DNA of 64,000 bases. Source: Bacteroidota bacterium. GTDB taxonomy: Bacteria; Bacteroidota; Bacteroidia; Flavobacteriales_D; Crocinitomicaceae. Positions 1 to 64,000 of the stretch are shown here, piece after piece (the stretch's first letter is position 1; each line of letters begins with the position of its first letter). The notes under the pieces are model-generated. The model was not told where the DNA came from and made no database searches. It was given only the letters and a program-made list of their open reading frames with translations. The stretch spans positions 1,178,001 to 1,242,000 of the forward strand of contig JASBTZ010000003.1 in the NCBI GenBank assembly GCA_030148165.1. Direction: 5' to 3'. The translations under genes were made by a program, and so were the position numbers.

Positions 1-16
1 TAATTACGAAATAGGA

Positions 17-2419
17 TTGAAAAAAGTAGACAACAGTAATTTTCGATTTGATGACGAGTTGAATATCAGGGAGATAGTCCTTAAATATCTTTCCTACTGG
101 AAGCTATTTATCTTATTTTTAGCAGCGTCATTTATCACGACGAAGGTTATTCTTAAATACACCCCCCGAAGTTTTGAATCAAAGGCTAAGCTATTGATCA
201 AATACGAAAAAGGGGGATCATACTCTGAGTTATCAGCATTTCAGGACTTAGGACTGTTCGAAGGCATCGGGGGATATAACAACCTCTACAATGAGCAGGA
301 AATCCTTAAATCGAGAACATTAATAGCAAATGTTGTTGAAAAGCTTCATTTCAATATTCAGTATTTCTTGGTGGGTACCAAGACCGGGATAGAACGAAAG
401 GAATTTTATGGAAATTCTCCTATTCTAATAGAATTTGAAAACGATGCAGATCGTAACATCAAAGGAAAGGCTAAACTTCAAATCAATGTAATTGGTGCAA
501 ATAAATTTGTGATCAAAGAGGTTGAAGAGTTTGCCGGTAAAACATTTCAGTTTGATCAAAAAATCAAATCATCCTTTGGGACTTTCTCCATTACAAAAAC
601 AAATTACTATAAAAGCGGTAAGGGTGAATTGAATGTATCGATTGTAATCAACCCGATAGAGGCTGTAATTACCGGTTTCCAAGGGAAACTTAAAGTTGAG
701 CCAATCAGTGACGAGGTAGATATCCTAAACCTAAGTGTGCGTGGTCCGGTTATATTAAAGAATAATCATTTTCTCGATACGCTGATCAAAGAACATGAAA
801 AGCAAACGATTGAAGATCAGCAAAAGATATATAAGAATACTACCGATTTTATCAATAACCGTATCGACATCATTTCACAAGAATTATCGGATGTAGAAAT
901 AGATGAGGAAAAATATAAAACCCAGTATGATTTCTCGGATATTTTGATGAATGAGAAATCGCTTTATGACCGAACGCTCTTTAATGAAAGAAGTTTAGTT
1001 GACGCTGAAATTCAGTTGGAATTGGCAAATTTCCTTTTGAAATATATCGAAGATCATCCTGAAAATGATGATTTGCTACCGACAAACCTTGGTTTGGAGG
1101 ATGCTTCAATTAATGAGGCTGCAACGGAATTCAATAAAGTAGCATTAGAGCGTGACAGAGTACTCTCCCATTCCAACCCGAATAACCCAACGGTTATTAA
1201 GTTAGAAAAAGAGTTAACCAGCATTAAAAATAGTCTCAGAGCTAGTTTGAAGAATCTCAAATCAACACTAAGTCTGGAGGTTCAGCGATTGAGAAATAAT
1301 GAATCGAAACTAAGCGCTAACATTTCAGATCTTCCAAAACACAAGCGAATAATTCGATCGATAGACCGTCAACAGCAAATAAAAGAGTCCTTGTATGTAT
1401 ACCTCCTGCAAAAGCGTGAAGAGAATGAAATTGCTCTTGCCGTGACGGAAGGAAACTCGAAAATCATTGAGCATGCATATAGCAATCGCATTCCGGTGAA
1501 CCCAAACAAAAAGCTATACTATGCCATGGCCCTGTTCATCGGCTTGTTTATTCCATTCGGATACATCTATATAAGGGATCTCATGGATAACAAAGTGAAA
1601 CATAAAGATGACCTTGATAAGTTTGGATTACCATTCCTGGCGACGATACCATTGGTAGCTAAAGATCAGAAAGTTGTTATTCGCAAAGGAGCTAATTCGC
1701 CTGAAGCAGAAGCATTCAGAATATTGCGAACTAACGCGGCCTTCCTTTTGAAGAATGATTCAGAAGATGGAAGTATCATATTAACCACTTCTACCCTGGC
1801 GAAAGAAGGGAAATCATTTGTAGCATTGAATTTGGCGACAGCATTCGCCTTGACAGGTAAACGTGCTATTGTTGTTGGTCTCGATCTAAGAGCACCGAAA
1901 TTAATGCAGTATGCAAACCTGAAAGAATCAGCCGGAGTAACGGATTACATTTTAAACCCGTCACTGGATCTTGATTCGCTGATTATACCTTCGCCGACCA
2001 CCGAAAATCTCTATTTCCTTCCATCCGGTATCACACCTCCAAACCCTTCTGAACTTTTATTGAGAGATGCGGCCAACACAATGTTCGAATCATTAAGAGA
2101 AAATTTCGACATCATAGTGGTTGATACCGCACCGGTAGGTTTGGTTACTGATACCTTGCTAGTTAGTGACCGTGCTGATGCCATCGTTTTCGTGGCCAGA
2201 GCACATTACCTTGAGAAAAAGATGTTGAGCGTTGTAGCTCAGCTTAAAGAAGAAGGTAAACTAAAGAATGTTGGAGTAGTTATCAATGCAGTTGACTTTA
2301 ACAAGTCCAGAGGTTATGGTTATGGCTATGGTTATGGCTATGGTTACGGTTATGGCCATGATTTTGAGAAAAGTCAGCTAAAGTGGTATCAAAAGCTGTT
2401 TTCAAGACGTCAGTCGTAA
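17..2419 (+). CDS. Wzc-like polysaccharide biosynthesis tyrosine autokinase (BY-kinase)
   Basis: Inner-membrane co-polymerase and tyrosine kinase that controls chain length and export of capsule or exopolysaccharide. The N-terminal Wzz-like part has a membrane segment near residues 32-45, a long coiled-coil periplasmic region and a second membrane segment near 500-520. The cytoplasmic kinase domain shows a Walker A variant (AKEGKS, residues 595-600), a Walker A' (VVGLDLRAPKL) and a Walker B (IIVVDTAPVG). It ends in a Gly-Tyr cluster of seven tyrosines, the autophosphorylation tail. Length (800 aa) is normal for the Bacteroidota fused form. The start is a TTG only 16 bases into the window, and no in-frame ATG lies close by. 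It probably ends an exopolysaccharide operon lying upstream of the window. Its stop overlaps the ATG of the next kinase gene (TAATG). Confidence 0.93.
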   Translation: MKKVDNSNFRFDDELNIREIVLKYLSYWKLFILFLAASFITTKVILKYTPRSFESKAKLLIKYEKGGSYSELSAFQDLGLFEGIGGYNNLYNEQEILKSRTLIANVVEKLHFNIQYFLVGTKTGIERKEFYGNSPILIEFENDADRNIKGKAKLQINVIGANKFVIKEVEEFAGKTFQFDQKIKSSFGTFSITKTNYYKSGKGELNVSIVINPIEAVITGFQGKLKVEPISDEVDILNLSVRGPVILKNNHFLDTLIKEHEKQTIEDQQKIYKNTTDFINNRIDIISQELSDVEIDEEKYKTQYDFSDILMNEKSLYDRTLFNERSLVDAEIQLELANFLLKYIEDHPENDDLLPTNLGLEDASINEAATEFNKVALERDRVLSHSNPNNPTVIKLEKELTSIKNSLRASLKNLKSTLSLEVQRLRNNESKLSANISDLPKHKRIIRSIDRQQQIKESLYVYLLQKREENEIALAVTEGNSKIIEHAYSNRIPVNPNKKLYYAMALFIGLFIPFGYIYIRDLMDNKVKHKDDLDKFGLPFLATIPLVAKDQKVVIRKGANSPEAEAFRILRTNAAFLLKNDSEDGSIILTTSTLAKEGKSFVALNLATAFALTGKRAIVVGLDLRAPKLMQYANLKESAGVTDYILNPSLDLDSLIIPSPTTENLYFLPSGITPPNPSELLLRDAANTMFESLRENFDIIVVDTAPVGLVTDTLLVSDRADAIVFVARAHYLEKKMLSVVAQLKEEGKLKNVGVVINAVDFNKSRGYGYGYGYGYGYGYGHDFEKSQLKWYQKLFSRRQS
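2312..2359 (+). repeat. Hexanucleotide repeat encoding the Gly-Tyr tail
   Basis: Eight consecutive in-frame hexamers of the form GG(T/C)TA(T/C) encode seven Gly-Tyr pairs followed by Gly-His. Slippage would add or remove whole Gly-Tyr units without a frameshift, so tail length could vary between strains (inference). Confidence 0.85.
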
Positions 2420-3249
2420 TGAATTTTCGTTTCCCGTTATCCGATGTAAACATTCAACTGGTTGATTCATTACCGGAAATAACGGATGTCAAATTCCGAG
2501 ATCAATTCACCTCCTTAAATCAAAATGAATTTAAATTTCATGTTCCTGAAATAGCAGACTTTTATGTCCAAAAAGGGAATGAAATTCTGATCCATGCGTT
2601 GTCAGACCCTATCAATAGGAATGGAATAGAACTCTATTTGAATGGCTCCATATTAGGAGTCGTCCTTCATCAACGAAAAGCTTTGCCTCTACACGGTAGC
2701 AGTGTCGCTTTTAAAGAGAAGGGATTGATTATTTGCGGCGATTCAGGATCCGGAAAATCAACACTGAGCTATGCGTTAAGCAAATTGCCTGAAATAGATT
2801 TCATATCAGATGATGTTTCGTTGATAACGTCTGATCCAATTGAAATCCAGCCTTTACCGGGACGAATTAAGTTATGGGATGATGCTATGGAATCATTCAA
2901 CAAACCTATGAAGGAAGCAGATCAGATTCGCGCAGATGTTCCAAAATACTTTATTAATCCTGAAAACACGGTTCAATCTCCGATTAGCCTCGACATCATG
3001 CTTATTCTGGAGCTTACTCAGGACGCAAACATATCTGTAAAGGAGATTCATGGTGTGGACAAGTTTAAAGTAGTCTGGGACGAAATTTATCGAAAGGAGT
3101 ACCTTAACGGAATGAAGCAGTCTGAAAAGGAATATTTCAATCTGATTACAGCCATTTGTGATAGGGTGCCGATCTTCATAATCAAGAGAAACGATGAATC
3201 AAAAGTGGAAGATCTGATAGAAGTCGTTATGGGTATCATAAATTCATAG
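2419..3249 (+). CDS. HprK-like lasso-peptide serine kinase
   Basis: A 276 aa P-loop protein of the HPr kinase/phosphorylase-related family. It shows a Walker A GDSGSGKST at residues 107-115, a preceding LHGSSV strand (residues 91-96) and an acidic SDD motif after the P-loop helix, as in HprK. It lacks the full N-terminal domain of true HprK. Homologues inside lasso-peptide clusters (paeninodin type) phosphorylate the C-terminal Ser of the precursor peptide. Here the gene is followed at once by lasso gene B2 and by three precursors that all end in Ser, which makes that role likely by context. The ATG at 2419 is preferred over an upstream GTG at 2383 because it forms a TAATG overlap with the tyrosine kinase gene, implying translational coupling. 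Function is inferred from motif and neighbourhood. Confidence 0.86.
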   Translation: MNFRFPLSDVNIQLVDSLPEITDVKFRDQFTSLNQNEFKFHVPEIADFYVQKGNEILIHALSDPINRNGIELYLNGSILGVVLHQRKALPLHGSSVAFKEKGLIICGDSGSGKSTLSYALSKLPEIDFISDDVSLITSDPIEIQPLPGRIKLWDDAMESFNKPMKEADQIRADVPKYFINPENTVQSPISLDIMLILELTQDANISVKEIHGVDKFKVVWDEIYRKEYLNGMKQSEKEYFNLITAICDRVPIFIIKRNDESKVEDLIEVVMGIINS

Positions 3250-3254
3250 CAATT

Positions 3255-3662
3255 GTGACAGGCCGGCTAAGTACATATCGCTCCTTGAACAAACATGAGA
3301 AGAAGCTATTTTGGGAAGCCCTTCGTAAAATCTATTGGTGCAAATTCCTGTTAATTTTTAACTCCTTTAAAAAACTCACTGTCAAATTTGCTGCTACTGG
3401 AAAAAATGATGCCCCTACCGAAGACCTCATTATCATCCGTAGAGCAATTAATAGAGCCAGTGGACTTGCTTTTTGGAGAAATAAATGTCTGGTTAATACG
3501 CTTTGTGCCCGCTGGATGTTGAATAATCGTGACATCAAATCTGAAGCTTATCTTGGTGTGAAACTGGAAGAAGGTAACACAAAAGCTCATGCCTGGATTG
3601 TTGCAGGAGACACCAAACTTGTTCACGAAGATCAAACTTATAAGGTAGTTTATACGTTTTAA
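3255..3662 (+). CDS. Lasso peptide B2 protein (transglutaminase-like leader peptidase)
   Basis: A 135 aa protein of the lasso B2/McjB C-terminal family, the cysteine protease that removes the leader peptide. The characteristic Cys is in NKCLVNTLCARW (Cys78), and the His is in AHAWI (His112). The third triad residue is not certain; Asp119 or Asp126 are candidates. The size fits the split-B architecture, in which the leader-binding domain (B1) is a separate protein; a PqqD-like gene lies at 6697. The start is a GTG, 5 nt after the kinase stop, so the two are probably one transcript. The three precursor genes follow downstream. Confidence 0.88.
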   Translation: MTGRLSTYRSLNKHEKKLFWEALRKIYWCKFLLIFNSFKKLTVKFAATGKNDAPTEDLIIIRRAINRASGLAFWRNKCLVNTLCARWMLNNRDIKSEAYLGVKLEEGNTKAHAWIVAGDTKLVHEDQTYKVVYTF

Positions 3663-3732
3663 TAATTAGGTAACATAAAATACTATTTATTATCTGAGTA
3701 GTTCAGTATATTTATAGATAATAATTGGGGAG

Positions 3733-3846
3733 ATGAAAAACAAACGAAAAAAATGGCGGACACCTTCGATTAAGCAGATTAATATTAAGAAGGATACTGG
3801 AGAAGTAATTATACATAAAAAAGAAGTGTCACCTAACTGGAGTTAA
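3733..3846 (+). CDS. Lasso precursor peptide 1 (A1)
   Basis: A 37 aa basic peptide read directly from the DNA. The leader shows W8-x-x-P11-x-I13-x-x-I16-N-I-K-K-D-T22-G23, matching the lasso leader pattern Y-x-x-P-x-L-x-x-L-G-x-V-x-x-x-T-x with Trp for Tyr and Asn for Gly. With Thr at the penultimate leader position the core is EVIIHKKEVSPNWS (14 aa), with Glu8 as candidate ring acceptor and Ser as the last residue. If cleavage falls right after Thr, the core starts with Gly and the acceptor is Glu9. A GGGGAG run lies just before the ATG. The sequence TATATTTA near 3708, one base off the -7 consensus, could be its promoter. It lies between the B2 and C genes. Confidence 0.85.
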   Translation: MKNKRKKWRTPSIKQINIKKDTGEVIIHKKEVSPNWS

Positions 3847-3928
3847 TTTTGTATTCTTGTACTTTATCCGTAATTTGTATTATTACTGCTATCCCACTAA
3901 GAAGCTTCAATTGAAGTAAAACCAGATT

Positions 3929-4036
3929 ATGAAGACAAAAAAGAAGTGGAAAAAACCGGAGGTGAGTCGATTAAATGTCAAAAAGACAAGCGAGATTATT
4001 GTTCACCAAAAAGAAGTATCACCTAACTGGAGTTGA
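3929..4036 (+). CDS. Lasso precursor peptide 2 (A2)
   Basis: A 35 aa peptide homologous to its neighbours. The leader has W7-x-x-P10-E-V12-S-R-L15-N-V-K-K-T20-S21. The predicted core is EIIVHQKEVSPNWS, with Glu at position 8 and a C-terminal Ser. Its 5' half is nearly identical in DNA to A3 (CCGGAGGTGAGTCGATTAAA shared), and its 3' end is nearly identical to A1 (TCACCTAACTGGAGTT shared). The 82 nt gap to A1 is AT-rich and contains the 12 bp palindrome CTTCAATTGAAG (3905-3916); no terminator is seen. Confidence 0.87.
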   Translation: MKTKKKWKKPEVSRLNVKKTSEIIVHQKEVSPNWS

Positions 4037-4117
4037 TTTTACTATCTCCCGGAAAATTTGTATTTTGTATATATGACACCTTCGTTATCCTTAGAAAGGA
4101 TAGTAAAAAAGTATACA

Positions 4118-4225
4118 ATGAACTCAAAGAAAAAATGGCAAAAGCCGGAGGTGAGTCGATTAAATATCAAAAAAACGCGTGAAATTATCATTCACGAAAA
4201 AGAACACTCACCAAACTTCAGCTAA
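4118..4225 (+). CDS. Lasso precursor peptide 3 (A3)
   Basis: A 35 aa peptide, the third tandem copy and the most diverged at its C-terminus. The leader has W7-x-x-P10-E-V12-S-R-L15-N-I-K-K-T20-R21. The predicted core is EIIIHEKEHSPNFS. It keeps Glu8, His5, Lys7, Ser10-Pro-Asn and the final Ser, but has His9 for Val and Phe13 for Trp. The 88 nt between A3 and the cyclase gene is AT-rich and includes TATCTTTA at 4253-4260, one base off the Bacteroidota -7 box. No further precursor copy was found in 3663-4313. Confidence 0.87.
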   Translation: MNSKKKWQKPEVSRLNIKKTREIIIHEKEHSPNFS

Positions 4226-4313
4226 TATTTTAATATTCTTTCGCGCTATTTATATCTTTATATAAGCGGTAAGGATAAAATAATTACTGTGTTAATCTCT
4301 TTAATACATTAGA

Positions 4314-6140
4314 ATGCTTTTTGGCGTCTTCGCAAACAACTCTGCACTAATTGATCAGCAAGCTGATAATTACAGGAAGATATTGGATCAAATCAGCTTT
4401 CAGCGTTGCAGTGAAGTAGATGTAAGACATAAGAATTTACAATTCACCTTATTACGCCATGAAAGTCTTCCTGAACAGGATAGTTATTTTATCGACCTGG
4501 AACGGGATGTGGTTGTTGTCGTATCCGGAAATATTTTCAACTTGCCCTTCCTGCTAAAAGAAGAGAATCTCGAAAATCTTTCACCAGCTGAATTCATCAA
4601 TCATGTTTATCACAAGAATCAACTTGATTTTCTTTCCAAATTGATTGGTGGATATAGTATTCTCATAGCTGATATCGGTAGGGCTCAGGTCTACGCAATT
4701 AAAGATGTCATTGGAACGGTTCCCATTTCTTACGGCCAAAGGGGTGAATATCTCTATTTCTGTTCAGATACGCATGGGCTTTCAAAAGGTCTCTTCGGTA
4801 ACGAAGATATCAATGAGGAATTCATCCATAGTCGTTTTTACGATTATGAGAATAACTATGTACAGACTCCGAATAGTCATATTAAGAAAGTCAGTCCCGC
4901 GCATTATGTCAAAGTTCAGAATGACAGCATTGAATTAATTCGTTATTGGGACCCTACAACAATTGACATCGACAACTCCATTGAATTCAATGAAGCCGTC
5001 AATCAGCTGAGAGAGTTGGTGCTAAGCAGTGTGAAGATGATGTCACAGGAAGATTATACGGCTGGAACGCATATCAGCGGAGGACTGGATTCCACGCTGA
5101 TCGCAACGCTGGCCAAGTCAAATTATCCGAAACAAGCTGAATTTCATGCCTTTACCTGGAGTCCATCTAATTTTCAAATGAACGATGATCTTCCTTTTGA
5201 TGAACGGGAAAATCTCAAAGAGCAGTGTCGCATTGCCGGATTGGTACCAGTATTCACAAATATTGATGTCAACGACTACCATAATTTTGTTGCAAACTGG
5301 AGGGCTCCAAGCGAAGCAATTTTTGAAGGGCCCGTCCTTAAAAATGCAAATGAAATAGGAGTAAACCTCCTTTTTTCAGGCTGGGGTGGTGATGAATTTA
5401 TAGGACTTCGAGATGAAGCGCTTCTATACGAATCGTTTCGCTCTATGCACATGAGTAACTTTTTTAAGTTATTCCGAAGAAAGGGGATGAAAGCGAAGAT
5501 CATGCACGTGGTCAATAATGCCTTGCTTCCTTCACGAAGACGGGAGTATTTTAAGTACAAGATTCGGCCATCCGTTTATCAGTATCTAAAGAATGGCATC
5601 AAATCAAATGAACTGGATACGGATAAATTCGCATGGTATCGTTCTAAAAAGGACTATCAGATAGGCTTGATCAATTATAATCATATAGCTCAGCGATGTG
5701 AAGACTGGTATATCAATGGTCAGCGAAATGGAGTTGTGTACAGATATCCACTACTGGATAAAAGAATCATTGAATACACCTTAAAACTAGATGTCGGATT
5801 ATTCGTCGATGAAAAAATTGATCGTCCTATCATGAGAGCTATTTGTAAAGACTTGATTACAGAAAAGATTCGCGCACTGCAGAAACAAAACGATCCTGTT
5901 ACGATGAGAAATGCGATGGAAGTTCAGCAACAGGCCTTTAAAGTATATCTCGAGCAATTTCCTGAATTTAAGGCAAATTCATACCTGAGTTTTGTCAATC
6001 TTGATCGCCTTGAAAAGGATCTTAGAGCCGAAATAAAGGCAGATGGACAGATTTCAAAGAAGCTCGGGTTTGCTTTGTACTACGTAAAAGTCGTACACGA
6101 ATACGTTCGCAATTATCATGAGGGAATGACGGCAAATTAG
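4314..6140 (+). CDS. Lasso peptide macrolactam synthetase (C protein, asparagine synthetase-like)
   Basis: A 608 aa protein of the asparagine synthetase B family, used in lasso clusters to adenylate the Asp/Glu side chain and close the macrolactam ring. The ATP-pyrophosphatase motif SGGLDST is at residues 255-261, and the second family motif GWGGDEF is at residues 356-362. The N-terminal glutaminase-like domain lacks the catalytic Cys2 (the protein starts MLFGVF), so it should not hydrolyse glutamine; this is typical of lasso C proteins and of other AsnB paralogues. Length agrees with the family. It follows the precursors by 88 nt. A plain asparagine synthetase is the alternative, but Cys2 absence plus adjacent B1, B2 and precursor genes argues against it. 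Confidence 0.9.
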   Translation: MLFGVFANNSALIDQQADNYRKILDQISFQRCSEVDVRHKNLQFTLLRHESLPEQDSYFIDLERDVVVVVSGNIFNLPFLLKEENLENLSPAEFINHVYHKNQLDFLSKLIGGYSILIADIGRAQVYAIKDVIGTVPISYGQRGEYLYFCSDTHGLSKGLFGNEDINEEFIHSRFYDYENNYVQTPNSHIKKVSPAHYVKVQNDSIELIRYWDPTTIDIDNSIEFNEAVNQLRELVLSSVKMMSQEDYTAGTHISGGLDSTLIATLAKSNYPKQAEFHAFTWSPSNFQMNDDLPFDERENLKEQCRIAGLVPVFTNIDVNDYHNFVANWRAPSEAIFEGPVLKNANEIGVNLLFSGWGGDEFIGLRDEALLYESFRSMHMSNFFKLFRRKGMKAKIMHVVNNALLPSRRREYFKYKIRPSVYQYLKNGIKSNELDTDKFAWYRSKKDYQIGLINYNHIAQRCEDWYINGQRNGVVYRYPLLDKRIIEYTLKLDVGLFVDEKIDRPIMRAICKDLITEKIRALQKQNDPVTMRNAMEVQQQAFKVYLEQFPEFKANSYLSFVNLDRLEKDLRAEIKADGQISKKLGFALYYVKVVHEYVRNYHEGMTAN

Positions 6141-6168
6141 CTAACTTAGGGAAAAGAAAATTGAAAAA

Positions 6169-6693
6169 TTGGGAGTAAATAGTTTAGAAGAACAAGAGAT
6201 ATGTATATCCTGTGGGTTCTGCTGTGACAGAACCTTATTCGATGTAGCAAGATTAACTGCATCCGATGAGTTATGGGGTAAACTGGTAGATCGCGAAACT
6301 GAAATCGACGGTAAACGTTTTATGCGCCTACCCTGTCCCTACTTTGATTCAAAGTGTACCATTTACGACAAGAATAAACCAGCAGTTTGCTCCAGTTTTA
6401 AATGTAAGGTCTTAAAGGATTCAATAAACGGGGTTTTTACCAAGCAAGAAGCACTTGATATTATAAAGGAAGCTAAAAAAACCAGGGATGAATTGGTGAA
6501 AGAATACCGATTACTTAAAGGTCCGGAAAAAACATTTCGCGAAATTTTTGTGGATGCTCATAAGAATCCTGAGTTTGAGAAAAACAAGGAACTACGCCTG
6601 ATTAAGATGAAGGCCGATCTGTTAGATATTCTTTTAACCAAGTATTTCAAACCGGAAGATGCCTTTAAGGAGTTTTATGAATTGATCGATTAG
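6169..6693 (+). CDS. YkgJ-family cysteine-cluster protein in the lasso locus
   Basis: A 174 aa soluble protein with the CxxCxxCC pattern of the YkgJ/CxxCxxCC family at residues 12-19. Further cysteines lie at 56, 63, 74 and 79, enough to bind zinc or an iron-sulfur cluster; the metal is not known from sequence. The C-terminal half is charged and helical. The start is a TTG, 28 nt after the cyclase stop. The next in-frame Met lies beyond the first cysteine cluster, so the TTG is the better choice. It sits between the C and B1 genes with a 3 nt gap to B1, so it belongs to the operon, but I know of no defined role for this family in lasso biosynthesis. Confidence 0.8.
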   Translation: MGVNSLEEQEICISCGFCCDRTLFDVARLTASDELWGKLVDRETEIDGKRFMRLPCPYFDSKCTIYDKNKPAVCSSFKCKVLKDSINGVFTKQEALDIIKEAKKTRDELVKEYRLLKGPEKTFREIFVDAHKNPEFEKNKELRLIKMKADLLDILLTKYFKPEDAFKEFYELID

Positions 6694-6696
6694 CGG

Positions 6697-6966
6697 ATGG
6701 AAACATACAAGAGAAAGAAAGATAAGCTATCCAGTAAAATTCAGGATGAAACAGTAATGGTCGACATTGATCAGGGACAGTATTTTTCGCTTAACGGAGT
6801 TGGCACAGACATCTGGGACCTACTGGAAGAGGAACAGTCAATTGATTCAATAATAAAGGAGTTACTCAATAAATATGACATCGACGAGGAAACGTGTCGC
6901 GAAGAGACCGTGAATTTTCTCAATGAAATGCTTAAATTAAAGCTTATCGACGTCAGCAATGAGTAA
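6697..6966 (+). CDS. PqqD-like lasso peptide B1 protein (leader-recognition element)
   Basis: An 89 aa PqqD-fold RiPP recognition element. Family features are visible: VMVDIDQGQYFSLNGVGTDIWDLLEE followed by a helical C-terminus, with the conserved tract YFSLNGVGTDIW at residues 28-39. In lasso systems B1 binds the leader through its conserved Y/W-x-x-P motif and delivers it to B2, and precursors with a W-x-x-P motif lie in this cluster. The gene starts 3 nt after the YkgJ-type gene and overlaps the nucleotidyltransferase gene by 8 nt, so the three are co-translated. Confidence 0.9.
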   Translation: METYKRKKDKLSSKIQDETVMVDIDQGQYFSLNGVGTDIWDLLEEEQSIDSIIKELLNKYDIDEETCREETVNFLNEMLKLKLIDVSNE

Positions 6967-8134
6967 TCCTTCAGAACATAGTCTGCCAGTATCATTTTCA
7001 ACTACGCTTAAGTATCTTATTGAGCAGGTTTTCGAAACAGTTTCGACGGTTGAAGAGCAGCAGGTAGACTTCAAAGAACTGATAAAGTTGATCCATTGTC
7101 ACCGTCTGGCAGCACTCGCTCAACACCGGATTAACCCTTCTGATCTACAGGTTAAAGAAGAACTTGATCAGATTTACTATTTCAACAAGATAGAACAGCT
7201 AAGGTCGCTTGCTGAACTTATTCGAATAGACTTAAAATTAAAAGACGTCGGTGTAGAGATCATGCCGATTAAGGGACATATTTTAAGTCAACTACTTTAC
7301 GCTGACCCCACCGAGCGAACCTCGCGGGATATTGATATTTTACTCAAACCAGCGGATGTTATAAAAAGCATCGAAGTTCTTCAACAAAACGGATACCATC
7401 TTGACACATTGTTTGACACGAATAAACAGCGTGAAGCAATTTTAAAGCATTACCACAATCTTGAACTACGTAACAAAGAAGAAGGATTCACGATTGAGGT
7501 CCACTGGCGATTGTCTGCTTCGCGAAGTTTCCGATTCGATTTGGAGAAAATCTGGAATCATGGGCAAACCATCGAAATTGGTGAAACGCGTTTACGATTA
7601 ATGCGCAAAGATGACCTGCTCGCTTATCTCTGTCTGCATGGAATGATGCATAGCTATTTCCGACTTCATTGGCTGGCAGATGTGAATAATTTACTGAACA
7701 AACTTGAAGAACAAGAATTCGATCAAATACGTAAAGAACTTGTCGGTTCAGAGCTTGAGATCTATTTTATTAGTACGCTATACCTCTTACATAAAATCGC
7801 GAATTACCCTTTATCACCTGAAATCGAAACCGCTATAAGTAAAAATAGATCGCGCGTGATTAAATTGTATGAAATCGCTGTGAAAGAAATAGCCGCAAAC
7901 AATTTCTTAACCGAACGGCCCCGTGATATCGGCTCCCGAATAAAGCGAACCTGGCACCACCATCGACTTCAATTTTTAACCGGGGGTGTTAAGGCATTCT
8001 TTAAAAGTATCTTCGGTAGAAATGTACGTCCACAGAATTGGAAGATCTTTGTTTTCCCGGACAGTATCTTCTTTCTTAATCATCTATTCTCAAGAATTAT
8101 TTGGGTATTCGGGAAGTTAAGTGGGCGTATTTAG
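6959..8134 (+). CDS. NTP_transf_5-like nucleotidyltransferase of the lasso cluster
   Basis: A 391 aa protein of the uncharacterised nucleotidyltransferase family often found in lasso and other RiPP clusters. The nucleotidyltransferase signature is seen as MPIKGH (Lys105-Gly106) followed by RTSRDIDILL with metal-binding Asp124 and Asp126. The rest is helical. In paeninodin-type clusters this gene accompanies the peptide kinase, and a role in adding to the phosphorylated C-terminal Ser has been proposed; here that is inference from context. Its ATG overlaps the B1 stop by 8 nt. The gap to the next gene is 70 nt, so the lasso operon probably ends here. Confidence 0.85.
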   Translation: MSNPSEHSLPVSFSTTLKYLIEQVFETVSTVEEQQVDFKELIKLIHCHRLAALAQHRINPSDLQVKEELDQIYYFNKIEQLRSLAELIRIDLKLKDVGVEIMPIKGHILSQLLYADPTERTSRDIDILLKPADVIKSIEVLQQNGYHLDTLFDTNKQREAILKHYHNLELRNKEEGFTIEVHWRLSASRSFRFDLEKIWNHGQTIEIGETRLRLMRKDDLLAYLCLHGMMHSYFRLHWLADVNNLLNKLEEQEFDQIRKELVGSELEIYFISTLYLLHKIANYPLSPEIETAISKNRSRVIKLYEIAVKEIAANNFLTERPRDIGSRIKRTWHHHRLQFLTGGVKAFFKSIFGRNVRPQNWKIFVFPDSIFFLNHLFSRIIWVFGKLSGRI

Positions 8135-8204
8135 CTGTTAATTATTCGAAAATCAATAAAAAGAGTCGTACAACGTTAAGGGAATGTATTAATATTGCAT
8201 CTGA

Positions 8205-8978
8205 ATGAGATCATTTCTCCAAATAAAATATGTTTTAATACTTCTGTTGACCTGTCTGTCAATAATTGGTCACTCCCAACGGAATGTTAAGGATTCTGCT
8301 ATCGGTACTGTATGGTTAAGTATCCAATACGGCTTAAGCTTAACGTCAGGAGACCTGGCGGATAGACATGGATATTTTAATTCCATTGGAGTCTATGGCG
8401 GCTACAAAACAAAAAAGAACTGGGTTTTCGGAGGTGAAGGCAATTTCCTTTTTGGCGGTGATGTTCGGGTTCCAAACCTATTTGATGGACTCACTGATTC
8501 GTATGGAAATATCACCGATCAGAATGGTGACATCGCCATTGTTGTAGTGTATTCCAGAGGAATGTATATTGATGCTTCCGTAGGGAAAATCATTCCTGTA
8601 TGGAGCCCGAATGAAAACTCCGGATTATATTTCAATTTCGGAGCAGGATATCTGGCACATAAAATCAGGGTTGAGACACAGGATCATGTTGTTCCTGAGC
8701 TGGAATTGGATTATCGTAAAGGTTATGACCGCCTAACTACGGGCTTCAACGCACAACAATTCATCGGTTATTCATACATGGCAAATCGAGGTTTTGTAAA
8801 CTTCTACGGTGGGTTTTACGTTATGGAAGGCTTCACTTTTAATCGAAGGACCATCTTCTTTGATCGTCCGGAAGAACCGGTATCTACTGATATGATGCTG
8901 GACCTGATTTATGGTGTAAAACTCGGGTGGTTAATACCGATCTACAAAAGAAAACCTAAAGAATATTATTTCAATTAG
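8205..8978 (+). CDS. Outer-membrane beta-barrel protein, function unknown
   Basis: A 257 aa protein with a clear N-terminal signal peptide (MRSFLQIKYVLILLLTCL... ending near HSQ at residues 23-25). It then has alternating glycine- and aromatic-rich strands such as NSIGVYGGYKTKKNWVFGGEGN and YFNFGAGYLAH, typical of a small outer-membrane barrel. No enzymatic motif was recognised. The stop overlaps the GTG start of waaA by one base (TAGTG), so it may be co-translated with the Kdo transferase gene. It is probably an outer-membrane protein, perhaps related to LPS or surface structure, but nothing in the sequence fixes the role. Confidence 0.7.
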   Translation: MRSFLQIKYVLILLLTCLSIIGHSQRNVKDSAIGTVWLSIQYGLSLTSGDLADRHGYFNSIGVYGGYKTKKNWVFGGEGNFLFGGDVRVPNLFDGLTDSYGNITDQNGDIAIVVVYSRGMYIDASVGKIIPVWSPNENSGLYFNFGAGYLAHKIRVETQDHVVPELELDYRKGYDRLTTGFNAQQFIGYSYMANRGFVNFYGGFYVMEGFTFNRRTIFFDRPEEPVSTDMMLDLIYGVKLGWLIPIYKRKPKEYYFN

Positions 8979-10198
8979 TGCGCCTGCTCTACGACATAGG
9001 AATTCGCTTTTTGGGATTGTCCATTCGGATTGCGTCTCTGTTCAATGAAAAAGCGAAACAATGGATAAGAGGTCGGAAGAACATGTATTCAAATCTTCCC
9101 GCTACAGAAGGTCGCAAAGTGGTATGGTTTCACTGCGCATCTTTGGGTGAGTTTGATCAGGGACTGCCTCTAATGAACAAGATCAAAGAGAGAAATCCGG
9201 AAGTATTTCTACTGGTTAGCTTCTTTTCTCCTTCGGGAATGGAACATTACAACAAAAGAAATCATCAGGTCGATCACGTTACTTACATACCGCTCGACAC
9301 AAATGCCAGAGCGACTAAATTTATCTCGACGTACAAGCCTGAGATCGTTTTCTTCGTGAAGTATGAATACTGGTCACGACACATATTTGCGGCTAAGAAA
9401 TCCGGAGCTAAAATCTATAATGTCAGTGGTTTATTCCGACCGGGACACCGATTCTTCAAATGGTACGGATCATACTTTCGCAAGACATTAAGAGCATTCG
9501 ATCACTTCTTTCTACAAACTGAAGAGTCTCAGGAATTACTCAAATCAATTAACATCTACAACACAAGTGTTACCGGTGATACCCGTTATGACAAAGTCAT
9601 TGACAACAAAAACAATATGACACCTGACGAAGCATTGGGAACTTTTGCACAGAATAAAGATGTACTCGTGATTGGCAGTTCCTGGCCCGAAGATGAACGC
9701 GTTTTACTTCCATTCATTAATCAATCGGATATTCGCGTAATTATTGCTCCGCATGACATTTCCGAACCGCATATCATTGGGATTGAGAAGAAACTAAGCA
9801 GACCATATGTTCGCTACACCGAGATAAATGATTCAGCTTCGAATGCAGATGTGATTATCCTGAATACAATTGGTCACCTAGCAAGTGCATATTATTATGG
9901 AAAAATAGCCTATGTGGGAGGTGGTTTTTCAGGGTCCCTTCATAACATACTTGAACCTGCAGTGTTCGGGCTTCCCGTTATTTTCGGCCCAAAATACAGT
10001 CGTTTTCCAGAGGCATCTGATTTCATTAAACATGGATTCGGGTTTTCAATTGATAATACCACCGCTTTTATTGAAGCGTATGACGAGATCCACAATAACC
10101 TGGAGAACATTAGCGCAAGAGAAGTTTCTTATGTCGAGTCACATTCAGGTGTAACTGACAAAATTCTTGAACACCTTAGTTCCAGCTCAGTACTCTAA
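8978..10198 (+). CDS. waaA: 3-deoxy-D-manno-octulosonic acid (Kdo) transferase
   Basis: Transfers Kdo from CMP-Kdo to lipid A precursor at the inner membrane. The 406 aa length fits the Bacteroidota family. Family motifs include WFHCASLGEFDQG (the GT-30 N-terminal motif), FVKYEYW, GDTRYDKV, IGSSWPEDE and YVGGGFSGSLHNILEPAVFGLPVIFGP. A hydrophobic N-terminal anchor is present. The GTG start overlaps the preceding stop (TAGTG); the protein begins MRLLYDIGIRFLGLSIRIA. The 3' end overlaps the convergent oxyR gene by 23 bases. Confidence 0.93.
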   Translation: MRLLYDIGIRFLGLSIRIASLFNEKAKQWIRGRKNMYSNLPATEGRKVVWFHCASLGEFDQGLPLMNKIKERNPEVFLLVSFFSPSGMEHYNKRNHQVDHVTYIPLDTNARATKFISTYKPEIVFFVKYEYWSRHIFAAKKSGAKIYNVSGLFRPGHRFFKWYGSYFRKTLRAFDHFFLQTEESQELLKSINIYNTSVTGDTRYDKVIDNKNNMTPDEALGTFAQNKDVLVIGSSWPEDERVLLPFINQSDIRVIIAPHDISEPHIIGIEKKLSRPYVRYTEINDSASNADVIILNTIGHLASAYYYGKIAYVGGGFSGSLHNILEPAVFGLPVIFGPKYSRFPEASDFIKHGFGFSIDNTTAFIEAYDEIHNNLENISAREVSYVESHSGVTDKILEHLSSSSVL

Positions 10199-11093
10199 TA
10201 TTTTCCTGTTTGCCTTGCTTAGCATATTTCAATTGAATGGTTCTAAGAATCTTTTCAATTGACTCCGTCTTATAATTTCGCTTATTAAAAACTCCGATAA
10301 TTTCACGAGCCGGGCGATCACCATTCTTTGATTCGATAACTCGCAGACCCTTTGTATTGTGAATCGAATAATATTCCGGAACCAGCGTATAGCCAGCGTG
10401 CATATCAACCATCTTTGTGAGTAATTCAATATTTCCACCCTCGTAGTTCCAATCTGACAATTCACTTCGACCGATGCCGCAAAAATTAACCATCTGAGTT
10501 CTTAGACAGTTCCCCTGCGTCAATAACCATGGATGAAGTTCCTCCAGGTCATCCGTTTCGATCACTTTACCTTTGATCTCCGGTACATATGCCTTGATTT
10601 CCTCACGATACAAAGGTATTGTTCGCACTTTTTGTTCATTATAAGGACCCGCCATGATGCCAAGGTCAATCTGATTTGCCTTTAAATTCTCAATGATTTG
10701 TTCGGTCTTCTGCTCTTCTATTTGAACCTCTATATTATCGAACTCATTCTTCCACTGCAAAAATAGATCGGGTATCATGTACGCGGATATTGTAGGAATA
10801 ATTGCAATCTTCAATCGCTCCGAATAGACTCCTTTAGCCTGTTCTTTGATGACATTGATTTTCGCATAATCCACCTTAAGATCATACAGAACAGGAAGTA
10901 ATTTTTCACCAAATGGTGTCAATGCTATGGGTGTCACAGAACGATCAAAAATTAAGTTGTCAAGGGCATCTTCCGCCTTTTTAATTTGCATCGATAACGT
11001 TGGTTGAGTAACGAAACACCTTTCACTCGCTCGGACGAAATGTTTCTCTTCTGCAAGGGCAATGATATAGTCGATCTGTTGGATAGATAGCAT
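10176..11093 (-). CDS. oxyR: LysR-family peroxide sensor OxyR
   Basis: A 305 aa LysR-type regulator. The N-terminal helix-turn-helix (MLSIQQIDYIIALAEEKHF; TQPTLSMQIKKAEDAL) is followed by the inducer domain. Two cysteines, Cys196 and Cys205, in NCLRTQMVNFC match in spacing and context the redox pair of E. coli OxyR (Cys199/Cys208), so this is a peroxide-sensing OxyR and not a generic LysR protein. It is divergent from a 2-Cys peroxiredoxin gene with 166 nt between the starts, the classic arrangement for a regulator and its target. Its 3' end lies inside the end of waaA. Confidence 0.92.
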   Translation of the reverse strand: MLSIQQIDYIIALAEEKHFVRASERCFVTQPTLSMQIKKAEDALDNLIFDRSVTPIALTPFGEKLLPVLYDLKVDYAKINVIKEQAKGVYSERLKIAIIPTISAYMIPDLFLQWKNEFDNIEVQIEEQKTEQIIENLKANQIDLGIMAGPYNEQKVRTIPLYREEIKAYVPEIKGKVIETDDLEELHPWLLTQGNCLRTQMVNFCGIGRSELSDWNYEGGNIELLTKMVDMHAGYTLVPEYYSIHNTKGLRVIESKNGDRPAREIIGVFNKRNYKTESIEKILRTIQLKYAKQGKQENIRVLSWN

Positions 11094-11133
11094 ATTGATT
11101 ATTTCTATTGTATTATAAAGTTAATCAATAAAT

Positions 11134-11159
11134 ACTATATGTAATTGTAGTTATATTTG
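11134..11159 (+). promoter_or_regulatory. Peroxiredoxin promoter: possible OxyR dyad plus -7 box
   Basis: TATATTTG at 11152-11159 matches the Bacteroidota -7 consensus TAnnTTTG and would start an mRNA with about 95 nt of leader before the ATG at 11260. Just upstream, 11134-11151 reads ACTATATGTAATTGTAGT, an imperfect inverted repeat with ACTA/TAGT ends, positioned as expected for an activator. Assignment to OxyR is inference from the divergent oxyR gene. No TTG was found at the usual -33 distance. Confidence 0.4.
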
Positions 11160-11259
11160 AACAAAAGAAAAATCGAATTGGATTTTACAATCATGGTTCA
11201 AACAATAATGAATTATTAATTTTATAAATCGAAAAACAAACACAATAAATACAAATAAA

Positions 11260-11892
11260 ATGGGAGTATTAGTAGGAAAAAAAGCACCGTCGTTTAAAGC
11301 GCCGGCAGTAGTAAACGGAGGAGAGATTGTAGAAGATTTCTCTTTGGATCAATACATAGGAAAGAACCACGTTGTTCTGTTCTTCTATCCAAAGGATTTT
11401 ACATTCGTTTGTCCATCAGAGCTACACGCGTTTCAATCAAAACTAGCTGAGTTTGAAGCTAGAGGAACGAAGGTAGTTGCATGTTCAACGGACACTGAGG
11501 AGTCTCATTGGGGTTGGCTGCAAGTACCTAAGGACAAAGGAGGTATTCAGGGAATCAAATACCCGATCATTGCAGATACAGCGAAAACGATCACGGAATC
11601 ATACGGAGTGATGTTCGGTGAGTATGACTACGATATGTCAGGTAATATGACAGCGAATGGGCCAATGATTGCATTCAGAGGTTTATTCCTTATCGACAAA
11701 GAAGGAATTGTTCAGCACCAATTAGTTAACAACCTGCCGCTCGGTCGAAATGTCGATGAAGCTATCCGTATGGTAGACGCATTACAATTCGTTGAGGAGC
11801 ACGGTGAAGTTTGCCCGGCTAACTGGCACAAAGGCGATGACGGTATGAAAGACACTTTTGAAGGTGTTGCTGATTATCTTGCAAATCATTAA
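11260..11892 (+). CDS. 2-Cys peroxiredoxin (AhpC/TSA family)
   Basis: A 210 aa typical 2-Cys peroxiredoxin that reduces hydrogen and alkyl peroxides in the cytosol. The peroxidatic Cys51 is in DFTFVCPSELHAF, and the resolving Cys185 is in GEVCPANWHKG near the C-terminus, the Prx1/AhpC arrangement. It stands divergent to oxyR, which suggests peroxide induction. It is monocistronic: an intrinsic terminator follows within 20 nt. No ahpF-like reductase gene is seen in the window. Confidence 0.95.
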   Translation: MGVLVGKKAPSFKAPAVVNGGEIVEDFSLDQYIGKNHVVLFFYPKDFTFVCPSELHAFQSKLAEFEARGTKVVACSTDTEESHWGWLQVPKDKGGIQGIKYPIIADTAKTITESYGVMFGEYDYDMSGNMTANGPMIAFRGLFLIDKEGIVQHQLVNNLPLGRNVDEAIRMVDALQFVEEHGEVCPANWHKGDDGMKDTFEGVADYLANH

Positions 11893-11910
11893 TCGCAAGT
11901 TTAGATAAGA

Positions 11911-11939
11911 AAAAGCCATCCTTCGGGATGGCTTTTTTT
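11911..11939 (+). terminator. Intrinsic terminator after the peroxiredoxin gene
   Basis: An 8 bp perfect stem AGCCATCC / GGATGGCT closes a TTCG tetraloop (11914-11933). It is preceded by A's and followed by a run of seven T's. The flanking A/T tracts make it bidirectional, so it can also serve the convergent NRAMP-like gene that ends at 11938. Confidence 0.92.
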
Positions 11940-13227
11940 ATGCGATCTGAATCCAAATATAATACAAAGCGAACCCGGTGAGGAATATAATTCCTAGAAT
12001 ACTTAATAGCCGCATTGCACCTCCAGGTCTTGCCTCTGGAGCGATATACTTTGAAACCAAACGATAGTTAATCACTGCGATTAAAGGAGCTATCAAGAAG
12101 CTGATCGTGGTGGCCAGATCAACCAGATCTTTTAAATGCTGAGCAAAGAAATAAATGATCGCAAATGATCCGGCTATCACAACCAGAAGTGATATCCTGT
12201 ATATTTCAGGTGTACTCGTAGTTTGCTTCTTTGCTTCGGAGTCTATTAGCTCAGAATCTTTACTCTTGTTGAAAAAAAGCAATTCCATACTTCGTTCAAG
12301 TCCACGTCCATAACCATCAAAAACGGTAATACAGGTACTGAACATAATAGAAAAGGCAGATGCGGCGATGATCAGATAACTCCAATCACCAATAAAGCCG
12401 GTGAACATATGTACTACCTCATTGGCAAAAGCTCCCCCCTTATCCGGTAGAGATTTACCACTTCCAAACAGCATATATGCCCCCAAGACAACAAAAAACA
12501 ACGATAGCACAGCCGACAACAAATAACCAAAGTTGAATTCTCTTCTCGATTCTCTCAGGCTCGGCTTATAACCTGTTTGCTTTATTCGCTCAACTGTCCA
12601 TAGACTGGTCCAGGCGCTTAAGTCAACAGCAGTCGGCATCCAGCCCATTAAAGCGATGATGAACAAAATGCTTGAGTCCTCAAAAATATCAGGTGCTTCA
12701 ACGGCTGCAAATTCACCCGAAGGACCTTGAATCAGTGCCAACACAAAAGCAAGAACGGTTGACAACAATAGCACTACTCCGACTATTTTAATAATTGAGT
12801 CAAGTGCTTTATAGCTTCCCAGCAGAAGTATAAATAGACAAAAAGCGAAAAGGATGACGGTTGACCAGATTCCCCAGCTCGCAATGCCAAATAAATTTTG
12901 AAGGAATCCGGACGTAACTGCTCCCACAGCAGCACTGACAAAGAACATACTTCCCAGCGTAATCAGGAAATAAAGCCACAGCATCCATCTTCCAACACGC
13001 TCATAACCGTCAATTATACTTTCGTTGTTCGCATTTGCATAACGGCTGCCGTATTCAAAGAAGGGATACTTAAACAGGTTGGCAGCTATGATAAAAGGGA
13101 TCAACGCAAATCCAAAATCAGCCCCGGCCCTCGTGCTTTGAACCAGGTGAGATACGCCTATAGCTGCACTCGCAAAAAGTAATCCAGGTCCAAGTGTTTT
13201 GAGAAATCGTTTAAAGCTGTTTTCCAT
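11938..13227 (-). CDS. NRAMP-related membrane transporter (divergent)
   Basis: A 429 aa integral membrane protein with about 11 hydrophobic segments, related to the NRAMP divalent-metal transporters by its N-terminus (LGPGLLFASAAIGVSHLVQSTRAGA). The canonical metal-site motif DPGN of helix 1 is replaced by AIGVSH. The MPH motif of helix 6 is replaced by MGWMPTAVDLSAW. It therefore belongs to a divergent NRAMP-related clade, and the substrate cannot be stated as Mn2+ or Fe2+. Its start directly follows the stop of the AtoE-like gene (0 nt gap), so the two form one operon. Confidence 0.8.
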   Translation of the reverse strand: MENSFKRFLKTLGPGLLFASAAIGVSHLVQSTRAGADFGFALIPFIIAANLFKYPFFEYGSRYANANNESIIDGYERVGRWMLWLYFLITLGSMFFVSAAVGAVTSGFLQNLFGIASWGIWSTVILFAFCLFILLLGSYKALDSIIKIVGVVLLLSTVLAFVLALIQGPSGEFAAVEAPDIFEDSSILFIIALMGWMPTAVDLSAWTSLWTVERIKQTGYKPSLRESRREFNFGYLLSAVLSLFFVVLGAYMLFGSGKSLPDKGGAFANEVVHMFTGFIGDWSYLIIAASAFSIMFSTCITVFDGYGRGLERSMELLFFNKSKDSELIDSEAKKQTTSTPEIYRISLLVVIAGSFAIIYFFAQHLKDLVDLATTISFLIAPLIAVINYRLVSKYIAPEARPGGAMRLLSILGIIFLTGFALYYIWIQIA

Positions 13228-14616
13228 CTAAAAGATTAATAAGGCACTTACAAAAATTAATATTCCCATACCCATTAACGCAAGTGTATAAGGTAAAATG
13301 GAAGTAGCTTTTAATCCGGTAATACCCAGTAAAGGTAGCGCCCAAAATGGTTGGAGCATATTCGTTAATTGGTCGCCATACGCCAGGGCCATTATGGATT
13401 TGGGAGCACTCACTCCTAACTCCAACGCTGCCTGAAGAATAATTGGTCCCTGAACCATCCACTGCCCGCCTCCACTAGGCACGAAGACGTTTACAATACC
13501 GGCACTAATGAACGTGAAAATTGGAAATGATGTCTCATTCGAAATTCCCACAAAGAAATCAGAGAATACTTGTACCAGTCCGGAGCCTGTCATGATCCCC
13601 ATGATTCCAAAGTAAAGTGGGAACTGAATTAATATCCCTGCTGCGCCACCAATAGCCTCATCGATCGCCTTCAAAAATGAGTTGATGTTGCGATGTAGAA
13701 CCAGACACAACGAAAATAGTAGAAGATTAAGATAATTTGGATTGATAAACCCAAATCCACTTTTTAAATAACCATTTACACTTAAATAGACTACGTAACT
13801 TCCTATTAATAATCCGAGTAACATCGGAAAAAATCGACCATTATCTAATCTCTCGGCTCCGCTTATTTTCGAAACATCACTCTTCCTTTCAGTTATTATT
13901 TCTGGTAGTTCAGTTGACTTTGATGATCTCTTTCCAATCATATACATGAAGACGGGTAAGATAATAACGACTCCTAACATTACGGAAATATTCATGCCGC
14001 CAAATATGGTGTCCGAGAAAGAAACCGGATCTGGAAATGCCGCGAGCTGTTCCTTGCTTACCACACCTTCCATTAACTCTGCTATATGCCCGCTTTCTGC
14101 TGCCTTTATTGGCGCATTACCGGAAATTCCTCCGTGCCAAACCATCAACCCGCTATATCCTGCAGCTCCGATTAAAGGGTAATTCAGCTTTATGCTATTT
14201 TTTGCCGCGTTCTCACCAACCTTTCGCGCTAATATTGCTCCAAATATTAATCCGAGTCCCCAATTGAACAATGATAAAGTAATAGTCAGAAAAGTCACGA
14301 TTCCAGCTGCACTGGCAGTAGAAACACAATACCTTGTTACATATTTTATGAACGAATCAACAGGTTTTGTCAATGCAAGTGCATGACCCAATACTAGCAT
14401 CAACATCATTTGGACTGCAAAAGCCAAAAGATCCTTCCGCCAAAGCCCTTGGTCTCCACCCCAGAAATTGGCCAATTCGATTATTCGATCAATTCCAGTT
14501 GCCTTGGAATCAGTCAGAAAATAGGCCAAAAGAAAAGTCACAAAAGTCAACACCAATGCAATCGTAAATGGTGTTGGTAACAGTGTTTTAAATAATTTCT
14601 CGACTGGGTTTCGCAT
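13228..14616 (-). CDS. Short-chain fatty acid transporter, AtoE family
   Basis: A 462 aa membrane protein with many hydrophobic helices. Family features of AtoE (short-chain fatty acid:H+ uptake) are visible: the N-terminus LPTPFTIALVLTFVTFLLAYFLT, the glycine-rich segment NWGLGLIFGAILARKVGE, WHGGISGNAPIKAA, and FVPSGGGQWMVQGP near the C-terminus. The likely substrates are butyrate or acetoacetate-type acids by family analogy. It is first in a two-gene operon with the NRAMP-related gene and is divergent from ribD with about 80 nt between starts. Confidence 0.85.
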   Translation of the reverse strand: MRNPVEKLFKTLLPTPFTIALVLTFVTFLLAYFLTDSKATGIDRIIELANFWGGDQGLWRKDLLAFAVQMMLMLVLGHALALTKPVDSFIKYVTRYCVSTASAAGIVTFLTITLSLFNWGLGLIFGAILARKVGENAAKNSIKLNYPLIGAAGYSGLMVWHGGISGNAPIKAAESGHIAELMEGVVSKEQLAAFPDPVSFSDTIFGGMNISVMLGVVIILPVFMYMIGKRSSKSTELPEIITERKSDVSKISGAERLDNGRFFPMLLGLLIGSYVVYLSVNGYLKSGFGFINPNYLNLLLFSLCLVLHRNINSFLKAIDEAIGGAAGILIQFPLYFGIMGIMTGSGLVQVFSDFFVGISNETSFPIFTFISAGIVNVFVPSGGGQWMVQGPIILQAALELGVSAPKSIMALAYGDQLTNMLQPFWALPLLGITGLKATSILPYTLALMGMGILIFVSALLIF

Positions 14617-14695
14617 TACTTTTCGGGTGGTCGGTCTGTCACGAATTTAATAAAGAAATTTACAAGAGTTTGGAATGAAACTCTATCTTCGTTTC

Positions 14696-15715
14696 ATGCA
14701 GGTCGATGAACAATTTATGCAACGCTGTATCCAGCTGGCAGAACTCGGAAGAGGACGCGTAGAACCTAACCCGCTGGTAGGTGCTGTAATTGTGCATCAA
14801 AATAAGATCATTGGAGAAGGATATCACCAGAAATACGGTGAAGCGCATGCTGAAGTAAATGCAATTAATTCAGTCGTGGATCAGTCCCTACTACAGGATG
14901 CAACAATTTATGTTAGTCTGGAACCATGCTCACATTTCGGCAAAACACCCCCCTGCTCCGATCTGATCATTCAATCTGGTATAAAGCAAGTGGTAATTGG
15001 AGCAAAAGATCCGAATCCTCAGGTGAATGGCAGTGGTATTGAAAAATTAAAAGAGGCAGGTCTTGAAGTCATAACCAATGTGTTGGAAGACGAATGCATT
15101 TTCCAAAACCGCAGGTTTTACACTTATTATTATAAAAAGCGACCATTTGTTTTTCTTAAATGGGCGCAAACCGAAAATGGATTTGTGGATGACAATGGAA
15201 AACAGAGCTGGATTTCAGCAGCTGAAGTAAAACCTATTGTTCACGAGTGGCGAAACCAAAATCAGGCAATTCTGGTTGGCAAAACGACTGTTGAAAGAGA
15301 CAATCCTGCATTAACTGTTCGCGAATTTAGTGGGCAAAACCCGATAAGAGTTATCATCGATCCTGAATGCGAATTATCAGGAAATCTGAAAGTGTTGGAT
15401 GGTGCCGTGGAGACCATTATTCTCAATCAAAAACGAGAATCTTCAGAAGATAAAATCAAGTATATTAAACTTGAAAATCTTGGGGTAGCAGACATACTTA
15501 AGAAGTTATATGAGATGGAAATTCAATCCGTTATGGTTGAAGGAGGTTCTTATACTTTATCGCAATTTATTCAGGAAGAACTTTGGGACGAAGCAAAAGT
15601 AATTGTAGCTCCTTCCGAAATTTCGAATGGAACCAAGGCACCTGTAATTGATATCACACCCCTGAGCATTGAAACTATAGTTAATAACCAGATCTATCAT
15701 TACCTTCACACATGA
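14696..15715 (+). CDS. ribD: Bifunctional riboflavin biosynthesis deaminase/reductase RibD
   Basis: Carries out the deamination and reduction steps after GTP cyclohydrolase II in riboflavin synthesis. The N-terminal cytidine-deaminase-like domain has the zinc motif HAEVNAI and PCSHFGKTPPC, with EPNPLVGAVIV upstream. The C-terminal reductase domain includes FLKWAQTENGFV, ILVGKTTVERDNPALTVR and VMVEGGSYTLSQF. An ATG at 14675 also fits the frame, but 14696 (MQVDEQFMQRC) is the better match to the family and follows TATCTTCG by 4 nt. The last 4 nt overlap the next ATG (ATGA). Confidence 0.93.
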   Translation: MQVDEQFMQRCIQLAELGRGRVEPNPLVGAVIVHQNKIIGEGYHQKYGEAHAEVNAINSVVDQSLLQDATIYVSLEPCSHFGKTPPCSDLIIQSGIKQVVIGAKDPNPQVNGSGIEKLKEAGLEVITNVLEDECIFQNRRFYTYYYKKRPFVFLKWAQTENGFVDDNGKQSWISAAEVKPIVHEWRNQNQAILVGKTTVERDNPALTVREFSGQNPIRVIIDPECELSGNLKVLDGAVETIILNQKRESSEDKIKYIKLENLGVADILKKLYEMEIQSVMVEGGSYTLSQFIQEELWDEAKVIVAPSEISNGTKAPVIDITPLSIETIVNNQIYHYLHT

Positions 15716-16575
15716 CGACACTGCTGCTTTCGATATTAAGTTCCTCAGTAATACTGGTTATTTTCAAACTATACAAGAAATACGGTGTCGACACATTTCA
15801 GGCGATTATTGTCAATTACTTCACAGCAGGTACTTTAGGAATTGTATTTTTTCACGATGGATGGACTACCGCAGCAGGCAATGATCTTTCATGGTTAACC
15901 TATGTGATTCTCGTTTCATTTTTATTTATCAGTTTGTTTTTTGTCATGGCAAGAAGCTCTCAGGAAAACGGAGTTGCATCTACCTCAATTGCTGTAAAAA
16001 TGGGTATGGCGATACCTCTCATACTTATGATGACCTTGTATGCCGAAACTCCCTCTGTTTTAAAATTGCTGGGGATTATTTTAGCTGTTGCAGGCGTATA
16101 CCTGGTATCATCCAACCCGAAATCTTCTAATGTAGGTCCATATGTTTGGATGCTTGCCGTACTTTTTGTTGGAAGCGGGCTGCTGGATTTCATACTTAAT
16201 TACGTTCAGAAATTTGTACTGACTGATCTTAGCTTGCCTCTATTCAGTGCATTCGCACTAGGAACAGGTGGCATTATCGGATTACTCGTATTCTTAGTAT
16301 TGTCAATCGGTAAAAGACCGAAGATCACGTTCAAAAATATCTTTGCCGGAATCATCCTTGGAATACCCAACTTTTATTCAATCTATTTCTTATTGTTATC
16401 TTATAGGACAACAGGTTGGAGTGACTCGACTGTACTTGCGATTACGAATGTTTCCATCGTTTTGATGTCAGCATTCTTTGGTTTTGTCTTTTTTAAAGAG
16501 AGTAAAACCAATCGAAAGCTGGTCGGTCTGGCGACAGCAATTCTGGCAATTGTGACCTTGTATTTTGCGAATTAA
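15712..16575 (+). CDS. EamA/DMT-superfamily transporter
   Basis: A 287 aa protein of about ten transmembrane helices arranged as two EamA-like halves. The first half ends in VKMGMAIPLILMMTLYAE and LKLLGIILAVAGVYLVSS, the second in VLAITNVSIVLMSAFFGFVFFKES and LVGLATAILAIVTLYF; these closing motifs of each repeat are diagnostic for drug/metabolite transporters. The substrate is unknown. Because the gene overlaps ribD by 4 nt, a flavin-related or simply co-transcribed role are both possible; the sequence does not decide. Confidence 0.85.
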   Translation: MTTLLLSILSSSVILVIFKLYKKYGVDTFQAIIVNYFTAGTLGIVFFHDGWTTAAGNDLSWLTYVILVSFLFISLFFVMARSSQENGVASTSIAVKMGMAIPLILMMTLYAETPSVLKLLGIILAVAGVYLVSSNPKSSNVGPYVWMLAVLFVGSGLLDFILNYVQKFVLTDLSLPLFSAFALGTGGIIGLLVFLVLSIGKRPKITFKNIFAGIILGIPNFYSIYFLLLSYRTTGWSDSTVLAITNVSIVLMSAFFGFVFFKESKTNRKLVGLATAILAIVTLYFAN

Positions 16576-16586
16576 ATAATAAAACA

Positions 16587-17441
16587 ATGATCATACACCC
16601 ACTCGAAACAGGAACGTTTAAGCTTGATGGCGGCGCCATGTTTGGCGTAGTGCCCAAATCTTTATGGACAAGGACGAATCCGGCAGATGAAAACAACATG
16701 TGTACCTGGTCAATGCGGTGCTTACTTATCGAAGATGGTGACCGCTTAATTTTAGTTGATACAGGTATTGGCGATAAACAATCTGAAAAGTTCTTTTCGT
16801 ACTACTACCCTGTTAACAAAGATAGTCTCAAACCGAATCTAAATAAACTCGGGTTTAGTATGGACGATATTACGGATGTATTTTTAACACATCTTCATTT
16901 TGATCACTGCGGAGGGGCTATACAGTGGAATAAAGATCGTACAGGATTTGAGCCAGCGTTTAAAAATGCAACTTACTGGAGTACGGAAAGGCATTGGAAA
17001 TGGGCAACTGAGCCCAATCCACGCGAGAAAGCATCCTTCCTCAAGGAAAACATTCTTCCCATCCAGGAAAGTGGACAACTGAAATTCGTCGAACGAAATG
17101 GAGATTATACACGGAATGTATTTGATAATTTCGATGTGCTTTTCGTTGACGGTCACACTGATAGCATGATGATTCCCCACATTCAATACAAGGGAAAAAC
17201 ATTGGTTTTTATGGCAGATCTGCTACCTAGTGTTGGTCACATACCGCTTGCCTATGTTATGGGCTACGACACAAGACCGTTAATTACATTGGAAGAAAAG
17301 GGCCAATTTCTGACAAAAGCCGTGGATGAAGAAATGATCCTTTTCCTAGAGCATGATTCGGTTAATCAATGTGCTACACTCAAACATACTGAGAGAGGCG
17401 TAAGATTAGATCAGACACATCAATTCACTGATTTGTTCTGA
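16587..17441 (+). CDS. MBL-fold metallo-hydrolase (AHL-lactonase-like)
   Basis: A 284 aa metallo-beta-lactamase-fold hydrolase. The binuclear metal site is visible as THLHFDHCGG (HxHxDH), DGHTDSMM, MADLLPS and a late LEHD. The N-terminal MFGVVPKSLW...MRCLLIEDGDRLILVDTGIG is typical of the subgroup that includes N-acyl-homoserine lactonases and related esterases. The actual substrate cannot be read from sequence. It starts 11 nt after the transporter stop and is probably in the ribD operon. Confidence 0.85.
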   Translation: MIIHPLETGTFKLDGGAMFGVVPKSLWTRTNPADENNMCTWSMRCLLIEDGDRLILVDTGIGDKQSEKFFSYYYPVNKDSLKPNLNKLGFSMDDITDVFLTHLHFDHCGGAIQWNKDRTGFEPAFKNATYWSTERHWKWATEPNPREKASFLKENILPIQESGQLKFVERNGDYTRNVFDNFDVLFVDGHTDSMMIPHIQYKGKTLVFMADLLPSVGHIPLAYVMGYDTRPLITLEEKGQFLTKAVDEEMILFLEHDSVNQCATLKHTERGVRLDQTHQFTDLF

Positions 17442-17474
17442 TTTTCGTAAATTGAAGTGTTAAATCACTGTTTT

Positions 17475-18776
17475 ATGGATAAGTATCTACTCGAAATTCT
17501 TAAAGAATTCAACACAATTATTATTCCTGGCTTGGGTGCACTTACTATTACGGACGCCTCTACAGGAGAGATAATGTTTATGACCTACCTCAAGCATGAT
17601 GATGGCCAGTTAGCCAAGCATATTGCTGAAAAAGAAGGTGTTGATGAAACTGAAGCAAAGAATGTAATTGCAAAATACGTAAGGGAAATTTCAACCAAAT
17701 TAGATCAGGGTGAATCGTATGATATGTTTCAATTCGGCAGCTTCTATAAAAATGATGCCGGTGATGTTGACTTTAAAGCATGGGATAAATCGAAAAAAAC
17801 AAAAGTTGGTGATGCGACAAAAAAAGAAGAAAAAAAGAAACCTGCTGAAGAAAAAGTAACTAAGAAAACCGAGAAAAAAACAGAGGAGAAAAAACCTGTT
17901 TCGAAAGAGAAAACTACGGCAAAAAAATCCACAACTAAAAAAGAAACCACTTCTAAAAAGGAATCAACCACTAAAAAGGACACGCTGAAGAAAGTGGAAA
18001 CTCCTAAAGCGGTAACAGATGAAAAAAAGGTAGAAATACCTATTGAAAAAAAGGACACTAAACCCGTAACTACAAAAGAAGAAAAGACGGAAACGGTTAA
18101 AAAAGAACTCAATATTGAAGAGAAGGAAGAGCTTGCCAAAAATCAGGAAAAACTGGAAGTCCTCAAAAAGACAGAGCCAGACTCCAAAGAAGGTAAGAAA
18201 AGAGGTGTCGGGTTTTATATTTTGATTATTGTTATTGCTTTAATAGGTGCAGGTTCAATTTATGTTGCATTCGATTACGACAACATTAAGCAACACATAC
18301 CATTCCTCGCCGATAATACAGAACAAACACAAGAAGAGAAAGATCCACTGGAAGAAATGGCTGAGATGATTGGTGATGAAACAAACACTACGGAAGAAGA
18401 AAGCGAATCTGAGGAATCAGAAAACATCGTCGAAGGAGGGGAGACAATGGAAACAGATTCAGAAGAGCAGGTAGAAGATGCGGCCGAGGATATAATAGTG
18501 GAAAAAGAACCTGTGGTTGTGGAAGTTCAAGCTCCTCCTCCATCGTCCGGATCGGGTAATTACCATATAATTGCAGGAGCCTTCAGTTCTGAAGCCAACG
18601 CAGAAAGGCTCGCTTCTAAATTCAGAGACCAGGGATATAAGGTGACTATTGGACAAGTCAATGGATTGAACCTGGTTAGTATTGGCTCTTACGCAACATC
18701 GGGAGATGCTCAACAAGCATTGCCTGAAATGAGATCTGCAGCACCAAGTGCATGGGTCTACAGCGGGGGATTATAA
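17475..18776 (+). CDS. HU-CCDC81 and SPOR domain membrane protein
   Basis: A 433 aa single-pass membrane protein. The N-terminal ~95 residues (MDKYLLEILKEFNTIIIPGLGAL...MFQFGSF) are an HU-CCDC81 domain as found in Bacteroidota. A Lys/Glu/Thr-rich low-complexity region follows. A transmembrane helix (FYILIIVIALIGAGSIYVAF) comes next, then an acidic linker. A C-terminal SPOR domain (YHIIAGAFSSEANAERLASKFRDQG) binds denuded septal peptidoglycan, implying a role at the division site. The ATG at 17475 is favoured over an in-frame upstream TTG at 17457. The stop overlaps the convergent gap stop through TTATAA. Confidence 0.9.
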   Translation: MDKYLLEILKEFNTIIIPGLGALTITDASTGEIMFMTYLKHDDGQLAKHIAEKEGVDETEAKNVIAKYVREISTKLDQGESYDMFQFGSFYKNDAGDVDFKAWDKSKKTKVGDATKKEEKKKPAEEKVTKKTEKKTEEKKPVSKEKTTAKKSTTKKETTSKKESTTKKDTLKKVETPKAVTDEKKVEIPIEKKDTKPVTTKEEKTETVKKELNIEEKEELAKNQEKLEVLKKTEPDSKEGKKRGVGFYILIIVIALIGAGSIYVAFDYDNIKQHIPFLADNTEQTQEEKDPLEEMAEMIGDETNTTEEESESEESENIVEGGETMETDSEEQVEDAAEDIIVEKEPVVVEVQAPPPSSGSGNYHIIAGAFSSEANAERLASKFRDQGYKVTIGQVNGLNLVSIGSYATSGDAQQALPEMRSAAPSAWVYSGGL

Positions 18777-19760
18777 GCGGGTAATCAGATCAACCAGACG
18801 GTTTGAATAGCCGGCTTCGTTATCGTACCAACCCATTATTTTTACCATATTTCCGATCACACTGGTAAGCTGGGCATCAAAGACACAACTGTACGGACTA
18901 CCAATAATATCGATTGATACAATTGGATCTTCAGTATAATCAAGTATGCCTTTCAATTCGTGATGCGAGGCACTTTTCATAGCTTCATTGATCTGCTGTT
19001 CAGTTGGTGGATTCTTTACCACCAAAGTAAGGTCTGTAATTGACCCATCCGGTACCGGAACTCTTACACCACAACCACCAATATGCCCTTCCAGATTAGG
19101 AAATATTTTAGCAAGTGCTTTGGCCGCGCCTGTTGTTGTCGGTACAATGGATTGAGCTGCAGCTCTGGCCCGTCGAAGATCACTATGAGGAGCATCATGT
19201 AAGCGCTGGTCCGAAGTATAACTATGTACAGTTGTAATAAAAGCGCTTTCCACATCGCACAAATCCATCATAACTTTCATCATAGGTGCAGCTGAATTTG
19301 TCGTACACGACGCATTAGAAATAATCTTGTCCGTAGCGAGAAGAGCGCTATCATTAACTCCGAGTACAACAGTTCGTATATCTCCTCCCTTTGCAGGAGC
19401 CGACAATACTACTTTCTGTGCTCCTCCAATTAAGTGTTTTGATGCTAATTCTTCCGTTCTGAATATCCCCGTAGACTCCATAACAACCTGAACGCCATAC
19501 TTTGACCAGGGAATTTTTTCCGGATCGCGCTCGGAGATAAACTCAATACACTTTCCATTCTTGAAGTAGATTTTGTTGTCCTCAACTCTAATTTCATACT
19601 TCAGATTTCCATGAACGCTGTCGTACTTGAACAAGTGTGCTAAGGTTTCAACATCTGATAAATCATTGACAACTGCCACCTCAACTTCAGGGTTTTCAAG
19701 GGTCATTCTAGTGAAATAACGCCCTATTCTTCCAAAACCATTTACACCTACTCTTTTCAT
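18771..19760 (-). CDS. gap: Glyceraldehyde-3-phosphate dehydrogenase, type I
   Basis: A 329 aa NAD-dependent GAPDH. The Rossmann motif NGFGRIG is at residues 7-13, Asp33 supports NAD specificity, the catalytic Cys152 is in NASCTTN, and YDNEAGYSNR lies near the C-terminus. It contains an HSYTSDQ motif with the general-base His. Being divergent from a transketolase gene, it may work in central carbon flux (glycolysis or the pentose phosphate pathway). The 187 nt divergent region carries the promoters; on this strand TAGTTTTA is close to the -7 consensus. Confidence 0.96.
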   Translation of the reverse strand: MKRVGVNGFGRIGRYFTRMTLENPEVEVAVVNDLSDVETLAHLFKYDSVHGNLKYEIRVEDNKIYFKNGKCIEFISERDPEKIPWSKYGVQVVMESTGIFRTEELASKHLIGGAQKVVLSAPAKGGDIRTVVLGVNDSALLATDKIISNASCTTNSAAPMMKVMMDLCDVESAFITTVHSYTSDQRLHDAPHSDLRRARAAAQSIVPTTTGAAKALAKIFPNLEGHIGGCGVRVPVPDGSITDLTLVVKNPPTEQQINEAMKSASHHELKGILDYTEDPIVSIDIIGSPYSCVFDAQLTSVIGNMVKIMGWYDNEAGYSNRLVDLITRL

Positions 19761-19905
19761 AACGCTCGTTTTGGTAAAACTACATAATAATTCTTCTGAA
19801 ACACGAAATTTTCATCATTACAATTGGGTAACGAATTTGTTTATAAGTTGTTATTTATGGTGATAAGTTCCCTTTTTTTCAAAGTGGCGATTGGAGAATA
19901 TAATA

Positions 19906-19913
19906 TAGTTTTG
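19906..19913 (+). promoter_or_regulatory. -7 promoter box for the transketolase operon
   Basis: TAGTTTTG matches TAnnTTTG and lies 34 nt upstream of the ATG at 19948, implying a leader of about 25-30 nt. A TTG at 19891-19893 is closer than the usual -33 spacing, so only the -7 element is well supported. Confidence 0.5.
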
Positions 19914-19947
19914 TAATCATTCAAAACCGCATAAGAAACCCTGTATA

Positions 19948-20790
19948 ATGGAAACACAAGAGCTAGAGAAAATAGCTTCACAAGTAAGAAGAGACATCGT
20001 TCGAATGGTCGCTGCAGTGAGTTCAGGACACCCTGGTGGTTCACTCGGATGCACAGACTTTTTAACGACCCTATATTTTGATATAATGAAACACAACCCA
20101 GGCCAGTTTGACATGGACGGCATGGGTGAAGATCTCTTCTTTTTGTCAAACGGACACATTTCACCCGTTTGGTACAGTGTCTTAGCTCGGTCGGGATATT
20201 TTCCGGTTGATGAATTAGCAACGTTTAGAAAGATTTCATCCAGATTACAAGGTCATCCCGCTACGGATAAAAAACTTCCGGGTATCCGGATGGCTTCTGG
20301 TTCGCTTGGTCAGGGTTTATCTGTTGCTTTGGGTGCGGCTCAAACAAAGAAATTGAACGATGACGATTGCATTGTGTATAGTCTTCATGGTGATGGAGAA
20401 CTTCAGGAAGGACAGATATGGGAAGCGGCCATGTACGCTGCTGCCCATAAAGTTGACAACATCATTGCAACGGTTGATTATAACGGTCGACAAATCGATG
20501 GTGACGTCGATGATGTCATCTCATTAGGGAATTTAAAGCTAAAATGGCAAGCTTTTGGATGGGATGTACTCGAAATGAACGGTCACGACATTGATGAGAT
20601 AAAATCTGTTATGGCAGATGCAAAGTCTAAAGTTGGAAATGGAGTACCCATCATTATCCTGATGAAAACCGAAATGGGTCAGGGTGTTGATTATATGATG
20701 GGGACGCATAAGTGGCATGGAGTTGCACCTAATGATGAACAACTCACAGATGCACTCAATCAACTGGAAGAGACCCTGGGCGATTATTAA
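19948..20790 (+). CDS. Transketolase, N-terminal (thiamine-binding) subunit
   Basis: A 280 aa N-terminal half of a split transketolase, the part that binds thiamine diphosphate and Mg2+. It contains SSGHPGGSLGCTDF, NGHISPVWYSVL, GSLGQGLSVALGAA and the TPP motif GDGELQEGQIWEA...DYNGRQIDG. It needs the C-terminal subunit (22147-23109) for activity in the non-oxidative pentose phosphate pathway. The halves are usually adjacent; here a VWA-domain gene lies between them, 4 nt after this stop. Confidence 0.95.
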   Translation: METQELEKIASQVRRDIVRMVAAVSSGHPGGSLGCTDFLTTLYFDIMKHNPGQFDMDGMGEDLFFLSNGHISPVWYSVLARSGYFPVDELATFRKISSRLQGHPATDKKLPGIRMASGSLGQGLSVALGAAQTKKLNDDDCIVYSLHGDGELQEGQIWEAAMYAAAHKVDNIIATVDYNGRQIDGDVDDVISLGNLKLKWQAFGWDVLEMNGHDIDEIKSVMADAKSKVGNGVPIIILMKTEMGQGVDYMMGTHKWHGVAPNDEQLTDALNQLEETLGDY

Positions 20791-20794
20791 ATAA

Positions 20795-22150
20795 GTGAAA
20801 CGATTATTATTCATACTGTTTCTTTTTAGTTTCACCTCCCTGCAAGCACAGGAGGAAGAACTTACCCGTATCCTGTTTATTCTGGATGCTTCAAATAGTA
20901 TGAATGCTCATTGGGGAGATCAAACCCGCATCGAGGCAGCGAAAGAACTGCTAGGCAAAACGGTAGATGATCTAAAGGATGTCCCAAATCTTGAACTTGC
21001 ACTACGGGTGTATGGTCATCAATCACCAATTACAGCAACAACACAAGATTGTAATGACACGAAGTTAGAAGTGCCATTCGGCGAAAGCAATCATCAAGCT
21101 ATTAAAACGCGCATTCGAACTATAAAAGCCAAGGGAACAACTCCCATTGCACTTTCACTTAAGGCTGCAGCAGATGACTTTCCCGATCAAAACGCGAAAA
21201 ATATAATCATCTTGATCACGGATGGACTGGAGGCTTGCCCGAATGATCCCTGCGTTATTGCAAAACAATTAAAGGACAAAGGAGTTAAAGTGACTCCATT
21301 TGTAATAGGATTGGGATTGGATCTATCATACCTGGAAAAATTCAGTTGTATTGGAAGCTTCGCGGATGCAGAAACCCAGGAATCATTTGAAAAGGTTCTT
21401 CAAAATGTAGTAGCCAAAGCACTCTCAAATACCACAGCTCAAATAAACCTGAATAACATACACGGTCAACCTCATGAAACCGACGTTACCATGTTTCTTT
21501 ATGAAGCAGGTACAACAAATCTGAAATACACGATCACACATACGATCAATCGATATGGAAATCCGGACACGTTGATCCTGGATCCGGCAACAAAGTATGA
21601 TCTAGTGGTTAACACGATTCCGCGAGTTGAAAAGAAGAATATTGAGATTATTCGAAATATGCACAATGTAATTGAGCTTGATGCTCCGCAGGGATACATC
21701 AAGGTACGTTTTATTGATGCAAACAAACCGTACCAGGTGGATGCAAGGATTATGTTAAATGGTAATCCGAAGACCCTGAATGTTCAGCTCATTGGAGAAA
21801 CAGACAAATATCTTGTTGGTATGTATGATGTGGAAATACTGACTACACCACGTATTTATATCACCGCCACTGTGAACCAGAGTAGTACGACCACACTCGA
21901 TATTAAAGCTCCGGGCTTCCTAAAGTATGCTGCTGGAAATGGCATCACTGCGCAAATTTTCATGTTAAACGATAACGGCTCGTGGGACTGGGTCTGTAAC
22001 CTGGAAGACGGATCGAGAAGTGGCGAGCAAGCACTACAGCCAGGAGCATACAGAATTGTTTATCGCCAAAAGAATTTGAAGAAATCAGAATATACAATCG
22101 AAAAAGACTTTAGAATAAACTCGAACAAAACTACATTCTTAAAATTATGA
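20795..22150 (+). CDS. Secreted VWA-domain protein between the transketolase genes
   Basis: A 451 aa exported protein with a signal peptide ([19 protein letters not shown]). A von Willebrand A domain spans about residues 22-210, with the MIDAS motif [15 protein letters not shown] and [10 protein letters not shown]. The C-terminal half (about 215-451) consists of beta-rich segments of unknown function, including [22 protein letters not shown]. Its GTG start is 4 nt after the N-subunit stop, and its stop overlaps the C-subunit ATG (ATGA). It is therefore firmly in the operon although it acts outside the cytoplasm; role unknown. A calcium-dependent adhesion or envelope function is only inference. 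Confidence 0.88.
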
Positions 22151-23109
22151 TTGAAACAGCTGCTATTGAAGTACTAGGTAAAAAAGATACAAGGTCCGGA
22201 TTTGGAGAAGGACTATTAGAAATAGCTAAGCGAAACAAAGATGTGGTCGGCTTGTGTGCAGACCTCACCGGTTCACTTAAAATGAATGCATTTCAAAATG
22301 AATTTCCTGAACGCTTTTTCCAGGTAGGGATTGCAGAAGCAAACATGATTGGTTTAGCAGCGGGTATGACAATCGGAGGTAAGATTCCATACGCTGGAAC
22401 ATTCGCCAATTTTGCCACAGGAAGAGTTTATGATCAAATAAGACAATCAGTTGCGTATTCAAATAAAAACGTGAAAATATGTGCTTCCCATGCTGGTCTT
22501 ACACTAGGAGAAGATGGTGCAACACATCAAATTCTGGAAGATATAGGTTTGATGAAAATGCTTCCAAACATGACCGTTATTGTACCAGCTGACTTTAATC
22601 AAACTAAGCAGGCGACCATTGCCATTGCGGATCATGACGGACCTGTATATTTAAGATTTGGGAGACCTTCAGTTCCGATTTTCGTGAAACCTGAAGCGAA
22701 ATTCCAGATCGGAAAAGCGGACAAACTGATTGAAGGTGCGGATGTTACTATTATAGCATGTGGTCATCTAGTATGGAAATCTGTAGAGGCCGCTCAGCAA
22801 CTTGCCGAAAATGGTATCAGTGCTGAAGTAATAAATATGCACACGATTAAACCTTTGGATGAGACCGCTGTCTTAGAATCAGTTGCAAAGACAAAATGTG
22901 TGGTTACCGCCGAAGAGCACATGAAAAATGGTGGACTTGGTGATTCTGTTGCGCAGGTGTTATCGCTAAACAATCCGGTTCCTCAGGAATACGTAGCCGT
23001 AAATGATACTTTCGGCGAGAGTGGTAAACCAGACGAACTGATGGGAAAATATGGAATTGATACCCACAACATAGTTGAAGCAGCTAAAAAAGTAATTCAA
23101 AGAAAGTAA
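22147..23109 (+). CDS. Transketolase, C-terminal (pyrimidine-binding) subunit
   Basis: A 320 aa C-terminal half of the split transketolase, of the transketolase/DXS PYR-domain type. Visible motifs include [23 protein letters not shown] (with the catalytic Glu in GIAEANM), [23 protein letters not shown] and [17 protein letters not shown]. It partners with the N-terminal subunit at 19948-20790. The ATG overlaps the stop of the VWA gene by 4 nt. The ECF sigma factor gene starts 1 nt after its stop, so the transcript extends into the sigma locus. Confidence 0.95.
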
Positions 23110-23110
23110 T

Positions 23111-23674
23111 ATGAGTATACACCCTGAAGATGAATCAATTTTAGAATTATTCGAGCAGGGTGGAACACTAGCCGAAAAGGCATTTGGTCAACTGGTCCAG
23201 AAATACGGAGAATCGCTTTATTCTCAAATCAGAGGCCTGACCAGAAATCACGAACACACGAATGACGTCCTTCAGAATGTCCTTATCAAAGTTTATCAGA
23301 ACCTCGATAAGTTTAAAGGCGATTCTGCCCTTTACACCTGGTTATATCGAATAGCTCGCAATGAAACACTTAATTTCCTGGATAAGGAAAAGAGGAGAAC
23401 GGGAGTAGATATAGATGAACCCATTATTGAAATCATAGCCGGTCATTCCGTGCTGGATGGTGTCAGTGCAGAAGACATCACTAATTTTTTGCAGGAAGCC
23501 ATTGAGACTTTACCGGAGAAACAGGCGCTTGTCTTTCAATTAAAATACTTTGAAGATCTCAAATACTCCGAGATTTCATCCAGACTGAATACAAGCGAAG
23601 GAGCGTTAAAAGCAAGTTTTCATCACGCAAAGCAAAAAATAGAAGATTTTGTCCTGAATAAATTAAACCAATAA
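23111..23674 (+). CDS. ECF-type RNA polymerase sigma factor
   Basis: A 187 aa sigma-70 family extracytoplasmic-function factor. Region 2 includes HTNDVLQNVLIKVYQNLDKFKGDSALYTWLYRIARNETLNFL. Region 4 includes LPEKQALVFQLKYFEDLKYSEISSRLNTSEGALKASFHHAKQKI. It is followed by a single-pass protein with the look of an anti-sigma factor and by a Spy/CpxP-like exported protein, which suggests an envelope-stress module. Start ATG is 1 nt after the transketolase stop, and codon use is unremarkable. Confidence 0.93.
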   Translation: MSIHPEDESILELFEQGGTLAEKAFGQLVQKYGESLYSQIRGLTRNHEHTNDVLQNVLIKVYQNLDKFKGDSALYTWLYRIARNETLNFLDKEKRRTGVDIDEPIIEIIAGHSVLDGVSAEDITNFLQEAIETLPEKQALVFQLKYFEDLKYSEISSRLNTSEGALKASFHHAKQKIEDFVLNKLNQ

Positions 23675-23698
23675 GACTCTTAGCTGTCTAAAAATCGA

Positions 23699-24193
23699 AT
23701 GGAAAAAGAAAAAGACATATTTGACCACATCAAACCCAGAAAAATCGAGGTTCCTGATACTGCTTATTTCAAACAACTGACTGAAAAGGTAGTAGAAGAA
23801 AATCGCGTTAAAGTGGTTCCTTTTTATCGGAAACCAATTGCATGGGTCGGCGCAGCAGCTGCTGTCGTTGCTATTGTTCTTTTAAGTAACCTGTTTACCA
23901 ATGATCCCGTTGTGGACTCAAACCCTCTACTGGCATTGAATGAATGCTCAAAAGCTGAAATATCAGCGTATATAGAGGATAATCTTCACGCATTCGATAG
24001 CGACTTGTTAGAAGAGTACGTGCCCGAAGATAGTTTAGAGATCGACCTGATATTAATAGAAGAAGCAAGTAGCACCCAACATGAAGAGCCTACAATTTCG
24101 CTTGATGAAATTGATAAACAGGACATTCTGGATTACTTCGATGAATACGAAATAGATCCATACGAATTAGATGACGAAGACATATTTATTTAA
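23699..24193 (+). CDS. Probable anti-sigma factor (single-pass membrane protein)
   Basis: A 164 aa protein with a charged cytoplasmic N-terminus of about 50 residues. One transmembrane helix (AWVGAAAAVVAIVLLSNLF, about residues 50-68) follows, then a strongly acidic outer part that ends EYEIDPYELDDEDIFI. The position 24 nt after an ECF sigma gene and the topology fit an anti-sigma factor that holds the sigma factor at the membrane. No zinc-anti-sigma (HxxxCxxC) motif is seen, so the assignment rests on context and topology. Confidence 0.65.
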   Translation: MEKEKDIFDHIKPRKIEVPDTAYFKQLTEKVVEENRVKVVPFYRKPIAWVGAAAAVVAIVLLSNLFTNDPVVDSNPLLALNECSKAEISAYIEDNLHAFDSDLLEEYVPEDSLEIDLILIEEASSTQHEEPTISLDEIDKQDILDYFDEYEIDPYELDDEDIFI

Positions 24194-24204
24194 AATAAGA
24201 AAAC

Positions 24205-24750
24205 ATGAAGACAATTAATTTATTCAGAGCGTTTAGCCTATTCGGGGTTATAATGCTCGCACTAAATGCCTTCGGGCAGCATCACGGACCACACGATCCG
24301 GAAGAAAGAGCGGAAAAAATTGAACAACTCAAGATCGCGTTCTTTACAAAAGAACTAGACATGTCAACTGAAGAAGCTGAGAAATTCTGGCCGATCTACA
24401 ATGAATTGGACGATAAAATCAGAGAAGAAAAAAAGGCGCAGAAAAAAACTGCTGAGGAGCTAAGAACGGGTATTTCGGACATGTCAGACAATGACATCAA
24501 GACTAAAACAAATTCTATTTTCGACAGTGAAATCAAATTAGCTGAAACCAGAAAAGAGTACAACGATAAGATTGCTGGTGTCATCGGATACAAGAAAGCT
24601 GCAAAACTCTTAAGTTTGGAGGTACGCTTTAAGCGAGAACTTTTGAATAAATTAACCGAAAGGCCTCCACATCCACCTCAACAGCATGGGCCTCCTCCGG
24701 GAGAACATCGTAGAGGACCCAATGGACAGGGGCCGATGATGATGCGATAA
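24205..24750 (+). CDS. Spy/CpxP-like periplasmic protein of the ECF module
   Basis: A 181 aa exported protein with a signal peptide ending near NAFGQ (residue 25). A helical, charged core follows (LKIAFFTKELDMSTEEAEKFWPIYNELDDKIREEKK), resembling Spy/CpxP-type periplasmic sensors, which are often annotated in Flavobacteria as sensors of ECF sigma factors. The C-terminus is rich in Pro, His and Gly (RPPHPPQQHGPPPGEHRRGP), possibly metal binding. It completes a sigma / anti-sigma / periplasmic protein set. The next gene's ATG immediately follows the stop. Confidence 0.65.
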   Translation: MKTINLFRAFSLFGVIMLALNAFGQHHGPHDPEERAEKIEQLKIAFFTKELDMSTEEAEKFWPIYNELDDKIREEKKAQKKTAEELRTGISDMSDNDIKTKTNSIFDSEIKLAETRKEYNDKIAGVIGYKKAAKLLSLEVRFKRELLNKLTERPPHPPQQHGPPPGEHRRGPNGQGPMMMR

Positions 24751-25941
24751 ATGTCAGGAAACGAAGATATTTTTCTTAAAGTCCAGGGACAGACGAACTC
24801 AAACCCCTTTATGATCGATGTTGATCGATCTGAAGGGGTTTATATTTTTGACAAAGCCGGCAATCGCTACCTGGACATGATTGCAGGTGTTGCCGTCAAT
24901 AACATCGGTCATAATCACCCAAAGGTGATCTCGGCAATCAAAAACCAATTGGATAAACACATGCACGTGATGGTCTACGGTGAGTTTATCCAGGATGCAC
25001 AAATTGAATTTAGCACTAAGCTGACTTCCCTTTTACCCGATAAACTAAACTGTGTGTATACGGTGAATTCCGGCACCGAAGCTATTGAGGCAGCACTTAA
25101 ACTGGCTAAAAGAGTTACGGGTCGAAGCGAGCTCATCTCATTTAAAGGCTCCTATCATGGGAGTACTCATGGATCCATGAGCGTTTCTTCAAATGAAATA
25201 AAAAAACAAGCCTTTCGACCGTTATTACCTGGTACGCGATTCCTTACATTTAATGATGCCGAACAATTGGATCAAATAACGACTGCCACCGCCGCTGTTA
25301 TCATTGAAACGGTTCAGGGGGATGCCGGTGTGCGGATTCCGGATCAATCATTTCTGGAGACTTTAAGAATAAAGTGCGATAAGGTTGGGGCTTTACTGAT
25401 TTTTGACGAAATCCAATGCGGCATTGGTAGAACAGGTAAAATGTTTGCTTTTGAGCATTTTGATGTTGTACCGGATATTCTCACGCTCGGAAAGGCTCTT
25501 GGTGGAGGAATGCCAATAGGAGTACTGGTTTCCTCCTATGAAAATCTTCAAACGTTTACACATAAACCTATGTTGGGCCACATCACGACTTTCGGTGGAC
25601 ATCCGGTTATTTGTGCAGCCGCGAAAGCTTGTCTGGATGTTATGACAGATGAGATAGATCTTGAAGAAGTTGAACGATTAGGTCAGCTTGTTGAATCGCA
25701 ATTATCGCAATTAGAAGACATTAAAGATGTACGTAGGATTGGAATGATGTTCGCCTTCGACCTGGAGTCGCCGGAACGTGTTGAACGGGTGGTTAAAGAA
25801 TGTTTAAAGGACGGTTTGATCTCATTCTGGTTTCTATCAAATCCTCACAGCTTTCGCTTATCTCCACCACTGAATATCAGTGAAGAAGAAATCAAAGATG
25901 CTATTCAAATCATTTCTCAAGCTGTTTCAAAAACGAGTTGA
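24751..25941 (+). CDS. Class III PLP-dependent aminotransferase (acetylornithine-transaminase-like)
   Basis: A 396 aa class III aminotransferase. Family motifs include YLDMIAGVAVNNIGHNHPKV, VNSGTEAIEAALKLAK, FKGSYHGSTHGS, the PLP-region LIFDEIQCGIGRTGKMFA and the Lys-containing ILTLGKALGGGMPIG. Substrate may be acetylornithine, or ornithine/4-aminobutyrate-type amines; the sequence alone does not decide. The gene abuts the stop of the Spy-like gene (TAAATG) but is metabolically unrelated. Its 3' end overlaps the convergent bioA by 32 nt. Confidence 0.88.
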   Translation: MSGNEDIFLKVQGQTNSNPFMIDVDRSEGVYIFDKAGNRYLDMIAGVAVNNIGHNHPKVISAIKNQLDKHMHVMVYGEFIQDAQIEFSTKLTSLLPDKLNCVYTVNSGTEAIEAALKLAKRVTGRSELISFKGSYHGSTHGSMSVSSNEIKKQAFRPLLPGTRFLTFNDAEQLDQITTATAAVIIETVQGDAGVRIPDQSFLETLRIKCDKVGALLIFDEIQCGIGRTGKMFAFEHFDVVPDILTLGKALGGGMPIGVLVSSYENLQTFTHKPMLGHITTFGGHPVICAAAKACLDVMTDEIDLEEVERLGQLVESQLSQLEDIKDVRRIGMMFAFDLESPERVERVVKECLKDGLISFWFLSNPHSFRLSPPLNISEEEIKDAIQIISQAVSKTS

Positions 25942-27184
25942 TTACATTTTTGATTTGATTATACTCAGATGCTGAAATGCAATAAGGGGGATTCACAAAT
26001 ATCGTATTTCCCAATGGTCGCAGTAGTACTCCATTCTCAAGAAAATATCTGTATGCAATTGTCTTTAGGTCAGAGAAATAACCTTCCTCTCCGGTATCTA
26101 CTTCAAAGGCAAGAATTGTCCCTGTTTGGCGTATATTAATCACTTTGTGCATCGACGACAGTTCTTTGGCAAACTGCTCATTCCAGCTCGATAAATTTGC
26201 TATTCGGGCCGATGTCTCTTCCAGATCAAATAAATCCATATTAGCACAAGCTACTGCACAAGCTAAGGGATTAGCAGTGAATGAATGACCATGTAATAAA
26301 GCTTTAGAAATGTCATCATCTAAAAATGCTTCGTAAATACTACCAGATGCGACAGTGAGACCTAATGCCATAACACCTGCGGTTAGTCCTTTTGACAAAG
26401 CTACAATGTCGGGTTTGTTGCGACAATGATCCATAGCGAACATTTTGCCGGTACGTCCAAATCCAGTCATTACTTCATCAAATATGATCAGAACATCATG
26501 CTTTCTCGCGCTATCTATCAATCTATCAAGGAACTCCGGCGAATACATCTTCATTCCTGACGCTCCTTGCACCAAAGGTTCAACAATTAATGATGCAACT
26601 TTACCTGTTTCGAAAAATGCTTCAGCTTGTTGCAAGACCACATCCGCATTTTTTTTGTTCGGAAAATCTAAATAATCGACATCGAAGAAGAACTCTTCGA
26701 AGGGTTTATTAAAGTACCCTCGTTGCCCAACTGACATGGCTCCAAAGGTATCACCATGATATGCTCCCTTCAAGGCGACAATTTTGTTCCTTTTCGCTCC
26801 TTGATTGTACCAAAACTGAAAAGCCATTTTAATTGCAACTTCAACCGCTGTAGAACCATTGTCCGAGAAAAATACCTTGTTCAGTTCTTTAGGTAAGACA
26901 TTCGCTATTCGTTCTGCCAGTTCCACTGCTTTCGGATGAGTTACCCCAGCAAAAACAACATGGTCTAGTTGTTGAAATTGTTTATTCAATGCTTCGGCAA
27001 TATGAGGATGCCCATGTCCGTGAACATTGACCCACCAGGATGAATTTGCATCGATAAAGGAATTGCCCTTCTCATCGAAAAGCTGCGTCCCTTTTGCACT
27101 AACTATCTGTAACGGATCATCCTGCCCCTGATGCTGGGTAAAAGGATGCCAAACAAAACTTTTATCTCTTTCGATCAAACTCAT
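25910..27184 (-). CDS. bioA: Adenosylmethionine-8-amino-7-oxononanoate aminotransferase
   Basis: A 424 aa class III aminotransferase of the BioA type, which makes 7,8-diaminopelargonate from KAPA using SAM in biotin synthesis. The start is VWHPFTQH (residues 11-18), with SSWWVNVHGHGHPHI, FSDNGSTAVEVAIKMA, YHGDTFGAMSVG, DEVMTGFGRTGKMFAMDHC and LSKGLTAGVMALGLTVAS. It overlaps bioD by 4 nt (ATGA) in a pheT-bioD-bioA operon. bioB, bioC and bioF are not in the window. Confidence 0.94.
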   Translation of the reverse strand: MSLIERDKSFVWHPFTQHQGQDDPLQIVSAKGTQLFDEKGNSFIDANSSWWVNVHGHGHPHIAEALNKQFQQLDHVVFAGVTHPKAVELAERIANVLPKELNKVFFSDNGSTAVEVAIKMAFQFWYNQGAKRNKIVALKGAYHGDTFGAMSVGQRGYFNKPFEEFFFDVDYLDFPNKKNADVVLQQAEAFFETGKVASLIVEPLVQGASGMKMYSPEFLDRLIDSARKHDVLIIFDEVMTGFGRTGKMFAMDHCRNKPDIVALSKGLTAGVMALGLTVASGSIYEAFLDDDISKALLHGHSFTANPLACAVACANMDLFDLEETSARIANLSSWNEQFAKELSSMHKVINIRQTGTILAFEVDTGEEGYFSDLKTIAYRYFLENGVLLRPLGNTIFVNPPYCISASEYNQIKNVINSFLKQLEK

Positions 27185-27795
27185 ATGATTCCTCGGAATT
27201 TGTTCGCCTGAACCTGAATAAAATCAGCGTCAAGAGATTCAGTTACTGGTATGCGACCGATCATTTCAACTTTACCTACACTCGCGATTATTTTCTCTGT
27301 GTCGCTGTTCTCTTCACCAACGAAAATGATACCCTTGATCGGAATATTTCTGGCTTTCAACACTTCGATCGTCATCAAGGTGTGATTTATATTCCCCAGA
27401 TAGTGTCGTGAAACAATGATTACAGGTAAATTCCATCCTTGAAAGACATCTGCGTATAGTAATCCCTGCTCATTAACAGGAACATTCAGTCCGCCTGCAC
27501 CTTCAATTATCAAGTTTCCCTGAACATCAGGAATGCTCAGATCTTTTTCGTTAATAACAATCCCATCAATTTTAGCGGCAGCGTGAGGAGACATTGGCTG
27601 ACTTAGTCTGAAGGCTTCGGGAATAATTTTCACATCAGAAGTGAGTGATGAAATCGTAATTGAGTCCGATCTTTCAAGATCCCCAGCTTGAATCGGCTTC
27701 CAGTAGTTGGCTTTTAATGCCTCGGCAAGAACAGCACTTACGACTGTTTTGCCAACATCTGTTCCTATACCGGTTACGACATAGCGCGTTGCCAT
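27181..27795 (-). CDS. bioD: Dethiobiotin synthetase
   Basis: A 204 aa P-loop enzyme that closes the ureido ring of dethiobiotin. The N-terminal TGIGTDVGKTVVSAVLAEAL is the BioD P-loop, with KPIQAGD and IIEGAGGLNVPVNE as the other family motifs. It is slightly shorter than E. coli BioD. Its start lies 2 nt after the pheT stop and its stop overlaps bioA, so expression follows pheT. Biotin regulation (BirA-type) is not apparent in the short junctions. Confidence 0.95.
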   Translation of the reverse strand: MATRYVVTGIGTDVGKTVVSAVLAEALKANYWKPIQAGDLERSDSITISSLTSDVKIIPEAFRLSQPMSPHAAAKIDGIVINEKDLSIPDVQGNLIIEGAGGLNVPVNEQGLLYADVFQGWNLPVIIVSRHYLGNINHTLMTIEVLKARNIPIKGIIFVGEENSDTEKIIASVGKVEMIGRIPVTESLDADFIQVQANKFRGII

Positions 27796-27797
27796 GG

Positions 27798-30227
27798 TTA
27801 TCTTAGTTGAGCATTTACCTTTGACTCCAACGAGATTCGGATCTTGTCCATAATAGCATCGATCTGCTTATCTTGTAATGTTTTTTCAGGATCCTGAAAG
27901 GTAAATGAAACCGCATAAGACTTCTTTCCTGAATCGAGGTTTTTCCCTTCATAAACATCAAACAAGCCAACTTCTTGCAATAGTTTCGTGTCGCACGACC
28001 TCGCAATTTCTTCAATCTCTGCAAAGCTTACATTAGAATCGAGCAATAAAGAGAAGTCTCTCCTAACGGCAAATATTTTAGGTAATTCCTGATACTTTAT
28101 TTCGACATCTTGCTGCAATTCAAGAATTACATCCCAATCGAGGTCAGCCATGAAAATATCATTTTTAAGTCCAAACTCTTTTTTAAGCCCTTCGGAAATC
28201 CATCCAATTTGACCTACTTTTTTCTTCTTACAGCTCAATTGGATTCCATCTTCGAAAAGAGATTTCTTCAACGCTTTTTCTGATAATTCACCACTCAACC
28301 CAATTCTACCCAGCAAGGCACTGGCGATTCCTTTTATGGAATAAAATGAAAAATCGTCTTTACCCGAATTCCAGTTTTCATGTTCTTTCTTACCAGAAAT
28401 CGCGAGCAGTAGTCTTCGGTTCTCAACATACTTCGTCTCGAACTTATGGTAAACCTTTCCAAACTCAAATAATTTAAGATCCGGATTTTGTCTATTCTGG
28501 TTATATGCCATTGAAGAAAGCATATTGAATATCAGTGTCTGACGCATCACATCAAGATCCTGACTCAGCGGATTCATAATGCCCACATCATTTGAAGTAT
28601 TGAACGCTTCTCCTCCGAATTTCTCTATGTATACGGACTTAGTAAGGGAATTATTCATTGCCTCTGAGAAGCCCAATCCAACTAATGTCTCAGATAATGT
28701 ACTCTGAATTTGATCCTGATCTTGATTTATTGTACGCGGTAGCGAAGTATTCATTTTTGCAGGCAATTCAACCTGGTTATAACCGTAGATTCTTAGAATT
28801 TCCTCGATCAGATCCGCCTCGCGGGTTACATCCACTCGATAAGGTGGGACCTTCGCAATGACCGTATTGCCATTTCCTTCTATCGAAATGTCAAGTTCAT
28901 TCAGGATTTGTTTCACCGTATCCTGCGGAATTTCATTTCCAATTAGTCGATTACAGCGTTCATAGTTGAATTCAACCTCTCTAGGAGAACTTTCATTTGT
29001 ATTGATATCAACAATATCCATGGAAACCGATCCTCCAGCAAGCTCGCAGATAAGGTTAGCAGCTCGTTTCAGAGCAAATTCGGTCATCTCGGGATCAACT
29101 CCTCGCTCGTATCTAAAGGAAGCATCTGTATTAAGTCCGTGACTTTTCGCAGTTTTTCGAATTGAAACCGGATTGAAATAGGCCGATTCCAAAAATACAT
29201 CTTGTGTTGAATCTTTTATTCCCGATTCACTTCCACCAAAGACACCTGCTATACACAATCCATCATTTCCATTAGTGATCATCAAATCAGAATCATTCAA
29301 GGATCGTTCAACATCATCCAGTGTGGTGAATTTTTCTCCTTTGTTCGCTGTTCGAACGATTACTTGTCCTCCCAATTCTCTTACATCAAATGCATGCAAT
29401 GGTGTTCCTAGTTCATGCATAACGAAATTCGTGACATCTACCACGTTATTTATAGGTGAAAGCCCAATGGAACGCAATCTCTTTTGTAACCAGGAAGGTG
29501 AAGACGCAACTTTTACATCCTTTATCGTAAGTCCCATATATCGCGGACAACGATCACTATCCTTCACTTCAATTTTAATAGGGAGATCCTGTGATTTTAC
29601 TGAGAATGATGAAATATCAGGAAGCTTCAGTTCGAGACCAGCCTTCTCGTGAACATTCAGATAAGCCTTCAGGTCTCTTGCAACACCGAGATGTCCCATT
29701 GCATCGGCACGGTTTGGTGTCAGTCCAATTTCGATTTCGTAATCATCCTCTAATTCGAAATAAGCCGCAGCATTTAATCCAATCGCTACGCTTTTGTCCA
29801 AAACGATAATCCCATCATGTGCTTTCCCAATCCCAAGTTCATCCTCAGCGCATATCATTCCGTTTGATTCCTCTCCCCTAATTTTGGTTTTCTTAATCTT
29901 AAAAGGCTTGTCCGGTTCGGGATACAACGTTGTTCCGGGAGTCGCAACAATAACCCTTTGACCTTCTGCTACGTTAGGTGCACCACAGATTATCTGCAAC
30001 GTTTCATTCCCAACGTTAACCTTTGTAATCTTCAATCGATCAGCATTTGGATGCTGTAAACAAGTCAACACTTCTCCTACAACAACCCCTTCAAGTCCAC
30101 CCTGAACAGCTTCTATTTTTCGAAGACCCTCAACTTCCAGACCGGTATCAGTAAGAATCTGAGCCACCTCTTCAGGTGTTTTTTCAAATTCGAGATATTC
30201 TTTAAGCCAATTATATGATATTTTCAT
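27798..30227 (-). CDS. pheT: Phenylalanyl-tRNA synthetase beta subunit
   Basis: An 809 aa subunit that with PheS charges tRNA-Phe. Domains in order: tRNA-binding OB domain (VVGEVLTCLQHPNADRLKITKVNVG), B3/B4 editing domain (MGLTIKDVKVASSPSWLQKRLRSIGL; NNVVDVTNFVMHELGTPLHAFD), B5 (FRYERGVDPEMTEFALKRAANLI and following), a core catalytic-like domain, and a C-terminal ferredoxin-fold anticodon-binding domain (PKIFAVRRDFSLLLDSNVSFAEI). The start is the ATG of MKISYNWLKEYLEF at 30227; an in-frame upstream Met is less likely. pheS is not in the window. Confidence 0.96.
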   Translation of the reverse strand: MKISYNWLKEYLEFEKTPEEVAQILTDTGLEVEGLRKIEAVQGGLEGVVVGEVLTCLQHPNADRLKITKVNVGNETLQIICGAPNVAEGQRVIVATPGTTLYPEPDKPFKIKKTKIRGEESNGMICAEDELGIGKAHDGIIVLDKSVAIGLNAAAYFELEDDYEIEIGLTPNRADAMGHLGVARDLKAYLNVHEKAGLELKLPDISSFSVKSQDLPIKIEVKDSDRCPRYMGLTIKDVKVASSPSWLQKRLRSIGLSPINNVVDVTNFVMHELGTPLHAFDVRELGGQVIVRTANKGEKFTTLDDVERSLNDSDLMITNGNDGLCIAGVFGGSESGIKDSTQDVFLESAYFNPVSIRKTAKSHGLNTDASFRYERGVDPEMTEFALKRAANLICELAGGSVSMDIVDINTNESSPREVEFNYERCNRLIGNEIPQDTVKQILNELDISIEGNGNTVIAKVPPYRVDVTREADLIEEILRIYGYNQVELPAKMNTSLPRTINQDQDQIQSTLSETLVGLGFSEAMNNSLTKSVYIEKFGGEAFNTSNDVGIMNPLSQDLDVMRQTLIFNMLSSMAYNQNRQNPDLKLFEFGKVYHKFETKYVENRRLLLAISGKKEHENWNSGKDDFSFYSIKGIASALLGRIGLSGELSEKALKKSLFEDGIQLSCKKKKVGQIGWISEGLKKEFGLKNDIFMADLDWDVILELQQDVEIKYQELPKIFAVRRDFSLLLDSNVSFAEIEEIARSCDTKLLQEVGLFDVYEGKNLDSGKKSYAVSFTFQDPEKTLQDKQIDAIMDKIRISLESKVNAQLR

Positions 30228-30382
30228 ATGCCTGTATCTACTGCGAAAATAATGATTCTGTATCAAGAATTGAATGCGTTCATCCTTTTTATTCTCCGTT
30301 AGAAACAGCTAGCGCTCATCAGCAATAATTCACCTTCATTTACTCATAAAATTTTCTCAATTTTGCTGAAACAATTTTTACT

Positions 30383-32779
30383 ATGCATTTCATTCTCCTG
30401 GTATTTGGTCTGTTAGCCGCCTCATGGGGTATTTCACAGGAGAATTTTACCCTCAGTGGATATGTAACAGATGGACGCGATGGTGAAACAGTAATTGGCG
30501 CAAAAGTTTATATCCCGTCTATCCGTAAAGGCGCGATCACAAACAACTATGGTTTCTATTCACTAACGGTACCTCAGGGAGAATATACAGTTGAATTCAG
30601 AGTAACAGGACTGGAAACTGAAACAAAAGATATCATACTGGATAAGGATATTCGCCTAGATGTTGAAGTTGGAAGTAATCTTCAGGAGATCAACGAAGTG
30701 ATCGTTTCTGCCAAAGCGGAAGAAAACGTGAAGAGCACACAGATGGGACAAATGGAACTCGACATTGATGAAATCAAAACCCTACCCGCCTTTATGGGTG
30801 AGGTTGACATCATCAAAACCGTGCAACTTTTACCGGGGGTTTCATCTGCCGCAGAAGGAGGTCAGGGATTTTATGTGCGTGGCGGTGGACCGGATCAGAA
30901 TCTCGTATTACTCGATGAAGCCGTTGTCTACAATGCCTCACACTTATTTGGTTTTTTCTCTGTGTTTAACGCCGATGCCGTAAAAAGCGTCAACCTGATT
31001 AAGGGTGGTATGCCTGCCAATTTCGGAGGTCGAATGTCTTCTGTTCTTGAAGTTAACATGAACGAAGGGAATAAAAAGAAATTCGGGTTGAAAGGTGGTC
31101 TGGGAGCGATTTCTTCCAGATTAACACTCGAAGGACCGATCAATAAAGGCCGTGGTTCATTTATCGCCTCTGCCAGAAGAACCTATATCGATGTTATAAT
31201 GAAGGCTGCTATACCGGAAACTTCTCCATTTTCGGGATCAAGCTATTATTTCTATGACTTTAATTTAAAAGCGAACTACAAGCTGGGAGACCGTGATAAG
31301 ATCTTTCTATCAGGTTATTATGGTCAGGATGAATTCGTTTTCGCTAGCGTTGAAGATGATTTTGCAGTTGAAATGCCGTGGGGTAATGGTATTGGGGCAC
31401 TGCGCTGGAATCACATATTCAATAGTAAACTATTCATGAACGTCACAGCGACCTATTCAAATTACCTATTCAAATTTGGCTCAGAACAAGACCAGTTTAA
31501 GTTTGAGGTCCGGTCTGGTATCGCTGATCTAGGTGGGAAAGTTGATTTCACCTACTTCCCCAACACATTGCACAAAGTTAAATGGGGTGCTCATTATACC
31601 TTTCATACGTTTACTCCAATAGGTGTTTCTGCCGAGTCTGATACGGTAGTTTTTGACACAGGTATCGCACAGCAATTATTCAGTCATGAAACAGCAATCT
31701 ATGCCCTGGATGAGTTTGATTTAAATGAAAATATCCGATTCAATGTCGGACTTCGATATAGCACGTTCAGTCATGTTGGGCCATTCACACGCTATGAAAA
31801 AGGAGATATAAGTACACCCGATACCAGTTATTATTTTCCCAAAGGCGAGTTGATTCAGACATATCATGGACTCGAACCCAGATTCAGCTCACGCTGGATG
31901 TTAAAAGATCGCAGTTCGATAAAAGCCGGTTGGACCTACAATTATCAATATGTGCATTTGACGTCTCTTAGTGCAGTTTCATTACCCACTGACATTTGGT
32001 ATCCAACAACGAGCAAAGCTAAACCGCAAAAAGGCTGGCAGGCTTCGATTGGTTATTTCAAGAATTTCAGAGAGAACATGTTCGAAAGCTCTCTCGAACT
32101 GTATTACAAGGACATGAGAAACCTGATAGAGTATAAAGAAGGTGCTTTACCGGGTGATAATGTAAATGATAACAATGATAACCTGCTAACCTTTGGCAGA
32201 GGTTGGAGTTATGGTGCGGAGTTATTCATCAAGAAAAGATATGGCAAGCTTACCGGATGGATCGGTTATACCTGGAGTAAGACTGAACGTAAATTTGATG
32301 ATCTTAATAAAGGAGAGGTTTTCCCGGCAAAATATGATCGCCGACACGACTTGTCCGTTGTTTTGAGTTACAAACTCAACGAGCGTTGGGTGTTTAGCTC
32401 GGCATTCATTTATGCGACCGGGAACACCCTGACACTGCCGTCATCCTGGTATGTTCAGGATCAGGATTTGTTATTTAACTATGGCGCGAGAAATTCTACG
32501 CGCATGGCTCCATATCATCGCCTTGATATTTCGGCTACGTGGTATTCAAAAGAGTACAAGGAAAAAGAAGATCCCGAAACAGGTGAAACCATTCAGGTCA
32601 AGAAAAAAATGCGAAGTAATTGGGCTTTCTCTGTTTATAACGTATACAACAGAGCTAATCCTTATTTTCTTTACGTAGATAGTGACGGTGATTTTGTGAG
32701 TGGTAATTTTGACATCAGTATAAAACAGGTTACCTTATTTCCCATTATACCAAGTGTAACCTGGAATTTTGAATTTTAA
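30383..32779 (+). CDS. TonB-dependent outer-membrane receptor with carboxypeptidase-like domain
   Basis: A 798 aa outer-membrane receptor for energised import. It has a signal peptide (MHFILLVFGLLAASWGISQ). A CarboxypepD_reg-like domain follows (FTLSGYVTDGRDGETVIGAKVYIPS, about residues 22-105). The plug has VDIIKTVQLLPGVSSAAEGGQGFYVRGGGPDQNLVLLDEAVVYNASHLFGFFSVFNADAVKSVNLIKGG. The rest is a 22-stranded beta barrel ending in a C-terminal aromatic (WNFEF). The ligand is unknown; the downstream DUF4249 lipoprotein is its usual partner, and no SusD-like gene is present, so it is not a standard polysaccharide-utilisation SusC. Confidence 0.94.
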   Translation: MHFILLVFGLLAASWGISQENFTLSGYVTDGRDGETVIGAKVYIPSIRKGAITNNYGFYSLTVPQGEYTVEFRVTGLETETKDIILDKDIRLDVEVGSNLQEINEVIVSAKAEENVKSTQMGQMELDIDEIKTLPAFMGEVDIIKTVQLLPGVSSAAEGGQGFYVRGGGPDQNLVLLDEAVVYNASHLFGFFSVFNADAVKSVNLIKGGMPANFGGRMSSVLEVNMNEGNKKKFGLKGGLGAISSRLTLEGPINKGRGSFIASARRTYIDVIMKAAIPETSPFSGSSYYFYDFNLKANYKLGDRDKIFLSGYYGQDEFVFASVEDDFAVEMPWGNGIGALRWNHIFNSKLFMNVTATYSNYLFKFGSEQDQFKFEVRSGIADLGGKVDFTYFPNTLHKVKWGAHYTFHTFTPIGVSAESDTVVFDTGIAQQLFSHETAIYALDEFDLNENIRFNVGLRYSTFSHVGPFTRYEKGDISTPDTSYYFPKGELIQTYHGLEPRFSSRWMLKDRSSIKAGWTYNYQYVHLTSLSAVSLPTDIWYPTTSKAKPQKGWQASIGYFKNFRENMFESSLELYYKDMRNLIEYKEGALPGDNVNDNNDNLLTFGRGWSYGAELFIKKRYGKLTGWIGYTWSKTERKFDDLNKGEVFPAKYDRRHDLSVVLSYKLNERWVFSSAFIYATGNTLTLPSSWYVQDQDLLFNYGARNSTRMAPYHRLDISATWYSKEYKEKEDPETGETIQVKKKMRSNWAFSVYNVYNRANPYFLYVDSDGDFVSGNFDISIKQVTLFPIIPSVTWNFEF

Positions 32780-32780
32780 C

Positions 32781-33716
32781 ATGGAAAGAATTTTATACAT
32801 ATTATTTCTTAGCGTCATCCTTGTCGGATGTACCAAAGAAGTTGATATCGAAATCCCGGGATTCGAAGAACAATTGGTTATTGATGGTAGAATTGAACCG
32901 GGATTACCACCTGTTATTTTGCTTACAAAATCTCAAGAGATATTTGCTACGAGTGATATCAATGCCTTTATGAACAGCTTTGTTACCGGAGCTACAATTA
33001 CTGTATCTAACGGAACGGACGTGGTTGTCCTCGATGAAATCTGCACAGGTAGTTTACCTCCCGGTGTAGATAGCATTGCGGCTCAATTACTCGGAATACC
33101 AGTAGATTCTTTGACTAATTATAATATCTGCGCATATACAACATTAAACACAGATGTTTGGGGTGAAGTGGGCAAAACTTATGACCTAACAGTAGATTAT
33201 GACGGAGTCAGCTATACTGCTCAAACGCAAATCGTCCAACCAACATCGCTGGATGCCGTGTTCTGGAAACCGGAAGACGGATATGTTACTCAGGGATTTT
33301 CATGGGTTACCTTATCAGATCCACCAAATCAGTTTGATGCGTACTATTGGGAAGTCAGAAGACTCAATGGAGCGGATAGCGATCCGATGTTTGAAGAAAC
33401 CTACAGTCCGGTATTCGATGATGAGTTCTTTGATGGACTTAGCTTCGACTTCTGGTATGAGAACCCTTTTACCGGTGACAGTGAATACCCCGATTCCGTT
33501 CGATGGCATTATGCTTTAGGGGATACTGTCGTCATACGGTTTTCAAAATTGGATAGAGATGTTTACGAGTTCTTCGAGAAGAAGCACATGCAACTTCAGA
33601 CAGAGGGAAATCCTTTTGCTACACCCACAAATATTCCGACAAATATAAAGGGTGGAGCGCTGGGCATCTGGGCAGGATTCTCTCCTTCTTACGATACATT
33701 GATCTGTCTGCCTTAA
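32781..33716 (+). CDS. DUF4249 lipoprotein, receptor partner
   Basis: A 311 aa lipoprotein with a lipobox LSVILVGCTKE (Cys after residue 15). It belongs to the DUF4249 family that commonly follows TonB receptors of this type in Bacteroidota; LVIDGRIEPGLPPVILLTKS is the typical opening. The body is beta-rich, with large acidic loops. It likely sits on the outer membrane and helps the receptor recognise its ligand (inference from context). The start at 32781 is 1 nt after the receptor stop. Confidence 0.85.
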   Translation: MERILYILFLSVILVGCTKEVDIEIPGFEEQLVIDGRIEPGLPPVILLTKSQEIFATSDINAFMNSFVTGATITVSNGTDVVVLDEICTGSLPPGVDSIAAQLLGIPVDSLTNYNICAYTTLNTDVWGEVGKTYDLTVDYDGVSYTAQTQIVQPTSLDAVFWKPEDGYVTQGFSWVTLSDPPNQFDAYYWEVRRLNGADSDPMFEETYSPVFDDEFFDGLSFDFWYENPFTGDSEYPDSVRWHYALGDTVVIRFSKLDRDVYEFFEKKHMQLQTEGNPFATPTNIPTNIKGGALGIWAGFSPSYDTLICLP

Positions 33717-33722
33717 GCTAGC

Positions 33723-34316
33723 ATGAAAAGGAATCTGGTCATTGTCTTTCTTAAAAATCCGGTTCCCGGAATGGTCAAAACGCGATTAGCGAAAGACATC
33801 GGCGACGATGCAGCTTATAAAGTTTATCTGGAACTGTTGCGAATCACGCAATCTCAAGTCGATTTGTTGACTGATACGGATGCACATGTATATCTTTCCG
33901 ATCACAAGGACGATTCCTTATGGGAAGGCTATCCGCAATTTATTCAGGAACAAGGTGATCTTGGTCAAAGAATGAGCTCAGCTTTCGCAAAAGGTTTTGA
34001 ATTAGGCTATGAGAATATAATTGGTATCGGAACTGATCTTCCCGAAATGTCCGCTGACTTGATCAAACAAGCCTTCGATGAACTTAAAAGGTTTGATGCC
34101 GTATTTGGTCCGGCAACAGATGGTGGTTATTATCTATTGGGCATGAAGCAAATGATCTCCTCGATCTTTAAGAATAAAAACTGGAGTACCGAACACTTGT
34201 ATCAGGAAACCAAAGATGAATTGATTGAAAGTGGTGTTTCCATTTCAGAATTGAAAACTTTAAATGATATCGATACATTAGATGACCTGAAAAAGTCTAC
34301 CCTATCTTATCAATAA
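33723..34316 (+). CDS. DUF2064 / TIGR04282-type glycosyltransferase-like protein
   Basis: A 197 aa nucleotide-sugar-transferase-like protein. Family signature KNPVPGMVKTRLAKDIGDDAAYKVYLELL at the N-terminus and the metal/nucleotide site IGTDLPEMSADLI plus FGPATDGGYYLLGM place it in the DUF2064 family, some members of which are named for arsenosugar biosynthesis. No arsenic genes are nearby, so that role is not supported here. The gene starts 6 nt after the lipoprotein stop, and its end overlaps the convergent hldD by 7 nt. Confidence 0.82.
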   Translation: MKRNLVIVFLKNPVPGMVKTRLAKDIGDDAAYKVYLELLRITQSQVDLLTDTDAHVYLSDHKDDSLWEGYPQFIQEQGDLGQRMSSAFAKGFELGYENIIGIGTDLPEMSADLIKQAFDELKRFDAVFGPATDGGYYLLGMKQMISSIFKNKNWSTEHLYQETKDELIESGVSISELKTLNDIDTLDDLKKSTLSYQ

Positions 34317-35275
34317 TACTTATTCGGAATCAGGTAATTTCGAACGTAATCAGCTACGCCTTCTTCCAGGCTAGTGAAGTCTTTTGAATAACCTGAATTA
34401 ATTAGCTTATTCATATTCGCTTCCGTAAAATACTGATACTTATCCCTGATATCGGCAGGCGTGTCAATAAAGCTAATAGATGGTTCCAGATCCATCGCCT
34501 TAAAGGTATTCGTAACGAGATCAATGAATGTTCGGGCATTACCTGAACCCAGGTTGTATATTCCTGAATCAGGTGATTCTTCCATCAGATATAGACACAC
34601 CTCTACGACATCCTTTACGTATACGAAGTCTCGAAGCTGTTCACCGTCCTTATAATCCGGATTATGGGATCGGAATAACTTCATCGCTTCGGTATCTCCG
34701 ATCTGTTTATGTGCGTGGAAGATCACCGATGCCATACGCCCTTTATGATATTCATTTGGTCCATACACATTAAAAAACTTCAATCCGGCCCAAAATGGAG
34801 GTGTTGCTTCCTGCTTCAAAACCCATTTGTCAAAATCATTTTTTGAATCGCCGTATGGGTTCAATGGTTTTAGTTTCTCAACTACATCATGATCATCGTT
34901 GTATCCAAACTCACCAAGTCCGTATGTCGCTGCAGAACTTGCATAGACCAATGGTATATTATACTTGACAGCCAGGTTCCAAATATCCTTTGAGTAATTT
35001 AAATTGAGTTCGTCAAAGATTGTGGTATCAAATTCAGTTGTATCCGTCCGTGCACCGATGTGATAAATGAATTCAACTTCTTCACCAAATTCGTCCAGCC
35101 ATTTAATGAAATCCTTTCTTCCTACTTTCGCCTGGATCGTTTTACCCTCCAGGTTCTGATCCTTTTCATGTTTCGAAAAATCATCAACTACGACTATATC
35201 CGTATAGCCTTGTTTGTTTAAACGACTCACAAGGCAGCTTCCTATAAATCCTGCTGCTCCGGTAACTACAATCAT
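34310..35275 (-). CDS. hldD: ADP-glyceromanno-heptose 6-epimerase
   Basis: A 321 aa SDR-family epimerase making ADP-L-glycero-D-manno-heptose for the LPS inner core. N-terminal NAD site TGAAGFIGSCLVSRLNK, the catalytic Tyr/Lys segment LNPYGDSKNDFDKWV, and the family motif FNVYGPNEYHKGRMASV. It is first in a convergent pair with the DUF2064 gene and is followed upstream by a deoxynucleoside kinase gene 9 nt away. LPS context matches waaA at 8978. Confidence 0.9.
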   Translation of the reverse strand: MIVVTGAAGFIGSCLVSRLNKQGYTDIVVVDDFSKHEKDQNLEGKTIQAKVGRKDFIKWLDEFGEEVEFIYHIGARTDTTEFDTTIFDELNLNYSKDIWNLAVKYNIPLVYASSAATYGLGEFGYNDDHDVVEKLKPLNPYGDSKNDFDKWVLKQEATPPFWAGLKFFNVYGPNEYHKGRMASVIFHAHKQIGDTEAMKLFRSHNPDYKDGEQLRDFVYVKDVVEVCLYLMEESPDSGIYNLGSGNARTFIDLVTNTFKAMDLEPSISFIDTPADIRDKYQYFTEANMNKLINSGYSKDFTSLEEGVADYVRNYLIPNKYY

Positions 35276-35284
35276 TTTAATTAA

Positions 35285-35899
35285 TTAAAAGAGTCCGTTG
35301 ATCTCTGCATCAATAGCATTAATGATTTTCCCCAGATCTTCTTTGTCTTCGGGAAAGTTGTTCTCATCAACATCAATGATCAAAAGTTTGCCCTTGTCAT
35401 ACGTAGAGATCCAGGCTTCATATCGCTCATTCAGACGCTTCAGGTAATCAAGGCGAATACTTTCTTCATAATCCCGTCCCCTTTGCTGAATTTGATTAAC
35501 TAATGTCGGAACACTCGCCCTCAAGTATATCAACAGATCAGGCGCCGAAACGAATGAATCCATCAGGTTAAACAAGGAAAAATAGTTTTCAAAGTCTCGA
35601 GTTGTCATCAAACCCATCGAGTGCAGGTTGGGTGCAAAAATAAATGCATCTTCATAGATCGTTCGATCCTGAATGACATTTTTATCAGATTTCTGAATTT
35701 CCTGAATTTGGGTAAAGCGACTGTTTAAATAATAAATCTGAAGATTGAACGACCAACGCTGCATATCCTCGTAGAAATCGTTCAAATATGGATTCTGTTC
35801 AACATCTTCAAAGTGTGTGTCCCAAGAAAAATGTTTGGCTAACTCCTTAGTAAGTGTTGTTTTTCCAGATCCAATATTTCCAGCTACAGCTATATGCAT
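35285..35899 (-). CDS. Deoxynucleoside kinase
   Basis: A 204 aa kinase for deoxyribonucleoside salvage. The P-loop GNIGSGKTT is at residues 7-15, the DRTIYEDAFIF motif (catalytic DR-type) lies near residue 78, and RASVPTLVNQIQQRGRDYEESI is the lid region. Which deoxynucleoside is preferred cannot be read. It lies directly upstream of hldD in the same direction with 9 nt between them, which suggests co-transcription. Confidence 0.9.
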   Translation of the reverse strand: MHIAVAGNIGSGKTTLTKELAKHFSWDTHFEDVEQNPYLNDFYEDMQRWSFNLQIYYLNSRFTQIQEIQKSDKNVIQDRTIYEDAFIFAPNLHSMGLMTTRDFENYFSLFNLMDSFVSAPDLLIYLRASVPTLVNQIQQRGRDYEESIRLDYLKRLNERYEAWISTYDKGKLLIIDVDENNFPEDKEDLGKIINAIDAEINGLF

Positions 35900-35966
35900 T
35901 TTAGTCGATTTTTAGGACTGACTAAATTAAATAAAATGCCGGAAGAAACAATAATTATTCTTGGGA

Positions 35967-36779
35967 TTACAGCCTGTATTTATAAACATTCGAGCTTGTT
36001 CTGAGAAATAATGCCCTATTTGTCACCGCGAAATCGATTACGTCGTTCTGAGGTAAAGTAAGCACCTGAATATCAGCTGTCCGTATATTGGTTACTTTTA
36101 ATTGAGAATCATCTAACATAAAGAGCGTTTGACCAAGTGCATCAATATCCCGTATACCCTCGAATTGAAGAAATTTTATCAGCGATCCGTAGATGTCAAA
36201 CAAATAAACCCCTTTTCTTTTATCAAGGATGTATAATCGATTATCTCTTTCGATGATGTCTGATATGCCACTTAAATCTAGCACCCCTTTCAGATTCTCG
36301 ATCTCAATCTCCTGACTCTTGCTTTGCGAAATATCCAATAAAGTAAGCTCTGAATTAATGTTGTCGACTACCCATAATTTGTCAGGACGGCTGGAAACGG
36401 CTACTCTGGTGCCATTGTAAATTTCGTGATCAGCAAGGTCGATACAATCCTCCGATCGAGTCAGGGTATTATCAAAAAAACACAGGGTTTGTTGATCAGA
36501 GGAAAAATGAACGAGTTTCATGGTGTTGATCGGAAGGAACTGTTCAATTTGTCCTAACGATTTAATGCTCTGCGTAAACTTAAGCACACCTACAGAATCG
36601 TATTTATTGATTACACCCTTGTGTGAGATATATACATTTTCCAGACCATCAATTACCCAAACATCTGCTGAATCAATCTTGTAAGTGCGTTCGAGCTCCC
36701 ACTCCACCCGTACCGTATCCTGCGCCATCAAAGACGAAGATGACAATAAGCAAAAAGTTATGAATTGTGCGATTTTCAT
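35967..36779 (-). CDS. Exported protein of unknown function
   Basis: A 270 aa protein with a signal peptide (MKIAQFITFCLLSSSSLMAQ). The mature part has repeated short beta-strand segments such as DGLENVYISHKGVINKYD and DNRLYILDKRKGVYLFDIYGSLIKFLQF, resembling a beta-propeller, but no family signature was recognised. It starts 3 nt after the GH3-family gene stop in the same operon. The role is unknown. Confidence 0.7.
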   Translation of the reverse strand: MKIAQFITFCLLSSSSLMAQDTVRVEWELERTYKIDSADVWVIDGLENVYISHKGVINKYDSVGVLKFTQSIKSLGQIEQFLPINTMKLVHFSSDQQTLCFFDNTLTRSEDCIDLADHEIYNGTRVAVSSRPDKLWVVDNINSELTLLDISQSKSQEIEIENLKGVLDLSGISDIIERDNRLYILDKRKGVYLFDIYGSLIKFLQFEGIRDIDALGQTLFMLDDSQLKVTNIRTADIQVLTLPQNDVIDFAVTNRALFLRTSSNVYKYRL

Positions 36780-36782
36780 TTA

Positions 36783-38303
36783 TCAGATCTTAACATTAGA
36801 GCTTTGCAATATCTGTTCCACAATAGAACGATCATTTGACAATCTTGGTATCTTATTTTGACCACCTAACTTACCACGTCTTTTTAACCAACTGTCGAAA
36901 GACCCACTTTCCAACACATTAACGATCGGAGGCTGCAAAATAAGGTCATGGTATCTTTTAGCGTCATAATCCGAATTCGATTCGCGTAGTTGCTCATCCA
37001 GTATATGATTAAATCGATCCATTTCATCCGGGTACTGAACAAACTCAATAAGCCATTGGTGGGCTCCTTTATCTTTTGCTTCCATATAGATCGGACAAAC
37101 GGTAAAATCTCTAACCTGTGCATTTGTACGAAGAGAAGCCTCTGCAATTGCTTTTTCAGCGTTTTCTACGATTAATTCCTCTCCAAAAGCGTTAATATAA
37201 CTCTTAACACGGCCGGTGATTTTAAATCGAACAGGTGTTTTACTGGTAAATCGAATTGTATCACCAATAATGTAACGCCAGAGTCCTGCGTTCGTGGAAA
37301 TCACTACAGCGTAATTGGTGTCCACTTCCGTTTCTTTCAGAGACAGCACTACTTTGGAATCAACTCCTTCATACTCAGACATAGGGATAAACTCAAAATA
37401 AATACCATAATCCAGCATGAGTAACATCTCATCCGAATTCACCTGATCCTGAATACCAAAAAACCCTTCGGATGCATTATATGTTTCTACGTAGTTCATC
37501 TTCGAATCCGGAATTAACTTGTGGAATTGTTCACGGTACGGATCGAAACTCACTCCTCCATGCATGAATAATTCAAGATTGGGCCATACTTCCTTTAAAT
37601 TCGATTTACCCGTAATTTCCAGTACTTTGTTGGCTAGTACCATGGTCCAGCTGGGAACACCTGCAAGAATATAGACATCATCACGAGCAGTTTCCCGGGC
37701 CATTTTATCAATCTTTTCAGTCCATTCACTCATCAAAGCTATTTCCTTTGCAGGAGTACGTTTAATTTCCGCCCACCATGGCAGGTTCTTGAGTATGATG
37801 GCGGAAAGGTCACCGAAGTATGAATCCGCACTCAGCTGATTCACCTGGGCACTTCCACCTACAATCAAATGCTTTCCATTATATAACTTTCTGTTTGGGT
37901 GATTTTTATAATAAATAGCGAGCAGATCCTTTCCTCCTTTGTAATGGCAGTCTTCCAGTGATTCTCGCGTAACGGGAATTAATTTACTTTTACCGGCAGT
38001 TGTTCCGGATGACTTGGCAAACCACTTAGTCTCAGTGGGCCATAAAAGCTCCGATTCTCCCGCCATAATTCGCTCAACCCAGGGTTGAATATCATCGTAT
38101 TCCTGAAGCGGAACATTTTTCCTGAAGTCGTCATATGAATTAATTCGTCCAAAATCGAACTGCTTACCGTATTCTGTGCTGCCGGAACGAGTTACCAATT
38201 TTTGAAACAACTCATGTTGAACCTCAAAAGGGTATTTACGAAAAAGCTCAATCTGATGGATCCGCTTTTTCATCATCCAGGCAAATATAGAATTGAATGG
38301 CAT
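36783..38303 (-). CDS. GH3-family acyl-adenylating enzyme (auxin-responsive GH3-like)
   Basis: A 506 aa bacterial member of the GH3 acyl-acid amido synthetase family, which belongs to the ANL adenylating enzymes. Motif FAKSSGTTAGKSKLIPVT is the ATP/Mg site, with YNASEGFFGIQD and the conserved GLWRYIIGDTIRF. Bacterial GH3 homologues are common in Bacteroidota and their natural acid substrate is not established. An intrinsic terminator lies between this gene and the upstream small ORF, so it starts its own transcript with the exported protein gene. Confidence 0.86.
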   Translation of the reverse strand: MPFNSIFAWMMKKRIHQIELFRKYPFEVQHELFQKLVTRSGSTEYGKQFDFGRINSYDDFRKNVPLQEYDDIQPWVERIMAGESELLWPTETKWFAKSSGTTAGKSKLIPVTRESLEDCHYKGGKDLLAIYYKNHPNRKLYNGKHLIVGGSAQVNQLSADSYFGDLSAIILKNLPWWAEIKRTPAKEIALMSEWTEKIDKMARETARDDVYILAGVPSWTMVLANKVLEITGKSNLKEVWPNLELFMHGGVSFDPYREQFHKLIPDSKMNYVETYNASEGFFGIQDQVNSDEMLLMLDYGIYFEFIPMSEYEGVDSKVVLSLKETEVDTNYAVVISTNAGLWRYIIGDTIRFTSKTPVRFKITGRVKSYINAFGEELIVENAEKAIAEASLRTNAQVRDFTVCPIYMEAKDKGAHQWLIEFVQYPDEMDRFNHILDEQLRESNSDYDAKRYHDLILQPPIVNVLESGSFDSWLKRRGKLGGQNKIPRLSNDRSIVEQILQSSNVKI

Positions 38304-38318
38304 GGTTCGAATTATTAG

Positions 38319-38353
38319 GAAAAAAAAATCCTATCCGCAAAAGCGCACAGGAT
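38319..38353 (-). terminator. Intrinsic terminator on the minus strand
   Basis: An 11-position hairpin (ATCCTATCCGC / GCGCACAGGAT, two mismatches) with an AAAA loop spans 38328-38353. On the minus strand it is followed by a run of T's (A's at 38321-38328). It would end transcription coming from the small ORF at 38380 and/or folE before the GH3 gene. Confidence 0.75.
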
Positions 38354-38379
38354 AATTAATTTTTAAATAGATCAGCTTT

Positions 38380-38478
38380 CTATCCCCAGATCAAAATAGC
38401 AGTGACGATCCCTAACAAAATAATTGTGATTATTGTCCCAAGAGCAGCTGTTGAATTTTCAAAAAAATTATCCGACAT
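38380..38478 (-). CDS. Small single-helix membrane protein (32 aa)
   Basis: A 32 aa ORF: a short polar N-terminus (MSDNFFENST) followed by one hydrophobic helix (TAALGTIITIILLGIVTAILIWG). It lies 67 nt downstream of the folE stop on the same strand and 27 nt before a rho-independent terminator, which would define it as the last cistron of a transcript. No family was recognised; a small subunit or regulator of a membrane complex is possible. It is called mainly on its helix, its ATG and its terminator. Confidence 0.5.
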   Translation of the reverse strand: MSDNFFENSTAALGTIITIILLGIVTAILIWG

Positions 38479-38545
38479 GACTTTATTGTTTTGTTTTTTT
38501 CAAATGTAATAATTTTTCTTCATTACGATCGACTGATTATTTCAA

Positions 38546-39136
38546 TCAGTGCAAATCAGCTTTAATCAACTCGACAAATTCTTTTCGAGTCGAATCGTTT
38601 TTTAGAAATAGCCCCGTAAATGCACTGGTGGTCGTAACTGAATTCTGTTTCTGAACTCCTCTCATCTGCATACACATGTGAGACGCTTCTATCACGACGG
38701 CTACTCCCTGAGGCTCTAAAACACGTTGAACACAGTCGCGGATTTCTATAGTTAATCGTTCCTGAACTTGTAATCTTCTCGAATAAGCATCCACCACTCT
38801 GGGTATCTTGCTTAATCCACATATTTTACCATTTGGAATATAAGCAATGTGTGCTTTACCGAAGAATGGCAACATATGATGTTCACATAATGAGTAAAGT
38901 TCGATGTCCTTAACCAAAACCATCTCCGAATATTTCTCGTGAAAAATAGCCTTCTTAAGGATTTCATCGGGATTGAGATCATACCCATGTGTAAGAAATA
39001 ACATCGCCTCAGCTACGCGCTCAGGAGTCTTGATTAGCCCCTCTCGATTCGGATCCTCTCCAAGTCGATTCAGAACATCCTCGTAATTCTTAGCCAGTTT
39101 GTCTGTTGTTTCCTGATCGTATTTCTTTTCAGCCAT
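38546..39136 (-). CDS. folE: GTP cyclohydrolase I
   Basis: A 196 aa enzyme that converts GTP to 7,8-dihydroneopterin triphosphate for folate, or feeds queuosine synthesis. Zinc and active-site motifs: [42 protein letters not shown] and [12 protein letters not shown]. The start is the ATG of MAEKKYDQ (39136); an upstream in-frame extension would run into queD and lacks family similarity. It follows queD by 10 nt in the same operon. Confidence 0.94.
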
Positions 39137-39146
39137 GTCTTCGTTT

Positions 39147-39578
39147 CTAGTATACTTCTTTACCTCCGTAATACTCAACATAATTGTTTTCTGTCTCCAC
39201 AAGCTTAATCTTTGCCAACTCCCCCCCTGCTTCACGCACAGGTTCCTTTAAGATCTCCCATACCTGTACGACAATGTTTTCTGTTGAGGCCATCAATCCT
39301 TTCATGAAAGGTACATCAATATTCAAATTCCGGTGATCCATCGGTTCTACCACCAATTCCTTGATGATCCTACTCAGGTCCTTCAAATTAATAACAAATC
39401 CTGTATCCGGATGCGGTTTCCCCTTTACCGTCACATAAATTGAAAAGTTATGACCATGCCAGTTCTTATTGGCGCACTTTCCAAATACTTCTTCATTCTG
39501 CTCTTCGCTCCAATCATCCCGATGCAAACGATGCGCAGCATTAAATGTTTCTCTTCTTGTTATATAAACAGTCTCCAC
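39147..39578 (-). CDS. queD: 6-carboxytetrahydropterin synthase / 6-pyruvoyltetrahydropterin synthase family
   Basis: A 143 aa PTPS-family enzyme. The N-terminal [10 protein letters not shown] and [18 protein letters not shown] provide the zinc histidines and the catalytic Cys, and later PMDHRNLN and [11 protein letters not shown] complete the active site. With folE next to it, the pair makes 6-carboxy-tetrahydropterin for queuosine (queCDE are not visible), or a tetrahydropterin. The start is a GTG at 39578 with a perfect -7 box ending 4 nt upstream, suggesting a leaderless transcript. Confidence 0.88.
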
Positions 39579-39582
39579 AAAA

Positions 39583-39590
39583 CAAATTTA
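39583..39590 (-). promoter_or_regulatory. -7 box for queD-folE (leaderless candidate)
   Basis: On the minus strand TAAATTTG (TAnnTTTG) ends 4 nt before the GTG start of queD. A second match, TATATTTG, lies at 39603-39596. With the -7 box in this position the transcript would start at or within the start codon. Confidence 0.5.
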
Positions 39591-39637
39591 GACCACAAAT
39601 ATACACTTGAAATGATAAAGATTGTCTACTGTACCTG

Positions 39638-39645
39638 TATATTTG
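39638..39645 (+). promoter_or_regulatory. -7 box for tlyA (leaderless candidate)
   Basis: TATATTTG matches TAnnTTTG exactly and ends 4 nt before the GTG start of tlyA at 39650. The geometry is the same as for queD and sufS. It forms a compact divergent promoter region with queD. Confidence 0.5.
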
Positions 39646-39649
39646 GGTA

Positions 39650-40381
39650 GTGGAAGAACGTCTCGATAAATTACTTGTAATTAGAAATCTGGTATCAACA
39701 CGAACACGGGCAGAACAGATTATCCGTGAATATGGTGTTTTGGTGGATGATAAACTGATCAATCGTACAGGTAAAAAATTTCCCATTGATTGCAAAATTG
39801 AACTGATTGAAGAAGAAATTCCATGGGTGTCCCGGGGTGCTATAAAGTTGCTCGCAGCCATGAAAGAATGGAACCCATCGGTTAAAGGCAAAGTAATTCT
39901 GGATATAGGCGCCTCGACAGGAGGGTTTACTGAAGTGCTTTTAGCGAATGGAGCAAAAAAAGTTTACTGCGTCGACGTTGGAACAGATCAGCTTCACGAA
40001 AAGATCAAGAAAAATAATAAGATCGTTAATCTTGAAAAAACAAATGTTCGGGCATTGAATACTACCTTGGTCCCCGAATTGGTCGACGCTTGCGTTATTG
40101 ATGTATCGTTCATTTCTTTAGAAAAGATCTTTCCTTTTATCCACGCCTTGCTAAAAGAAAATGCGTTCATCATTGCGCTTGTCAAACCACAGTTTGAAGT
40201 GGGTAAGAAAAACCTCGGTAAAGGTGGAATAGTCAGAAATAAAGCCCTGTTACCCGAAGTAATCAATAGGATCATTGAAGTTGGAAAGCAAAATAAACTT
40301 CAATATCAGGCACATATAGACTCGCCAATTTTGGGCGGAGATGGAAACAAAGAATTTCTCATGCTGCTAATCAAAAAATAA
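39650..40381 (+). CDS. tlyA: TlyA-family rRNA 2'-O-methyltransferase / hemolysin-like protein
   Basis: A 243 aa protein with an N-terminal S4 RNA-binding domain (RLDKLLVIRNLVSTRTRAEQIIREYGVLVDDKLINRTGKK) and a Rossmann-type FtsJ methyltransferase domain (ILDIGASTGGFTEVLLANGAKKVYCVDVG; LVKPQFEVGKKNLGKGGIVR). Family members methylate the 2'-OH of C in 16S and 23S rRNA. The start is a GTG. The stop overlaps the next ATG (TAATG). Confidence 0.9.
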   Translation: MEERLDKLLVIRNLVSTRTRAEQIIREYGVLVDDKLINRTGKKFPIDCKIELIEEEIPWVSRGAIKLLAAMKEWNPSVKGKVILDIGASTGGFTEVLLANGAKKVYCVDVGTDQLHEKIKKNNKIVNLEKTNVRALNTTLVPELVDACVIDVSFISLEKIFPFIHALLKENAFIIALVKPQFEVGKKNLGKGGIVRNKALLPEVINRIIEVGKQNKLQYQAHIDSPILGGDGNKEFLMLLIKK

Positions 40382-41121
40382 TGGATATTAAATACATTTC
40401 ATTCTTCTTATTAATCCTGTTTTCCTGTAATGAGTCAACAGTGGCTAGTGTTGAGGCTACTAATGATCTCGGGCTCAAGGATAACGATGTTCAATCAGAA
40501 CAGACTGCTAATTCGCAATTTAAAGAAACCCAAATTCCCGAAATTTTGGTTGATTTTATACCCGAACTGAGTTCAATTCAGCTACCTTTTTATCTTGACA
40601 AAGATTCATTGGTTAACCTACCGGAAGATTACCCACTAAACCTGGAGCAAATTGAATTCCTGACAACGAACTTCACCCCTCTTGAAAAAAATGAAGGATA
40701 CTACATCGGCAAGGGAATAGAGATTTATAAGTTAAAAGCAAATGGTACTTATGATGCATATCTGGACAGTCTTGATCTGGCTCAGGTGAAAGATATTGTT
40801 GCCTATCCGTATGGTCGAATAGAACTGAATGAAGCGCTTGGAATCCTTTGGAGGTTAGACTTCTCGTCATATGAAGCATGCCCGTACTATTCAGGTACCG
40901 AGTTGTATCTTTCTGTTATTGCTGATGGAAAGTGCGTCAAAAGCATTTTACTGGCAGAAGAATGGGCTGGCGGCGATCCTCCTGCGTTCGGTGAATTCTA
41001 TACACAACTTGATATCGACAAAAAAGCGATGATCGATCGTAGTATAATCAGCCTTACTTTCGAGGAGGATGAATTGATTGATAGTACTAATACGCATATT
41101 CGACAACAGTTGGAATGGTAG
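40381..41121 (+). CDS. Putative lipoprotein, function unknown
   Basis: A 246 aa protein with a lipobox at FLLILFSCNES (Cys17), so probably a lipid-anchored periplasmic or outer-membrane protein. The mature part is acidic and contains no recognised domain. Its ATG overlaps the tlyA stop (TAATG), so it is translated with tlyA. A role in envelope maintenance is possible but not supported by motifs. Confidence 0.65.
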   Translation: MDIKYISFFLLILFSCNESTVASVEATNDLGLKDNDVQSEQTANSQFKETQIPEILVDFIPELSSIQLPFYLDKDSLVNLPEDYPLNLEQIEFLTTNFTPLEKNEGYYIGKGIEIYKLKANGTYDAYLDSLDLAQVKDIVAYPYGRIELNEALGILWRLDFSSYEACPYYSGTELYLSVIADGKCVKSILLAEEWAGGDPPAFGEFYTQLDIDKKAMIDRSIISLTFEEDELIDSTNTHIRQQLEW

Positions 41122-41173
41122 AAAAACCCCAGAAATAATCTTGTTTAGAATAGTTCCAAATAAAGCCTTTTAG

Positions 41174-41181
41174 TATCTTTG
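41174..41181 (+). promoter_or_regulatory. -7 box for the suf operon (leaderless candidate)
   Basis: TATCTTTG matches TAnnTTTG and ends 4 nt before the ATG of sufS at 41186, again placing the transcription start at the start codon. No clear TTG was found at the expected -33 distance. Confidence 0.5.
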
Positions 41182-41185
41182 CCTT

Positions 41186-42424
41186 ATGATAGATCAGGAA
41201 TTGAAGGTGAGTTTGGGGGTGGATTCCATTCGGGATGACTTTCCCGCATTACATCAGGAAGTGTATGGGAGAAAACTGATCTATTTCGATAATGGAGCTA
41301 CTGCTCAAAAGCCTCAAACGGTTATAGATTCGATTAATCATTACTACTCTAAGGAGAATGCCAATATTCACCGGGGTGTACATTTTCTCAGTCAACAGGC
41401 GACAGATAAGTACGAGCAAGCTCGACGAACGATCCAATCGTATATCAATGCTCCACGTGAAGAAGAAATAATATTTACAAAGGGAACTACAGATGGAATC
41501 AATTTAGTTGCGTTCGCCTTTGGAGAAACGCTCCATGAAGGCGACGAGATCATCATCTCAGCGATGGAACATCACTCCAATATCGTTCCCTGGCAAATGG
41601 TCTGTGAACGAAAAGGATGTCAGCTTAAGGTCATCCCAATTAATGAGAAGGGGGAGCTTAAAATGGAGGCTTTCAAAGAACTCATTTCCGAAAGAACCAG
41701 ACTGGTATCGATCACGCATGTTTCAAACACTCTTGGCACCATAAATCCGGTAAAAGAAATTATCGAAATTGCCCATAAAAATGGAGCTAAAGTGCTACTT
41801 GATGGAGCTCAGTCCATTCAACATATGAAAGTTGATATGCAGGAACTGGATTGTGATTTCTATGCTTTTTCAGGTCATAAAGTCTTTGGCCCGACCGGTG
41901 TTGGCGTATTATATGGGAAGAAAGAAATCCTGGATTCGATGCCACCTTATCAGGGAGGTGGTGATATGATCGAAAAGGTGACTTTCGAAAAAACGACGTA
42001 CAACGTGCTTCCATTCAAATTCGAAGCAGGGACTCCAAATATTGCTGGAGGAATCTGTCTTGCCAAGTCATTCGAATACCTGGAGAAACTGGATATTACG
42101 CTGGTTGAACAATATGAGAGGCATCTCGTGGAATATGCAGAGGAAAAACTGCTTAAGATTCCGGGAATGCGAATCATAGGAACAGCTGATAATAAAACGA
42201 GTGTTGTTTCTTTTGTGATCGAAGGTCTTCATCCATTTGATATCGGGACCTTATTAGATAAGCAAGGTATTGCTGTTCGGACTGGACATCACTGTACACA
42301 ACCGATCATGGAAGAATTTGGAATTCCGGGGACGGTGAGAGCATCATTTGCTTTCTACAATACAACAGAAGAGATCGACACATTTATTCAAGCGCTAGAG
42401 CGAAGTATTAATATGCTCCAATGA
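41186..42424 (+). CDS. sufS: Cysteine desulfurase SufS
   Basis: A 412 aa PLP enzyme that takes sulfur from cysteine for Fe-S assembly. Family features: IRDDFPALHQEVYGRKLIYFDNGATAQKP at the N-terminus, HHSNIVPWQ, the PLP Lys in FSGHKVFGPTG, and the active-site Cys in RTGHHCTQP. Type II desulfurase length is normal. It heads a sufS-sufE-sufT run; its stop overlaps sufE by 4 nt. The ATG at 41186 is preferred because of the -7 box; a GTG 33 nt further in is also possible. Confidence 0.96.
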   Translation: MIDQELKVSLGVDSIRDDFPALHQEVYGRKLIYFDNGATAQKPQTVIDSINHYYSKENANIHRGVHFLSQQATDKYEQARRTIQSYINAPREEEIIFTKGTTDGINLVAFAFGETLHEGDEIIISAMEHHSNIVPWQMVCERKGCQLKVIPINEKGELKMEAFKELISERTRLVSITHVSNTLGTINPVKEIIEIAHKNGAKVLLDGAQSIQHMKVDMQELDCDFYAFSGHKVFGPTGVGVLYGKKEILDSMPPYQGGGDMIEKVTFEKTTYNVLPFKFEAGTPNIAGGICLAKSFEYLEKLDITLVEQYERHLVEYAEEKLLKIPGMRIIGTADNKTSVVSFVIEGLHPFDIGTLLDKQGIAVRTGHHCTQPIMEEFGIPGTVRASFAFYNTTEEIDTFIQALERSINMLQ

Positions 42425-42837
42425 CATTAGAAGAGAAACAAAAAGAAATTATTGATGAATTTGCGGTTTACGATGACTGGATGGATAAGTACGAGTATAT
42501 CATTGAGCTCGGAAAAGATCTACCTATCATCGATGAAGCTCTTAAAACAAACGATCGAATCATTGAGGGTTGTCAATCAAAGGTGTGGCTCGATTCGAAG
42601 TTTGAAGATGGTGTCATGAAGTTTACAGCTGACTCGGACGCCATCATTGCAAAGGGAATCATTGGTCTGCTCATCAGAGTACTCAACAATGAAAAACCCG
42701 AAAGTATCGCTACTTGCGATCTGCATTTTATCAATGAAATTGGTTTGCAGGAACATTTGTCTCCGACACGAGCAAATGGTTTAGCAAGCATGGTGCAAAA
42801 AATGAAGTTGAGTGCTTTGAAAGCAATTTCAAATTAA
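42421..42837 (+). CDS. sufE: Sulfur acceptor protein SufE
   Basis: A 138 aa SufE protein that accepts persulfide from SufS. The acceptor Cys51 is in GCQSKVWL, at the same position as in E. coli SufE. ATG overlaps sufS by 4 nt. It likely works with the following SufT-like protein in cluster assembly. Fe-S scaffold genes sufBCD are not in the window. Confidence 0.95.
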   Translation: MTLEEKQKEIIDEFAVYDDWMDKYEYIIELGKDLPIIDEALKTNDRIIEGCQSKVWLDSKFEDGVMKFTADSDAIIAKGIIGLLIRVLNNEKPESIATCDLHFINEIGLQEHLSPTRANGLASMVQKMKLSALKAISN

Positions 42838-42843
42838 AGACAA

Positions 42844-43146
42844 ATGGAACTAGAGAATAAAATCATCGATATACTGAAGTCAATTTATGATCCGGAAATT
42901 CCGGTTGATATCTTTGAACTTGGACTTATTTATGAAGTGAAGATCGATGAAGAGAACAACGTGAACATTGAAATGACTTTGACTTCTCCGAACTGTCCCG
43001 TTGCAGAATCTTTACCTAAAGAAGTAGAGAACAAAGTGGCTTCACATCCGGAGGTTAAGTCTGCTAAAGTCAATATCGTGTTTGATCCGCCTTGGGATAA
43101 AGATATGATGAGTGAAGAAGCGAGACTTGAGCTCGGATTTCTATAA
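42844..43146 (+). CDS. SufT-like MIP18/DUF59 Fe-S assembly factor
   Basis: A 100 aa protein of the MIP18 (DUF59) family. The signature DPEIPVDIFELGLIYEV and TSPNCPVAESLP (with the conserved Cys) are both present. Members such as SufT and PaaD help mature Fe-S proteins. Position directly after sufS-sufE, 6 nt downstream, supports an Fe-S role. Confidence 0.92.
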   Translation: MELENKIIDILKSIYDPEIPVDIFELGLIYEVKIDEENNVNIEMTLTSPNCPVAESLPKEVENKVASHPEVKSAKVNIVFDPPWDKDMMSEEARLELGFL

Positions 43147-43155
43147 GTTATCGCC

Positions 43156-44400
43156 ATGAGAAGAGTCGTTGTTACAGGTCTTGGTGCATTGACACCTATT
43201 GGAAACAATATATCTGATTTCTGGAAAAATTTAAAGGACGGCGTAAGTGGTGCTGGTCCAATCACTAAGTTTGATGCTAATAAGTTCCGCACTCAATTTG
43301 CTTGTGAGCTAAAGGATTTTGACCCAAAAGAACATTTCCATGTGAAAGAGCTTCGCCAGTACGACCCGTTTACCTTGTACGCATTACATGCTGTTACTGA
43401 AGCCATAGATTCAGGGAATATTGATTTCGATAACCTAAACAGAAACCGAATAGGTGTAATTTGGGGTTCAGGCAATGGTGGAATACAAACCTTTCAAAAT
43501 CAGATCCTGGAATACGGAGAGGGTGATGGCACTCCGAGATTTACACCTTATTTCATACCAAGGATTCTGGTCGACATTGCAGCGGGGGTCATCTCGATCA
43601 AGTATGGGCTGCGAGGGGTCAATTTTTGTCCGGTATCAGCATGTGCAACATCGAATACGGCCATTATTGAGTCATTCAATCATATTAAGTGGGACAAAGC
43701 TGACATGATCATTACCGGAGGATCGGAAGCTGCCATCAATGAAGCAACAATCGGTGGATTTGGGTCTGCTAGAGCGCTTTCAACCCAGAATGACTCACCT
43801 GAAACTGCTTCTCGTCCGTTCGATATCAATCGTGATGGGTTCGTCATGGGAGAAGGAGCAGGAGCAATTGTATTGGAAGAATACGAACACGCCAAAAAAA
43901 GGGGCGCTGATATCTACGCTGAAGTCGTCGGTGGCGGAATGACAGCTGATGCTTACCATCTCACGGGAACGCATCCCGAAGGTGAAGGTGCAGTTCTAGG
44001 AATGCAGGAAGCCATGCGTGAAGCAAAAATCCAACCGGAAGATATAGACTACATCAACATGCATGCTACTTCGACTCCCGTCGGTGATATTTCGGAATTG
44101 AAAGCTGTGGAACGGGTATTCGGGAAGAGAAGTGACCTTTGCATCTCCGCAACTAAATCGATGACAGGACATTTACTTGGTGCTGCTGGTGCAGTAGAAG
44201 GAATTGCAAGTATATTAGCTCTTAAAGAAGGATTCATACCACCTACCATTAACACAACAGCAATTGAGCCGGATTTCGTTGACAATTATAACTTCCCATT
44301 GGGAAAAGGACTGAAGAAAGATCTCTCGTATGCTATGAGCAATACTTTTGGATTTGGCGGACACATTGCTTCCGTCATATTCAAAAAATTCGTAGAATAA
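43156..44400 (+). CDS. fabF: Beta-ketoacyl-ACP synthase II
   Basis: A 414 aa condensing enzyme of fatty acid synthesis. Catalytic Cys163 is in VSACATSN, and the two catalytic histidines lie in NMHATSTPVGD and MTGHLLGAAG. The C-terminal motif NTFGFGGHIASVIF is typical. FabF works on malonyl-ACP with acyl-ACP in the cytosol. The gene starts 9 nt after the SufT-like gene. No acpP gene is adjacent in the window, so the usual acpP-fabF arrangement is not present. Confidence 0.95.
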   Translation: MRRVVVTGLGALTPIGNNISDFWKNLKDGVSGAGPITKFDANKFRTQFACELKDFDPKEHFHVKELRQYDPFTLYALHAVTEAIDSGNIDFDNLNRNRIGVIWGSGNGGIQTFQNQILEYGEGDGTPRFTPYFIPRILVDIAAGVISIKYGLRGVNFCPVSACATSNTAIIESFNHIKWDKADMIITGGSEAAINEATIGGFGSARALSTQNDSPETASRPFDINRDGFVMGEGAGAIVLEEYEHAKKRGADIYAEVVGGGMTADAYHLTGTHPEGEGAVLGMQEAMREAKIQPEDIDYINMHATSTPVGDISELKAVERVFGKRSDLCISATKSMTGHLLGAAGAVEGIASILALKEGFIPPTINTTAIEPDFVDNYNFPLGKGLKKDLSYAMSNTFGFGGHIASVIFKKFVE

Positions 44401-44434
44401 ATATGTAACTTAGACCCTGTAAGTTCTTCGAACA

Positions 44435-45088
44435 ATGAAAATATTCAGCCAATCTTCAGATCCGAATTCTCTCGGTAGTAAGTTCCGAAACAAGCGGATG
44501 CAAGCCTTTCTCAGGTTGTTGGAGAATATTCCTAAACCCGTTAAAATACTGGATCTGGGAGGCAAAGAACAAACGTGGATTTCGGCAGGATTAAACAATA
44601 ATCCGAATTATGAAATAACCTTGCTCAACCTTTCAGTTCAAGATGTAAAATCAGATAACATTAAGTCGGTTGCAGGTGATGGAACAAATATGCAGGAATT
44701 TCAGGACGAGCAATTTGATCTTGTTTTTTCTAACTCGGTAATAGAACATCTTTACACCCTCGAGAATCAGAAAAATATGGCCGCTGAAATACAAAGAGTT
44801 GGTAAATACTATTTTGTTCAGACTCCCAATAAGTACTTTTTTATCGAACCCCACTACCTATTTCCTTACTTCCAATTTTTACCTAAAAAAATGCGGTTTA
44901 AGATTTTGACGAAAACGAAATTAAGCAGGGGTAAAAAATGGGAGCCAAAGTTCGCACAACAATACATTGATGAAATCAGGTTGTTGTCGCTTAAAGAAAT
45001 GAAGAACTTGTTTCCAAATTGTAAAGTACTTAAGGAAAGATTTATGCTGGGTAACAAATCCTATATTGTTCACAATTTTCCTGAATAA
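44435..45088 (+). CDS. Class I SAM-dependent methyltransferase
   Basis: A 217 aa Rossmann-fold methyltransferase. The SAM-binding motif I is VKILDLGGKEQTWISAGL, and the acidic loop with DLVFSNSVIEHLYTLENQKNMAAEIQRV is the typical motif of methyltransf_11-type enzymes. The acceptor is unknown. Its stop is 1 nt from the convergent uvrA stop. A role in cell-surface glycan modification is possible but not supported beyond its distance from the exopolysaccharide genes. Confidence 0.82.
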   Translation: MKIFSQSSDPNSLGSKFRNKRMQAFLRLLENIPKPVKILDLGGKEQTWISAGLNNNPNYEITLLNLSVQDVKSDNIKSVAGDGTNMQEFQDEQFDLVFSNSVIEHLYTLENQKNMAAEIQRVGKYYFVQTPNKYFFIEPHYLFPYFQFLPKKMRFKILTKTKLSRGKKWEPKFAQQYIDEIRLLSLKEMKNLFPNCKVLKERFMLGNKSYIVHNFPE

Positions 45089-45089
45089 A

Positions 45090-47897
45090 CTAACCTAGCT
45101 CAGCGGCAAGATAATGTGCCGTATGTGATTTTTTCTTGTCCTTTTTTACAATTTCTTCCGGAGTGCCTACACAAACGATCTCGCCACCATGTTTTCCTCC
45201 ATCTGGTCCCAGATCGATAATGTGATCCGCTACCTTAATAATATCCAAATTATGTTCGATCACCAGCACGGTATTTCCTTCATCCACCAATCTCTGTAAC
45301 ACTTCGAGTAACATGCGTATGTCTTCAAAATGAAGGCCAGTTGATGGTTCATCCAATATGTAAAGTGTCTTTCCGGTACTGCGCTTAGCGAGTTCAGAGG
45401 ATAGTTTAATTCGCTGTGCTTCACCACCTGATAATGTTGTAGAAGGTTGACCGAGTTTCACATAACCTAACCCTACTGACTCAAGTGTAGATAAAATTCT
45501 ATTAATCTTAGGAATATGCTCAAAAAATTGCGTGGCGTATTCAATGGTCATTTCGAGTACATCGCTAATAGACTTGCCTTTGTATCTTATCTCTAGTGTT
45601 TCGCGATTGTAACGTAGTCCATTGCACTCTTCGCATTCTACATAGACGTCCGGCAGAAAATTCATCTCGATTAATTTCATGCCTCCACCCTTGCAGGTTT
45701 CACATCTACCTCCTGTAACATTAAATGAAAAACGACCCGGTTTATATCCCCTGATCTGAGATTCAGGCAAGGCTGCAAACAAGGATCTGATCTCGTCGAA
45801 GAGCTTGGTATAAGTCGCGGGATTTGATCGAGGAGTTCGCCCAATTGGACTTTGATCGATCTCAATTACCTTGTCGAGATTTTTAATTCCGTCAATTGAC
45901 TTATAAGGTAATGGCATCTTAACCCCGTTATAGATCTCTTTCAATAAGATCGGGTATAATGTCTGATTAATAAGCGAAGATTTACCACTTCCCGATACTC
46001 CTGTAACACAAGTGAAGGTGCCGAGCGGAATGTCCAGGTTCACTTGTTGCAGGTTTCTGCCACTTGCGCCTTTTAAACTTAAGCGTTTACCGCTTCCTTT
46101 TCTTCTTGATTCCGGAACTTCAATCTGGCGACTACCGTGAAGGTATTGCGTTGTAAGCGAGTTCAGTTCCTTTAATTTGCTAAGTTTACCGGCATTCACA
46201 ATCTTACCGCCATGTACTCCTGCTCCTGGACCTATATCTACTACGAAGTCGGCCGCTTCAATCATTTCTTTATCGTGCTCAACCACTATAACCGAATTTC
46301 CTGTATCTCGCAACCTTTTGAGTGAATTAATCAATCGTGTATTGTCCCGCTGATGCAACCCGATTGAAGGTTCATCGAGCACATAGAGTACATTCATTAA
46401 TTCAGAACCTATCTGAGTCGCCAAACGGATCCTCTGTCCTTCCCCACCCGACAAAGTTTTTGCAGACCTGTGTAAAGTCAGGTATGTCAATCCTACCTCA
46501 ACGATGAACCCCAATCTTGCACGAATTTCTTTTAAAATCTCAATTCCGATCTTTTTCTCTGTTTTATCAAGGTGCTTCTCAATACCATCGAACCATTTCT
46601 GTAATTCCAGAATATCCATTTGGGCCAATTCACCAATATGCTTCTCACCTATCTTAAAGAAAAGTGCTTCCTTCTTTAAGCGAGTACCCTGGCAAGTTGG
46701 ACAGGTCTTTTTATTCATAAATGATTGCACCCAACGCTGAATTGCAGCAGAACCACCATCATGATGTCGCACGAGAAAGGTTATCACACCTTCAAAAACA
46801 ACAGTTGTGTCACGAGTTGACCGTTCAATTCCTTCATTGCCGTACAGTACAACGCGAAGGGTCTCCTCATCCATTTCTTCAATCGCTGTATTCAAGGTAT
46901 ACCCCTCCTGCTTTAGAAAAGCAGATATCTTTTCAAAGATCCATTTCTTCTTGTATTCACCAAGTGGGGCAATTCCTCCTTGTTTAATGGTTTTTTTAGT
47001 GTCGGGTATAATTTTATCGATGTCGACCTCGGATACCTCCCCCAGTCCGTTACATTTCTTGCATGCACCATAAGGTGAATTGAAAGAGAACAGGTTCGGC
47101 TCAGGTTCAGGATAGCTAATGCCGGTAGAAGGACACATCAAATGCCGGCTGTAATGGCGCACCTCGCCGGTTTCGTGATCCATGATCATCATCGATTTAT
47201 TGCCTTGCTTCATTGCAAGCACAACAGCATCATAGACTCGTCCACGCTCTTTGGGATCGATCAGAATGCGATCAATGACTATGTCTATGTCATGAATCTT
47301 ATACCGATCCAGTTTCATTCCACGCTCTATATCCCTTAATTCACCGTCAACGCGAACCTTCGTGAAACCCATTTTAAGTATCTGTTGAAACAGCTCGCGA
47401 TAGTGTCCTTTACGCGCCTTGATCTTTGGAGCGAGCAGGATGGCTTTTTGCCCTTTAAAGTGATCCAAAATCAAATCAACAATCTGGTCGTCTGAATATT
47501 TGACCATCGGTTCACCGGTATTATAGGAATATGCAGTACTAACCCGTGCAAATAACAAGCGAAGGAAATCATAGATCTCGGTAATGGTACCAACAGTTGA
47601 TCGTGGTGATCTGGAAACTGTCTTTTGCTCTATGGATATGACAGGGCTGAGTCCTTCTATCTTATCTACATCAGGTCGTTCCAAACCACCTAAAAACTGA
47701 CGTGCATATGCAGAGAAGGTTTCAATGTATCGTCGCTGACCTTCTGCAAATATGGTGTCAAAGGCGAGGGACGACTTACCACTCCCACTTAATCCGGTAA
47801 AAACTACGAGTTCATTCCTCGGAATGTTCAGGTCGATGTTTTTCAGGTTATGCTCTCGCGCACCATAAATTTCTATGTAATCTGTTTTCTCTTTCAC
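45090..47897 (-). CDS. uvrA: Excinuclease ABC subunit A
   Basis: A 935 aa DNA-damage recognition ATPase of nucleotide excision repair. Two ABC ATPase modules: N-terminal Walker A GLSGSGKSS (residues 35-43) and the C-terminal GVSGSGKSSLI; signature LSGGEGQRIRLA and LSGGEAQRIKLS; Walker B VLDEPSIGLHQRD and ILDEPSTGLHFED. Zinc fingers are CPTCQGTRL and the CETCKGGG...CEECNG type. The start overlaps the lytic transglycosylase stop (ATGA). Confidence 0.97.
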   Translation of the reverse strand: MKEKTDYIEIYGAREHNLKNIDLNIPRNELVVFTGLSGSGKSSLAFDTIFAEGQRRYIETFSAYARQFLGGLERPDVDKIEGLSPVISIEQKTVSRSPRSTVGTITEIYDFLRLLFARVSTAYSYNTGEPMVKYSDDQIVDLILDHFKGQKAILLAPKIKARKGHYRELFQQILKMGFTKVRVDGELRDIERGMKLDRYKIHDIDIVIDRILIDPKERGRVYDAVVLAMKQGNKSMMIMDHETGEVRHYSRHLMCPSTGISYPEPEPNLFSFNSPYGACKKCNGLGEVSEVDIDKIIPDTKKTIKQGGIAPLGEYKKKWIFEKISAFLKQEGYTLNTAIEEMDEETLRVVLYGNEGIERSTRDTTVVFEGVITFLVRHHDGGSAAIQRWVQSFMNKKTCPTCQGTRLKKEALFFKIGEKHIGELAQMDILELQKWFDGIEKHLDKTEKKIGIEILKEIRARLGFIVEVGLTYLTLHRSAKTLSGGEGQRIRLATQIGSELMNVLYVLDEPSIGLHQRDNTRLINSLKRLRDTGNSVIVVEHDKEMIEAADFVVDIGPGAGVHGGKIVNAGKLSKLKELNSLTTQYLHGSRQIEVPESRRKGSGKRLSLKGASGRNLQQVNLDIPLGTFTCVTGVSGSGKSSLINQTLYPILLKEIYNGVKMPLPYKSIDGIKNLDKVIEIDQSPIGRTPRSNPATYTKLFDEIRSLFAALPESQIRGYKPGRFSFNVTGGRCETCKGGGMKLIEMNFLPDVYVECEECNGLRYNRETLEIRYKGKSISDVLEMTIEYATQFFEHIPKINRILSTLESVGLGYVKLGQPSTTLSGGEAQRIKLSSELAKRSTGKTLYILDEPSTGLHFEDIRMLLEVLQRLVDEGNTVLVIEHNLDIIKVADHIIDLGPDGGKHGGEIVCVGTPEEIVKKDKKKSHTAHYLAAELG

Positions 47898-48784
47898 TTC
47901 TCCAGGACAGATATTACTAACGAATCGCCATTCTTAACGGTCAGTTTTGTTCCAAGTATCCACGGATTAAGACGCTTCAGCATTTTATAATTAGTTCTAT
48001 GCTGTTTTGCCCAAACCATGAGATTTGGAATGGATTCATTTACCTTGATTTCCTTTGTATGAATCTCATCGTATTTCTCGGCAACCTTGAATCCATACGC
48101 TTCTTGATTTTCCATGATGATCTTCATGGCCATTATTCGAAATACATATCTGCTGGTCTCAGGATTCAAATAGAGATCGTAATAGTTATCAACCAACTGA
48201 TTATCGAGCTCCCTTTGCACGCCTCCAGTTCCCATATTATAAGAAGCTGCCGCAAGAGTCCATTCTCCAAATATGTTATACGCGTCCGTCAGATATTCAC
48301 AGGCGGCGAGGGTACTTTTTTCAATATGCAATCGCTCATCGATTTCTCGATTCACTTTAAGACCGTATTCCATAGCTGTTTTAGGCATGAACTGCCAAAA
48401 TCCTTTTGCACCCGAGGGGCTCACTGCCTGGGTTAATCCGCTTTCGATCAGACACAGGTATTTGAAATCCTCGGGAAGATTGTGTTCTCTTAATATCTTT
48501 TCAATTTTTGGAAAGTAACGGTTCGCTCTTTTAATCCCCTGAATGGTCGAACTATGATAATAGGTATTCACGATTAATTCTTTATCCAAACGTTCTCTCA
48601 AATCAAAATCTTCTAATTTGACAAGTGAATCGAACAAATTAACTTCAGTCGGAAGGGGAGGAAGTTCAAATCGTAAGCTGTCGGTAGAAACACTCCTTAA
48701 CCCAGCATTTTCAACAGATTGCTCTTGTTCACAAGCCGTGATCGAAATCAGAAGGATAATAAAAAGGAGGCAGTTTATTCGCAT
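47894..48784 (-). CDS. Lytic transglycosylase (SLT-family) lipoprotein
   Basis: A 296 aa exported lipoprotein (lipobox near LISITACEQ, Cys18). The SLT/lysozyme-like domain has the catalytic Glu in LCLIESGLTQAVSPSGAKGFWQFMPKTAMEYG and the later ASYNMGTGG motif. It is the MltD-like type without a visible complete LysM, although the C-terminal tail RTNYKMLKRLNPWILGTKL has a LysM-like look. It cleaves peptidoglycan, probably to let the exopolysaccharide machinery through (inference from position in the polysaccharide locus). Its stop overlaps the start of uvrA. Confidence 0.9.
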   Translation of the reverse strand: MRINCLLFIILLISITACEQEQSVENAGLRSVSTDSLRFELPPLPTEVNLFDSLVKLEDFDLRERLDKELIVNTYYHSSTIQGIKRANRYFPKIEKILREHNLPEDFKYLCLIESGLTQAVSPSGAKGFWQFMPKTAMEYGLKVNREIDERLHIEKSTLAACEYLTDAYNIFGEWTLAAASYNMGTGGVQRELDNQLVDNYYDLYLNPETSRYVFRIMAMKIIMENQEAYGFKVAEKYDEIHTKEIKVNESIPNLMVWAKQHRTNYKMLKRLNPWILGTKLTVKNGDSLVISVLEK

Positions 48785-48803
48785 AGCCCGAAAATAAGAA
48801 ATA

Positions 48804-49886
48804 TTAGTTCTTAGGTTCCGGATATTTGATCGTATTTCGATAGAGATATATGAATACGAAAATAAAGTAAACGATGAAAAGTGAAACGGCCATATATGCC
48901 TTCAAGAGAATCAGATTCACCATACTGATAGATAAAATGCAACCAACTGCGGCTATGGTTAAAAAGATCAGCCACACCTCGCGATCAGTCTTGCCTGAAT
49001 AAACCAGATGATGTGTTGTGTGGTCCTTTCCACCAACCATTGGAGATTGTCCTTTCTTCAGTCTGTTGATAACAACGGATAAGGTGTCCACGGCTGCCGG
49101 AGTAAAAGCAATTATTGTGACGAAAATTCCTAACCAAGATGGATGTGCAGCGCCAGGATGGAAAGAGCCAACATTCCAGAGGTATTCCATACCAAAGTAT
49201 GCTACGAACACCCCTATAAATTGCGATCCGGCATCTCCCATAAACAATTTCGAAGGATAAATATTCATCGATAGAAATCCTATTACGGCACCAATCATAC
49301 TAACCATTATAAGTGACCAAATACTCGTATTAAAATCAAAGAGCCAAAACGAAACCAGACAGGAAATTAAAATAAACAAGACCGAGGTTCCCGTAATTCC
49401 ATCCATATTATCCAACATATTCAATGAGTTCATCACGATAACAACCCACAAAATAGTCAGCACAGCATCGGGATAAAACGAATGAAACAGGTTGATAGAT
49501 GATCCTGTTAAAACGAAAAGGACCCCGCACAAAATCTGTACGCCAAGCTTTACTAGTGGGCGGGTATTATATGCATCATCTGCTAAGCCCATAAGGAAAG
49601 CCATGGAGCCTGCGACAAACAAGCCAACGAATTTATTATTATCCTGAAAAATATTCGGGTCTTCCCTAAACAAGATAGAATAAGCAATGGGAGCAAAAAC
49701 GAATACCACAAAGAAGCTAACACCACCAAGTGAGGGTTTCGACTCGTTGCTCCAACGAATGATTACATCATTTTTATTTCTGATTCCAAGTGATCTCGAA
49801 AAGCGCAATAGAATGACATTGCAGATAACCGCAATCAACACTCCTCCAAGTCCAAATCCAATAAGTTGTAGTATCTTAAAAAGCAC
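48804..49886 (-). CDS. MraY/WecA-type undecaprenyl-phosphate sugar-1-phosphate transferase
   Basis: A 360 aa polytopic membrane enzyme that moves a HexNAc-1-P from a UDP-sugar to undecaprenyl phosphate. Motifs: SKPSLGGVSFF, MGLADDAYNTRPLVKLG with the catalytic DD, NSLNMLDNMDGITG, GFLSMNIYPSKLFMGDAGSQF and TTHHLV. In this exopolysaccharide locus it most likely starts the lipid-linked glycan (WecA role) rather than serving peptidoglycan. The ATP-grasp ligase ddl lies in another operon. Confidence 0.88.
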   Translation of the reverse strand: MLFKILQLIGFGLGGVLIAVICNVILLRFSRSLGIRNKNDVIIRWSNESKPSLGGVSFFVVFVFAPIAYSILFREDPNIFQDNNKFVGLFVAGSMAFLMGLADDAYNTRPLVKLGVQILCGVLFVLTGSSINLFHSFYPDAVLTILWVVIVMNSLNMLDNMDGITGTSVLFILISCLVSFWLFDFNTSIWSLIMVSMIGAVIGFLSMNIYPSKLFMGDAGSQFIGVFVAYFGMEYLWNVGSFHPGAAHPSWLGIFVTIIAFTPAAVDTLSVVINRLKKGQSPMVGGKDHTTHHLVYSGKTDREVWLIFLTIAAVGCILSISMVNLILLKAYMAVSLFIVYFIFVFIYLYRNTIKYPEPKN

Positions 49887-49939
49887 TTATATATTAGCTT
49901 TCAGACTGCTAAGATATGCAATTCCGATACGATACGAAA

Positions 49940-52369
49940 TTATTTTCTTCTGATTATTTTAAGTAGTCTGTTATACCACTTCTTCTCCATGTGTGCTTGT
50001 TTGAATTTATCGGTGTCTTCCTCCATATAGCCGCTTCCATATGTACCGTAGCCATAGCCGTAACCATAGCCATATCCGTAACCATAAACTGATCCTTTGC
50101 TTGATTGAACCCCGTTCAATATCACGTTCAATCGTTTAAGCTGTTGCATTTCAAAAAGTTCGCGTACCCTGTGGGCAAAATTACGTTTCGAATAATGTGA
50201 TTTAAACACATAAATTGGAATATCGGCATCGGTCAGGTTTTTAACACCATCTGAAACGAGTCCGACTGGTGGATTATCAATAATAACCACATCATATCTT
50301 TCCTTTAATTCTTCAACAATCGCATTAAATCGTCTACTTAAGATCAACTCGGAAGGGTTTGGTGGAATCGGTCCGGCAGTAATAAAATCAAAATCTTCAA
50401 TTGGGGAATGTTTAATACATTGATCCAATGTTGATTGATTAACAATCAATGAACTCATTCCGTGTGCATTGTCCACATCAAATCCGAGGTGAACTTTCGG
50501 TTTACGTAAATCGAGATCGAGTAGAATCGTCTTCTTTCCTGACATCGCAATTATACCTCCTAAGTTCAGGGCTACGAATGTTTTACCCTCACCGGAAATA
50601 GACGATGAAATAGCAATGGTTTTATAATCTGGATTGATGTAGCTTAAGTTCGTCCTTATCTTCCGCATAGCCTCAGCCATCATCGACTTAGGTGCATCGG
50701 CAACGATCAACTGTGAATATTCCATCGCATACTTGAAAAGTGGTACACCTCCTAAAATTGATGCTCGATCTGGTAAGATATTTTCCAAATCCTCCAGCAT
50801 ATTGATTTCATTAAATGTCAGGTACTTGAGGAACATCACACCCAATCCTAAAACTAATCCAAAGAAAACAAACGATGAGTAAATAACACGCTTATTAGGA
50901 GCTACGGGTTCTTCACTAACCTTGGGTTTCTTTAGTACTCTATTTGAAGAAGCATAGCCGGCATCTGAAATGCCATACATAACTTTCTTCTCTGTTAGCA
51001 ATGTGAAATACTTTTCATTCAAATCCTGAATGTTCTTCAATCGATTGAACTCCATTCGCTTTTCAGGTAACGCAAACAATTCAGCTTCTAATTCAGCAAT
51101 TTTCGATATCAACATATCCATCCGAATTTCAAGACGGGATTGAATTGTATTGATACTACGTTGAATCATCTTTGTTTTAGCCTCAATTTTGCTCGTAACG
51201 ACGCGAACCTCTGGATTTTCTTCAGTTACTCTATATAACAGATCTTCTCGTCGTTCCAACAGACTGTGTAACTCCTCTATATGAACAACCATTGCATCCT
51301 CATAGCTTTTACCTAGCATTTCCGGAAGTAATCGATATACTTCTAGTCGGTTTGGGTTAGACTTAAGAATTCGGTCGGCAGTGATAAGGGTATTTAACTC
51401 TTCCTGATTCGTAAATAAGTTATTTTGAAACCTGGTCAATTCAACTGTTATATTCTCCCCAACTGACTCCGGATCTGGTAAGTTAGATCGTTTTTGGAAT
51501 AACATCAAGCTGTCTTTTGAAGACTTTAATTCTCTGGATAATGAATCGAGCTGATTATTGATAAATCCTAAGATATTATCTGAACTTTTCCTTTTGATCT
51601 CATCATCATAGGAAATGAACGACTCTGATACCGCTTGAGTCATGTCCCTACAAAACTTAGCATTATACCCTCTGAACGAAATTGAAATAGTGTTCGCTGT
51701 GGTGCTTAATGGACTTACACTTAAGCCAGAGATCATCCGATCCTTAACAGATTCAATAGAGTTAAACATGAAGTAAATTTCATTCTCATCTGACAGACTT
51801 TTAAATACTTCTTTATTTGTTGGTTTAATTACGACATCAAAATCCTCATTTATTATATGCTCATTTAGCTTGGCCTTTGCTTTTTTGGTTTTCCCTTTTA
51901 ATTCATACTCGAGTGTTACTATATCATTATCACCGAGCTTAACAGAAATTTCTTTTCCAACTAAACTCGAATCCGATAGTTCATATGGCTGTACATTAAA
52001 AGAACTTGACAAGTACATTTCTTCTGTTAGAATGCTACCTTTCGAATACATGCTCACATTAAGGTTCATATTCTTGACGGCTCGCAAAAAAAGCAGCTCT
52101 GATCTTAGTAGCTCTACCACACTAGACAACTCATTCTGTTTGGTATTGATATTCTCAATGTTCAGTACATCCTTCGCACTATCTTTTTCAGCAAGTTGAA
52201 GTATCATATTGGACTCATACAAAGGCTTCGTCCAGCGTAAATAAGCAAAGGCAAGGGCACTAAATATTAAGATAAAAGTAAAAGGCCACCACCAATATCT
52301 CTTAACGATCGTCCTTAAGATTAAGGGATCATAGGACTTGTTTATTATGATGCTCTTCTTGGTACTCAA
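49940..52369 (-). CDS. Wzc-like polysaccharide biosynthesis tyrosine autokinase, second copy
   Basis: An 809 aa membrane kinase with the same architecture as the protein at 17-2419. First membrane helix at about residues 30-48 (WWPFTFILIFSALAFAYLRW), a coiled-coil periplasmic part, and a second helix near residue 500 (FVFFGLVLGLGVMFLKYL). The kinase domain has Walker A SSISGEGKTFVALNLGG, A' LLDLDLRKPKV and Walker B VVIIDNPPVG. The C-terminal tail has seven Tyr-Gly units. It is preceded by a Wza-like gene 1 nt away, so this is the Wza/Wzc export pair. Confidence 0.94.
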   Translation of the reverse strand: MSTKKSIIINKSYDPLILRTIVKRYWWWPFTFILIFSALAFAYLRWTKPLYESNMILQLAEKDSAKDVLNIENINTKQNELSSVVELLRSELLFLRAVKNMNLNVSMYSKGSILTEEMYLSSSFNVQPYELSDSSLVGKEISVKLGDNDIVTLEYELKGKTKKAKAKLNEHIINEDFDVVIKPTNKEVFKSLSDENEIYFMFNSIESVKDRMISGLSVSPLSTTANTISISFRGYNAKFCRDMTQAVSESFISYDDEIKRKSSDNILGFINNQLDSLSRELKSSKDSLMLFQKRSNLPDPESVGENITVELTRFQNNLFTNQEELNTLITADRILKSNPNRLEVYRLLPEMLGKSYEDAMVVHIEELHSLLERREDLLYRVTEENPEVRVVTSKIEAKTKMIQRSINTIQSRLEIRMDMLISKIAELEAELFALPEKRMEFNRLKNIQDLNEKYFTLLTEKKVMYGISDAGYASSNRVLKKPKVSEEPVAPNKRVIYSSFVFFGLVLGLGVMFLKYLTFNEINMLEDLENILPDRASILGGVPLFKYAMEYSQLIVADAPKSMMAEAMRKIRTNLSYINPDYKTIAISSSISGEGKTFVALNLGGIIAMSGKKTILLDLDLRKPKVHLGFDVDNAHGMSSLIVNQSTLDQCIKHSPIEDFDFITAGPIPPNPSELILSRRFNAIVEELKERYDVVIIDNPPVGLVSDGVKNLTDADIPIYVFKSHYSKRNFAHRVRELFEMQQLKRLNVILNGVQSSKGSVYGYGYGYGYGYGYGTYGSGYMEEDTDKFKQAHMEKKWYNRLLKIIRRK
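50045..50086 (-). repeat. Hexanucleotide repeat encoding the Tyr-Gly tail of the second kinase
   Basis: Seven consecutive TA(T/C)GG(T/A/C) hexamers on the minus strand encode seven Tyr-Gly units. As in the first kinase, copy number could change without a frameshift. The same unit count (7) is seen in both. Confidence 0.8.
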
Positions 52370-52370
52370 T

Positions 52371-53135
52371 TTATTTTAGGGTATTAATTGCTGAGAAAAT
52401 GAATAACGCACTTGACAGTAATGAAATAATCGGAACCACATCCTCTGATAATTCTTTGGCCAGATCAGGAGTTGGTTCAACGTATATGTAATCATTCGCC
52501 TGAACAATCATATCTACATACTTCAGCCCATCAATTGTCGAAAGATCTATACCATAAACTTCTCTTTGACCATTTACTTTCCTCATCAGTTTAATCGTAT
52601 TTGCCTTCCCTCGGTCTGTAATTCCTCCAGCTTGGGCCAGTGCTTCCATTAAGGTGGTATTTGTGTTCTCTAACGGAATCACTCGCGCATCTGAACCATT
52701 TCCGGGAAAAACAATTACTCGCTGATTCGTCACTTTCACCTGAACAAAAGGATTTTGATAAAATGAATATCGTTCGGTAAGCGTGTCTTCGCATTCTTCA
52801 ATCGTAAGGCCTGCTATATGGACAGATCCAATAACTGGTAATTCGACTTCACCGGTACCGCGTACCACATATTCGTCTTCTTTTGTCAAAATTCTTTGCG
52901 ACTCAGAGATTCCACTCATCCTGTCAATGATAGCAGCACCGTTATTCGTATTTAAGTTGAACGTGATCTTATCATCAACGGAAATTCGATAATCCTCTGA
53001 TGGGGTCATAGGAATTGAATCATAGTTGATCTCCCCTTTCGGAACTTTAAACATGACATTGCTATTCACACCACAGCTTGGAAGTAGCATGACAAGAAAT
53101 GCAAATAGCCATATGAATTTTCTAAACATCATCAA
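52371..53135 (-). CDS. Wza-like polysaccharide export lipoprotein
   Basis: A 254 aa lipoprotein (lipobox LLPSCGVNS) of the polysaccharide export (Poly_export) family. The N-terminal SLBB/poly-export fold includes DYRISVDDKITFNLN and VELPVIGSVHIAGLTIEECEDTLTERYS. It forms the outer-membrane pore for exopolysaccharide. A C-terminal hydrophobic stretch (VVPIISLLSSALFIFSAI) ends the protein, as in Bacteroidota members. It overlaps the upstream glycosyltransferase gene by 14 nt. Confidence 0.92.
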   Translation of the reverse strand: MMMFRKFIWLFAFLVMLLPSCGVNSNVMFKVPKGEINYDSIPMTPSEDYRISVDDKITFNLNTNNGAAIIDRMSGISESQRILTKEDEYVVRGTGEVELPVIGSVHIAGLTIEECEDTLTERYSFYQNPFVQVKVTNQRVIVFPGNGSDARVIPLENTNTTLMEALAQAGGITDRGKANTIKLMRKVNGQREVYGIDLSTIDGLKYVDMIVQANDYIYVEPTPDLAKELSEDVVPIISLLSSALFIFSAINTLK

Positions 53136-54309
53136 TATTCTTTTCAGAGAGCAATTCTTTGTATAATGCCTCCATATTTTTCACTAGCGTCGTGTAGTGG
53201 AATTTTTCTTTTACGAAACTCCATCCATTTTGTGACATATTTTCGCGTTTTTTTTCATCCTCCACTAATTCAAGGAGTCTTTTTACATAGTTCTTTTTGT
53301 CACCGGGTTGAATAATATAGCCTGTTTCACCATCCAATACAACATCTCTGACACCCCCAACGTCCGTTGAGATCACCGGAATGTTAGCAGCTTGAGCTTC
53401 AATAAGACTCACGGGAGTGCCTTCGTTCTTAGAAGTTAAGCAAACGATATCCATAGCAGCATTAAACTGACCAATGTCTCTGACCCAAGACGTAAATTCA
53501 ATCAAATTATTGTGTTGCGTGTTGATTTCTTTAGCTAACGTCTCCAAATGTTGCCTTTCGACACCATCGCCCACTACGAACACCCTGATTTTGACATCTG
53601 TAGCATTCGCGACCTCCCTTATCACATCAAAAAAGAATACGTGGTCTTTAATGGGAGCTAAACGACCTACAATGACAATAGCGACCTCATCATCTTGGAT
53701 GTTGAGCTTTTCACGCATCTCATCTCTATGTTTTAATCTCTTGCTGTGAAATTTTTCCAAATCAAATCCCAATGGAATTACTTTTATCTTACTTCTACTG
53801 CATATTTGATGTTCTTCTACCAATTCCACACCCTGCTTATCAGAAATTGCAATGATCGCATCTGTCTTTTTAGCTAATCTTCTTTCAATAGTTTTAAAGA
53901 TCAGTGTCTTCGCTTTTCCGAAGTACGAATGAAAAACGTGACCATGAAATGTATGTACTATCACAGGTACTTTACATGAAATGGCAGCCCTTCTACCCAG
54001 AGCACCTGCTTTAGAAGCGTGAGTATGTACAATTTCAGGGTTGAACTCCCTGATTATCTCTTTAATTTTTTTATAGGCTTTACGATCTGAACTTAGGCTT
54101 GGTATCCTGACCAATTCTTCCAAGAGTAACGGATCCACGCCATATTCTTCAGGTATATATAATGAGTCTTCCTCGCCTTCATCCGGCAAACCACCGATCA
54201 GAAGCGTCTCAAACTTATCATCCATAAAACGGGATAGAAACGTAGCATTATACGTTGGCCCGCCTATGTTGAATCGATTTATTATTCGAAGTACCTTTAT
54301 CCTCTTCAC
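53122..54309 (-). CDS. Glycosyltransferase family 4
   Basis: A 395 aa GT-B glycosyltransferase of family 4, building the exopolysaccharide repeat unit. Motifs: INRFNIGGPTYNATFLSRF, HTHASKAGALGRRAA, FHGHVFHSYFGKAKT, IVGRLAPIKDHVFFFDVI and the donor-binding SKNEGTPVSLIEAQAANIPVISTDVGGVRDVV. The sugar donor is unknown. It is the first gene of the visible minus-strand locus that continues with Wza, Wzc and the WecA-type transferase. Confidence 0.9.
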   Translation of the reverse strand: MKRIKVLRIINRFNIGGPTYNATFLSRFMDDKFETLLIGGLPDEGEEDSLYIPEEYGVDPLLLEELVRIPSLSSDRKAYKKIKEIIREFNPEIVHTHASKAGALGRRAAISCKVPVIVHTFHGHVFHSYFGKAKTLIFKTIERRLAKKTDAIIAISDKQGVELVEEHQICSRSKIKVIPLGFDLEKFHSKRLKHRDEMREKLNIQDDEVAIVIVGRLAPIKDHVFFFDVIREVANATDVKIRVFVVGDGVERQHLETLAKEINTQHNNLIEFTSWVRDIGQFNAAMDIVCLTSKNEGTPVSLIEAQAANIPVISTDVGGVRDVVLDGETGYIIQPGDKKNYVKRLLELVEDEKKRENMSQNGWSFVKEKFHYTTLVKNMEALYKELLSEKNIDDV

Positions 54310-54433
54310 CCTCTATTCAGACGTATGTATTACAGATTTGTTTCCTCTTTTCCCGCAAAACTGTTAAAAAGTTTTGCACTCAATGGCACATTCCTTGGAT
54401 AAAGTTATCGAATTTTATCCTAAAGCCAAGAAG

Positions 54434-55894
54434 ATGCGTATAAGGACCTTATTCATATTTATCGTACTCAGTTCCTGGGGATTCGCCCAGAACTCGATCG
54501 ATCAGGCAATTGCAACTTTTGCAGAGTCGGCTGGTCTCGAAAACGCTTCGATCAGCTTTCAGGTAGTTAGCCTCGATGATAAAGGAGCTTCAATCTCAGC
54601 CCACAATGGACAAGTAAGTTTACCAACTGCTTCTACTGCCAAACTATTCTCGACCGCAACTGCTTTGGATATCCTTGGGAGTAACTATCGAGCAAAAACA
54701 CGAGTATACTATGACGGTTATATTGATTCCAACGGTGTGCTCCATGGCAATCTATGGGTAAGAGGTGGTGGTGACCCTTCACTAGGATCTAAATACTTCA
54801 ATGAGGAAAAAAACGCATTAGATTTTATGCATGTCTGGGCAGATTCATTAATCAAATTAGGCGTTAAAAGGGTAAATGGTAGTCTGATAGCTGATGCCTC
54901 AGAATTCGGATATGAAGGTGCACCTGATGGGTGGAACTGGGTTGATATGGGTAATTATTATGGAGCTGGACCATCAGGTTTAACGCTATACGACAATTTA
55001 GTCAGATATACCTTCTCGACACCGAATACACCAGGAAGAAAGTCAAGCATCACCTCGATTTCACCGGAGGTGCCCGGCTTGACAATTCATAATGATGTTA
55101 CAGCCTCTGAACGACGTGGCGATAACGCCTACATCTATGGTGCACCCTATTCATATGATCGCTTTGCAACAGGTACATTACCTGCTGGAAGTCCGAAATT
55201 TTTAGTGAAAGGGAGCATCCCGGATCCTGAAAAGCAATTCGCTTATGAATTACAAATGGTACTCTCGAAACATGGTATTACCTTCAGTGGTGGCTTCCAA
55301 ACAGGAAGACAACTTGAGCTCAACAGCGCAAATATCGATTACGAAAAACGTAAGCTTTTATTCGAACACCATGGTGAAAAACTAGTTGATATCATCACCG
55401 TTACAAACCTGCGATCTGTGAACCTATTCGCTGAGCACATGATCAGCCTTGTCGGTTATGAAAAAACAGGAAACGGAAGCCTGGAATCGGGTTTAGATGT
55501 ATTAGAGAAGCATTGGAATACGAGAATCGATACAAAGGGTCTTTTTATTACTGATGGGTCAGGGCTTTCCAGAACGAATGGTATCAGTGCCCATCACTTC
55601 TGTCAGTTATTGGCTTATATGAAGCAAAGTAAGAACGGTAAAGATTTCTTCAACACCTTACCAACAGCAGGTCAAAGCGGTACACTCGTAAATGTTTGTA
55701 AGGATCAAACTGCACATGGCAGATTAACTGCAAAAAGTGGATCCATGTCACGTATCAGAAGTTATGCCGGATACATTAAAACGACAAGCGGTAAGGAACT
55801 GGCGTTTGCACTCATTGTGAATAATCCGAATTGCAGTTCGAGTGTGCTGAAACGAAAGATGGAAATCGTTTTTAATAAACTCGCTGCTTACTGA
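54434..55894 (+). CDS. dacB: D-alanyl-D-alanine carboxypeptidase/endopeptidase (PBP4 type)
   Basis: A 486 aa periplasmic class C penicillin-binding protein that trims peptidoglycan peptides. A signal peptide (MRIRTLFIFIVLSSWGFAQ) is followed by the SxxK motif at Ser67-Thr-Ala-Lys70. Further motifs are SDGSGLSR-type TDGSGLSRTN (SxN equivalent) and LTAKSGSMSRIRSYAGYI (KTG-like). An upstream ATG at 54374 would add 20 charged residues before the signal and is less likely. Its 3' end overlaps the convergent ddl gene by 7 nt. Confidence 0.93.
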   Translation: MRIRTLFIFIVLSSWGFAQNSIDQAIATFAESAGLENASISFQVVSLDDKGASISAHNGQVSLPTASTAKLFSTATALDILGSNYRAKTRVYYDGYIDSNGVLHGNLWVRGGGDPSLGSKYFNEEKNALDFMHVWADSLIKLGVKRVNGSLIADASEFGYEGAPDGWNWVDMGNYYGAGPSGLTLYDNLVRYTFSTPNTPGRKSSITSISPEVPGLTIHNDVTASERRGDNAYIYGAPYSYDRFATGTLPAGSPKFLVKGSIPDPEKQFAYELQMVLSKHGITFSGGFQTGRQLELNSANIDYEKRKLLFEHHGEKLVDIITVTNLRSVNLFAEHMISLVGYEKTGNGSLESGLDVLEKHWNTRIDTKGLFITDGSGLSRTNGISAHHFCQLLAYMKQSKNGKDFFNTLPTAGQSGTLVNVCKDQTAHGRLTAKSGSMSRIRSYAGYIKTTSGKELAFALIVNNPNCSSSVLKRKMEIVFNKLAAY

Positions 55895-56856
55895 TCCTCT
55901 GCTTCCAGAATTCTCGTCCAAAGTTCTTTTGTAGTTAATCCTTTGGTATCTACCATTTTAGGCACAATACTCTCATTTGTGAAGCCCGGAATCGTATTCA
56001 CTTCAATTAGATAGGGTTCATCCCCAATCAGCATGAAATCTATACGAGCTATCGAACGCAATTTGAGGATTTTATAAATTTTAACTGAAAGCTCCGAGAT
56101 CTTTTGTGCTTGTGCTTCACCAATGCGAGCGGGTGTTATCTCATCAGACAATCCCTGATATTTAGCTGCATAATCAAAAAATTCGTTCTTGGAAACAATT
56201 TCAGTCAACGGTAAGGCATGGACACCTGCAGAATCCCGATACACACCACAGGTAATTTCCTTGCCGTCCAGAAATGCTTCAATTACTACACTCGCTCCCT
56301 CTCTAAAAGCATTCTCGACTGCAATTACCAAATCCTCTGCTTTATTCACTCGTGCTATCCCAAAGCTCGAACCTGAATCACAAGGTTTAACAAATACCGG
56401 TAGACCAAGTTTAGCCACTATTTCATCTGTGTCGACCATTGCCTTATTATCTGAAAGATAGATTGAGTCAGCTACTTTGATATCAAAGCCTTTCAAAAAT
56501 TGATTACAATACCATTTATCGAAGGATAATTCTGAAGCCAATGGACCCGAGTTAATATAGGGTATACCGATGATTTCAAGATACGCCTGAATTTTACCAT
56601 TTTCACCCGGATCACCATGAGTAAACACAACCGCAAGATCGATCTGAACACGGTTTCCATTTTGATAAAATGAAAAATCACTAAAGTCAAATGGGACTTC
56701 ATTGTCATCTAAACGAACAGTCCAACCCGATTTCTGAAGTATGATCAAATAAGGATTATACCCGTCCGGAAAATTATTGTAGATGTTGGTTGCACTTTTG
56801 ACAGATACTTCGCGTTCCGACGAATACCCCCCTGCTATTATTCCTACGTTTTTCAT
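55888..56856 (-). CDS. ddl: D-alanine-D-alanine ligase
   Basis: A 322 aa ATP-grasp ligase that makes D-Ala-D-Ala for peptidoglycan. N-terminal GGYSSEREVSVKSA, HGDPGENGKIQAYLEIIGIPYINSG, the ATP-grasp PCDSGSSFGIARV, and the C-terminal YLIEVNTIPGFTNESIVPKM are all family motifs. It is convergent to dacB, so two peptidoglycan genes share their 3' ends. Confidence 0.95.
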   Translation of the reverse strand: MKNVGIIAGGYSSEREVSVKSATNIYNNFPDGYNPYLIILQKSGWTVRLDDNEVPFDFSDFSFYQNGNRVQIDLAVVFTHGDPGENGKIQAYLEIIGIPYINSGPLASELSFDKWYCNQFLKGFDIKVADSIYLSDNKAMVDTDEIVAKLGLPVFVKPCDSGSSFGIARVNKAEDLVIAVENAFREGASVVIEAFLDGKEITCGVYRDSAGVHALPLTEIVSKNEFFDYAAKYQGLSDEITPARIGEAQAQKISELSVKIYKILKLRSIARIDFMLIGDEPYLIEVNTIPGFTNESIVPKMVDTKGLTTKELWTRILEAEDQ

Positions 56857-56992
56857 TTTAGAACATCATATATAACGAATGTAAACAAGTATTCTGCTTT
56901 AATTCACCGCGAGCATCGAAAGTTTTCAGCAATTGTGTTGTTAACTATTGACGATCATTGAATTGGACTTTTTCATAACCGAATGATTGGAT

Positions 56993-57000
56993 TATATTTG
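56993..57000 (+). promoter_or_regulatory. -7 box for the HYR/type IX surface protein gene
   Basis: TATATTTG matches TAnnTTTG, 30 nt upstream of the ATG at 57031. It lies inside the longer reading frame that would start at 56983, which argues that translation starts at 57031. Confidence 0.55.
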
Positions 57001-57030
57001 CAATTCCATTTAACCACAAACGGAGAATTG

Positions 57031-60000
57031 ATGTTGAAATTTATAGCCTTATTTACTGGAATTCTGTGTTTTAGCACTGCGTTCGGACAGGCAACTTTAT
57101 TTTCGGATGATTTTGAGTCAGGTATGGGTTCCTGGATCGCGACAGATGATCTTACCCCTAATTATTTTCATGTGCAAACCTGTGCAGGTAACGGGACCAC
57201 ATTACCAGGTTCCAATGCTATGTATATAACCATTGGCGGGCCTAATCCCGGTTGTGGAGCATTAGGTGAAGATCAATATGCTTATTCCAACTCACCGGCA
57301 GGTGTGCAAATGGCAACACAATATGTTACCGTTGATGCAACTTGCGCCAACGCTTTGATCGCTGAATTCGATTACAAAATAGATGGGGTAGTCGCAGAAG
57401 ATTTTGCAGAACTAGTTTATTCTACCGATGGTGGTATAACATGGACTCCTGTTTGGTCAGCAGTAACGGCTCCTTCTTGGGCTACAGCTATTGTTCCATT
57501 GGGTGGAGCATTGGATAATAGCATATTCGATTTAGCTTTTAGATTTACTTATAACGATGCGACTATTGGAGGTATTCCACTAGCGGTTGACAACATTCGA
57601 GTATTCGGAAGCGATCTTATCGATCCTGTGATGACCTGTCCGGATACACTTTCTTTAGCTGTTGATCTTAACTGTCAGGCACTCTGCTCGGATTATACGG
57701 ATGACATGTTAACTCTTTCAGATAACTGTACCGATTCTTCACTTATTGTGGTAACCCAGGATATCCCAGAATTCACCATTTTTGGAACTGGACCCGGTGG
57801 TTTTGAGCAGGTTGTTGTCACAGCTACTGACGAAGCGGGAAATTCGACTCAATGTTCGATTACGCTTAGTATTATTGATGACACGAATCCAACCATTATT
57901 TGTCCTGCCGATACAAATGTATATGTAGACAACAATTGTGACGGAACGCTGGAAGATTATACCGGTGACGTTATTATAGACGATAATTGTACTGCGATCG
58001 GAAACTTAATTGTAACGCAATCTCCGCCTGTTGGTACAATCGTTAACGGAGTGATTGTAGACACGGACGTAACCATGACGGTAAGCGATGAATCGGGTAA
58101 TACGGCTAGTTGTATATTCGTCGCCAGAACAATTGACACATTAGTAGCCACTATCACTTGTCCCGCGGATACCAATATCTACGCAAACAACGGTTGTCTT
58201 GGGACACTTGATGATTATACCGGTGAAGCCGTAGCAAGCGATAATTGCACACCCGCCAGCTCACTCACTATAACTCAGAGTCCTGTCCCGGGCGCTAATA
58301 TTTCAGCGGATCAAATAATTACTTTGACCGTGAGTGGAGCTGTTCCAAATATTGACCAATCATGCACATTCACAGCATTCTTGATAGACACAATAAACCC
58401 ATCAATTGTATGCCCAACTCCAACAGATCTTTTTGTAGATAATAACTGTGAAGCCATATTACCAAATTATGCGGGATCTGCTATCGTTTCAGATAACTGT
58501 ACGGCCGCGCCGACAATTGCTCAATCTCCTCTTCCCGGAACAATAGTGAATACTTCCTCAAGTGTCACGGTCACCTTGACGGTAACTGACGCATCCGGAA
58601 ACACGGATAGTTGTCAATTTGCTCAACCCGTCTATGATACAGTTTCACCATCCGCCATTTGTCCTTCGGATCAGAATGAAATCGCAGATGCGAATTGTTT
58701 TGCAACGATTGCGGATTACACAGGACTCGTTACTGCAACTGATAACTGTGCCGGTGTACTAAGCTATGTTCAGTCGCCTAGTGCAGGAACTTCGATTTCT
58801 ACCAGTATACAAGTATCGATAACTGTTACGGATCTGGAAGGTAACAGTGATGTGTGCTCTTTTAATGTGAACCCAATTGATACAACAGCCCCAGCTGCGA
58901 CTTGTCCTTTAGATTCTATCGTTGGACTTGATAACTCATGTAGCTATACTGTTCCGGATTTTACAGGGGATGCCGTAGGAGCAGATAACTGTACCCCGGC
59001 AGGTTCGTTAATCTACACCCAATCATTACCTGTGGGAACGATATTGAATGGAGAAGGTTTATGGCCAATAGCCATTGATATTGAAGATGCCTCAGGTAAT
59101 ATTGGGCAATGTACTTTTCTTTTGACGGTTGAAGATCAGCAGGCTCCTAACATAGCCGTTTGTCCTTCCAACCAAAACGTTATTGCCGACAGTTCTTGTA
59201 CTGCAACCCTGGGAGATTATACAGGTCTAACCTTAGCATCTGATAACTGTTCAAGTGGCAGCTTAATATTTGGGCAAAGTCCAACGCCGGGGACTTCAAT
59301 TTCATCAAACACAGTCATCACGATACTTGTTTTAGATGCTGTTGGCAACTCCACATCCTGTACCTTCAGCGCTTTGATCGTTGACACCATTGCACCATCT
59401 GTTACTTGTCCCGGAGATCAGAATGTCAGTATTAACAGCAGCTGTGAGTACACTATGCCTGATCTGACAAGTATGGTCGCCGGATCTGATAATTGTTCCG
59501 CACTCGCTAATATGACTATTACTCAAAATCCGGCAGCTGGAACAACTCAAAATGGAACAACTGCCACATTGATTACCTTGACGGATGAAGATGGAAATCA
59601 GGCCACTTGCTTTACGAATATATTACCAATTGACACAGTAGCACCAACAATCACTTGTCCCTCACCAGCTCCGGTTGATAATGGTACTACATGTGACTAT
59701 GTTCTTCCGAACTTTGGAACCGGCGCTTTAGTATTGGACAACTGTTCGGGTTATACAATCGATCAGATTCCAGCACCGGCAACAGTAGTAAGTACGGACA
59801 CCAATACCATTACCTTAACAGTTACCGATGCAGGAGGAAATACAGCTCAATGTACTTTTGACTTGATTGTATATGAAAACCAGGCTCCAACTATTACATG
59901 TCCGAGCGATACGGTAAGTTGTGACCCGGTGGTATCTTATTCCTCACCAACTTTTGGTGATAATTGCCTGGTGTCGATGAGTCAGACTGACGGAACAGGA

Positions 60001-61146
60001 TTATCTTCAGGTACGACCTTTCCTGTGGGGGTAACAACCTTAGAATATACAGCCGTTGATTCTTCGGGGAATATGCAAACATGTACATTCAATATTGAAA
60101 TTCTTGACTACCCTTCTCCTGCAATAATTGCCGATGACACCTTATTCTTATGTGATGAGGCCGGTACTTTAGTTACAGCGGACCCAATCACGTCAGGTAC
60201 AGGTGAATGGACCGTGTTTAGTGGACAAGGTAATTTCAATAACCAGTTTGCAAACTCAACCGGTGTTAACAATATCGGAATTGGAACTAATGTATATGTT
60301 TGGACTGTTTCCAGTGCATCATGTGGAACTCTTTCAGATACCCTTGTGGTCATTAATGATGAACTAGACTTACCGGCGAGTACCCAAAGTCTGATTAACG
60401 CTTGTCAGGATGATTCGGTACTACTACAGGCAAATGTTCCATTATATGGTGTTGGAACCTGGACAACAAATGGTACAGGCGTGATCGATGACATTAATTC
60501 AGCGAGTACTTATAGTTCAGTAGGCGAAGGCTGGCAGGAGTTTGTCTGGACCATTACAAACGGTTCTTGTCCTGCTACTTCAGACACCTTGTTTGTATTT
60601 GTTACGACCAGTATCTCGATCGATCAGGAAGACACCTTAGTTTGTCTGGAAAATGATCTGATCACCCTTTCGGGAACACCACCGGCTCAAGGCGAAACAT
60701 CCAGTTGGTCTGTTATCAGTGGAGGTGCAACGTTGACAGACCCGAATGCTCCGATAACAAATGCTTATGATTTTGATATTGGTGGTACACTTATTTTGTA
60801 CACAATTTCACACCCAGTATGTGAATCAGTTTATGACACAATTTCGATCTCTGGCAATTTATGTGATGGATTTGACCCAATCATTCCAACGGTCATTACA
60901 CCCGGCAACATCGATGGCAAAAACGATGAGTTCGTGATCGATTTCTTAGACGACTTGTACCCGGATTGCCGAGTTGTCATATTTAACCGTTGGGGTTCGA
61001 TCGTATATGAATCTACTGGTTATAGTGACCCATGGGATGGCACATACAAAGGAGAATATTTACCGATGGGAACTTATTTTTATCGCGTTGATCTGAACGA
61101 TGGATCCGGCGAAGTATTAAAAGGAGACATTAGCATCATTCATTAA
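57031..61146 (+). CDS. HYR-repeat type IX secreted surface protein with gliding-motility C-terminal domain
   Basis: A 1371 aa exported protein. Signal peptide MLKFIALFTGILCFSTAFGQ is followed by an N-terminal MAM/concanavalin-like domain (about 20-195). Ten Ca-binding-type HYR units (PxxTCPxD...DNC...VTDxxGNxxxCxF) span to about residue 1025. Two to three Ig/PKD-like segments follow (VSSASCGTLSDTLVVINDE; TNGSCPATSDTLFVFV). The C-terminal type IX sorting domain (TPGNIDGKNDEF...RVVIFNRWGSIVYES...MGTYFYRVDLND) is of the gliding-motility-associated (type B) class. It should be exported by the type IX system and fixed at the surface, acting as an adhesin or in gliding; the following SprF-like gene is its expected partner. 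Confidence 0.93.
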   Translation: MLKFIALFTGILCFSTAFGQATLFSDDFESGMGSWIATDDLTPNYFHVQTCAGNGTTLPGSNAMYITIGGPNPGCGALGEDQYAYSNSPAGVQMATQYVTVDATCANALIAEFDYKIDGVVAEDFAELVYSTDGGITWTPVWSAVTAPSWATAIVPLGGALDNSIFDLAFRFTYNDATIGGIPLAVDNIRVFGSDLIDPVMTCPDTLSLAVDLNCQALCSDYTDDMLTLSDNCTDSSLIVVTQDIPEFTIFGTGPGGFEQVVVTATDEAGNSTQCSITLSIIDDTNPTIICPADTNVYVDNNCDGTLEDYTGDVIIDDNCTAIGNLIVTQSPPVGTIVNGVIVDTDVTMTVSDESGNTASCIFVARTIDTLVATITCPADTNIYANNGCLGTLDDYTGEAVASDNCTPASSLTITQSPVPGANISADQIITLTVSGAVPNIDQSCTFTAFLIDTINPSIVCPTPTDLFVDNNCEAILPNYAGSAIVSDNCTAAPTIAQSPLPGTIVNTSSSVTVTLTVTDASGNTDSCQFAQPVYDTVSPSAICPSDQNEIADANCFATIADYTGLVTATDNCAGVLSYVQSPSAGTSISTSIQVSITVTDLEGNSDVCSFNVNPIDTTAPAATCPLDSIVGLDNSCSYTVPDFTGDAVGADNCTPAGSLIYTQSLPVGTILNGEGLWPIAIDIEDASGNIGQCTFLLTVEDQQAPNIAVCPSNQNVIADSSCTATLGDYTGLTLASDNCSSGSLIFGQSPTPGTSISSNTVITILVLDAVGNSTSCTFSALIVDTIAPSVTCPGDQNVSINSSCEYTMPDLTSMVAGSDNCSALANMTITQNPAAGTTQNGTTATLITLTDEDGNQATCFTNILPIDTVAPTITCPSPAPVDNGTTCDYVLPNFGTGALVLDNCSGYTIDQIPAPATVVSTDTNTITLTVTDAGGNTAQCTFDLIVYENQAPTITCPSDTVSCDPVVSYSSPTFGDNCLVSMSQTDGTGLSSGTTFPVGVTTLEYTAVDSSGNMQTCTFNIEILDYPSPAIIADDTLFLCDEAGTLVTADPITSGTGEWTVFSGQGNFNNQFANSTGVNNIGIGTNVYVWTVSSASCGTLSDTLVVINDELDLPASTQSLINACQDDSVLLQANVPLYGVGTWTTNGTGVIDDINSASTYSSVGEGWQEFVWTITNGSCPATSDTLFVFVTTSISIDQEDTLVCLENDLITLSGTPPAQGETSSWSVISGGATLTDPNAPITNAYDFDIGGTLILYTISHPVCESVYDTISISGNLCDGFDPIIPTVITPGNIDGKNDEFVIDFLDDLYPDCRVVIFNRWGSIVYESTGYSDPWDGTYKGEYLPMGTYFYRVDLNDGSGEVLKGDISIIH
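57615..60112 (+). repeat. Ten tandem HYR-domain units
   Basis: Ten units of about 80-88 aa (250-265 nt), each with a CP-D/N start, a central DNC and a closing C-F block, run through the gene. Units are diverged at DNA level, so recent slippage is unlikely. Cys pairs in each unit (TCP ... C) may form disulfides. Confidence 0.85.
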
Positions 61147-61158
61147 TAAGACAGAGTT

Positions 61159-62190
61159 ATGTTAGAAAGAATTATTGTATTTGTAATAGGGCTTAGCATT
61201 ATTGGAACAGCTAATGCACAACAGGAATATCAATTCGCAAATTTTGCGAACAACCCATATTATTTGAATCCTGCTGCGGCTGGGTTGACTGATGTCATGC
61301 AAATAGAGATCAGCGGGCGAACGCAATGGATGGGATATAGTGGTGCACCAACTACAATGATGGTCAGTGGTCATAGTCAAATCAGATCCGGAGGGAAAAG
61401 TCAGGTTTTAGCTGAATTCAATCCAGATGGTGGAGCATTTTTCGAAATGCCAGAAGTTACTACGGGTAAGATTAAACATGTTCTTGGTGGAAGAATGCTA
61501 AATGACGTCATTGGCCCTTTTTCAAAAACATCAGCATATGGAAGCTATGCTGTACACTTGCCGTTTTTTAAAGATGTCAATTTCGGTGCAGGTATAGGTG
61601 CAGGTTGGAGTAACTTTAAGGTAGACGAAAGTCGAGTGATCCTTCACCAGGACGATGATATGGCTTACGCCCAGTTCCTGGGTGGTAGCAGCACACAGAA
61701 CTTCGTTGATGCGAATGCCGGTTTGGTGTTCTACAACAATTTATTCGTAGCCGGTATATCAACAACCCAGCTGCTCAATAACAATGTTGTATTCAACGAG
61801 ACCGAAACTGGAAGCAACTATAACAGGCATTTCTTCTTAACGGGACGTTATAATTACGAAGTAAGTTCGTCCTTTACGTTACAACCTACCGCGGTAGTGA
61901 AGTATGTTAAAAACAGCCCGCTTTCTATTGACCTTGGCGCGCGTTTTTTATTTAATAATGCAGCCTGGTTATCGCTTCAATATCGAACAAGTAACGCGGT
62001 AGTCTTCCAGGTTGGGACCAATCTTATAAAGAATCTGTATATATCTTACGGTTTCGAACAAGCTACCGGTCGTATTAGCTCCGGGACAAACAGTACACAT
62101 GAGCTTCAGCTAGGAATGTATATCGGAAATAATCGAAATATTAAGAAAGAAGTTAAGGGATCTGATGATTCCAAGGCCCGAACCGATTAA
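61159..62190 (+). CDS. PorP/SprF-family type IX membrane protein
   Basis: A 343 aa outer-membrane protein of the PorP/SprF family. Signal peptide MLERIIVFVIGLSIIGTANAQ is followed by the family opening YQFANFANNPYYLNPAAAGLTD and then beta-barrel strands. It starts 12 nt after the HYR protein. In T9SS systems such proteins help type B C-terminal domain substrates reach the surface, as SprF does for SprB, so this pair should act together. The stop overlaps the convergent crcB stop by 4 nt. Confidence 0.92.
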   Translation: MLERIIVFVIGLSIIGTANAQQEYQFANFANNPYYLNPAAAGLTDVMQIEISGRTQWMGYSGAPTTMMVSGHSQIRSGGKSQVLAEFNPDGGAFFEMPEVTTGKIKHVLGGRMLNDVIGPFSKTSAYGSYAVHLPFFKDVNFGAGIGAGWSNFKVDESRVILHQDDDMAYAQFLGGSSTQNFVDANAGLVFYNNLFVAGISTTQLLNNNVVFNETETGSNYNRHFFLTGRYNYEVSSSFTLQPTAVVKYVKNSPLSIDLGARFLFNNAAWLSLQYRTSNAVVFQVGTNLIKNLYISYGFEQATGRISSGTNSTHELQLGMYIGNNRNIKKEVKGSDDSKARTD

Positions 62191-62552
62191 AGCGTTTTTG
62201 CTCTTAGCAAATAAATTATTCCAATACCGAAAGCGACTGAAATCAAAATATTCATTGCTGCATAGAGGTAATTCCCCGAATCGAATAATTCAAAGGTATC
62301 GTTGCTAAATGCACTAAAAGTGCTAAATCCACCGCAGAATCCAATAAGGATCATCGGAATCATCCAACTTTGGTCTTCTGTTTTGTTCGGATAGGCATTG
62401 ATCAGCAAGGCAACAATGGTACAGGCCAGTAAATTGGCAATCAAAGTCCCCAATGGAAAATCCGTATTAACTACGATTTTACTTAGCTTGCCGACTCCAT
62501 ATCTCGCCATGCTTCCTAGCCCTCCTCCTATGAATATATACAGATAGGTCAT
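62187..62552 (-). CDS. crcB: CrcB fluoride channel
   Basis: A 121 aa four-helix membrane protein of the CrcB/Fluc family that exports fluoride. Motifs GGGLGSMARYGVGKLS, FPLGTLIANLLACTIVALL and FCGGFSTFSAFSNDTFEL carry the conserved polar track residues. Single-copy CrcB forms an antiparallel homodimer. No fluoride riboswitch was seen upstream; the start overlaps the PAP2 gene stop by 4 nt. Confidence 0.94.
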   Translation of the reverse strand: MTYLYIFIGGGLGSMARYGVGKLSKIVVNTDFPLGTLIANLLACTIVALLINAYPNKTEDQSWMIPMILIGFCGGFSTFSAFSNDTFELFDSGNYLYAAMNILISVAFGIGIIYLLRAKTL

Positions 62553-63148
62553 ACTTTTTTCGTGATCAACTTGTCAATCGGAGTATAAATATAGCGATAC
62601 ACCAGAAAGGCTACCAGGGACCCAAACATCGCTCCAACCAGAAGGTCGCTCAAATAATGAACTCCGAGGTATATTCTACTGAAAGAAACCAACGTCGCGA
62701 TTCCAATCAACCAATAAATCAAAGTCTTGTTGTATTGTCTCAAACAGAACGATGCATACAGACAAACACCAAAAAAATTAGCCGCATGAGAAGAGATGAA
62801 TCCATACATGCCTCCCTTATAGACTCCCCCGTCATCGAATCTGTAAAAGTGTAATGAATTCGTCAGTTCGGCATGATGCGAAGGTCGATAACGCATGAAA
62901 ACATTTTTGAATAAATGGACAGAGATCAAATCAGTTAACGCTACCACGGCTAATGCACACACTACAAATGCAATCGTTCTTTTAAAATTTGTATTCCTGA
63001 AGTACAGATAGATCAGAAACAAATACAATGGCAACCAGGTTAATTTTTCCGAAACGATCCAAAAGAACTCATCGAGAAAAGGCGTGTTCCAGCCATTTAT
63101 CGCAACCACAATGGCGCGGTCTAATGATTCCAGTTGATCAATCATCAT
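62549..63148 (-). CDS. PAP2-family membrane phosphatase
   Basis: A 199 aa membrane protein of the PAP2 superfamily with five to six helices. The three motifs are [12 protein letters not shown] (first), [14 protein letters not shown] (second, with the catalytic His) and [17 protein letters not shown] (third). It may act on undecaprenyl pyrophosphate or lipid phosphates; PAP2 enzymes of this kind often recycle the lipid carrier. Its start overlaps the 3' end of obg by 11 nt. Confidence 0.88.
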
Positions 63149-64000
63149 TCAGTAATTTCCAAATCAGATCTTTTAATTCATCCAATCCCTGTTGTGCTAC
63201 ACTAGAAATAAATATATGAGGAATATTTTTAGGAAGGTCCGGTATAATCTCATTCTTTAGCTCATCGTCAAGCATATCCGACTTGGAAATAGCCAGAATA
63301 CGATCCTTATGAGTGAGTTCCGGGTTATACTTATTGAGTTCATTAAATAATACCTCATACTCCTTTTTAATATCATCACTATCTGCAGGAACAAGAAACA
63401 GCAATAAAGAATTCCGTTCTATATGTCTTAAAAAGCGAAGTCCAAGACCTTTTCCTTCATGAGCACCTTCAATAATTCCCGGTATGTCCGCCATGATAAA
63501 CGACCGATGATCTCGATAATTTACAATTCCCAGATTTGGTCTCAGGGTAGTAAACGGATAATCAGCTATCTCCGGTTTTGCAGCAGAAAGAACCGAAAGC
63601 AAGGTACTCTTTCCCGTATTTGGGAAACCGACTAATCCTACATCTGCAAGAACTTTTAACTCGAGGATTTTCCATCCTTCAACTCCTTCTTCTCCCGGTT
63701 GAGCATAACGCGGTGTCTGATTCGTTGATGATTTAAAATGGTTATTTCCCAGTCCTCCACGACCACCTTTCTGTATTATTCTTTCTTCTCCATCTGATGT
63801 GATCTCAAATAAAAATTCACCCGTCTCAGCATCTTTGGCGACTGTTCCCAGTGGAACTTCAATTACCTCATCCTGACCCTGAGCACCGCTTTTCAGATTA
63901 CCTGATCCGTGTTCTCCATGGCCAGCTTTAATATGCTTTTTGAATTTGAGATGAAGTAGTGTCCAGAGCTGTGAATTCCCACGAAGAATAACATGTCCAC
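63138..64000 (-). CDS. obg: GTPase Obg (5' part outside the window)
   Basis: Partial gene; 287 codons are visible and the start lies beyond position 64000. An Obg glycine-rich N-domain ([60 protein letters not shown]) is followed by the G domain: [11 protein letters not shown] (G1), [11 protein letters not shown] (G2), [16 protein letters not shown] (G3), SKSDML (G4). Obg binds the 50S ribosome and takes part in ribosome maturation and stress control. The shorter reading that begins at 63602 with Met is just an internal Met, since the frame stays open to the edge. Confidence 0.95.

Follow-up and report, generated by a model that had tools for sequence, protein, structure and literature searches.

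Positions 2419–8134 of the DNA analysed here very probably hold a lasso-peptide biosynthetic cluster of the paeninodin/pseudomycoidin type, working by the route proposed below. The window, meaning the whole stretch analysed, is 64,000 nt from a Crocinitomicaceae bacterium (Bacteroidota; assembly GCA_030148165.1, contig JASBTZ010000003.1, positions 1,178,001–1,242,000, forward strand). Within it the genes run on the plus strand in the order K, B2, three tandem precursors, C, Y, B1 and N. The locus reported in the original prediction is confirmed as real, with its coordinates and features reproduced, and the gene set, precursor family, active-site residues and conserved order are all supported at the level of sequence. 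The cluster and its flanks comprise the following features.

17–2419, plus strand: upstream flank, Wzc-like polysaccharide co-polymerase/kinase (GNVR, 46.5 bits against a cut-off of 27.7)
2419–3249, plus strand: K, HprK-like kinase, 276 aa (weak HMM matches)
3255–3662, plus strand: B2, leader peptidase, 135 aa, C78 and H112 (NF033537 62.1 bits, cut-off 33; Transglut_core3 57.5, cut-off 26)
3733–3846, plus strand: precursor A1, 37 aa; predicted core EVIIHKKEVSPNWS at 3802–3843
3849–3877, plus strand: candidate promoter of Bacteroidota type, TTG-N19-TAATTTG, ahead of A2; weak
3929–4036, plus strand: precursor A2, 35 aa; predicted core EIIVHQKEVSPNWS at 3992–4033
4118–4225, plus strand: precursor A3, 35 aa; predicted core EIIIHEKEHSPNFS at 4181–4222
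4314–6140, plus strand: C, predicted macrolactam synthetase, AsnB-like, 608 aa (passes the cut-offs of Asn_synthase and GATase_7)
6169–6693, plus strand: Y, CxxCxxCC (YkgJ-type) protein, 174 aa, TTG start (PF03692 24.0 bits, cut-off 23)
6697–6966, plus strand: B1, PqqD-like recognition element, 89 aa (NF033536 81.7 bits, cut-off 80; PqqD 74.9, cut-off 23.4)
6959–8134, plus strand: N, NTP_transf_5 nucleotidyltransferase-like protein, 391 aa (PF14907 143 bits, cut-off 31.2)
8205–10198, plus strand: downstream flank, a 257-aa protein matching no Pfam family, followed by a KDO transferase (second gene, Glycos_transf_N 132.4 bits)

The cluster had been described as complete and contiguous. Its B1, B2, C, kinase and nucleotidyltransferase genes are present as described, but Y, lying between C and B1, had been overlooked, and a crude motif search saw no ABC exporter in the window or in the 17.5 kb upstream. 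An Rfam search of the window gave zero matches at gathering thresholds.

Assignment to the lasso class is supported by B1 and B2, both of which score above curated lasso cut-offs. B1 passes the lasso PqqD model narrowly, and its PDB matches include the solved lasso B1 9x90 (E = 1.2e-12) and TbiB1 (E = 4.2e-10); B2 has the predicted Cys78 and His112. The HMM comparison proposed for all three proteins had a different outcome for C, which falls below both the lasso cyclase cut-off (NF033535, 96.3 against 525) and that for asparagine synthetase (asn_synth_AEB, TIGR01536, 124.3 against 267.1). C contains the motifs SGGLDS at 255 and SGWGGDE at 355 and, as predicted, lacks Cys2, beginning MLFG. In a tree it groups with the C proteins of other lasso clusters, and when the DNA around each C gene of the tree set was examined, B1 and/or B2 lay near 46 of the 53 related C proteins. 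As the HMMs leave C undecided, we take it to be a lasso C because of its neighbouring genes and its place in the tree. Viral contigs yielded no relative when searched with C alone and one, L062 (24% identity), when searched with a three-row C alignment.

The 651 nt between B2 and C (3663–4313) indeed hold three tiny ORFs of 37, 35 and 35 aa, which share the leader W-x-x-P-x-[VI]-x-x-[LI]-N-[VI]-K-K. In the mechanical ORF list, the start of A3 is a TTG at 4058. All three precursors have T-x before the core, that is, Thr(-2), with Glu at core positions 1 and 8; the A3 core was assigned by eye, the automated pattern having caught an upstream stretch. Each core has 14 residues of the form E1...E8...S14, with the tail V/H-S-P-N-W/F-S and thus a C-terminal Ser, and the dehydrated masses recompute to 1646.878, 1646.842 and 1660.821 Da, in agreement with the hand-calculated values. 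A leader profile of 47 precursor rows from relatives, with the window and congener L007 left out, picked A1–A3 from the 786 small ORFs of the window with E values of 1.9e-8, 6.1e-8 and 5.5e-7 (next, 1.6), although these rows had been gathered by a profile partly seeded with the window's own precursors. The paeninodin family model NF033524 (cut-off 27) is not reached by A2 (16.5 bits) or A3 (16.3) and gives no match to A1. As far as their sequences indicate, the precursors work like that of paeninodin, yet they fall outside this family. Between A1 and A2 lies a possible promoter of the Bacteroidota consensus type; the pattern matches once in 3601–4330 against 0.089 expected per mononucleotide shuffle, which makes it a weak candidate.

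A ring beginning with Glu would be unusual. The residues observed at this position are Gly, Cys, Ser and Ala, plus the Asn of metanodin, according to the portion of PMC12670498 available to us; Glu1, found in all three copies, is absent from that list, which describes a usual and not a defining feature and so does not exclude membership. The same lasso machinery might act on a core with another start, for instance with Ile as residue 1, the same Glu then closing a ring of 7 residues, and such 7-residue spacing also parses in relatives (L035 and two of the three L041 precursors, for example). However, the Thr(-2) rule parses 46 precursors with E/D at 7, 8 or 9 and leads to Glu1 in every window copy (A3 by eye), and we regard a different start as unlikely.

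Comparison within the genus shows both shared and differing features. Congener G162 keeps the order K-B2-A-C-Y-B1-N with a C that is 38% identical and a different core, WLVWIFKKEIGKGPGS, with a ring of 9 and a terminal Ser. Congener G183 has retained K, B2, B1 and N at the corresponding site, but A, C and Y are missing from the interval that separates B2 from B1. The flanks recur too: a Wzc-like gene precedes K in both congeners, and the pair encoding the 257-aa protein and KDO transferase follows N in G183. The residual set in G183, together with the finding of C in 2 of the 34 genomes from this genus, could mean that the window cluster is decaying or silent and that no peptide is made. We consider this very improbable: every gene of the cluster is open in the window, the active-site residues are in place, and most changes between precursor copies fall at third codon positions (19/34, 23/39 and 14/23, two A1 codons being omitted for alignment). 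The gene set for three lasso peptides looks to be working, and the peptides are probably phosphorylated.

Immediately upstream of the cluster lie the Wza and Wzc genes of a locus that also carries genes for sulfate activation and sulfotransferase-like proteins, and the ATG of K at 2419 overlaps the final base of the Wzc stop codon. That K, the PqqD-like protein, N and the AsnB-like protein serve this polysaccharide locus, the small ORFs being incidental, has a parallel in HPr-rel-A sets and fits the occurrence of the K and N families with other systems (seen in the HMM model names), but is exceedingly improbable given the B1 and B2 scores, the profile matches to A1–A3 and the lasso clusters around same-clade C relatives.

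The lasso route that we infer by homology, including all chemical steps, threading, the Glu1–Glu8 bond and the site of phosphorylation, would run as follows. B1 would bind the shared leader and present the precursor; K would phosphorylate the C-terminal Ser14, and N would put a sugar or nucleotide on the Ser14 phosphate. B2 would cleave two residues past the leader Thr, and C would use ATP to activate the side chain of Glu8 and join it to the alpha-amine of Glu1. The product would have a ring of 8 residues and a tail of 6, the three precursors giving three congeners, and Y would be a metal or Fe-S accessory protein.

K scores below HMM cut-offs (HprK_rel_A 31.9 bits against 200; Hpr_kinase_C 18.2 against 33.3), and a PDB search with it found nothing usable (best E 0.019). 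It nevertheless has the lasso-kinase residues H92, G107-x2-G110-x-G112-K113-S114 and D131-D132, which match the BsfK active-site motif H148-G163-G166-G168-K169-S170-D186-D187 (PMC10368454) with one extra residue before DD and are found in 16 of the 19 K proteins of the C clade. Cores end in Ser at 7/13 loci with Y and 3/5 without Y in this clade, and at 14/18 loci outside it. Because 6 of the 13 Y-bearing loci end otherwise, we rejected a strict terminal-Ser role for K across the group.

Y is a cysteine-rich, probably metal-binding protein with eight cysteines (12, 15, 18, 19, 56, 63, 74 and 79), all invariant in 15 sequences. Among its homologues, L171 (21.3), L176 (22.9) and L014 (21.1) score just under the PF03692 cut-off, and L170 and L028 do not match. 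Of the 22 clusters in a well-supported clade of C, 14 carry Y, and a relative of it turns up again next to a second lasso group. An exclusive link to lasso genes was rejected: across 200 Runella-family genomes there are 18 Y-profile matches in 17, of which 11 adjoin a lasso C gene and 7, including the strong match L170 (177 bits), do not. Nor does the C tree show a single origin: the Y label needs 8 changes, 3 of them forced by starred branches (shuffled labels need 12.7 on average, and a single shuffle in 500 needed so few). No solved structure in the PDB resembles Y (best E 0.049), and our literature search found no paper joining 'lasso peptide' to the terms of its family.

Lys occurs in every core at 13/13 loci with Y and 12/23 without (4/5 in the clade, 8/18 outside). 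This is the lowest Fisher p of the 20 residues (0.0026 uncorrected, about 0.05 corrected for 20), and Lys frequency in cores is 0.130 against 0.036; when the clade is taken by itself and each locus contributes a single core (13 versus 5), the Mann–Whitney p is 0.0015. These p values are too low because the loci are related. The test dropped four unparsed precursors (L047, L059, L061 and window A3) and left out L009, L016 and L024, whose contigs end just after C, matches with E ≥ 0.01, and the Y-bearing L019 and L027, which have no precursor match. Lys is absent from several candidate cores of the second group with Y (L171, L173). The association is a lead only. The boldest reading, on mixed evidence, would make Y an undescribed FliB-like, Fe-S lasso tailoring enzyme, perhaps acting on Lys (K6/K7 of the window cores), and the window products the first lasso peptides whose ring begins with Glu; we hold this combination to be decidedly unlikely. 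Its FliB-like element comes solely from resemblance of the Cys motif. FliB, a flagellin lysine methyltransferase, has eight conserved Cys and one [4Fe-4S] cluster, and its authors compare its Cys motif with PF03692 (PMC8598068); Y shares the Cys-rich motif and the number of conserved Cys, with CX2CX2CC where FliB has CX4CX3CC.

Bacteroidota lasso clusters have been called underexplored (PMC7533575, in the part accessible to us, citing Tietz et al. 2017). This one offers three short tandem cores with a predicted ring-start residue outside the observed list, and a full kinase and nucleotidyltransferase set in a Gram-negative host. Y is a small, easily expressed accessory gene recurrent in such clusters; if it does modify the peptide, it would bring a new reaction type to lasso tailoring.

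Several known systems resemble the window cluster. As described in the available text of PMC9266682, the paeninodin cluster of Paenibacillus dendritiformis (PadeA/K/B1/B2/C) likewise has split B1/B2, C and a kinase gene, and PadeA has a W-x-x-P type leader, its model matching the window precursors weakly; the C-terminal Ser is where PadeK and PsmK place their phosphate, and the three window cores end in Ser. The window differs in its core, its three precursors, the addition of N and Y, its Bacteroidota host and its scores below the NF033524 cut-off. In the pseudomycoidin cluster of Bacillus pseudomycoides, a kinase (PsmK) and a nucleotidyltransferase-like protein (PsmN, which hexose addition requires) also sit beside lasso genes, but the core is unrelated and that same text describes no Y. 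The bsf cluster of Bradymonas sediminis (BsfA/B1/B2/K; PMC10368454) shares the kinase active-site pattern, and its B1 helps both kinase and peptidase; BsfK, however, phosphorylates Ser3 and not the C-terminal Ser, and Ile stands at -2 where the window has Thr(-2) and a terminal Ser. Metanodin, from what we have of PMC12670498, likewise has an atypical first ring residue assigned by the Thr(-2) rule, Asn1 as against the predicted Glu1. What appears to be new here is a variant of the paeninodin/pseudomycoidin type with Y as an extra gene.

Positions 2419–8134 of the window are, on sequence grounds, a real lasso-peptide cluster: the class claimed in the original prediction is upheld, and its gene order and every figure it gave agreed when checked in the sequence. 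The genes it listed are right, but it overlooked Y, which encodes a CxxCxxCC (YkgJ-type) Cys-rich protein. The kind of cluster is itself known; what is new here is the accessory gene Y, together with a predicted ring start that is unusual. The genes are:

2419–3249, + strand: K, HprK-type kinase
3255–3662, + strand: B2, leader peptidase (NF033537)
3733–3846, + strand: A1, precursor
3929–4036, + strand: A2, precursor
4118–4225, + strand: A3, precursor
4314–6140, + strand: C, predicted macrolactam synthetase (Asn_synthase + GATase_7)
6169–6693, + strand: Y, Cys-rich protein (PF03692)
6697–6966, + strand: B1, recognition element (NF033536)
6959–8134, + strand: N, nucleotidyltransferase-like (PF14907)

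The original prediction proposed placing B1, B2 and C by HMM search. B2 (62.1 bits against a cut-off of 33) and B1 (81.7 against 80) pass the lasso NCBIfam models, and B1 also matches solved lasso B1 proteins; C, with its Pfam Asn_synthase and GATase_7 domains, scores under both the lasso-cyclase and the asparagine-synthetase NCBIfam cut-offs. N matches PF14907 at 143 bits (cut-off 31.2), Y passes PF03692 narrowly (24.0 against 23) and K gives only weak HprK-type matches (Pfam, NCBIfam). A profile of 47 relatives' precursors, excluding the window and its relative L007 but gathered with a profile partly seeded by the window, detects the three precursors at E 1.9e-8, 6.1e-8 and 5.5e-7; no other of the 786 small ORFs scanned with the relatives' profile fell below E 1.6. 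Differences between the copies favour third codon positions. Upstream of A2 lies TTG-N19-TAATTTG (3849–3877), a possible Bacteroidota-type promoter that might give A2 and A3 a separate transcript.

When named genomes were scanned once with an alignment of three C sequences, 55 loci came back, whose genes were labelled by iterated profiles. A tree was built from 53 of the C proteins. In it the window pairs with L007, a MAG from the same genus of Flavobacteriales (support 100/100), and this pair is nested in a clade of 22 (100/99). Of these 22, some of them on short contigs, 19 were found to have K, 18 B2, 16 B1, 15 N and 14 Y. B1 and/or B2 is present in the stretch of DNA covered for 46 of the 53. 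Cys at position 2 of the called C ORF was found in none of the 53, with mechanically called starts; two carry Cys at position 3.

Upstream of the cluster are genes that we take to encode sulfate activation (CysC, CysD, CysN and CysQ types), a flippase, sulfotransferase-like proteins, glycosyltransferases and Wza. Wzc, identified by Pfam match, overlaps K by a single base, its stop codon ending on the base where K begins. The polysaccharide locus that carries the sulfate-activation genes (L064:250-15014, upstream of the window) stands directly 5' of the lasso cluster and recurs in G162, a genome of the same genus in which the cluster has the same neighbours as in the window. Lasso genes were found in 3 of 34 genomes of the genus (C searched in all, B2 in six plus the window), those of the window, G162 and G183. 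G183 (stretches L140 and L148) has its genes at the same site, with Wzc then K on one contig and K-B2-B1-N, a 257-aa protein and a KDO transferase on another, and with A, C and Y absent from the B2–B1 interval; these genes may have been lost naturally, or the assembly may be at fault. Five further genomes of the genus have the 257-aa protein and the KDO transferase next to other sugar or sulfate genes, with no lasso gene beside them.

Y keeps eight Cys in fifteen homologues, spaced C-x2-C-x2-CC and C-x6-C-x10-C-x4-C in the window. Among 395 evenly sampled genomes of Bacteroidota, 36 match the lasso B2 model and two the Y profile, these being the window's genome and G388, where lasso genes adjoin Y in both; G388 is also the single hit among 37 regions around other B2 matches (39 of 40 listed matches covered). 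Y therefore occurs in a minority of Bacteroidota lasso clusters. Eight clade members are without Y: L015, L020, L023, L025 and L028 lack it, and the contigs of L009, L016 and L024 end within 564 bases past C, where a downstream Y cannot be judged. In L011 it sits between B2 and the precursor, still inside the cluster. The Y-less L028 encodes a 343-aa protein after B1 (8049–9080), without a Pfam match, whose Cys spacing is similar to Y by pattern.

Across 200 Runella-family genomes there were 18 Y matches in 17 genomes: five strong ones, all in clusters ordered K-B2-A-C-Y-B1, six weaker ones next to a different type of lasso C gene (one Y having an internal stop), and seven, one of them strong, with no lasso gene in the fetched stretch. 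Y thus stands beside lasso genes repeatedly but also elsewhere, an association that is recurrent, not exclusive. The strong match among the seven (L170:8149-8700, 177 bits) has no lasso genes in the 17 kb covered. In a second lasso group of the Runella family (L171, L172, L173, L174, L176, L182), the gene next to C is a weaker relative of Y. L171 has four candidate precursors, whose leader is of the W-[IV]-S-P-x-M type and lacks a clear Thr(-2); in L172 a stop splits Y. Y also accompanies lasso genes in L008, a MAG labelled Thioalkalivibrio, and the delta-proteobacterial MAG L060 has part of a Y-type protein close to K and B2; transfer or mis-binning could account for these. A search of main texts, with subscription papers mostly absent, returned none joining 'lasso peptide' with the family terms of Y, and a wider search none naming PF03692 or YkgJ among the matches listed.

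What Y does invites a bold reading. The flagellin lysine methyltransferase FliB binds a [4Fe-4S] cluster by means of CX4CX3CC, a motif likened to PF03692 by the authors of the FliB study, and eight of its Cys are conserved (PMC8598068). Y likewise has eight, with C-x2-C-x2-CC in place of CX4CX3CC, a likeness in the Cys motif. Cores at Y-bearing loci of the clade are Lys-rich, with statistics inflated by the relatedness of the loci, and this richness is not seen in the second Y-bearing group. By this analogy Y might be a FliB-like enzyme acting on core Lys, a reading of low probability.

K and N have precedents. According to PMC9266682, PadeK acts on the precursor prior to maturation, placing a phosphate on its C-terminal Ser, and pseudomycoidin requires PsmK and PsmN for its phosphate and hexose. 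By analogy, K, N and the terminal Ser of the window fit this scheme: K would phosphorylate the C-terminal Ser of the precursors and N would act in further addition, as PsmK/PsmN. K residues H92, G107, G110, G112, K113, S114, D131 and D132 correspond to the active-site set that PMC10368454 gives for lasso kinases, BsfK among them, with the Asp pair one residue further along than in BsfK. The terminal-Ser scheme is not universal: BsfK acts on Ser3 (PMC10368454) and cores at 6 of 13 Y-bearing loci lack terminal Ser. A core family [SG]-G-[ST]-...-E8 (L009, L010, L012, L013, L018, L021, L026) is mostly without terminal Ser, with K in most clusters; its position 3 would, by analogy with BsfK, be a candidate phosphosite.

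The cores share T-x|E-[IV]-I-[VI]-H-x-K-E-x-S-P-N-[WF]-S, and by the Thr(-2) rule, which sets the leader Thr two residues before core residue 1, the ring would join Glu1 to Glu8. First parses of 46 precursors give residue 1 as G 19, S 13, K 6, E 3, T 2, W 1, D 1 and A 1, with A3 left unparsed where the pattern matched an upstream stretch. Two of the three E starts are A1 and A2; the third is an L036 precursor that can be parsed in two ways, with Glu first in one and Gly first in the second. An equally clear Glu1 is therefore found, within that set, only in the window. At L041:5197-5722, three tandem precursors have Lys after the same rule, which would make it ring residue 1. The predicted Glu1 differs from the ring starts given in PMC12670498, where Gly, Cys, Ser and Ala are those observed earlier and Asn is reported as new.
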